Virus record (IMG/VR): IMGVR_UViG_3300006793_000177
Coordinates: 1 to 29,286 of that record
Strand: one strand, 5' to 3'
DNA from: a virus
DNA: 29,286 nucleotides
The notes under the pieces were generated by a model that did no database searches, was not told the origin of the DNA, and saw only the letters and a list, made by a program, of their open reading frames with translations. The translations under genes and the position numbers were made by a program. Within the stretch, counting starts at the first letter, position 1; every line of letters starts with the position of its first letter. Below are positions 1 through 29,286 of this stretch, in pieces.

Positions 1-204
1 GAAATCAATGCTATTCCTAAGCAGAAAGAAACCAAAGGTTCTAGCAAAGCTGATCCTTTAGCAGGTGTCGACATTGACGGCATGACTGTTGAAGAAATTG
101 CTGATGAAATCGGCAAAACAGTAAGAGGCGTGAAAACAATGCTTACTAGAAGAGGCTTACAGTGCTCAGACTATAACGGTGCTGCTAAAAAAGAAATAGG
201 TTAA
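1..204 (+). CDS. C-terminal part of a helix-turn-helix-like phage protein (5' end outside the window)
   Basis: An open frame enters from the left edge and stops with TAA at 202-204, giving 67 visible residues. The first ~20 are a Lys/Ser-rich linker. The rest includes TVEEIADEIGKTVRGVKTML, which reads as a small helix-turn-helix (a 'VEEIA..IGKTVRGVK' recognition unit, as in sigma region 4-like or HTH regulators), followed by RRGLQCSDYNG. I infer a small DNA-binding or regulatory protein; the N-terminal domain is not visible. It is followed at once by an intrinsic terminator, so it ends a transcription unit separate from the helicase gene downstream. The function is uncertain; only the frame and the HTH-like pattern are seen directly. 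Confidence 0.6.
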   Translation, partial: EINAIPKQKETKGSSKADPLAGVDIDGMTVEEIADEIGKTVRGVKTMLTRRGLQCSDYNGAAKKEIG

Positions 205-220
205 TACCTATTCATCATTG

Positions 221-245
221 GGCGAGCTTCGGCTCGCCTTTTTTT
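221..245 (+). terminator. Intrinsic (rho-independent) terminator with TTCG loop
   Basis: A perfect 7-bp GC-rich stem (GGCGAGC / GCTCGCC, 221-227 and 232-238) closes a TTCG tetraloop (228-231) and is followed directly by seven T (239-245). It lies 16 nt after the stop of the HTH-like gene and 28 nt before the helicase start. It is the only textbook hairpin-plus-T-tract terminator I see in the window. Confidence 0.95.
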
Positions 246-273
246 CAACTTAATTTGATTCGGGAGAAGTCAA

Positions 274-1632
274 ATGACATTAGAGAGTGCATTACTCAAG
301 CAAATACTTGCGAACGGAGACTTTGAGACTTGGAATGGTCTTAAAGAACATTACTTTCCAGAAGGAGAGTATCGTAAGTTATGGCGAGTAGTAGACAAAC
401 ATGTACACAAGTACAATAACCTACCTACCTTTGAAGACTTGAAGCTAGAAGTGCGTTCTCGTGATTTGCAAGAGAAAATCTATGCAATCGAAACCGTGGA
501 AACAGATGTCGAGTCCATACTCTTATTGGACTATCTGAAAAACCAATTCACACAATCTGAAATATTATCAAAAATAGAAAACTATGTAGACCATCAAGTA
601 GCAATCTCTGACGCTAGAGAAAATATAGACTTGTTGCAAGAAATTGTCGTACAAGTGGAAGATGCAGTCGAAACAAACGACGAAGCTGACGACATGAACA
701 CAGTTCCTTTATTTGATACAGATGAAGATTTAGCAAAATTTTTACCGCTCGGTCTAAATCAAGAGTACGACTTAGACTATACCTTTTCTCCCAAAGACTT
801 GGTCGTTGTTGGTGGACATCGTGGTGGAGGTAAGTCCTTCACATGTTGTAACATCGCTGCTGCCGCACAAGAAAGAGGCAAGTCAGCACTCTATTTTACT
901 ATCGAAATGGACACTAGACAAATGTTACAGAGAATCTGTGGCATACAAACTGGTATCAACAGTGGTCGTATCAAAGCAAAGAATCTTACTCCTATGGAGT
1001 GGGATAAAGTTGCTCAATGGTGGGCTAATAGATTCGATAATGGAACAGAAGCGTATAACGAATGGAAAGATCATGAGGATTTTGATAAGTTTCACTATCA
1101 ACTTAGTAGAAACAAATTAGCAGATATCCCTCAAATAGATATACATTACGACCCTTCTCTTACACTAGCTAAAATTATTAGTGTAGTAAGACAGAAGCAA
1201 GCCCAGTTACCTAACTTGGGTATCGTAATAGTAGACTATCTAAACCAAGTAAAACGCCATAACGCACCAAATCGTCAAGGTCAATATGATTGGACTGAGC
1301 AAATCGAGATCTCAAAAGGTCTCAAATCTCTCGCACAAGAGAGTAAAGTTCTAGTTCTCTCCGCTTTCCAGACTAATGAGAAAGGAGAGGCAAGATTCTC
1401 GAAAGGAATCTTGGATGCTGTTGATGCTGCTTACAGTATTCAGCATTGGGGAGACACAGAGCCTTGTATTAAGTTTAAGTGTGACAAGATGAGGAGTGGT
1501 TCAATTGAGCCGTTTACATCTGAAATGAACTGGGAGACACTAAAGATCGGGCCTCACACAGCCTTAGACCCAGATGAAAAAACAGAATTAAAAGAAACAA
1601 TGACAACAGGAGAGGATGCCTACGACTTATGA
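274..1632 (+). CDS. Replicative DNA helicase, DnaB-like (SF4)
   Basis: A 452-residue protein with DnaB-family architecture. An alpha-helical N-terminal domain (about 1-140, starting MTLESALLKQIL) leads to a RecA-like motor. The Walker A loop is GGHRGGGKS at residues 180-188 (K187, S188) and Walker B is IVIVDYLNQV with D321. The region near FQTNEKGEARFSKGILDAVD fits the later RecA motifs (Q motif and basic finger region). In the cell it would unwind the fork as a hexamer, with the separately encoded primase at 2939. The RBS CGGGAGAAG (261-269) sits just upstream of the ATG. The gene follows a terminator, and no strong promoter is visible in the 28-nt gap, so its expression may come from read-through or an atypical promoter. 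The family assignment is firm; whether it is closer to DnaB or T4 gp41 is not resolved. Confidence 0.9.
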   Translation: MTLESALLKQILANGDFETWNGLKEHYFPEGEYRKLWRVVDKHVHKYNNLPTFEDLKLEVRSRDLQEKIYAIETVETDVESILLLDYLKNQFTQSEILSKIENYVDHQVAISDARENIDLLQEIVVQVEDAVETNDEADDMNTVPLFDTDEDLAKFLPLGLNQEYDLDYTFSPKDLVVVGGHRGGGKSFTCCNIAAAAQERGKSALYFTIEMDTRQMLQRICGIQTGINSGRIKAKNLTPMEWDKVAQWWANRFDNGTEAYNEWKDHEDFDKFHYQLSRNKLADIPQIDIHYDPSLTLAKIISVVRQKQAQLPNLGIVIVDYLNQVKRHNAPNRQGQYDWTEQIEISKGLKSLAQESKVLVLSAFQTNEKGEARFSKGILDAVDAAYSIQHWGDTEPCIKFKCDKMRSGSIEPFTSEMNWETLKIGPHTALDPDEKTELKETMTTGEDAYDL

Positions 1633-1796
1633 TATTATATACTGAACAACAACTCGAAGAAGCGTGGCATTGTCATTGTGCAGAAATTGCATATAGTAAC
1701 CAAGAAAGTATAGTACACATAGACTTTCCAACCTTGGAAGATTTTAGACGTATTTATGAAGAAACAATAGAAGATATACACAATGGTCATACATGA
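1629..1796 (+). CDS. Small protein of unknown function (55 aa)
   Basis: The ATG overlaps the helicase stop in an ATGA junction (1629-1632), and the frame ends at TGA 1794-1796, inside the start of the sulfotransferase gene. The product is acidic and begins MILYTEQQLEEAWHCHCAEI, with a later HIDFPTLEDFRRIYEE segment that looks helical. No domain is recognised. Support for it being real: it exactly fills the only gap between two genes, is coupled at both ends like the neighbouring genes, and shows a protein-like composition. Its position behind the helicase suggests a replication-linked accessory role, but that is inference only. Confidence 0.6.
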   Translation: MILYTEQQLEEAWHCHCAEIAYSNQESIVHIDFPTLEDFRRIYEETIEDIHNGHT

Positions 1797-2436
1797 TAAA
1801 AAAAGTTGTTTTATTCATATACCTAAGTGCGGTGGTATTTCTATTGCTCGTGCTTGGTTAGCTCAACAAGATAAAAAGTTTATGTTCCAACATAGAAATT
1901 GGCAAGGTGGACTACAAGCAGATTTTATTAGAGAAGGAGTAAACAAAGCAACAAAAGGAACAGTATTTAATAATATACATGCAACTTATGACCAGTTAGC
2001 ATTACAGTACCCAGACTATAAATACTATACTGTAATTAGAAATCCACTAACTAGGTGGGAAAGTCTTTACAAACATAACTGTGATGAAGGATTTATAGTA
2101 GACTGGGATATTATAACTTGGACAAGAAAAGCAATACAATCACTAGAGAATGGTGCGTACTTCGGGACTATACAGAATTTAGATTTATTTGAAAAAAGTT
2201 TAGTTAGAATGGGAAGTTACCATGTGATGTACTTACCTGCATGGGTATATTATAGAGAGCCTGAAGTAGAGGTACATAAACTAGAGAACCAAACAATTTG
2301 GAAAGAAATGGGATTGATGAAAAACATTCACCATGCCTCTATAACACAACTAGCAGGATATGATACTCAAAAAGTATATAATCTAATATATAATTACTAC
2401 AAGAAGGACTTTGAAAGATGGCAGATGACAGAGTAG
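1783..2436 (+). CDS. Sulfotransferase-like protein (PAPS-dependent family)
   Basis: A 217-residue protein with both cofactor motifs of the sulfotransferase superfamily. The 5'-phosphosulfate-binding loop is FIHIPKCGGIS at residues 10-20 (K15 in the catalytic position). The 3'-phosphate-binding segment is VIRNPLTRWESLY at 84-96 (R86, S94). The family transfers sulfate from PAPS to hydroxyl or amino groups of carbohydrates, lipids or tyrosines. The length is short but within the range of sulfotransferase-2-type domains. It sits between helicase and primase, an odd location for a surface-modifying enzyme, and overlaps its neighbours by 14 and 19 nt. The acceptor cannot be read from sequence. Candidates are phage or host glycans, since several glycosyltransferase-like genes share the window. 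Confidence 0.75.
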   Translation: MVIHDKKSCFIHIPKCGGISIARAWLAQQDKKFMFQHRNWQGGLQADFIREGVNKATKGTVFNNIHATYDQLALQYPDYKYYTVIRNPLTRWESLYKHNCDEGFIVDWDIITWTRKAIQSLENGAYFGTIQNLDLFEKSLVRMGSYHVMYLPAWVYYREPEVEVHKLENQTIWKEMGLMKNIHHASITQLAGYDTQKVYNLIYNYYKKDFERWQMTE

Positions 2437-2903
2437 CACGAGAAAGTGCCGAACAAATACCTTTAGCACCACATACTTGGTATGTAAAAACCGTAGGGTG
2501 GATGTTAGAGCAACCAAAAGTAAAAGAAAACATTATGAACGTACCTTCCAACGAGCCGTTGAAAGAAGCCTTGAAGAAAGAAGGTGTGCGTTCTCCTCTA
2601 CTAGTTATGCCTAACTGGTACCCAATAGCAGGTAGTCAACGTCTTAGAGTCCTAAGCGAGATACCTGAACTACACGAACAAGAAATAAGAGTGTGTAGAT
2701 TCGATCAAGAGTGGTGGCTACACTACTATCTATGGCCAGACCATGAGTTTAGAGATAAAGCTGTAGCTGTCTGGTTTCAAATGGCAGAGTTGGTTTGGAA
2801 GTCTAGGTACTATGAAAATGATGAAAAGTTTCGAGAGTACGAGCGACTTGGAGATCAATTGAAATGGAAGCATAAGTCAAAACTAACGGAAAATAGTTCT
2901 TGA
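2418..2903 (+). CDS. ParB/Srx-fold-like protein
   Basis: A 161-residue protein. The central part (about 45-80) has PLKEALKKEGVRSPLLVMP followed by YPIAGSQRLRVL, which matches the pattern of ParB-N/sulfiredoxin-like domains (a 'you may replace X, here is the value, G-x-x-R-hydrophobic' box, with AGSQR at 71-75). Members of this fold include ParB CTPases, nucleases and phage accessory proteins, and I cannot tell which activity applies. The C-terminal half is rich in Trp and charged residues. The start ATG overlaps the sulfotransferase end by 19 nt, with AGAAGGA (2402-2408) as RBS. The last four codons and stop (N-S-S-stop) lie inside promoter P1: the TGA is part of the -35 box. Confidence 0.5.
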   Translation: MADDRVARESAEQIPLAPHTWYVKTVGWMLEQPKVKENIMNVPSNEPLKEALKKEGVRSPLLVMPNWYPIAGSQRLRVLSEIPELHEQEIRVCRFDQEWWLHYYLWPDHEFRDKAVAVWFQMAELVWKSRYYENDEKFREYERLGDQLKWKHKSKLTENSS

Positions 2904-2928
2904 CACAATCTTAAAATTTTGATATAAT
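2894..2928 (+). promoter_or_regulatory. Promoter P1: consensus sigma-70 with extended -10
   Basis: TTGACA (2900-2905), a 17-bp spacer ending in TGA, then TATAAT (2923-2928). Both hexamers match consensus perfectly and the TGn extended -10 is present. TAGTTC (2894-2899) lies directly upstream of the -35 and is shared with P2 and P3. The predicted start of transcription is near 2935, only about 4 nt before the primase ATG. It presumably recruits unmodified host RNA polymerase early in infection. Confidence 0.9.
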
Positions 2929-2938
2929 ATATATAATT

Positions 2939-3778
2939 ATGATAGCAGAAGAACTCTTAAGAGAAAAGAAAATAGATTACCGCATCTCAGGACGAGACGC
3001 TGTAATATCGTGTCTGAACCCAGAGCATGATGATAGTAACCCTAGTATGAGAGTGGATAAAGTAACAGGTATATTTAACTGTTTCTCTTGTGGGTACAAA
3101 GGTAATCTGTTTACATACTTCGGTGCACCTGCTTCTCCACTAGAAGTTCGTATGCACAGAATCAAAGAAAAAGTAAATAAAGTTAAAAGCGAAACTGTCG
3201 GAATCCAACTCCCAAAGGATCGAGTACCGTGGAAAGGTGGTGGAATCAGAAATATATCTGAGGAGACTCTTGCAATATGGGGAGCGTTCACATGGAACGT
3301 ACCTCAATTCGAGAATCGTATCATCTTTCCTATACGCGACATCCGAGGAAAGACAGTGGCTCTGATTGGTAGAAGTCTGGACGACTTCAATATGAACAAG
3401 TATTTCATATATCCGAATGGTGCAGAGATGCCATTCTGTCCAGCTAAAATAAAACCAATACAGAATAGAGTTATATTGGTGGAGGGTATCTTTGATGCTC
3501 TTAACCTTTGGGACAAAGGTCTCAAGAATACAGTGTGCTGTTTTGGTACACAACAAGTTAATTGGGTCAAGCTAAGTCTACTTAAACTCCAAGGAGTACA
3601 AGGAGTAGACATTATGTTTGACGGGGATGAAGCGGGTGTAAAAGCTGGCGAGATGGCAAAAGGCTTGGCAGAACAACTAGAGTTAAGTGCTAGAGTAGTA
3701 AAACTACGAGATAATATAGACCCTGGCAATTTAACAAAACCAGAAATACAAAGATTAAAGGAAAAATTATATGGCTAA
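2939..3778 (+). CDS. DNA primase (Zn-finger plus TOPRIM)
   Basis: A 279-residue primase. The N-terminal zinc-binding module has C25, H30, C48 and C51 (CHC2-like, as in T7 gp4 and DnaG). The TOPRIM catalytic core has VEG (E182) and FDGDEAG (D228, D230). It would synthesise RNA primers at the fork for the polymerase encoded next, with the separate helicase at 274. In T7 these activities are fused, while here they are split. The ATG at 2939 is the only reasonable start: the next Met is residue 37, past the first two zinc ligands, and an in-frame stop lies upstream. There is no Shine-Dalgarno sequence and P1's -10 ends only 10 nt upstream, so the mRNA is probably leaderless. Confidence 0.9.
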   Translation: MIAEELLREKKIDYRISGRDAVISCLNPEHDDSNPSMRVDKVTGIFNCFSCGYKGNLFTYFGAPASPLEVRMHRIKEKVNKVKSETVGIQLPKDRVPWKGGGIRNISEETLAIWGAFTWNVPQFENRIIFPIRDIRGKTVALIGRSLDDFNMNKYFIYPNGAEMPFCPAKIKPIQNRVILVEGIFDALNLWDKGLKNTVCCFGTQQVNWVKLSLLKLQGVQGVDIMFDGDEAGVKAGEMAKGLAEQLELSARVVKLRDNIDPGNLTKPEIQRLKEKLYG

Positions 3779-6032
3779 AGTGGCAATAATAGAAAAAACA
3801 ATGTCAAGTACTAATTATGATAAGTACTTTGACTTCGAGTATGACCGATTTGCGTTATGCTCAGATAGTGGTAAACAAAAAATTCTGAAAAGAGATGTAG
3901 ATATCGAAATCGATACAGACTCGTACGATTGGCTTATTCTTGTAGGTTCTGAACCTTTCAAAATGTTTACTAGAAAGACATCCATAACAGAGTACAATGG
4001 AAAAATTGTTGATGATAAGTTTTTAGCTTTAATCAACCCTGCTATGATAAAGTTCAAACCAGAAGCAAAGAAGTCGTTCGAGGAAGCAGTCGAGAGTATA
4101 ACGGGATATGTAAGCGGAGAACTAACACAGAAGTCGCTAGGCGATGATAAATGTTTTGGTATCGAAGACACAGCAACTCTTCATAGATATCTAAAAGATG
4201 CCTTAGAGTACCCTTTAGACTATATCGCACTTGACTCAGAGACTTCATCTCTCTATCCGAGAAATGGGTATATGCTTGGTTTCTCTATGTCATACAAGAA
4301 AGAACATGGAGTATACGTAGACTGTGAGTGTATTGATGGCACAGCAGAACTACTTATGCAAGATATATTTAACAAGAAAAGAGTAGTATTTCATAACAGT
4401 AAGTTTGACTTACAATGGTTTGAGTATCATTTCAACTTTGAGTTCCCACACTTTGAAGATACAATGCTTATGCATTATATGTTTGATGAGAACCCAGGTA
4501 CACATGGTCTTAAGACTCTTGCAATCAAACACACAGATTATGGAGACTACGAAGCAGAACTTGATAACTGGAAAGCAGACTATATCAAAAGAACAGGAAT
4601 CCTCAAAGGAGACTTTAGTTATGATTTGATTCCTTTTGAAGTTATGAAAAGTTATGCTGCAATGGATGCCATAGTAACATTCTTGTTGTTTCAAAAGTTT
4701 GAAGCAGCTATATTGAGAAACGAGAAACTATATTGGGTATATAAGAATCTTCTAGTAGAAGGTGTTAGATTCCTGAAAGATGTAGAATCTAATGGTGTTC
4801 CTTTTGACAAGACTCGTCTAGAGTTTGGTCAGAAAAGAATGGGCGAAGATATACAAAAAGCAGTAGACGCCCTACAAGAGTTTCCTGAAGTCAAAGCATT
4901 TGTTGCGGCTAAGGGTGGATTTAATCCTAACTCAACTCTACAGCTTAGAAGTCTATTGTTTGATTACATAGGCTTAGCCCCAACGGGTAAGAAAACGGGT
5001 ACTGGTGCTGATAGCACTGATGCCGAAGTATTGGGTATACTAGCAGAACAACATGATGTACCAAAACATATCTTAGAGATTAGACAGAAAGTTAAAATCA
5101 AGAATACATATCTTGATAAGATTATCCCTAACCTTGACATAGATTCTAGATTGAGAACAAACTTCAATCTTCACGGTACAACTTCAGGTAGACTGTCCAG
5201 TAGTGGTAAACTAAATATGCAGCAGCTCCCAAGAGACAATCCGACAGTAAAGGGTTGTATCAAGGCGAAGGCTGGACATAAGATAGTCGCGATGGACTTA
5301 ACAACCGCAGAAGTATATTGTGCTGCAGTACTTGCTAAAGACAGAGGCCTACAGAATGTGTTTAAGTCTGGGGGTAATTTTCATAGTACAATTGCAAAAC
5401 AAGTGTTCAGACTTCCGTGTGAGGTAGAACAAGTTGCAGAACTATATGGAGACAAAAGACAACAAGCAAAAGCTGTTACCTTTGGTATCATGTACGGAGC
5501 AGGCCCGAAAAAGATTAGTGAGCAGGTCACTAAAGATAGTGGTACTGAGTTTTCTATGCAAGAAGCACAGTACGTTATCAAAGATTACTTTGAGGCTTTC
5601 CCTAAACTGCGAGAATGGTTGAATAATATGCAGAAGTTTATTCAAGCCAATGGTTTTATTTATTCTCATTTCGGAAGAAAGAGAAGACTACCAAATGTAT
5701 TCTCGTCAGATAAGGGAATCGCAGCTCATGAAGTAAGGTCAGGAGTTAATGCACTCGTACAGTCTGTATCATCCGACATCAATCTGCTTGGTGCAATCGA
5801 TACACAGAAGTATATTCGTAAGACTGGTATGAAAGCAAAGATATTTGCACTAGTGCATGACTCCATCTTAGCAGAAGTTCCTGATGATGAAATAGAACTC
5901 TATAGTAAGAAACTGAAAGAGTTTATCCAAAAAGATAGAGGACTGTCAATACCTGACGCTCCAGTTGGCTGTGACTTTGATGTTGCGGACGATTACTCTC
6001 TTGGTAAGTTTAGTAAGTTATACGGATTATGA
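3771..6032 (+). CDS. DNA polymerase, family A, with 3'-5' proofreading exonuclease
   Basis: A 753-residue Pol I-type enzyme without a 5'-nuclease domain; a separate flap nuclease is encoded at 16904. The DEDDy exonuclease has D155-S-E157, N-S-K-F-D213 and Y295-x-x-x-D299. The polymerase has motif A as MDLTTAEVY (D509, E514; the usual Arg of ELR is Tyr516), motif B RQQAKAVTFGIMYG (R563, K567, F571, Y575), and motif C VHDSI (H696, D697, S698). The residue equivalent to E. coli Phe762 is Phe571. Motif C normally reads HDE, so Ser698 is a departure. AAAGGA (3757-3762) serves as RBS, and the start overlaps the primase end by 8 nt. This is the replicative polymerase. The family is certain; the closest subfamily is not determined. 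Confidence 0.95.
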   Translation: MAKVAIIEKTMSSTNYDKYFDFEYDRFALCSDSGKQKILKRDVDIEIDTDSYDWLILVGSEPFKMFTRKTSITEYNGKIVDDKFLALINPAMIKFKPEAKKSFEEAVESITGYVSGELTQKSLGDDKCFGIEDTATLHRYLKDALEYPLDYIALDSETSSLYPRNGYMLGFSMSYKKEHGVYVDCECIDGTAELLMQDIFNKKRVVFHNSKFDLQWFEYHFNFEFPHFEDTMLMHYMFDENPGTHGLKTLAIKHTDYGDYEAELDNWKADYIKRTGILKGDFSYDLIPFEVMKSYAAMDAIVTFLLFQKFEAAILRNEKLYWVYKNLLVEGVRFLKDVESNGVPFDKTRLEFGQKRMGEDIQKAVDALQEFPEVKAFVAAKGGFNPNSTLQLRSLLFDYIGLAPTGKKTGTGADSTDAEVLGILAEQHDVPKHILEIRQKVKIKNTYLDKIIPNLDIDSRLRTNFNLHGTTSGRLSSSGKLNMQQLPRDNPTVKGCIKAKAGHKIVAMDLTTAEVYCAAVLAKDRGLQNVFKSGGNFHSTIAKQVFRLPCEVEQVAELYGDKRQQAKAVTFGIMYGAGPKKISEQVTKDSGTEFSMQEAQYVIKDYFEAFPKLREWLNNMQKFIQANGFIYSHFGRKRRLPNVFSSDKGIAAHEVRSGVNALVQSVSSDINLLGAIDTQKYIRKTGMKAKIFALVHDSILAEVPDDEIELYSKKLKEFIQKDRGLSIPDAPVGCDFDVADDYSLGKFSKLYGL

Positions 6033-6520
6033 GTTTAGTTACAGTAATCAAGCCTTATGAAGAGTTAAACATAGATGAGTTGTATCGAGTTATACAGCTT
6101 AGAATACAAGGCTTCATAGTGCGAAACGGAACTTGTTATCAAGACCTAGAAGCATATTACGACAAAGAGCAGTATTATATGATGACGTATGATACTGTTC
6201 TTGGTTTAGACCCACAGCTTATGGTGGGTGTAAATGCTTTGTGTACAAACAAAGTATTTACAGGGGATGATGGTACAGAGTATCGTTATCCTGCATTCCG
6301 TAGACAATCATGGGTTGACGCCTACAAAGGTGGAGCGTCAACTTATGACCTTAATATAGGCAAAGAGTTCTGTGAAAAAGAATTTGATAGTCCTAACATG
6401 ATGTGTGAAATAACATATGAAAGGGGCAGACAAGTCTTTTTAGATTTTGGAATGAAAGAAATAGGGACTAACGTAGACCCAGCGGGTAGGAAAAATTGGA
6501 TGTTTATATATGAATCTTAA
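6029..6520 (+). CDS. GNAT-like protein, resembles ElaA acetyltransferases
   Basis: A 163-residue protein linked to the polymerase stop by an ATGA overlap. Residues 16-40 (DELYRVIQLRIQGFIVRNG and CYQD) match the start of ElaA-type GNAT proteins, which have L-Y-x-x-x-x-L-R-x-x-x-F-V-V-E-Q and C-x-Y-x-D. Near the C-terminus, RGRQVFLDFGMKEIG resembles the final GNAT helix-strand ('..FYekfGF..'). I cannot pick out a convincing acetyl-CoA P-loop (Q/R-x-x-G-x-G/A), so catalytic competence is open. GNAT enzymes acetylate small amines, peptides or proteins. It begins a run of small genes (6029-8577) including oxygenase-like proteins, which hints at a modification cassette. Confidence 0.5.
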   Translation: MSLVTVIKPYEELNIDELYRVIQLRIQGFIVRNGTCYQDLEAYYDKEQYYMMTYDTVLGLDPQLMVGVNALCTNKVFTGDDGTEYRYPAFRRQSWVDAYKGGASTYDLNIGKEFCEKEFDSPNMMCEITYERGRQVFLDFGMKEIGTNVDPAGRKNWMFIYES

Positions 6521-6713
6521 AGAAAAAATACAAGTAAGACTAGACCAAATAGAAATGCTAATGAAGGAAGACTATCATCTAAAGAATCCTGATGAAGTAT
6601 ATAATCAGACTCTGAATGTAAGTAAGTTTTGGTCAATACTATCAGAAGAAGATAGAGACTTCATACAAGGAGTACAAGGCTCAATAGAAGAGGGCTGGTC
6701 ATGGAAGAAGTAA
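6510..6713 (+). CDS. Small protein of unknown function (67 aa)
   Basis: A 67-residue, mostly helical protein starting MNLKEKIQVRLDQIEMLMKE, with NPDEVYNQTLNVSKFWSIL and EEDRDFIQGVQGSIEEG. It overlaps the GNAT-like gene by 11 nt and the following oxygenase-like gene by 13 nt, the tight packing expected of a translated gene here. No signal peptide, membrane segment or known motif is seen. The leucine/isoleucine spacing in the first 25 residues could support a short coiled coil. I do not recognise the family. Confidence 0.65.
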   Translation: MNLKEKIQVRLDQIEMLMKEDYHLKNPDEVYNQTLNVSKFWSILSEEDRDFIQGVQGSIEEGWSWKK

Positions 6714-7243
6714 GAATAAGTAGATGTCAATTACTACAGCCTATACATTTTAGAGCAGACACTGAGTACTTACTTGACAAAGCAAACAAATTAAAGAAAA
6801 GAGCTTATACACATAAGACAGGTCAAGCTATTGATAACTATAAATTTGCACATTTTCATAACGACCAAATACAAGGCTTTTTAGATACTATGCCTTTTCT
6901 TAGTAGCTGTAAGTATAGAACTAGTTTTGTTTGGCTAGAAAAAGATACAGTACTACCTTGGCATACAGACAAAGGAAATAAGTGTGCAATAGTGTGGGGA
7001 CTACAAGGCTGGAGAGAGTCTTGTACTTACTTTAGACCTAAAGGACACATAGGGGGTAACAGAGCAGACCATGAAAGAAAGTGGGTTTACCAAAATGCAA
7101 TACTTGATACTTCTACCGAACATAAAGTAGTAGTTAAAAGTAAAGAAAAAATTATGTTTAAGCTATCTATTATTGATAAAGACTTTGATTGGGTATGTAC
7201 AAACTGGAGTAACTGTTTCAAAGGGTTCAAATCTAGACCATGA
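6701..7243 (+). CDS. 2-oxoglutarate/Fe(II) oxygenase-like (double-stranded beta-helix) protein
   Basis: A 180-residue protein. LPWHTDKGNKCAIVWGLQG contains an H-x-D pair (H88, D90), and a later TSTEHKVVVKSKEKIMFKLSI supplies the distal His (H141) and a basic residue (K150 or K154). This is the 2-His-1-Asp Fe(II) facial triad and 2OG anchor of the double-stranded beta-helix oxygenases. 'PWHTD' is typical of the aspartyl-hydroxylase-like and phage 2OG oxygenase group. The basic residue is Lys rather than the commoner Arg. Such enzymes hydroxylate proteins, nucleobases or small molecules; the substrate is unknown. A second oxygenase-like gene (8062) lies close by. The ATG lies within the previous gene (13-nt overlap) and the TGA overlaps the next gene's start as ATGA. 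Confidence 0.6.
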   Translation: MEEVRISRCQLLQPIHFRADTEYLLDKANKLKKRAYTHKTGQAIDNYKFAHFHNDQIQGFLDTMPFLSSCKYRTSFVWLEKDTVLPWHTDKGNKCAIVWGLQGWRESCTYFRPKGHIGGNRADHERKWVYQNAILDTSTEHKVVVKSKEKIMFKLSIIDKDFDWVCTNWSNCFKGFKSRP

Positions 7244-7704
7244 TTAAGTTTCCTGCATACGTACTCTCAGAAGAACCTGAAGAGATAGATGGACTATTGA
7301 TTATAGCAGATCAAATAGTAGATGACAAAAATATGTCTGGAGAAACTCTAGGCATGAGAAGATTACAAAGCCCTATGAAAAGTATTTATCCACTTCGTTA
7401 CCAGATTGATGATGAAGTTGGCATGATGAAACATAGAGGTAAACACTTCATTGATACTAATGGAGTATATTGGTATAACGAGAAAACAAAAACAGCAACT
7501 CTTAAATACCATAAAATAAGAAAAGTTGAAAAGAAAGACATAGCCGCAGTTGTTTGGCTAAAAGATGTACCTTTTCCTTTTGTAGAAGCAAGGCCTCCCC
7601 AAGATGGAAACTCTTGGGCAGGCTTATTGTATAAGTCAGGAATACCTTGGAAGATATGGGAATATTGTGAAGAACAAAAGAAAGATACATGGAGAAAAAT
7701 TTAA
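7240..7704 (+). CDS. Hypothetical protein (154 aa), family not recognised
   Basis: A soluble-looking 154-residue protein coupled by ATGA to the upstream oxygenase-like gene. Notable segments are MIKFPAYVLSEEPEEIDGLL, a PMKSIYPLRYQIDDEVGMMKH stretch and a C-terminal Trp-rich part (DGNSWAGLLYKSGIPWKIW). No catalytic motif, Cys cluster, signal peptide or membrane helix is apparent. The coding evidence is a full-length open frame in a tightly overlapping operon with codon use like its neighbours. Its location between two oxygenase-like genes makes a partner or accessory role plausible, but that is inference. Confidence 0.7.
   Translation: MIKFPAYVLSEEPEEIDGLLIIADQIVDDKNMSGETLGMRRLQSPMKSIYPLRYQIDDEVGMMKHRGKHFIDTNGVYWYNEKTKTATLKYHKIRKVEKKDIAAVVWLKDVPFPFVEARPPQDGNSWAGLLYKSGIPWKIWEYCEEQKKDTWRKI
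7691..7697 (+). promoter_or_regulatory. RBS that fixes the start at 7704
   Basis: GGAGAAA, six nucleotides before ATG 7704. An earlier in-frame ATG at 7689 would start on top of this element and has no purine-rich RBS of its own, so 7704 is preferred. That start also forms a TAATG stop/start overlap with the previous gene. Confidence 0.7.
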
Positions 7705-7940
7705 TGGATATAAATAAACTAAGAAGAAAATTAGAAACAAGCATAGTACTCGTAACTTTTGAGAGTTTAAAGTCAGGAAAAATACATCATAGAGAATATA
7801 CTCTGTGTGAGAAGTATATGAAAGTACCAAACCATGTACTAAATCAACAGGGAGATAAGTTAATTTGCTATGATGTAGAGTTCCAAAAGTGGGAAGATAT
7901 TGAGATAGATACTATACAAACTTTTACGGTGGTAGAATAA
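7704..7940 (+). CDS. DUF2693-like small protein
   Basis: A 78-residue protein starting MDINKLRRKLETSIVLVTFE. The body alternates beta-strand-like segments (IVLVTFESLKSGKIHHREYT, then KLICYDVEFQKWEDIEIDTI), ending TFTVVE. This matches my recollection of the DUF2693 pattern: V-x-F-T-K-x-D-G-x-x-R, and then 'V-x-D-v-x-x-x-x-W-R-s-f-r-x-d-x-I'. That domain is a small SH3-like fold widespread in phages with no assigned activity. The start at ATG 7704 is chosen for its GGAGAAA RBS and the TAATG overlap. It reads directly into a 41-aa ORF at 7940. Confidence 0.55.
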   Translation: MDINKLRRKLETSIVLVTFESLKSGKIHHREYTLCEKYMKVPNHVLNQQGDKLICYDVEFQKWEDIEIDTIQTFTVVE

Positions 7941-8065
7941 TGGGTAAATTAAGACAATGGGTTTCAATTATAATAAATCGTTGGATGGAACGTTCAATGC
8001 AGAGAACTGCAAATAGATTATTTGATAAATCACAAATCCAATATAAAGATGGTGATAACACATGA
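7940..8065 (+). CDS. Microprotein (41 aa), basic amphipathic
   Basis: The ATG overlaps the previous TAA (TAATG at 7938-7942) and the TGA overlaps the next ATG (ATGA, 8062-8065), so it exactly bridges two genes. The product MGKLRQWVSIIINRWMERSM continues with QRTANRLFDKSQ and a polar tail. The first 20 residues can form an amphipathic helix with a hydrophobic core (WVSIII), perhaps membrane-associating. The RBS is weak (GGTAG just upstream), which fits translational coupling. No family is recognised. It could be a short spacer ORF without function, but junctions this exact at both ends argue for translation. Confidence 0.5.
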   Translation: MGKLRQWVSIIINRWMERSMQRTANRLFDKSQIQYKDGDNT

Positions 8066-8577
8066 TAATGATTATATCAAACTTCTTTACGGAAGACCAA
8101 GCTAACTTTTTCAGAACGTACTGTGACTATGCAAGTAATAATGATAGTCTAGAAGTAAGCCTAGTTACAGGTAAAAAGAATGAGAAAGTAGATAGAAATT
8201 ATTACACTCTTAGAAGTCATTACAAGTTTATGGATGAAGTAAAACAACTTTCAGAAAAAGAATTTGCAGAGACTTTATATTTTCAAAAATACACTTTTGG
8301 TCATATAATGCACTATCATACTCCAGGACAAGGACTTGAGTGGCATGCAGAACCTAATATTGCAACAGTATCTGTATCTGTAAATTTATCAAAAGACCAT
8401 GAATATACAGGAGCAGAGTTTCAAATAAAAGATGAACAGATACACTTACCATATAAAGCTGCAGTATTCTATGCTAGTAATAGAATGCATAGAGTTACGC
8501 CTTTAGGGAGTGGACAAAAGAAAAGTTTAGTCATGTGGCTACAAAATAAGGAACAAAGAAAATGTGCGGATTCGTAG
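8062..8577 (+). CDS. 2OG-Fe(II) oxygenase, prolyl-4-hydroxylase-like
   Basis: A 171-residue protein with the P4Hc-type layout. An N-terminal helical part (MIMIISNFFTEDQANFFRTY) leads to the jelly-roll core. The core has GLEWHAEPN (H95-x-E97), a TGAEFQI strand, an LPYKAAVFYAS strand and MHRVTPLGSGQKKSLVMWL, with distal His143 and basic K153/K154. The iron motif therefore reads H-x-E...H rather than the usual H-x-D...H, and Lys replaces the common Arg as candidate 2OG ligand. 'HRVTP..SG.+.SL' is characteristic of this family. Enzymes of this class hydroxylate proline or other side chains, peptides or metabolites. It is coupled by ATGA to the 41-aa ORF and overlaps the asparagine synthetase start by 16 nt. 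Confidence 0.75.
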   Translation: MIMIISNFFTEDQANFFRTYCDYASNNDSLEVSLVTGKKNEKVDRNYYTLRSHYKFMDEVKQLSEKEFAETLYFQKYTFGHIMHYHTPGQGLEWHAEPNIATVSVSVNLSKDHEYTGAEFQIKDEQIHLPYKAAVFYASNRMHRVTPLGSGQKKSLVMWLQNKEQRKCADS

Positions 8578-10070
8578 TAACAACACGAAAAAATGATATA
8601 GAACATATGACTATGCGACAAAAGCATAGAGGTCCAACTGACCATTCCTACTGGCAAGACGAAAAGTTAGCTTTTGGTCATGTATTGTTAGACGTAAATG
8701 GAACACATCAAATACAACCATTCAAAACTAAGAAGGGCAACATCTTAGTTTTTAATGGAGAGATGTATGATTCTAATATTGATAATGATACTGCCTTTTT
8801 AGGAAATGGATTAGACTTATTTGGATATAGATTTATAGCGAATACAGATTGGCACGGTTCTTTTGTGTATTATAATAAAAAGAAAAACAAATTAATTATA
8901 GCAAGAGATCATTTTGGTGCAAAACCTTTGTGGATATACAAAAAGGGTAAAGATTTAACAGTTAGTACAAGTCTAAGAAGTATACATTTTAAACAGAATA
9001 ATACTAAGACTCATCATATGTATATGAATAATCCCCTATGGTTAGGCAACGCTAGTCCGTATACTAATATAATTAAAGTAGCTCCTGGACAAATATGGGA
9101 ATTAAACTTAGAAACTCTTAATATTGAAAGAAGAAACTTATGGGGCAACTTTACAATTGGTAACTCAAATATAAATATAAACCAATTCAAAACAAACTTA
9201 ATAACTAGCATAAAGAAAGTAGCGAATACTAAACAGAAAACTGCTATATTTCTTAGCGGAGGTTTAGACAGCACTTGTGCCTTAGGCATACTAAAAGATA
9301 CAAATATAGATTTAACCGCTTACATTTGTGATTATGGAAAAGAAGGTGGGCTTGTGCATGACCATGATGGATTTCGTAAAGAAGCAAAGATGGCAATCAA
9401 AACTTGTCAAGAGTGGGGAGTGCCATATAAAGTTGTAAAACTAGACTATAGTTCCGTACATCATTATCATAGAATGTGGTTAGCACATACTCACTTTCCT
9501 TGGGTGGATAGAAATAGAACAGCACCTAGGTACTCTTTATGCAAAGCAGCAAGCCGTGACGGGTGTAAAGTAGTTCTAACTGGAGATAGTGCGGATGAAT
9601 TATTTACAGGCTATCAACATCATGATAGATATTATAATGATGAGTACAATAAAGAAACAATAGATCACTATGCCTCAAAACAAAAGTGGATTCCAAGGCA
9701 GATATTTAGTAAAACAGACTATAAAAACAATGCTCTTTGGTATGACTTAGTGAGTACATCAGAACAGAATATACTCACAACTGATCAAACCTGTGGTATG
9801 TGGGGAATGGAAAGCAGACCAGTGTTTCTTTCCCAAAGTTTTGTACGATACATGCTAAGTATAGAAAGTGGAGTAAAGTTCAAAACACACCCCGACCATC
9901 AGATTGGAACATATAAATATTTATTAAGAGAAGTTATGGCAGATTATTTGCCAAAGCATGTTCGTGATAGAAGAAACAAAACAGGGTGGTCATCGCCCTG
10001 GGACAATAATCATCAAGAGCTGACTAGACTATGGAAGCTACAAGATTTGGAGTTTATCTCGAATCTATGA
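8562..10070 (+). CDS. Glutamine-hydrolysing asparagine synthetase (AsnB-like)
   Basis: A 502-residue two-domain amidotransferase. The N-terminal class II glutaminase domain begins MCGF, with Cys2 as nucleophile, followed by HRGPTDH (HRGPD-like) and FNGEMYDS (NGE). RDHFGAKPLWIY matches the conserved RDxxGxKPL segment. The C-terminal synthetase domain has the PP-loop SGGLDST at 232-238 and TGDSADELFTGY (D345, E346), equivalent to the GADE-LF-GGY motif. The family uses ATP and glutamine to amidate aspartate or another carboxylate; related enzymes act on peptides and lactams. At 502 aa it is somewhat shorter than the ~550-aa bacterial enzymes but has all key residues. It follows two oxygenase-like genes, so a specialised amidation is possible. 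It overlaps the helicase gene downstream (ATGA at 10067). Confidence 0.85.
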   Translation: MCGFVVTTRKNDIEHMTMRQKHRGPTDHSYWQDEKLAFGHVLLDVNGTHQIQPFKTKKGNILVFNGEMYDSNIDNDTAFLGNGLDLFGYRFIANTDWHGSFVYYNKKKNKLIIARDHFGAKPLWIYKKGKDLTVSTSLRSIHFKQNNTKTHHMYMNNPLWLGNASPYTNIIKVAPGQIWELNLETLNIERRNLWGNFTIGNSNININQFKTNLITSIKKVANTKQKTAIFLSGGLDSTCALGILKDTNIDLTAYICDYGKEGGLVHDHDGFRKEAKMAIKTCQEWGVPYKVVKLDYSSVHHYHRMWLAHTHFPWVDRNRTAPRYSLCKAASRDGCKVVLTGDSADELFTGYQHHDRYYNDEYNKETIDHYASKQKWIPRQIFSKTDYKNNALWYDLVSTSEQNILTTDQTCGMWGMESRPVFLSQSFVRYMLSIESGVKFKTHPDHQIGTYKYLLREVMADYLPKHVRDRRNKTGWSSPWDNNHQELTRLWKLQDLEFISNL

Positions 10071-11347
10071 AGGCAGTATTATCAAACAGAATCTACCTCT
10101 CAGTAGATACAAAAACAAGTTCGGACATCGAAAAGGAGCTAACTTACACGATAGCCCCTAGGATGCCACAAGATCCACCTATCGTATTTAAAACAGTACG
10201 ATGGATAAAAGAAGGTTTAATTTCTATACCTGTGGGAAGAACGGATTTAATACCAGATGATTACGAAATAATCGACAAGCGCGTAACCTCGCCTGTAGAA
10301 CTTCCTGACTTCAAGTTTACTTTACGACCAAGCCAGCAAAGGGTACATGACGCAATCCAAGGCAATGGTATAGTTAACGCTTGGGTAAGTTGGGGAAAGA
10401 CAATAACGGCTTTAGCTATAGCGAAGAAGCTAGGTCAGAAAACATTGGTTGTTACTCATACAACCACCCTACGAAATCAGTGGGAAAAAGACGTAGAAAA
10501 CTGCTTTGGAATCAAGGCAGGCAGAATCGGATCAGGTAGCTTTGATACTAAGTCTCCAATAGTTATTGGGAATATTCAGAGTTTATACCGCAAGATGGAC
10601 GACATCAAACAGGAATTCGGAACTGTGATTTTAGATGAAATGCATCACGTCAGTAGTCCAACTTTTACTAGAATAGTAGATGAAATGCCAGCTTTGAATA
10701 AGATAGGCTTATCAGGAACACTAGAAAGAAAGGACGGACGACATGTGGTATTCAGAGATTACTTCGGTAATGATGTACATATACCACCAAAAGAAAACTA
10801 TATGATTCCTAAGATTCATGTAATTAAGTCCGATATACGTTTCCTAGATGGAGCGTTTACACCTTGGGCAGAACGAATAAATCATCTTGCATATAATGAA
10901 GAATATGTACATAGTGTAAGTATGATTGCTGCAAAGTATGCTGCAGAAGGGCATAAAGTATTAGTAGTGTCTGATAGAGTAGCTTTCTTAAAAAGTTGTG
11001 CAGGATTGTGCGGCGATAAAGCAGTTTCCATAACAGGAGATATGGAGTTTACTGAAAGAGAAGATGTAATGAATCAAATCAAAGAGGATAAGAACATACT
11101 CTTTGGTACTCAATCAATCTTTTCTGAAGGTATATCATTAAACGATCTAAGTTGTTTAGTGCTGGGTACACCAATAAATAATGAACCTTTACTAACACAG
11201 CTAATAGGTAGAGTAATAAGAGATAAAGAAGGTAAACAACAACCTGTAGTTGTAGACATTCATCTCAAAGGAAAAACGGCAGCTCGTCAAGCAAATGCAA
11301 GATTGGGCTACTATATGAAACAAGATTACGAGGTAAATATACTATGA
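10067..11347 (+). CDS. DEAD/H-box helicase, UvsW-like (SF2)
   Basis: A 426-residue SF2 helicase. Motif I is SWGKT (G110, K111, T112), Ia-like TLVVTHTTTLRNQW follows, motif II is ILDEMHHV (D190, E191, H193), motif III is LSGTL, and motif VI is QLIGRVIR (Q378, G381, R382, R385). The order and spacing resemble UvsW/XPB-type enzymes, which act at stalled forks, in branch migration and in the switch from origin- to recombination-dependent replication. The start at 10067 (MKAVLSNRIYLSV) is preferred. It forms an ATGA junction with the asparagine synthetase stop, and the sequence resembles UvsW N-termini. An earlier ATG at 10031 would add 12 residues. It fits with the SSB and SbcCD genes in the next operon. 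Confidence 0.9.
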   Translation: MKAVLSNRIYLSVDTKTSSDIEKELTYTIAPRMPQDPPIVFKTVRWIKEGLISIPVGRTDLIPDDYEIIDKRVTSPVELPDFKFTLRPSQQRVHDAIQGNGIVNAWVSWGKTITALAIAKKLGQKTLVVTHTTTLRNQWEKDVENCFGIKAGRIGSGSFDTKSPIVIGNIQSLYRKMDDIKQEFGTVILDEMHHVSSPTFTRIVDEMPALNKIGLSGTLERKDGRHVVFRDYFGNDVHIPPKENYMIPKIHVIKSDIRFLDGAFTPWAERINHLAYNEEYVHSVSMIAAKYAAEGHKVLVVSDRVAFLKSCAGLCGDKAVSITGDMEFTEREDVMNQIKEDKNILFGTQSIFSEGISLNDLSCLVLGTPINNEPLLTQLIGRVIRDKEGKQQPVVVDIHLKGKTAARQANARLGYYMKQDYEVNIL

Positions 11348-12291
11348 GTAAGAAAACAATACAGCTAAATGTACCGAAAATGCAAAAGAATAAAGTATTT
11401 TTAGCTACACCTATGTATGGCGGTATGTGTCATGGTTTGTACACAAAATCTTTGATGGACACTACATCTGTATGTATGCAACATGGATTACAGTTACAAA
11501 TTTATTACATGTTCAATGAGTCCCTTATAACAAGAGCTAGAAACTATTGTGTGGCTAACTTCTTGAAAAGTGATGCAGACTATTTATTATTCATAGATAG
11601 TGATATAGCATGGAATGCAATGGACTTAATATACATGTGGCATTTACTAACAGAAAACCCAGAAAAGTTAAAAGTATTCTGTGCGTTGTACCCTAAAAAG
11701 ACAATAGCTTGGGAGAAAGTATTACATGCAGCTAAATCAGGTGCTTATGATAATGACCCAATGGGGCTAGAAAAAGTAGCTGGAGATATGGTATTTAATC
11801 CTTTAGTGGAAGAGTACCCTAATGGAGAAGCTCCTATCTACGAACCAGTAAAAATTAAAGAAGGTGCAACAGGATTTATGTTTATACATAGGTCTGTCTT
11901 TGAAGAATATGACAAGCATCATCCTGAAAGATTGTACACTCCAGATCACTTGAGAGAAGGAGAGTTTCAACCAGGTGAACAGATTATGGCATACTTTGAT
12001 TGTATAATCAATCATCAAAACAGATATCTTAGTGAAGATTATATGTTCTCAGAAGTAGTACGAGATATGGGAATAGACATCTATGCATTACCAATGATAG
12101 AATTAATGCATTGTGGTACGCACATCTTTCAAGGTAAACTAGCTGATATGGCACAGGCTGGAGTACATGCTACTCTCGCTCCTGAAGACGTTGGTAAAAT
12201 CACTAAGCAACAGCTAGGCAGTGACCCCCAACTAGGTAATGATAATCTAAGTACAGCTGGTGGGAATGAAGCTGAGAAAAATAGTTCTTGA
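11344..12291 (+). CDS. Glycosyltransferase-like protein (GT-A type)
   Basis: A 315-residue protein. A KVFLATPMYGGMCHGLYTKS start, ESLITRARNYCVANFL and YLLFIDSDIAWNAMDL (DxD at D85-S-D87) give the GT-A nucleotide-sugar/metal binding pattern. 'R-x-R-N-x-x-V' before the DSD strand is usual in phage glycosyltransferases of this kind. A later GATGFMFIHRSVFEEY fits the acceptor-side strand of GT2-like enzymes. The target could be phage DNA, a virion protein or host glycans. The final residues are acidic/polar and end E-K-N-S-S. Those last codons and TGA form the upstream edge and -35 box of promoter P2. It is coupled to the UvsW-like gene by an ATGA overlap. Confidence 0.7.
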   Translation: MSKKTIQLNVPKMQKNKVFLATPMYGGMCHGLYTKSLMDTTSVCMQHGLQLQIYYMFNESLITRARNYCVANFLKSDADYLLFIDSDIAWNAMDLIYMWHLLTENPEKLKVFCALYPKKTIAWEKVLHAAKSGAYDNDPMGLEKVAGDMVFNPLVEEYPNGEAPIYEPVKIKEGATGFMFIHRSVFEEYDKHHPERLYTPDHLREGEFQPGEQIMAYFDCIINHQNRYLSEDYMFSEVVRDMGIDIYALPMIELMHCGTHIFQGKLADMAQAGVHATLAPEDVGKITKQQLGSDPQLGNDNLSTAGGNEAEKNSS

Positions 12292-12316
12292 CACGAGTTT
12301 AAAAAGTTGGTATAAT
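12282..12316 (+). promoter_or_regulatory. Promoter P2: consensus sigma-70 with extended -10
   Basis: TAGTTC (12282-12287) abuts TTGACA (12288-12293). A 17-bp spacer ending TGG precedes TATAAT (12311-12316). This is the same layout as P1, including the spacer's C-R-A start and A-rich centre. Transcription is expected to start near 12323, giving a leader of about 21 nt to ATG 12344. The upstream gene's TGA (12289-12291) lies inside the -35. Confidence 0.9.
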
Positions 12317-12343
12317 ATGTTACTATTTAATTGGAATGAGATA

Positions 12344-12706
12344 ATGAAAGTAAGCAAAGGAGACATTGGTGAAATAATCCAGATTCTTCGTATAATTACT
12401 TACAAGATTAAACCAAAAAATTACTATGATAAAACTTTTAAGTTTTACAAGTATCAGTTCGGTGGTACTAGCTATATCCTAAACCCAAAGGATTTGTTAG
12501 AACACGGACGCGCATTGAGTGATAAAGAAGTGGCGGAGTATGCAGGTGTCGCATCGTTCCGTAACTATCACGACTATGTGAATACAAAAGACACCACACT
12601 AGACTTTCTGATGTCACCGATATCAGAAGAAATTATAACTAAAAACAGACTGCTTGAGTTAAAAGATGGAAGGGTACACTTTTTATTCGAGGAGACATGG
12701 AGATAA
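12344..12706 (+). CDS. Hypothetical protein (120 aa), first gene after P2
   Basis: The start at ATG 12344 (MKVSKGDIGEIIQIL) is chosen because it follows the predicted P2 transcription start and has GGAATGAG (12333-12340) as RBS. In-frame codons further upstream would run back through the promoter. The 120-residue product has a helical N-terminus, then YKYQFGGTSYILNPKDLL, an ALSDKEVAEYAGVASFRNY segment and an LLELKDGRVHFLFEETW end. The middle segment could be a small helical, perhaps DNA-binding, unit, but I do not recognise a family. Its place directly before SSB and SbcCD suggests a role in replication or recombination, or in host takeover. That is inference from position only. Confidence 0.7.
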   Translation: MKVSKGDIGEIIQILRIITYKIKPKNYYDKTFKFYKYQFGGTSYILNPKDLLEHGRALSDKEVAEYAGVASFRNYHDYVNTKDTTLDFLMSPISEEIITKNRLLELKDGRVHFLFEETWR

Positions 12707-12709
12707 ATT

Positions 12710-13342
12710 ATGGCTATTGGCTTTAATACAACAAAGGGCTCAGCCCAAAAAGAAAAAATCGAAACTTATAACTACGCAGGTAAAGAAGACCATCATGTAA
12801 GATTGGTGGGTGACTTATTACCTAGGTACGTCTATTGGATTAAAGGGGAAAATGGAAAAAACATTCCTATGGAGTGCCTATCTTTTGATAGAAACTCAGA
12901 AACCTTTAACAATCAAGAACATGACCATGTTCGCGACTTTTACCCAGACTTAAAATGTGGATGGTCTTATGCCATTCAGTGCATTGACTACGCTGATAAA
13001 AGTGTTAAAGTTTTAAACTTAAAAAGAAAACTATTCGACCAAGTACTAGTAGCTATGGAAGAGTTGGGAGATCCAACCGACCCAGTTACAGGCTACGACA
13101 TTCATTTCAAAAGAAAGAAGACTGGCCCACAAGTATTTAATGTCGAGTATCAGTTAGCAGTTCTAAAGTGTAAAGCTAGAGAACTAGAGGACTGGGAGAA
13201 GGATCTAGTGGCTAATCTTAAGTCAATGGATGACGTTCTTACTAGACCAACTGCAGATGCACAGTTAGAATTACTCAGAAGAGTTAACGACCAAGGTGGT
13301 GAAACTCCTGAGGATGTATCAAGTGAGTTTGACGTTTCATGA
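12710..13342 (+). CDS. Single-stranded DNA-binding protein (phage type)
   Basis: A 210-residue protein with the features of phage SSBs. A basic/aromatic OB-like core contains HVRLVGDLLPRYVYWIKGE, a LKCGWSYAIQCIDYADKS strand pair and KSVKVLNLKRKLFDQVLVAM, followed by YDIHFKRKKTGPQVFNVEY. The C-terminal tail is acidic and flexible (GGETPEDVSSEFDVS), the usual site for recruiting replication proteins. Cys residues occur in MECLSF and LKCGW, but no clear gp32-type zinc ribbon is seen. It would coat ssDNA and coordinate polymerase, the UvsW-like helicase and SbcCD. RBS GGAG at 12699-12702. The stop overlaps the SbcD start (ATGA, 13339-13342). The assignment rests on the fold pattern, tail and context rather than an invariant motif. 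Confidence 0.7.
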   Translation: MAIGFNTTKGSAQKEKIETYNYAGKEDHHVRLVGDLLPRYVYWIKGENGKNIPMECLSFDRNSETFNNQEHDHVRDFYPDLKCGWSYAIQCIDYADKSVKVLNLKRKLFDQVLVAMEELGDPTDPVTGYDIHFKRKKTGPQVFNVEYQLAVLKCKARELEDWEKDLVANLKSMDDVLTRPTADAQLELLRRVNDQGGETPEDVSSEFDVS

Positions 13343-14292
13343 TTTTATATACAGCAGACTGGCACATTAAGCTAGGACAGAAGAATGTACCACGCTCTTG
13401 GGCATGTACAAGATATCAGATGTTCTTTGAACAAGTACAGGAAGCAGTAGAAAATCATGGAGTTAAACTTCATATCATAGGCGGGGACTTGTTTGATCGA
13501 GTCCCTTCTATGGATGAATTGACCTTATATTTTGACTTTGTTAAAAAAGCAAATGTAAGAACAATTATATATGATGGCAACCATGAAGCCACTAGAAAAA
13601 ATAATACTTTCTTTGATAATCTAATAAGAGTAACAAACGACCTTAACCCACTAGTAAGTGTGATTACGGAAACATACTATGAAGATAACTGGTGTATACT
13701 GCCTTATGCAGACTTACACAGAAAGAATAGTATAGAAAATATAGATGCAAAGTATCTATTCACCCACGTGCGTGGCGAAATACCACCGCATGTTATACCA
13801 GAAGTAGATTTAGAAAGATTTGATAAGTTCACAACAGTGTACGCAGGAGACTTACATGCTCACGAGAATACTCAACGAAATATTGTATATCCAGGCTCAC
13901 CAATGACCACATCTTTCCATAGAAACAAAGTCCAAACGGGGTATCTAATTATAGATAACAGTTGGGATTGGACATGGCATGAATTTGACTTACCACAGTT
14001 AATTAGAAAGACTGTTACCGATCCGAATGAGATGGTACAAACAGACTTCGATCATACTATCTATGAAATAGAAGGAGATGTACAAGACTTAGCACAAGTC
14101 AAGAACTCCGATCTACTTGACAAAAAAGTCGTTAAACGACAGACAGATGCAACATTAACCTTGACTAACGAGATGTCAATGGAAGATGAACTAAGTGTAT
14201 ATCTGAAAGAGATTCTGTCTCTTGATGATGAAAAAGTAAAAAAATTAATGGGAGTTTTTAATGATTATTCTACAAAAACTGAAATGGGATAA
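13339..14292 (+). CDS. Recombination nuclease subunit, SbcD/Mre11/gp47-like
   Basis: A 317-residue calcineurin-like metallophosphoesterase. Metal-binding motifs appear in order: ADWHIKLGQ (D7, H9), IIGGDLFDR (D50), DGNHEA (N81, H82), FTHVRGE (H) and YAGDLHAHE (H-x-H). This matches the SbcD/Mre11/T4 gp47 nuclease, which with its ATPase partner processes DNA ends and drives host DNA degradation and phage recombination. The length is close to T4 gp47 (about 340 aa). The partner gene overlaps the 3' end by 32 nt, the common arrangement for this pair. The C-terminal part (SMEDELSVYLKEILSLDDEK) is helical and probably contacts the SbcC coiled-coil base. Confidence 0.9.
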   Translation: MILYTADWHIKLGQKNVPRSWACTRYQMFFEQVQEAVENHGVKLHIIGGDLFDRVPSMDELTLYFDFVKKANVRTIIYDGNHEATRKNNTFFDNLIRVTNDLNPLVSVITETYYEDNWCILPYADLHRKNSIENIDAKYLFTHVRGEIPPHVIPEVDLERFDKFTTVYAGDLHAHENTQRNIVYPGSPMTTSFHRNKVQTGYLIIDNSWDWTWHEFDLPQLIRKTVTDPNEMVQTDFDHTIYEIEGDVQDLAQVKNSDLLDKKVVKRQTDATLTLTNEMSMEDELSVYLKEILSLDDEKVKKLMGVFNDYSTKTEMG

Positions 14293-16078
14293 TTGCTTCT
14301 CGTATGGAGAGGACAATGAATTAAATCTATCAGAGTCGACTTTAACACAGTTAGTCGGTACTAATGGAGTAGGTAAATCTTCTATACCTTTAATATTAGA
14401 AGAAATACTATTTAACAAAAATAGTAAAAATGTAAAGAAAGCGGATATAGCAAATAGATATGTTAACAAAGGGTACGATATTAGCCTTGATTTTACTGTG
14501 GACACTGACGTATATAACATTACTGTTATACGGCGTTCTACACTCAAGTGTAAGCTAACGAAAAATGGTGAGGATATATCTTCACATACAGCTTCTAATA
14601 CTTACAAAACTTTGGGTGACATTTTAGGTATTGACTTTAAGACTTTTTCACAGTTAGTATATCAAAATACTAATGCATCATTGCAGTTCTTAACTGCCAC
14701 AGATACAAATCGAAAGAAGTTCCTAATTGACCTATTGAAACTTGACGACTATGTTTCTTTCTTTGAGACATTTAAGGAAGCTGTAAGGACAAATTCAGCT
14801 GATGTTACAGTCATCAATGCGAAACTTGCAACTATCTCAAAATGGTTAGAAGATAATATTCTCGAAGATAGTTCCATACTTGATAAAAAAGATTTACCAT
14901 TTTACTCGGAAGAGAATGAGAAGTCTTTACGTTCTTTATTAATAGAACTTGAAAATATCACTGAAAAGAATAAAAAAATAAATCTCAATAATCAACTTAA
15001 ACACCAGCTTGCTGATATAGATTTGCATGAGTACAAAAGACAACTTGCAAAATACGAAGAAGAAAAAGATACTAATGATGCTGTTTCTTCTGTAGCAACT
15101 TGGAAGTCTGAGATGGTTCATGAAGAGAGAATGCTTACAAAATATCAAAAGTTACTAACCTTAGACGATATGGTTTGTCCAACGTGTGAAGGAGAAGTTA
15201 ATGAAATGTTTGTAAATAGTATGATAAAAGAACATACTGAAAGACGAGATAATTGTGAAAAATTCACACAGGAAGCGGCAAGAAAGCTGCAAAGACTAGA
15301 GGAACAAAATGCGATATATAGGACAGCCGAAAGAGAAGTGGAGAATTGGGAAGACCTCTACAGGTCTATCGACCACAACCTCACGACCACAGTCCTCTCA
15401 GAAGATGACTTACAAGAGCAAGTTTCTAAACTTAGTGAAGAAATTACCAGTGCTAAGTCGGTTCTTCAGGAAGTAATTAGCGAAAATGAAAAGAGAGAAC
15501 GACATAACACAAGAGTTGGAATTATACTCGAACAAACTGCGGAGTTTCAAAGTCAGCTTGATGCACTTCAATCTGAACTATCAGGTAAAGAAGAACACTT
15601 GGCGGCACTTGAAACGCTTAAGAAAGCATTTTCTACCAACGGATTATTGGCATACAAAATAGAATCTTTAGTGAAAGAACTAGAAGTTATGACAAATGAT
15701 TATCTAGCAGAGTTTAGTGATGGTAGATTTAGTATCAATTTTGTTGTTACTAACGACAAACTAAATGTAGAAGTATCAGATAATGGAAACATTATTGACA
15801 TACTAGCTCTATCTAGTGGAGAACTAGCAAGAGTGAATATTGCGACATTAGTTGCAATACGAAAACTTATGACATCTATTAGTAGAAGTCAAATTAATGT
15901 CTTGTTCTTAGATGAGGTCAATCAAGCCTTAGATGAGCAAGGTAAAGAAAAAGTAGTAGAAGTTCTATTAAAAGAAGAGAGACTAAATACGTATCTAGTG
16001 TCTCATGGTTGGACACATCCACTACTAGAAAAAATAGAAATAATAAAAGAGGATAATATATCATGTTTAGATTCATAA
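14261..16078 (+). CDS. Recombination ATPase subunit, SbcC/Rad50/gp46-like
   Basis: A 605-residue SMC-type ABC ATPase. The Walker A loop is GTNGVGKSS at 33-41. A long charged coiled coil is interrupted by the zinc hook C306-P-T-C309. The signature motif is LSSGELARVN (517-526), Walker B is LFLDEVNQALDE (D551, E552), and the His switch is VSHGWTHP. The short arms match phage gp46 rather than bacterial SbcC (about 1000 aa). It forms a complex with the SbcD-like protein. GGGAG (14250-14254) is a good RBS six nucleotides before ATG 14261, inside the SbcD gene. Its own stop overlaps a 45-aa ORF at 16063. Confidence 0.93.
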   Translation: MIILQKLKWDNCFSYGEDNELNLSESTLTQLVGTNGVGKSSIPLILEEILFNKNSKNVKKADIANRYVNKGYDISLDFTVDTDVYNITVIRRSTLKCKLTKNGEDISSHTASNTYKTLGDILGIDFKTFSQLVYQNTNASLQFLTATDTNRKKFLIDLLKLDDYVSFFETFKEAVRTNSADVTVINAKLATISKWLEDNILEDSSILDKKDLPFYSEENEKSLRSLLIELENITEKNKKINLNNQLKHQLADIDLHEYKRQLAKYEEEKDTNDAVSSVATWKSEMVHEERMLTKYQKLLTLDDMVCPTCEGEVNEMFVNSMIKEHTERRDNCEKFTQEAARKLQRLEEQNAIYRTAEREVENWEDLYRSIDHNLTTTVLSEDDLQEQVSKLSEEITSAKSVLQEVISENEKRERHNTRVGIILEQTAEFQSQLDALQSELSGKEEHLAALETLKKAFSTNGLLAYKIESLVKELEVMTNDYLAEFSDGRFSINFVVTNDKLNVEVSDNGNIIDILALSSGELARVNIATLVAIRKLMTSISRSQINVLFLDEVNQALDEQGKEKVVEVLLKEERLNTYLVSHGWTHPLLEKIEIIKEDNISCLDS

Positions 16079-16200
16079 CCAAATGGTGGAATATACTAGT
16101 CGGCAACGACGTAAACAAAGATGGAAAAGTAGATATTAAAGATAGTCTTGCTAAGGCAGAAAAGAAAGCAAAGATAACTACTCAAAACATCGGGGAATAA
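16063..16200 (+). CDS. EF-hand-like microprotein (45 aa)
   Basis: A 45-residue ORF overlapping the SbcC end by 16 nt, with GAGGA (16049-16053) as RBS. Residues 16-27 read DVNKDGKVDIKD. This is a complete EF-hand/dockerin-type Ca2+ loop with D at 1, N at 3, D at 5, G at 6, a hydrophobic residue at 8 (V), D at 9 and D at 12. The N-terminal 14 residues (MFRFITKWWNILVG) are aromatic and hydrophobic and could insert into or lie on a membrane. The tail is a basic/Ala-rich helix (LAKAEKKAKITT). Only one loop is present, whereas EF-hands usually pair, so it may dimerise or bind another EF-hand protein. The function is unknown. The promoter P3 begins just 3 nt after its stop. Confidence 0.65.
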   Translation: MFRFITKWWNILVGNDVNKDGKVDIKDSLAKAEKKAKITTQNIGE

Positions 16201-16202
16201 TT

Positions 16203-16237
16203 TAGTTCTTGACACGAGTTGAAAAACCTGTTATAAT
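16203..16237 (+). promoter_or_regulatory. Promoter P3: consensus sigma-70 with extended -10
   Basis: TAGTTC (16203-16208), TTGACA (16209-16214), a 17-bp spacer ending TGT, and TATAAT (16232-16237). It is nearly the same as P2 in the first half of the spacer. Unlike P1 and P2 it sits in a true intergenic gap (16201-16256). The predicted start is near 16244, leaving a 13-nt leader with GGAGAAA (16248-16254) before ATG 16257. Confidence 0.9.
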
Positions 16238-16256
16238 ATACAATATTGGAGAAAAT

Positions 16257-16484
16257 ATGAAAGTAGAGATTTATAGTATACCAAACTGTTCTTACTGCAA
16301 GAAGGCTAAGTTCTTAGCTGACCATGTAGATGAAGTAACAGAGGTATCATATAAAATGATTGGCAAAGATTTTTCTGCGGCTGATATTCGGGATAAGTTT
16401 CCTGGAGCAAGAACATTTCCACAAATACTAGTAGACGATAAACATATCGGTGGCTATGTAGAACTGGAGAAGTTGATTGGTTAA
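16257..16484 (+). CDS. Glutaredoxin
   Basis: A 75-residue glutaredoxin. KVEIYSIPNCSYCKKAK gives the N-terminal strand and the C11-S-Y-C14 redox centre. RTFPQILVDDKHIGGYVEL holds the cis-Pro (TFPQ) and the GGY-x-E glutathione-binding segment. It would supply electrons to the class I ribonucleotide reductase encoded three genes downstream in the same P3 operon, as T4 NrdC does for NrdAB. The start at 16257 is set by promoter P3 and its RBS; the frame continues upstream through the promoter but cannot be transcribed from it. The stop overlaps the TTG start of the next gene by 8 nt. Confidence 0.92.
   Translation: MKVEIYSIPNCSYCKKAKFLADHVDEVTEVSYKMIGKDFSAADIRDKFPGARTFPQILVDDKHIGGYVELEKLIG
16466..16472 (+). 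promoter_or_regulatory. RBS supporting a TTG start at 16477
   Basis: GGAGAAG lies four nucleotides before TTG 16477, inside the end of the glutaredoxin gene. It supports initiation at TTG. The first internal ATG codons would remove the conserved N-terminal Glu of the nuclease domain. Confidence 0.65.
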
Positions 16485-16965
16485 TAGTAGACGTAAGGGT
16501 CATGATGCAGAGATAAAGGCTGCAGCTATGTTAAAAAGAATTACTGGTCATGAGTTTGTACAGACTCCTGGTAGTGGCTCTGGTAAAATAAAAGGGGACT
16601 TGATGGTAGAACACAAGAAAAACCTTTTCTGTATAGAGATTAAACATTATAAAGATATGGGATTCAATCACAAAGTATTCACTCAAAAGAGTAACGTATT
16701 TGTGAATTGGTGGTCTAAGCTTTGTAAACAATCTGAACAGATGAACCAAGAGCCTTTACTTATCTTCAAAGAAAACCACTCACAGTGGTATGTGGCAACG
16801 ACAAGAAAGCCACTTTACAAAAAACATATGTACATAAACTGGCTAGGGTGCTATGTCACTCTTGCTGATAAATTTTTAGAAACACAAGAGGTAAAATTTA
16901 CAAATGGCGATACAATTTACGAGCCATGGAAAGCCAATCCCGAATGGGAACTTATTGATTGTTGA
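16477..16965 (+). CDS. Holliday-junction-resolvase-like (PD-(D/E)XK) nuclease
   Basis: A 162-residue protein with the Hjc/Hjr-type nuclease signature. RRKGHDAEIKAAAMLKR gives the N-terminal helix with E12, TPGSGSGKIKGDLMVE gives GD41, and NLFCIEIKHYKD gives E54-I-K56. These form the E...D...ExK active site of archaeal resolvase-like PD-(D/E)XK enzymes, which many phages use in place of T4 gp49 or T7 gp3. It would resolve branched recombination intermediates made by the SbcCD/UvsW machinery. It starts with TTG (16477) after a strong RBS. The next gene's ATG lies 62 nt before its stop. The C-terminal half contains several Trp residues and no further motif I recognise. Confidence 0.75.
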   Translation: MVNSRRKGHDAEIKAAAMLKRITGHEFVQTPGSGSGKIKGDLMVEHKKNLFCIEIKHYKDMGFNHKVFTQKSNVFVNWWSKLCKQSEQMNQEPLLIFKENHSQWYVATTRKPLYKKHMYINWLGCYVTLADKFLETQEVKFTNGDTIYEPWKANPEWELIDC

Positions 16966-17761
16966 CGGACTCAATCTAGCTTTTCGATGGAAACACCAAG
17001 GTACTACAGACTTCGAGCATGAATATGTAAGAACTGTACAATCTTTGGCAAAGTCCTATAACTGTGGAGAGATAGTCGTATTAGGCGATGGCGGTAGTAA
17101 TTACCGTAAGTCTATCGATCCAGAGTACAAAGCAAATCGTAAGGAACGATATGCAGAACAAACTCCCGAAGAAGCAAAAGAATTTGAAATGTTCTTAGCG
17201 GAGTTTTCTACTACTATGTCTACTTTAAAACGTAAGGGTTATCTTACACTAAAGTATGCTGGAGTAGAGGCTGATGATATAGCCGCACTTATATGCCAAA
17301 ACCGAGAAAACATAGGTGTAGATGAGATATGGATGATATCATCAGACAAAGACTGGGATTTACTAGTCGATGAAAAAGTCAGTCGCTTTTCGACTGTAAC
17401 AAGAAAAGAAACAACACTACTAAACTGGGATGAGCATTATGACTTTGATCCTTACTACTACTTGACTTACAAGGCGTTGACAGGAGATAAGGGAGATAAT
17501 GTTCCTGGTGTAGATGGTGTCGGACCAAAACGTGCAACTCAATTGATTGAGCAGTATGGAGACGTCTTTGATATTATGGCGAGTTTGCCACTAGAGGGTA
17601 AGTACAAATACATAGAAAACTTAAATGCTTTCGGTGCAGAAGGACTAGAAGCTGGTGTAAAACTCATGGATTTAACATACGATGTCGATGCAGCAGTGCT
17701 AGGACATGGACAAGAAATTATAGGATTGGTAGAAAATTATGTCAGTGAAGATAGATTATAG
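16904..17761 (+). CDS. 5'-3' exonuclease / flap endonuclease (T4 RNase H-like)
   Basis: A 285-residue FEN-family nuclease. Acidic metal ligands occur in order: LLIVDGLN (D21), VLGDGG (D62), GVEADDIAA (E122, D124, D125), SSDKDWD (D148, D150) and TGDKGDN (D195, D198). The helix-hairpin-helix segment VPGVDGVGPKRA follows. RKSIDPEYKANR is the arch-region motif. It supplies the 5' nuclease missing from the family A polymerase and would remove RNA primers and flaps. ATG 16904 has AAGAGG (16886-16891) upstream and overlaps the resolvase-like gene by 62 nt. A TTG start near residue 18 is possible but would place the catalytic Asp almost at the N-terminus. NrdA starts inside its 3' end. Confidence 0.9.
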   Translation: MAIQFTSHGKPIPNGNLLIVDGLNLAFRWKHQGTTDFEHEYVRTVQSLAKSYNCGEIVVLGDGGSNYRKSIDPEYKANRKERYAEQTPEEAKEFEMFLAEFSTTMSTLKRKGYLTLKYAGVEADDIAALICQNRENIGVDEIWMISSDKDWDLLVDEKVSRFSTVTRKETTLLNWDEHYDFDPYYYLTYKALTGDKGDNVPGVDGVGPKRATQLIEQYGDVFDIMASLPLEGKYKYIENLNAFGAEGLEAGVKLMDLTYDVDAAVLGHGQEIIGLVENYVSEDRL

Positions 17762-19511
17762 TAAAGATTCTCTCTTGGATGAGTTCGCACATGCAACTCT
17801 AAAAGATAGATACATGATACCAGGTGAAACATCACCTCAAGAAGCTTTTGCTCGTGCAGCAGAATGTTTTGCGGATGATGAAGCTCATGCCCAAAGATTA
17901 TACGACTACGTAAGTAATCTATGGTTTATGTTTGCTACGCCTGTATTATCAAATGGGGGTACTCGTAGAGGATTACCGATAAGTTGTTTTTTAAATTATG
18001 TAGAAGATAGTAGAGAGGGCATAACCGAACATTTTACGGAAAATGCTTTCTTATCTTCTTTCGGAGGAGGTATCGGAGGTACTTGGAGTGATGTTCGTTC
18101 ATCTGGAACAAAGACATCAAAAGGCTCAGAAAGTACTGGAGTTGTCCCTTTCATAAAAGTTGTAGATGCTGAGATGTTGGCATTTAGCCAAGGAGTAACT
18201 AGACGGGGTAGTTACGCAGGATATCTACATATGTCACACCCCGAGATAGAGGAGTTCTTAGATGGACGAAAACCCACGGGGGGAGATATTAATAGGAAGT
18301 TTACTAATCTTCATCATGCTGTGGTTGTACCTGACTCTTTTATGGAGCTAATCCATAAAGCAACAAAAGAAAAAGATTTTGACGACAGTTGGCCTTTAAT
18401 AGATCCTCATACAAAAGCAGTAGTTAAAACCGTAAGTGCTAGAGCATTATGGGTAAAAATACTACAAAACAGAATGGAAACAGGTGAACCTTACCTAATG
18501 TTTGAAGATGCTGTTAATAATGATTTACCAGATTTTCAGAAAAGAAAAGGATTAAAAGTACATCACAGTAATTTATGTAGTGAGATTACTCTTGCTACTG
18601 ACGAAGAAAGAACAGCAGTATGTTGTCTTTCTAGTGTAAATTTAGAGTACTATGATGAATGGAAAGACCATGGGTCATTTATCCCTGACTTAATCCGTAT
18701 GCTAGATAATGTACTAACATACTTTATCGACAATGCGCCAAGCCAACTCGAAAGAGCAAAGTTTAGTGCGCAAAGGGAGAGAAGCGTAGGATTAGGTGCA
18801 ATGGGATTCCATGCGTATTTACAGAAAAATGATATACCATTTGAAAGCGGTCTAGCGGGTGGTACAAATATGGAGATGTTTTCACACATCAAACACAAAG
18901 CAGACCAAACTACTAGATACCTTGCAATAGAAAAAGGTGCATGTCCTGATGATGATACAGCTTCTGTAAGAAATGCTCATTTATTAGCGATAGCTCCTAA
19001 TGCAAGTTCTAGTATATTATGCGGTAATACGAGTCCAAGTATTGAACCTTTCAGAGCTAATGCTTATACGCAGAAAACAAAAACAGGAAGTAACTTAGTA
19101 AAAAATAAATTCTTAGATGCACTTATCAAAGAAAAAGTTAGTCCTGAACTGTATGAAGAAACTTGGTCTACTATTGTTGCAAACAAAGGAAGTGTACAAC
19201 ATCTTGATTTTCTAGACGATTGGAAGAAAGATGTATTTAAAACAGCTGTAGAAATAAATCAGTCGTGGGTAATAGAACACGCTTCAGTCAGACAAGAGTT
19301 TATCTGTCAGTCTCAAAGTGTAAATCTATTCTTTCCACCTGATGTAAATAAAGCAGACTTGCATAATGTACATATGTTAGCATGGGCTAAAAATTTAAAA
19401 ACATTATATTACTTGAGAAGTGAAGCTATCAGTAGAGCTGATAATGTATCTAATCAAGCTAAAAGAGAGATAATCTTTGAGCAATCAGATTGTCTAAGTT
19501 GCGAGGGATAA
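17739..19511 (+). CDS. nrdA: Ribonucleotide reductase alpha subunit, class I (NrdA)
   Basis: A 590-residue catalytic subunit of class I RNR, which converts ribonucleoside diphosphates to deoxy forms. ATPVLSNGG and ISCFLNY hold C83 (the E. coli C225 equivalent). SNLCSEI gives N278, C280 (thiyl site) and E282. APNASSS is the phosphate-binding loop, and the C-terminus ends CLSCEG, the CxxC re-reduction pair served by glutaredoxin. The N-terminus begins directly in the barrel-preceding region (SVKIDYSKDSLLDEF) with no ATP-cone. That explains the short length compared with about 760 aa for E. coli NrdA and suggests no dATP shut-off. NrdB follows with no gap, and RBS GAGGG for NrdB lies in the last codons. 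Confidence 0.95.
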   Translation: MSVKIDYSKDSLLDEFAHATLKDRYMIPGETSPQEAFARAAECFADDEAHAQRLYDYVSNLWFMFATPVLSNGGTRRGLPISCFLNYVEDSREGITEHFTENAFLSSFGGGIGGTWSDVRSSGTKTSKGSESTGVVPFIKVVDAEMLAFSQGVTRRGSYAGYLHMSHPEIEEFLDGRKPTGGDINRKFTNLHHAVVVPDSFMELIHKATKEKDFDDSWPLIDPHTKAVVKTVSARALWVKILQNRMETGEPYLMFEDAVNNDLPDFQKRKGLKVHHSNLCSEITLATDEERTAVCCLSSVNLEYYDEWKDHGSFIPDLIRMLDNVLTYFIDNAPSQLERAKFSAQRERSVGLGAMGFHAYLQKNDIPFESGLAGGTNMEMFSHIKHKADQTTRYLAIEKGACPDDDTASVRNAHLLAIAPNASSSILCGNTSPSIEPFRANAYTQKTKTGSNLVKNKFLDALIKEKVSPELYEETWSTIVANKGSVQHLDFLDDWKKDVFKTAVEINQSWVIEHASVRQEFICQSQSVNLFFPPDVNKADLHNVHMLAWAKNLKTLYYLRSEAISRADNVSNQAKREIIFEQSDCLSCEG

Positions 19512-20471
19512 ATGGCAAACTTATTAAAAGAAAGAGAATATTACAAACCGTTTGATTACGGGTGGGCATTTGAAGCCTACAAAAAACAACAACAGATGCA
19601 TTGGATGCCTGAAGAAGTAACTATGGCTGATGATATTAAAGACTATAATCAAAATCTTACAGAGGACAATAGACAGTTAGTAGATAATATATTTAGATTT
19701 TTTACACAAGCAGACGTAGATGTTTGCTGTGGATATGCTAAACACTATCTTCCTACTTTCAAAGCACCAGAAGTAAGAATGATGTTAGTATCATTTGCAG
19801 CTATGGAAGCAGTACACCAAGACGCATATTCATCTTTGTTAGAAACATTAGGTAAATCTGATGATATCTATCAAGAGTTTATGGATATACAAGAGATGGT
19901 GGAGAAGCATGAGTACTTATCCGATTTTAGTATGGACACTCCTCACAATATTGCCAAAACTATGGCAGTATATAGTGGGTTTACAGAAGGAGTACAGTTG
20001 TTCTCCTCATTCGCTATACTATTAAACTATCCTAGACATAACCTTATGAAAGGCATGGGACAGATAGTAACTTGGAGTATTCGTGATGAAACGCTTCATG
20101 TAGAAAATGTATCAAAACTTTTCAGAACATTCATATCAGAGAACCCTGAAATATGGACAGATAAACTAAAGTATGAAATCTATTGCGCTGCTGAAAGAGT
20201 AGTAGAACTAGAGGACAAGTTTATTGATATTTGTTTTGACAAAGCAGAAATACCCGACTTAACAGCAAAAGAAGTTAAAGAATATATTAGATATATTGCT
20301 GACAGAAGACTATTAGGTTTAGGTATGAAAGCTATATTTCATAGTAGTGTTAATCCTTTACCATGGATCGATACACAAGTAAACGCAGTTGAGCATACCA
20401 ACTTTTTTGAAAACCGTGCTACAGAGTATGCTAAAAGTAGTACACAAGGCAATTGGCAGGACATATTTTAA
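19512..20471 (+). CDS. nrdB: Ribonucleotide reductase beta subunit, class I (NrdB)
   Basis: A 319-residue radical-generating subunit. Di-metal ligands: a D in TQADVDV (about 68-70), MEAVHQDAY with E99, H102 and the radical-position Tyr106 (E-x-x-H-x-x-x-Y), a Glu in TEGVQLF, and RDETLHVEN with E-x-x-H. The presence of the Tyr supports a tyrosyl-radical enzyme (class Ia or Ib) rather than a Tyr-less class Ic. It starts one base after the NrdA stop with GAGGG (19502-19506) as RBS. Together with NrdA and the glutaredoxin it makes a complete dNTP-supply unit. The stop overlaps the next gene's ATG (TAATG at 20469-20473). Confidence 0.95.
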   Translation: MANLLKEREYYKPFDYGWAFEAYKKQQQMHWMPEEVTMADDIKDYNQNLTEDNRQLVDNIFRFFTQADVDVCCGYAKHYLPTFKAPEVRMMLVSFAAMEAVHQDAYSSLLETLGKSDDIYQEFMDIQEMVEKHEYLSDFSMDTPHNIAKTMAVYSGFTEGVQLFSSFAILLNYPRHNLMKGMGQIVTWSIRDETLHVENVSKLFRTFISENPEIWTDKLKYEIYCAAERVVELEDKFIDICFDKAEIPDLTAKEVKEYIRYIADRRLLGLGMKAIFHSSVNPLPWIDTQVNAVEHTNFFENRATEYAKSSTQGNWQDIF

Positions 20472-20659
20472 TGGCAACAATTACAATAGATGGAATTGAA
20501 CATGATTCCGATAACTTCAATAAAGACCAACAATTACTACATCATGCTATAAATTACTGTGATGCTAAATTAGCAGAAACAGATAATCAACTTGCAGCTT
20601 TAAAAACAGCAAGACAAGCATATGTCAATGATTTAGGTAATAGTTTAAAAGAAGACTAA
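20471..20659 (+). CDS. DUF6447-like small protein (62 aa)
   Basis: MATITIDGIEHDSDNFNKDQ followed by LHHAINYCDAKLAETDNQLA and ALKTARQAYVNDLG. The layout is a short beta-hairpin 'xITIDGxEyD' then a helix with 'vDaelaxlxxqlAALxTARxAY'. This matches my memory of DUF6447, a small protein common in marine phages without known function. The helical part could form a coiled coil. ATG 20471 is chosen because it overlaps the NrdB stop as TAATG; an in-frame TTG at 20453 is less likely. The TAA overlaps the next ATG in the same way at 20657-20661. Confidence 0.65.
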   Translation: MATITIDGIEHDSDNFNKDQQLLHHAINYCDAKLAETDNQLAALKTARQAYVNDLGNSLKED

Positions 20660-21306
20660 TGGTTATATACATTGGGTACGACTCTAGTCAGCCTGAGGCA
20701 TATGCCGTATGTGAGGCTTCCATACGTAAGTATAATGGAAGCCACACTATTAAACCTTTAATAAAGGACAAGATAGAGGAGTACTATAGACCTTTCCAAA
20801 ATGAAAGTACAGAATTTGCTTTTACTAGATTCTTAGTACCCTTTCTATCTGATTATCATGGAAACGCATTGTTCTGTGATAGTGATTTTATGTGGAAATG
20901 TGATCCGCAAGAGATTACATACCATACAAATGAAACGCATGATGTATACTGTGTGCAACACCCAGACTTTTTAGTGCCATGTAAGAAAATGAATAAGAAA
21001 GTAAACAGTTCTTATCCGAAGAAAAACTGGTCATCATTAATGTATTTCGATAACACAAGGTGTAGAAGGCTAACTCCTACCTATGTAAACCAAGCCCCAG
21101 CGGGTGCGTTGCATGAAATGAAATGGGCTACTTCAATCGGTAGTTTACCTGCAGAATTTAATGCCATGGTAAATTACTATCAATTTAAAGAACCAAAAGC
21201 AGTTCACTTTACAGACGGTGGACCGTGGCATGGTATCAATGACAACCTGGAATACTCCCAAGAATGGAACAAAATTTACGAAAGCTTACCGAAAACAAAT
21301 CAATAG
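20659..21306 (+). CDS. Glycosyltransferase-like protein (GT8-like)
   Basis: A 215-residue protein starting MVIYIGYDSSQPEAYAVCEA, a pattern of GT-A/GT8-like transferases ('I-Y-I-G-Y-D-x-x-x-P-x-A-Y-x-V-C-x-x-S-I'). STEFAFTRFLVPFL and NALFCDSDFMW supply the D-x-D metal site (D74-S-D76). The C-terminal AVHFTDGGPWHG resembles the HxxGxxKPW-like end of GT8 enzymes. It would transfer a sugar from a nucleotide-sugar donor; the acceptor is unknown. It is coupled by TAATG to the DUF6447-like gene and overlaps the next transferase-like gene by 43 nt, so the two are probably co-translated. Confidence 0.7.
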   Translation: MVIYIGYDSSQPEAYAVCEASIRKYNGSHTIKPLIKDKIEEYYRPFQNESTEFAFTRFLVPFLSDYHGNALFCDSDFMWKCDPQEITYHTNETHDVYCVQHPDFLVPCKKMNKKVNSSYPKKNWSSLMYFDNTRCRRLTPTYVNQAPAGALHEMKWATSIGSLPAEFNAMVNYYQFKEPKAVHFTDGGPWHGINDNLEYSQEWNKIYESLPKTNQ

Positions 21307-21923
21307 TACTTGTTGGAAACTCTGTTGAGTTACTGCAGTATGATCTTGGAGAGTACATAGATAACTTCGATACAGTTGTAAGATTTGGTAATGGAATACC
21401 TGACTCTACTAATTCTGATAATATTGGTGAGCGTACAGATATTTGGGTTACTGGATTTTTAAGATACAAAAAGAGAAATAAGTTTCCAAAAGATTGTGAA
21501 GTACTATTCAATCGTTCTCGTGTGCATCTGGGAGACGATGCGGATGATAGACATGACATACGTTTTAAATATGTTGATATGTTTTCGGACAAAGAGCTTG
21601 TGTCGATATTCAAGTTAGTTGGAGCGGAGAACCATGTAGCTGCAGGTGCAAGGCCTTCAGCAGGTTTCATTGCAATTCAATATTTTTTACAGAAAACAAA
21701 TTTTTCTACTCTTACATTGGTAGGATTTGATTTCTTTTCTAAGGCACTTCCAATTATCGCAGGTGCGAACAATCCATACAGTTGGCATATTCCTGTTAGC
21801 ACAATCAACAGCAATCCCCATTCCCCAAAGGAAAAAGAGATTGTGCTTGATTTATATGAGAGAGGAATAATTGATTGGAAAATTTTGACTGACTTAAATG
21901 AGGGTTACTTAGACCTTTCCTAA
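21264..21923 (+). CDS. Sialyltransferase-like (GT29-type) protein
   Basis: A 219-residue protein. SIVLVGNSVELLQYDLGEYI plus NFDTVVRFGNG (G18-N19-S20, R40-F41) matches the 'VGNSxxL...G..ID..D.V.R.N' L-motif of GT29 sialyltransferases. ARPSAGFIAIQYFL (131-141) and LTLVGFDFF (150-158) match the S-motif, and H186-S-P-K-E is the likely catalytic-base region (VS motif). GT29-like proteins occur in bacteria and phages, where the donor need not be CMP-sialic acid. The start overlaps the GT8-like gene by 43 nt. The last 15 bp overlap tail to tail with the - strand gene. The fold assignment is good; donor and acceptor are unknown. Confidence 0.65.
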   Translation: MEQNLRKLTENKSIVLVGNSVELLQYDLGEYIDNFDTVVRFGNGIPDSTNSDNIGERTDIWVTGFLRYKKRNKFPKDCEVLFNRSRVHLGDDADDRHDIRFKYVDMFSDKELVSIFKLVGAENHVAAGARPSAGFIAIQYFLQKTNFSTLTLVGFDFFSKALPIIAGANNPYSWHIPVSTINSNPHSPKEKEIVLDLYERGIIDWKILTDLNEGYLDLS

Positions 21924-22853
21924 ATAAAATCCCCTTTCTACTAATTTTCCTGTGGTTGCTTTCTGCTTTGCAGTTTTTGTTAGTAACACTTCGTTCAATC
22001 TAGCGTTTCTAAAGTTTAGTGGTATCTGGTCTATAAGTCTTGTATAACAATCCCAAGGCACTGATAGTTGTATGCCTGTCTGTAAGTTTAGATAATCTTT
22101 TGCTAAAAATCTGTGCTGAACATCTATACTCCAAGACTTTCTTAACATTACATTATAGTCTAATAGTTCTTTTGCTCCTATAGCATCTAGCTCTACTAAT
22201 GTATCAATCTTTCCATTTACATACAAAGGCGACCATGAATGATTATAGAATGTAAGTGCTTCAAAGAAAGCAAGATCTTTACACGCTATTAATTTAGTAT
22301 CTACTGCAGGTCTATTACCATTACTTACTGGCATCTTTTGATTCATGAAGAATAAATCTTTATCATGAAACTCACACAATCTGTCATAGTTAAGTACCAC
22401 AATTGATTTATCAACTAATGGTATGCTTTGATGAGATTTTGTAGCTATACCAAGTATGCCATAATAATTTGCCAAATGACTTTTATCGAATACTAAGTCT
22501 CTACTTAAAAATGAGAGTGAAGATTTGAAGAACTCTGCTGGTGGTATATCGCCTTCATCAATTGGTCTATTGAATATTCTATTACCATACCATACAATCA
22601 TTCTCTTAGCAAGTCCACCTTTATCTTTCCAATGGTCTTTTAAATGAAAAGTCATTCTTGATATATGGTCTTCTCTCCACCACGATTCATAAATCTTAAT
22701 GTTTTCAAAGTTATTTATCATCCAAGACACTTCTTTTTCTATCCAGTCTTCTTTGTGTATAAATAAGTGCAGACGAAATCCTGACTTATTCAGTAGAGAA
22801 GCTAAAGTGAAAAATGTCCAATCTTTCTTATATGTTGTTACTAGTTCTATCAT
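21909..22853 (-). CDS. Hypothetical protein (314 aa), last gene of the - strand arm
   Basis: A 314-residue protein starting MIELVTTYKKDWTFFTLASL. The ATG is chosen at 22853 because it forms an ATGA overlap with the upstream - strand gene; an in-frame ATG at 22877 would add 8 residues. Aromatic-rich segments (YESWWREDHI, FYNHSWSPLYVNGK) and a LVELDAIGAKELLDYNVMLR stretch are visible, but no motif places it in a family. The first ~55 residues (a hydrophobic strand, helix and FRLHLFIHKEDW) could be the first Rossmann-like unit of a transferase. It pairs with the next gene, which has GT-B-like motifs, so a joint role in glycan transfer is a weak inference. It meets the + strand GT29-like gene tail to tail. 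Confidence 0.75.
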   Translation of the reverse strand: MIELVTTYKKDWTFFTLASLLNKSGFRLHLFIHKEDWIEKEVSWMINNFENIKIYESWWREDHISRMTFHLKDHWKDKGGLAKRMIVWYGNRIFNRPIDEGDIPPAEFFKSSLSFLSRDLVFDKSHLANYYGILGIATKSHQSIPLVDKSIVVLNYDRLCEFHDKDLFFMNQKMPVSNGNRPAVDTKLIACKDLAFFEALTFYNHSWSPLYVNGKIDTLVELDAIGAKELLDYNVMLRKSWSIDVQHRFLAKDYLNLQTGIQLSVPWDCYTRLIDQIPLNFRNARLNEVLLTKTAKQKATTGKLVERGFYLGKV

Positions 22854-23749
22854 CCGTTTTTTACCTTCATGTTCCAAAAGTTATTCAGGAACAGCTCTTT
22901 TCGTTGTTCTGCATCTTCATCAAAACTAAAGATTATGCCTGAGTTTTTTGCTGAGAATATCTTCATTAGAGATTCTTTAGCGTTTGTGTTAGCTATTGCA
23001 TGGTAGATACTTTCATAAGTTAAGAGAGACTTTTCTCTATCCTCTTTTGTATGTGATACCATACTTAATTGTTTGTCTAGCATGAGTGCCATCAATCCCA
23101 TTTCGCTATTAGGCATTGTTGCACACTCTTTGCAGTTTGCAAGAAGTTCAAAACCTCCTACCTTTTTATCGAGTACATTTTCTTCCCCGTAGTCTTTTTT
23201 CAGTTTTGCTATCCACACTTTCTGAGTGATTGGGTGTGGTTTAATTACAAATCCGTTATCAACAGCACGTCTTACTCTGCCCCAATGTACACATCTACCT
23301 TTTGTAATTAAGTTAGTACCTGGTAAAAATATTACTTTATCATGGTACTTTTCATTTACACCTAGAGTATATTTATTATGAAAGTTATTTACAATTTTTT
23401 CACACCTTTCATGGTCTATCTCTAAGTAAGGGTCTTTAACAATTGACTCCATTAGCCTATCATTAATTTTAATACTAGAAACTCTTATTAAAATACCGTT
23501 TCCTAAAAAATCTGTATACAACCATTTGTGTACTGTATTGAGAGCATTAGTATTAAACCATATATCGTACTGAAATTTTGCACCTCTATGAGAGTCATCA
23601 ATAATTCTTTCCTTAAAAGCTTCTAGAGTATTTAGATCTTTTATAGGTCTATACGAAGACCCTGACTTCATAAAATGAGTAGGAATATCTCCCAAAGATT
23701 CCTTAATCGTCATGGCCTCCAAAGGTTTGCCTTTTCTTTTAAGTGCCAT
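22850..23749 (-). CDS. GT-B/capsule-transferase-like protein (tentative)
   Basis: A 299-residue protein. The C-terminal half contains KVIFLPGTNL, NGFVIKPHPITQK (a K-P-H-P element), GGFELLANCKECATMPNSEM and GLMALMLDKQLSMVSH. This order (strand, K-x-H-P, then 'x-S-E-x-G-x-x-A-L-x-x-x-K') recalls the nucleotide-binding half of GT-B enzymes such as capsule (KpsC/S-like) and CDP-glycerol transferases. The N-terminal half (FQYDIWFNTNAL, LIRVSSIKINDRL) is not diagnostic. It starts at 23749, overlapping the 54-aa gene by 11 nt. If it is a transferase, it lies downstream of and is probably cotranscribed with the Thr-rich repeat protein, a plausible substrate. The functional call is tentative. Confidence 0.7.
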   Translation of the reverse strand: MALKRKGKPLEAMTIKESLGDIPTHFMKSGSSYRPIKDLNTLEAFKERIIDDSHRGAKFQYDIWFNTNALNTVHKWLYTDFLGNGILIRVSSIKINDRLMESIVKDPYLEIDHERCEKIVNNFHNKYTLGVNEKYHDKVIFLPGTNLITKGRCVHWGRVRRAVDNGFVIKPHPITQKVWIAKLKKDYGEENVLDKKVGGFELLANCKECATMPNSEMGLMALMLDKQLSMVSHTKEDREKSLLTYESIYHAIANTNAKESLMKIFSAKNSGIIFSFDEDAEQRKELFLNNFWNMKVKNG

Positions 23750-23903
23750 TTTTTAGGTCAAATATTTGTTTCTCTAAATTTCTCATTCTCTTTTCTGATT
23801 CTTCAATTGAATCATACAAAGCATGCATCATACTTTCCATCTTATTGTTAACGTATTCTGGTGTTATCTTTGTTTCTTTTTCAAATCCGCCTTCGCTTTT
23901 CAT
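23739..23903 (-). CDS. Small coiled-coil protein (54 aa)
   Basis: Reading leftward from ATG at 23903: MKSEGGFEKETKITPEYVNN, then KMESMMHALYDSIEESEKRM and RNLEKQIFDLKNGT, TAA at 23741-23739. From residue 21 onward the hydrophobic spacing fits a short coiled coil (M, M, L, I, M, L, I, L at 3-4 intervals). It starts 2 nt after the repeat protein's stop and ends 11 nt into the next gene, so it fills the gap between them exactly. No family is recognised. Small coiled-coil proteins beside tail genes can be chaperones or connectors, but this is inference. Confidence 0.65.
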   Translation of the reverse strand: MKSEGGFEKETKITPEYVNNKMESMMHALYDSIEESEKRMRNLEKQIFDLKNGT

Positions 23904-23905
23904 TC

Positions 23906-26900
23906 TTAGTTGCTTTCACTCCATTGTGAGCCATCCCAGAAGGAATATCCGTAGTCGTCTAGACTGGAAACTTCTGTGTCGAATAAAGTTCCCACCTGTG
24001 AGGCTGTTGTTCTTTCATATACAACAGTAGATGTATTAAATACTGTTGTGGTTAAATGATCTGTTGCGATCGTTGTGTCTGTAGTTCTTGTGGTATTGAA
24101 AGTAGTTGTAGTAGTTCTGCCTGTAGCAAATGTTGTTGTTCTACTAGTTTCATATCCTGTAGTTGTATTAAACGCTGTCGTTCTTGAAGTTTCTGTACTT
24201 CTGGAAGACCCTGTTGACCTACTTGAACCTGTGACATTTTGAGTATTAAAAGTGGTTGTAGTACTTTTACTCGTTCCAGTCGTTCTAGTTGTGACCGTAC
24301 CTTGTGTGGTCGCAAACGTAGTTGTTGTTCCTCTATCTGTAAGAGTTGATCTACTTGATCCCGTTCCTCTGTCTGTTAAGAAAGTGGACGTAGTAGTTTT
24401 ACTTGTACCAGTACTTCTACTTGAAGCAGTACTTGTAGTTGTATTAAACACTGTAGAAGTATCTCTACTAGATGCTGTACTTCTTTGTGTACCTGTAGTA
24501 GTGTTTGTATTAAATACTGATACAGTAGTTCTACTTGATGCTGTACCTCTGCTAGTAATAGTAGATTGAGTTGTATTGAATACTGATGTAGTAGTTCTAC
24601 TAGATGCTGTACTTCTAGTTGTAATTGTACCTTGTGTGGTAGCAAATGTAGTAGTAGTATCTCTAGATGTAATAGTGCCTCTACTTGTTAAGCTTAGTCT
24701 TGAAGTATTAAATGTTGTTGTAGTATCTCTACTAGATGCTGTACTTCTTTGAGTGCCTGTAGTCTTAGTTGTATTAAACACTGTAGAAGTATCTCTACTA
24801 GATGCTGTACTTCTTTGTGTACCTGTATTTTTAGAAGTATTATATACTGTTGAAGTGTCTCTACTTGATGCAGTCGATCTACTAGTTAGTGAGGCTCTAG
24901 CTGTATTAAATACTGTAGTAGTATCTCTACTTGAAGCCGTCGATCTTGTAGTAATTGTACCTTGTGAAGTAGCAAAGGTAGTTGTAGTATTTCTACTTGT
25001 ACCTGTAGATCTTGAACTAATTCTACTTGTGATATATGCTGTCTCGTAACTTGTAGACTGTGAAGTATTATCTACATAAGCAGTACTTGTTGTAAACGTA
25101 GTATTTCTAGTAGTAGCTTGAGTAGTGTTCGTACTTCTAGCAGTGTTTGTTGATACTGAAGTGTTATCTTCATATGCTGTACTTGTAATAAACGTAGTAG
25201 TTCTAGTTGTAGACTGACTTGTATTAGTACTTCTAGCAGTATTTGATAATCTTAATGTATTGTACGTAGTTGACTGACTTGTATTAGTGCCTTGTGTAGT
25301 GTTTGTACTTTGTACTGTATTAGTACTTCTAGCAGTATTTGATAATCTTAATGTGTTATAACTTGTTGATTGAGAAGTATTAGTACCTTGTGTGGTATTT
25401 GTACCTTGGGTTGTATTAGTATTTCTACTTGTATTAGATAATCTTACTGTGTTATAGCTTGTTGATTGTGTAGTATTAGTTCCTTGTGTAGTATTAGTAC
25501 TCTGAACTGTATTAGTACTTCTAGCAGTATTAGATATTCTAACTGTGTTATAACTTGTTGATTGAGTTGTGTTAGTATTTCTACTTGTATTAGATAATCT
25601 TACTGTGTTATAACTTGTTGATTGTGTAGTATTTGTGTTCCTACTTGTATTAGATATTCTGACTGTGTTATAACTTGTTGATTGTGTAGTATTAGTACTT
25701 CTACTTGTATTTGTTGCTTGTGATGTACTTCTACTCGTATTTGTTGCTTGTGTAGTATTTCTACTTGTATTTGTTGCTTGAGAAGTATTATTTGTAAATG
25801 AAGTACTGTTTGTAAAACTTGTTGATCTACTTGTATTTGTAGATTGAGTAGTGTTAGTATTTCTACTTGTACCAAAACTTGTATTGTCTATGTAAGCAGT
25901 GATTCTACTTGTATTCGTATTTCTACTTGTACCAAAACTTGTATTGTCTATGTAAGCAGTAATCCTACTTGTATTTGTATTATTTGTAAAGCCTGTACTA
26001 TTAGTAAATGCTGTTATTCTAGCTGTATTATTTGTAAAGCCTGTACTATTAGTAAACGCTGTGTTTCTAGATGTATTAGTACTAAAGGAAGTATTGAAAC
26101 TAGTACTCGTAAAGTAAGAAGTAATTACTTGTTGTATAATACTTGTAGTTCTTGAAGTATTCTCTGTGATTGTTTCATAATATACTTCCCCTTCACTGTC
26201 CTCATTCTCCTCTTCAAATATTGTTATGTAAGTAGTAATTCTTATGCCTGGATATCCTGTAAATCTAGACGTAGGAAAACCTGCACCTGTTGCTCTAGTT
26301 GTTATATTTGTAAATGCTGTTGACCTACTTGTATTCGTATTTCTAGAAGTATTTGTAGCAAATGAGGTACTTCTCGATGTATTCGTATTTCTAGAAGTAT
26401 TAGTACTATTTGTAAATCCTGTTGACCTACTTGTATTTGTTGCTTGTGAAGTATTATACGCAGTTGAGTTTGTAAATCCAGTACTTCGACTTGTATTTGT
26501 TGCCTGTGTTGTAGTATATGAAGTTGAAGTTGCAAACGTTGTATTATCTACATAAGCAGTAATTCTACTTGTATTTGTATTTCTAGCAGTATTAGTAGCA
26601 AAGCTTGTATTATCTATATAAGCTGTTATAAATGTAGTGTTATCTATATATGCTGTTATAAATGATGTGTTATCTACATAAGCAGTATTTGTCGCAAACG
26701 TAGTATTTCTACTTGTAGCAAACGATGTATTGTCTTGGTATGCTGTTGCTGTTATAAATGTAGTATTTCTACTTGTAGCAAACGATGTATTGTCTTGGTA
26801 TGCTGTTGCTGTTATAAATGTAGTATTTCTACTTGTAGCAAACGATGTATTGTCTTGGTATGCTGTTGTAGTACTGAATGTAGTGTTAGTAGCAAATGTA

Positions 26901-28513
26901 GTATTTGTAATAAATGTGGTGTTTCTACTTGTAGCAAACGATGTGTTGTCTTGGTATGCTGTTGCAGTAGTAAATGTAGTATTTGTTCCAAAGGTTGTAT
27001 TTGTAATATAAGTAGTAGTTCTACTTGTAGCAAATGATGTATTATCTTGATATGCTGTTGAAGTAGTAAACGTAGTGTTAGTAGCAAATGTAGTATTTGT
27101 AATAAATGTAGTTGTTCTACTTGTGGCAAAGGATGTATTATCTTGATATGCTGTTGTTGTACTAAATGTAGTAGTAAATGAAGTAGACTGAGAAGTATTT
27201 GTGCTTCTAGCAGTATTTGATAACCTAAGTGTATTATCTATATATGCAGTACTTGTAGTAAAGGTAGTATTGTAGCCTGTAGACTGTGTAGTATTAGTAC
27301 TTCTAGCAGTGTTCGTTGCAAAAGATGTATTTCTACTTGTACTAATTACTGTATCATATGATGTAGTATAAGTAGTTGTAGTATTATATGCTGTAACTGT
27401 GCTTTGAGTTGTATTAAATACTGTTGTTGTACTAAAAGCGGTTGTTGTTGTAAATGCTGTTGTTGTACTTTGACTTGTATTAAAGGTTGTAGTAGTATTA
27501 AACGTTGTTGTTGTTGTATACGCTGTTGTTGTACTATGACTTGTATTAAAAGTTGTTGTCGTATTAAAAGCTGTTGTTGTTGTAAATGCAGTAGTAGTAC
27601 TTTGACTTGTATTAAAAGTCGTGGTAGTATTAAACGCTGTCGTAGTTGTAAAAGCTGTTGTAGTACTTTGTGTTGTATTAAACGTCGTCGTTGTGTTGAA
27701 CGTGGTTGTTGTAGTAAATGCAGTAGTAGTACTTTGTGTAGTATTAAATGTTGTTACAGTACTAAAAGCAGTTGTTGTTGTAAATGCTGTAGTTGTACCT
27801 TGTGAAGTATTAAATGTTGTTACAGTACTAAAAGCTGTTGTAGTTGTAAATGCGGTAGTAGTACTTTGACTTGTATTATATGTTGTTACAGTCGTAAAGT
27901 TAGTAGTTGTATTAAATGCAGTTGTTGTACTCTGACTTGTATTGTATGTTGTCGTTGTTGTAAATGCAGTAGTAGTATTAAATGCAGTTGTTGTAGCTTG
28001 TGTAGTATTAAACGTAGTTGTAGTTGTATACGCTGTTGTGGTATTAAAAGCTGTTGTAGTACTCTGTGTTGTATTGAACGTTGTCGTTGTTGTAAATGCA
28101 GTAGTAGTATTAAATGCAGTTGTTGTACTTTGAGTTGTATTGTACGTTGTTGTAGTAGTGAATGCAGTTGTAGTTGTATAAGCTGTTGTGGTATCAAATG
28201 CTGTTGTTCTACTAGTTTCAGTAACGTTGCCTGTGTTGAATGTTGTTGTTCTACTAGTATCAAAAGTAGTAAGAGTACTTTGAGTTGTGTTAAATGTAGT
28301 AGTTGTAGAGAAAGAAGTATCTTGTAATCCACTAATAGTACTAGTACTAGTAGCAGTATTTCTAGACGTCTCGTGTGTAACCGTAAACGGGCCTTCTAGA
28401 CTTCCGCTATCGTTTACATAGACTTCATTGATTCTTCTAAGCGTACCATTATCATTAATTGCCAGAAAGGAAATTTGACGAAGCGTTCCACTATCATTAA
28501 CATATATTGCCAT
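23906..28513 (-). CDS. Giant Thr/Ser/Asn-rich repeat protein, probable tail-fibre or surface component (1535 aa)
   Basis: The N-terminus (1-42) has three copies of a VNDSGTLRxI-like unit (YVNDSGTLRQI, INDNGTLRRI, YVNDSGSLEG), a pattern seen at the start of phage tail proteins. Almost everything after is Thr/Ser/Asn repeats. A 22-residue class carries FNTTQST and TTAF (about 27370-28250). A mixed region is rich in NTSR and NTTQST. A 20-residue class carries YQDNTSFATSR (about 26580-27180). A second 22-residue class carries RSTASSRDT (about 24070-25020). An acidic, proline/glycine-containing island (FEEENEDSEGEVYYETITEN and FPTSRFTGYPG) breaks the repeats at about 26150-26300. No Cys is seen, and Trp occurs only in the last residues (SFWDGSQWSESN). 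I infer a fibrous beta-structure in the virion. It follows two tail-type genes on the same strand. Confidence 0.85.
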   Translation of the reverse strand: MAIYVNDSGTLRQISFLAINDNGTLRRINEVYVNDSGSLEGPFTVTHETSRNTATSTSTISGLQDTSFSTTTTFNTTQSTLTTFDTSRTTTFNTGNVTETSRTTAFDTTTAYTTTTAFTTTTTYNTTQSTTTAFNTTTAFTTTTTFNTTQSTTTAFNTTTAYTTTTTFNTTQATTTAFNTTTAFTTTTTYNTSQSTTTAFNTTTNFTTVTTYNTSQSTTTAFTTTTAFSTVTTFNTSQGTTTAFTTTTAFSTVTTFNTTQSTTTAFTTTTTFNTTTTFNTTQSTTTAFTTTTAFNTTTTFNTSQSTTTAFTTTTAFNTTTTFNTSHSTTTAYTTTTTFNTTTTFNTSQSTTTAFTTTTAFSTTTVFNTTQSTVTAYNTTTTYTTSYDTVISTSRNTSFATNTARSTNTTQSTGYNTTFTTSTAYIDNTLRLSNTARSTNTSQSTSFTTTFSTTTAYQDNTSFATSRTTTFITNTTFATNTTFTTSTAYQDNTSFATSRTTTYITNTTFGTNTTFTTATAYQDNTSFATSRNTTFITNTTFATNTTFSTTTAYQDNTSFATSRNTTFITATAYQDNTSFATSRNTTFITATAYQDNTSFATSRNTTFATNTAYVDNTSFITAYIDNTTFITAYIDNTSFATNTARNTNTSRITAYVDNTTFATSTSYTTTQATNTSRSTGFTNSTAYNTSQATNTSRSTGFTNSTNTSRNTNTSRSTSFATNTSRNTNTSRSTAFTNITTRATGAGFPTSRFTGYPGIRITTYITIFEEENEDSEGEVYYETITENTSRTTSIIQQVITSYFTSTSFNTSFSTNTSRNTAFTNSTGFTNNTARITAFTNSTGFTNNTNTSRITAYIDNTSFGTSRNTNTSRITAYIDNTSFGTSRNTNTTQSTNTSRSTSFTNSTSFTNNTSQATNTSRNTTQATNTSRSTSQATNTSRSTNTTQSTSYNTVRISNTSRNTNTTQSTSYNTVRLSNTSRNTNTTQSTSYNTVRISNTARSTNTVQSTNTTQGTNTTQSTSYNTVRLSNTSRNTNTTQGTNTTQGTNTSQSTSYNTLRLSNTARSTNTVQSTNTTQGTNTSQSTTYNTLRLSNTARSTNTSQSTTRTTTFITSTAYEDNTSVSTNTARSTNTTQATTRNTTFTTSTAYVDNTSQSTSYETAYITSRISSRSTGTSRNTTTTFATSQGTITTRSTASSRDTTTVFNTARASLTSRSTASSRDTSTVYNTSKNTGTQRSTASSRDTSTVFNTTKTTGTQRSTASSRDTTTTFNTSRLSLTSRGTITSRDTTTTFATTQGTITTRSTASSRTTTSVFNTTQSTITSRGTASSRTTVSVFNTNTTTGTQRSTASSRDTSTVFNTTTSTASSRSTGTSKTTTSTFLTDRGTGSSRSTLTDRGTTTTFATTQGTVTTRTTGTSKSTTTTFNTQNVTGSSRSTGSSRSTETSRTTAFNTTTGYETSRTTTFATGRTTTTTFNTTRTTDTTIATDHLTTTVFNTSTVVYERTTASQVGTLFDTEVSSLDDYGYSFWDGSQWSESN
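24070..25020 (-). repeat. 66-bp (22-aa) repeat array, C-terminal block
   Basis: Units of the type RSTASSRDTTTVFNTARASL recur with a 66-bp period. As a direct check, the 62 bases at 24436-24497 recur identically at 24766-24827, an offset of 330 = 5 x 66. The reading frame is preserved throughout. Confidence 0.85.
25861..25960 (-). repeat. 60-bp tandem pair encoding a 20-aa unit
   Basis: Bases 25861-25900 recur identically at 25921-25960, spaced exactly 60 bp. The unit encodes the AYIDNTSFGTSRNTNTSRIT-type repeat on the - strand. Confidence 0.85.
26701..26868 (-). repeat. Exact 60-bp tandem repeat (2.8 copies)
   Basis: Bases 26701-26760 and 26761-26820 are identical, and 26821-26868 repeats the first 48 bases again. 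A diverged copy follows near 26921-26979. The unit encodes 20 residues including AYQDNTSFATSRNT on the - strand, so copy changes would keep the frame. Confidence 0.92.
27370..28250 (-). repeat. 66-bp (22-aa) repeat array, N-terminal block
   Basis: On the + strand, GTACTTTGACTTGTATTAAA-type landmarks occur at 27465, 27531 and 27597, spaced exactly 66 bp. The block encodes units such as TTAFNTTTAFTTTTT plus FNTTQST. The copies are diverged at third positions, unlike the exact 60-bp repeats near 26.7 kb. Confidence 0.8.
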
Positions 28514-28516
28514 GTC

Positions 28517-28738
28517 TTAACTCGAATATACGAACCATATATGACCATCCACAGTACCAGCAGTATTTGTAGGAGCGGTAGTCGTTATAGTTCTTGGCAA
28601 TCTTGCCGAAGCCATAGTACCACTAGTAATTTTTCCTGTGGCTACTGCACCCTCAAAGTTTCTACTTGCATCGATGGCATCAGCACCATCAATCTTTAAT
28701 CCTGAATCTTCGATATTAAAATCTAATTTTTGTCCCAT
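28517..28738 (-). CDS. Small tail/structural-type protein (73 aa)
   Basis: MGQKLDFNIEDSGLKIDGAD leads to a linker and a C-terminal segment TITTTAPTNTAGTVDGHIWF. The 'TTxAPTxxxGxxGxIWF' ending is a pattern I associate with small modules in marine phage tail fibres and baseplate-like proteins. AGAGG six nucleotides before the ATG (- strand) is a clear RBS. A TATAAATA octamer lies further upstream at 28765-28772. The stop lies 3 nt before the start of the giant repeat protein, so the two are surely cotranscribed and perhaps assemble together. No enzyme motif is seen. Confidence 0.7.
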   Translation of the reverse strand: MGQKLDFNIEDSGLKIDGADAIDASRNFEGAVATGKITSGTMASARLPRTITTTAPTNTAGTVDGHIWFVYSS

Positions 28739-28739
28739 T

Positions 28740-29286
28740 TTATACCTCTATTGTTGTTCTTATATATTTATAAGCCATTGTATCACCACTTGCTGGTGTT
28801 ACTCTTAATCTTACATTACCGCCACTTATATCTGCGTCAAAAGATGCTTGAGCACCATTATCAAATATAGAAGCGTACTGTGTTAAATAAACTGTTGTTC
28901 CATCGTGAAATAAGAATATTTCTATAGCATGATAGTCTCCATCTGTAGAGTTAGTTACAGATACTGTGTACTTAGCAGTTCTAAATGTAGCTGCTGTAAA
29001 ACTATCTAGTGTAAATTGTGCTGTTGAAGATGAAGTTCCTGTGCCTACATCCATACCAGCTACTTCGTCTATGTGAAGTTTTTGAACTGGGTTTGCATCT
29101 TGAATACCTAACTTACCTTTTACCTCAAGTATAGCACTAGTGCCACTACCAATATTGATATTAGCTCCACTAAATCCTATATTCCCTGACATGCTTTTAC
29201 TATCAAGTGCTGCACTTGATAATTGTGTAGATGTTACTGCATTATTTGCAATCTCACTTGACCCAACAGCGTTTGCTGCTATCTTA
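28740..29286 (-). CDS. Tail-fibre-like protein, C-terminal part (5' end outside the window)
   Basis: The frame is open from the right edge to TAA at 28742-28740, so the gene starts beyond the window; the internal Met at 29192 is probably not the start. The visible N-terminal part contains AANAVGSSEIANNAVTSTQL, the 'IAxNAVTxxxL' repeat of many phage tail fibres. Then follow INIGSGTSAILEVKGKLGIQ and NPVQKLHIDE, the 'GIGxxNPxQKLH' beta-repeat that often precedes chaperone or receptor-binding domains. The C-terminal ~110 residues form a beta-rich, soluble-looking domain (AQFTLDSFTAATFRTAKYTV, YHAIEIFLFHDGTTVYL) that resembles a small fibre head. It is one nucleotide from the next gene. Confidence 0.8.
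   Translation of the reverse strand, partial: KIAANAVGSSEIANNAVTSTQLSSAALDSKSMSGNIGFSGANINIGSGTSAILEVKGKLGIQDANPVQKLHIDEVAGMDVGTGTSSSTAQFTLDSFTAATFRTAKYTVSVTNSTDGDYHAIEIFLFHDGTTVYLTQYASIFDNGAQASFDADISGGNVRLRVTPASGDTMAYKYIRTTIEV
28765..28772 (-). promoter_or_regulatory. Possible T4-like late promoter octamer (TATAAATA)
   Basis: Reading the - strand, TATAAATA occurs inside the end of the fibre gene, 26 nt before ATG 28738. It equals the T4 late-promoter -10 octamer. A T4-type late sigma factor is not seen in this window and chance matches are likely in AT-rich DNA, so this is a weak call. Confidence 0.2.

Follow-up and report, generated by a model that had tools for sequence, protein, structure and literature searches.

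The 1535-residue Thr-rich protein described here very probably is the side tail fiber of a lambda-like siphovirus and, as its sequence suggests, folds as one giant antiparallel β-hairpin. It is encoded in a 29,286-nucleotide viral stretch (IMG/VR record IMGVR_UViG_3300006793_000177, hereafter the window), and its N- and C-terminal halves match each other in antiparallel fashion, residue i corresponding to residue (length + about 14–16) − i. This mirror complementarity is a fact of the sequence. The gene and its regions are as follows.

23906–28513, minus strand: gene of the Thr-rich, putatively hairpin-forming fiber (1535 residues), an open reading frame with an ATG start.
28385–28513, minus strand: conserved N-terminal domain, residues 1–43, near-invariant in an alignment of 25 sequences.
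26279–28336, minus strand: N-terminal arm, residues 60–745, defined by repeat arrays and mirror pairing.
26150–26242, minus strand: acidic, non-repeat, hairpin-like tip segment, residues 758–788, defined by mid-chain composition and the mirror center.
24047–26101, minus strand: C-terminal arm, residues 805–1489, complementary to the N-terminal arm, with residue i facing 1550 − i.
23909–24046, minus strand: conserved C-terminal domain, residues 1490–1535 (ERTTAS..GTLFDTEV..WDGSxWS), defined by alignment.

Thr accounts for 37.4% of the protein, Ser for 13.9% and Asn for 9.7%, with Ser and Thr together reaching 51%; Cys is absent and Trp occurs only at residues 1526 and 1531. The original prediction, which rested on the DNA letters and had described a protein of this length dominated by Thr with Ser and Asn, lacking Cys and with Trp only near its end, is thus borne out on these points. 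It had also described the chain as almost wholly composed of 20- and 22-residue repeats, encoded in 60-bp and 66-bp units. Tandem Repeats Finder, run on the window, located both types, the 66-bp arrays at 27363–28193 (12.6 copies) and 24438–24871 (6.6 copies) and the 60-bp arrays at 25509–25711, 25857–25981 and 26696–26868. However, "almost wholly" proved a simplification because arrays of 96, 48, 30 and 18 bp also lie within the gene. Repeat units are of mixed length, from 6 to 32 residues and nearly always even, and the N-terminal arm starts near the base with units of 22 residues, which give way to a mosaic of units towards the tip. The N-terminal domain contains the pattern YVNDSGTLRxI in three similar versions and is the probable virion anchor.

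Patterns taken from the window protein retrieved 64 loci with relatives in IMG/VR, and patterns from two other members retrieved 108 and 54 loci, the sets overlapping; two conserved C-terminal alignment patterns retrieved 217 loci, of which the best 80 were kept. From these searches 65 distinct full-length members of 668–1621 residues were extracted, 48 at first and 17 later, which have in common the N-terminal domain (~43 residues) and the C-terminal domain (~45 residues). Members for the mirror test were plus-strand Thr-rich open reading frames of more than 200 residues carrying the N-terminal motif and F/YWDGS; 85 of 123 were full-length, and 48 of these were distinct. For the 17 later members, 27 of the 108 loci were without a full-length member, and sequences already sampled were not counted. 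Removal of same-length sequences more than 80% identical left 33 representatives, which are still partly related. The locus table omits L004 and one viewing alignment omits six representatives.

The fiber protein matched no family in Pfam or PHROGs, and a PDB sequence search returned a single weak, composition-like match and no gp37 chain, in keeping with the earlier statement that no named family with this repeat was known. The one match, the 22-residue repeat protein Crov588 (PDB 6nyr; phmmer E 0.0044), has a 22-residue periodicity as the fiber does; the alignment shares T/N/F composition only, without a common pairing pattern, and we judged it a chance match. No relative of the fiber was found in prokaryote genomes (one for each of 84,980 species). 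A tblastn search of phage isolates with the whole protein and a low-complexity filter returned nothing; this filter masks low-complexity sequence and distant Thr-rich relatives could therefore be missed. Among the isolates, searches with the two termini and a stretch from the middle yielded weak matches only (best E 0.07 for the N-terminus, 8 for the C-terminus and 8 for the middle stretch), and a candidate isolate relative, H87, was discarded on inspection as not Thr-rich. In the literature, covered as titles and the starts of abstracts with subscription journals and preprints largely outside, neither the family nor a pairing code of this kind was found, and the pairing rule itself looks new.

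Side chains in the window protein alternate over ~1450 residues. Between residues 43 and 1500, even positions hold 135 of 140 Phe/Tyr residues and 81 of 82 Arg residues, while odd positions hold 130 of 143 Asn residues, and the spacings between aromatic residues are mostly even, at 6 (61 times), 10 (17), 22 (12), 8 (9) and 4 (8). Across the 48 members, 89–96% of informative residues obey this parity when switches are permitted at a cost, with 0 to 2 switches in most members and up to 8 in a few. We take the alternation to be the mark of an extended β chain with two faces.

A non-repeat segment in mid-chain suggested a hairpin, and we therefore measured the mutual information (MI) of residue classes at positions i and S − i. 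The window protein shows its peak at S = length − 1 + 14 (0-based), with an MI of 0.67 against a median of 0.22. All 48 distinct members peak at an offset of 14, 15 or 16 (24, 21 and 3 members, respectively; S scanned over 0.85–1.15 of the length), with peak MIs of 0.26–0.72 against medians of 0.10–0.28. The 17 later members, scanned over 0.7–1.3 of the length with pair scores learned from the 33 representatives, likewise all peak at 14–16 (2, 13 and 2); by MI alone 16 of them peak between 12 and 18 and L174 scores best elsewhere. A DNA palindrome was rejected as the source of the mirror, as base complementarity at the mirror register is 36.7% against a median of 25.7%.

Control proteins, comprising five large fibers of the same phages, a J-like protein, a tape measure protein, a second fiber and T4 gp37, gave best z scores of 3.6–5.2 at scattered offsets, whereas the window protein reached 17.4 at +14. 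The weak members have robust z scores of 5.0–6.2, which overlap the control range (best control 5.2); some of them do not exceed the best control, and for these only the constant offset therefore counts. Arms also recognize their own partners: the mean MI is 0.653 between the arms of one protein (n = 33) and 0.300 between arms of different members (n = 1056), and the own partner arm scores best in 29 of 33 cases, the exceptions being L021, L038, L102 and L054. In L054, L102 and L049 the register drifts over the length of the arms. An apparent 20-residue indel affects one arm only in L021, L038 and L043, where the register is re-centered on the tip; such an indel would break a rigid register, and may reflect slippage by one unit or an assembly error. 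A secondary peak 3 residues off the main register (conditional MI 0.24 versus about 0.13) is explained only in part. When conditional MI was used to look for a second strand neighbor, extra signal appeared at −3 and −1, which we could not separate from motif effects within an arm.

The residues placed opposite each other by this register follow a pairing rule. Of the 128 aromatics in the arms of the window protein, 121 lie opposite Arg, Gln, Lys or His; one face combines Thr opposite Thr (167 times) with aromatics opposite Arg, Gln or Lys, and the other combines N:N, N:S, A:S, T:S and T:G. Pooled over the 33 representatives (15,459 pairs from related, hence not independent, sequences), aromatic residues meet Arg, Gln, Lys or His 2441 times (271 expected) and each other 8 times (122 expected), residues of the R/Q/K/H class meet each other 42 times (117 expected), and Thr–Thr and Asn–Asn pairs number 3979 (2465 expected) and 507 (155 expected). 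The partners of Tyr are Arg (706), Gln (24) and Lys (15), and those of Phe are Arg (911), Gln (651) and Lys (120). The rule is kept unevenly: when a single register is applied globally, 9 of the 17 later members have only 33–54% of their aromatics opposite R/Q/K/H. Between related members, both partners change class together 70 times against 1.3 expected, the representative pairs not being independent, and in 57 of the 70 an aromatic:R/Q/K/H pair has turned into its swap. Counted by distinct site, there are 21 double changes, 14 of them swaps, and 16 single changes.

The mirror center of the window protein falls at residue 775 (bases 26189–26191), within a tip that reads ITTYITIFEEENEDSEGEVYYETITE. 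When the center is located from the arms alone, it and the turn-like 9-mer richest in D/G/P/E are at most 12 residues apart in 29 of the 33 representatives (exceptions: L021, L102, L054 and L019), and in 8 of the 33 the center reads exactly FDPExGT, which we take to be a typical β-hairpin turn; the designed mini-protein chignolin has a similar one. The content of Thr, Ser and Asn reaches its global minimum at 0.48–0.53 of the length in 38 of 48 members. When the search for the tip is confined to 0.42–0.58 of the length, the two arms correlate in length at 0.996 with a slope of 0.998 (n = 47 of 48, L118 being without the C-terminal landmark). In most of 13 equal-length pairs conservation is lower in the tip than in the arms (for example, 0.59 versus 0.96 and 0.66 versus 0.94); L031/L037 departs from this pattern, and the one-arm indel of L043 spoils two comparisons that involve this member.

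In the proposed hairpin, the chain would run out as an extended strand of ~700 residues, turn at residues ~758–788 and return, which would place residue i opposite 1550 − i and bring both conserved ends together at the virion base. One face would be built of Thr opposite Thr and of aromatics opposite Arg, Gln or Lys, and the other of small residues (Thr, Ser, Asn, Ala and Gly). The order and orientation of the pairs would serve as a code setting the register between the arms, the mixed order of units stopping them from slipping, and units could be exchanged and arms extended provided that both arms change together. We give moderately good odds to the broader reading of the fiber as a protein analog of complementary strands, in which the two arms of a chain, each as long as about 750 residues, would be held in register for as much as about 250 nm by a Tyr–Arg, Phe–Arg/Gln/Lys, Thr–Thr and Asn–Asn code and the tip at the turn would contact the host. 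The base would attach to the virion, arm length would set the reach, and we infer that the variable tip is distal and binds a receptor; that this mid-chain segment touches the host is probable. Hairpin arms in the family would span ~280–760 residues; at 0.33 nm per residue these would extend 93–250 nm, and 236 nm in the window protein, values that are an upper bound. The most uncertain part is the assembly, for which our guess, one that we hold rather more readily than not, is a trimer of hairpins making up a needle of six strands, the small-residue faces pointing inward. AlphaFold2 predictions were of low confidence. For the 752-residue member L036 (25 sequences) the mean pLDDT was 31.8 with strands at the two ends only, and for the 111-residue center of L100 (7 sequences picked by eye) it was 47.7 with no secondary structure assigned.

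Antiparallel pairing between different chains, either in a homodimer or by arms swapped within an oligomer, would obey the same i + j = constant rule as an intramolecular hairpin. A variable, turn-like segment nevertheless sits at or near the mirror center in 29 of the 33 representatives, the FDPExGT turn occurs there in 8, and in a plain antiparallel dimer the conserved anchor would sit at both ends of the fiber. We therefore regard pairing between chains as improbable, and infer that the arms of one chain pair with each other. Much less probable still is the regular β-solenoid with 20- or 22-residue coils, which the original prediction had put forward as one of two folds. Tandem 20- and 22-residue units and aromatic residues recurring at 6, 6 and 10 would suit such a fold. 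However, a solenoid calls for a constant coil length with like residues stacked at i + coil, whereas the units range in length from 6 to 32 residues, and it gives no reason for the two halves to be complementary. The strongest long-range regularity is the mirror pairing and not fixed-coil stacking, as the mirror predicts partners in the window protein better than any parallel offset tested (MI 0.67 versus at most 0.32 for offsets of 500–999).

The genes that surround the fiber gene are as follows.

28740–29286, minus strand: C-terminal end of a large tail-fiber gene that runs off the contig; matches PHROG tail families (E ~5e-6).
28517–28738, minus strand: 73-residue open reading frame directly upstream of the fiber gene, seen in 17 of the 23 loci that extend at least 4 kb upstream.
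22850–23749, minus strand: 299-residue neighbor of unknown function, hit by a likewise uncharacterized PHROG (E 4e-44) and conserved beside the fiber gene in 42 of 42 loci.
21909–22877, minus strand: 322-residue neighbor of unknown function, in 42 of 42 loci.
21264–21923, plus strand: sialyltransferase-like gene of glycosyltransferase family 29 (PF00777), transcribed towards the fiber block, in 42 of 42 loci.
20659–21306, plus strand: 215-residue gene that resembles a sugar transferase on visual inspection only; in 42 of 42 loci.

The large fiber lies upstream in all 23 loci with at least 4 kb of upstream sequence, and its full-length relative in L014 matches tail-fiber PHROGs. That locus belongs to a 105-kb relative. 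Its PHROG matches begin with the terminase (TerL), portal and major tail proteins and continue with the tape measure, the minor tail and tail assembly proteins and the central tail fiber J. After the 2687-residue J-like protein come smaller genes, a tail fiber of ~1000 residues, the 73-residue gene and the Thr-rich fiber gene. This gene order marks the phage as a lambda-like siphovirus; within its tail module the fiber gene lies downstream of the J-like gene and occupies the side-fiber position. The expectation that the protein is a β-structured virion appendage is thereby upheld on the side of gene context, since in the window, too, the gene follows the large tail-fiber and 73-residue genes. 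The end of the J-like protein in the 105-kb relative (L014:2-1381) carries a Hint-like domain (Hom_end_hint, E 2.7e-8; PT-HINT, E 2.5e-5).

All 42 loci that extend at least 4.2 kb downstream keep the four genes there in the same order and orientation. The family 29 assignment stands at E 1.8e-5 and 24.7 bits (cut-off 23), Pfam and PDB gave no match for the 215-residue gene, and none of the fiber's neighbors had a PDB profile match or an NCBIfam match. Between 23600 and 24050 no terminator was detected, and promoter-like sites were no different from those in shuffled sequences. Weak relatives of the 299-residue protein occur in Vibrio, Caulobacter and Stenotrophomonas phages (28 records, identity below 60%), hypothetical where annotated. 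Elsewhere in the window, a DNA polymerase (3771–6032) is ~46% identical to those of T5-like phages of Vibrio, Salmonella and Pantoea, in contrast to the lambda-like look of the relative's structural genes; a sulfotransferase family gene lies at 1783–2436 (PF03567, E 3.8e-7), and an asparagine-synthase-like gene with a glutamine amidotransferase domain lies at 8562–10070, amid replication genes.

The four neighboring genes (20659–23749) might glycosylate the Ser/Thr-rich fiber. A mucin-like, largely disordered spacer, O-glycosylated on Ser and Thr by the transferase-like neighbors, would fit the Ser/Thr content, the conservation of the family 29-like gene and its three companions, and the lack of a confident AlphaFold2 fold, but disorder fails to account for the strict alternation, the complementary halves and the compensatory swaps, which makes this the least credible of the readings considered. 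A hairpin fiber might be glycosylated as well.

If the hairpin model is correct, the register of the fiber is a readable sequence code, and its architecture could be inferred where structure prediction fails. It would provide a rule for very long, thin, self-registering β structures and would show where the fibers of hundreds of uncultured phages carry the segment that probably contacts the host. It would also mean that "low-complexity" repeat proteins can conceal long-range complementarity.

Slender, repetitive, β-structured phage fibers are known from the triple-stranded β-helix of T4 gp5 and similar trimeric β-fibers (PMC3004832). T4 gp5, however, has an octapeptide repeat and parallel, intertwined chains, and mirror complementarity of halves is not described for it in the available sections of that source (PMC3004832). 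The closer comparison is with the T4 gp37 tip, described as a six-stranded antiparallel needle to which lambda Stf has been likened (PMC7291167); the gp37 specificity region (932–965) is placed within the last 215 residues (PMC9659904). In our mirror scan of T4 gp37, the best centers were at 954–960, with about 60 pairs, and the best offset of the whole-protein scan lay elsewhere, so that the gp37 needle was not clearly recovered by this approach. Homology to T4 gp37 or lambda Stf was not detected as a sequence match in Pfam, PHROGs or the PDB sequence search. A likeness would lie in antiparallel arms, which here the mirror pairing of the sequence suggests, and in the variable tip within the chain, here a candidate receptor-binding segment; the side-fiber position after J is shared. 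Unlike gp37 and Stf, the arms of this fiber make up nearly the whole protein, are hundreds of residues long and Thr-rich, and follow an aromatic:Arg/Gln code, and the His-x-His iron/metal motif is absent from the window protein and present in one of 65 members (L174). A trimer of such hairpins would thus share the plan of gp37, many times longer and with another chemistry.
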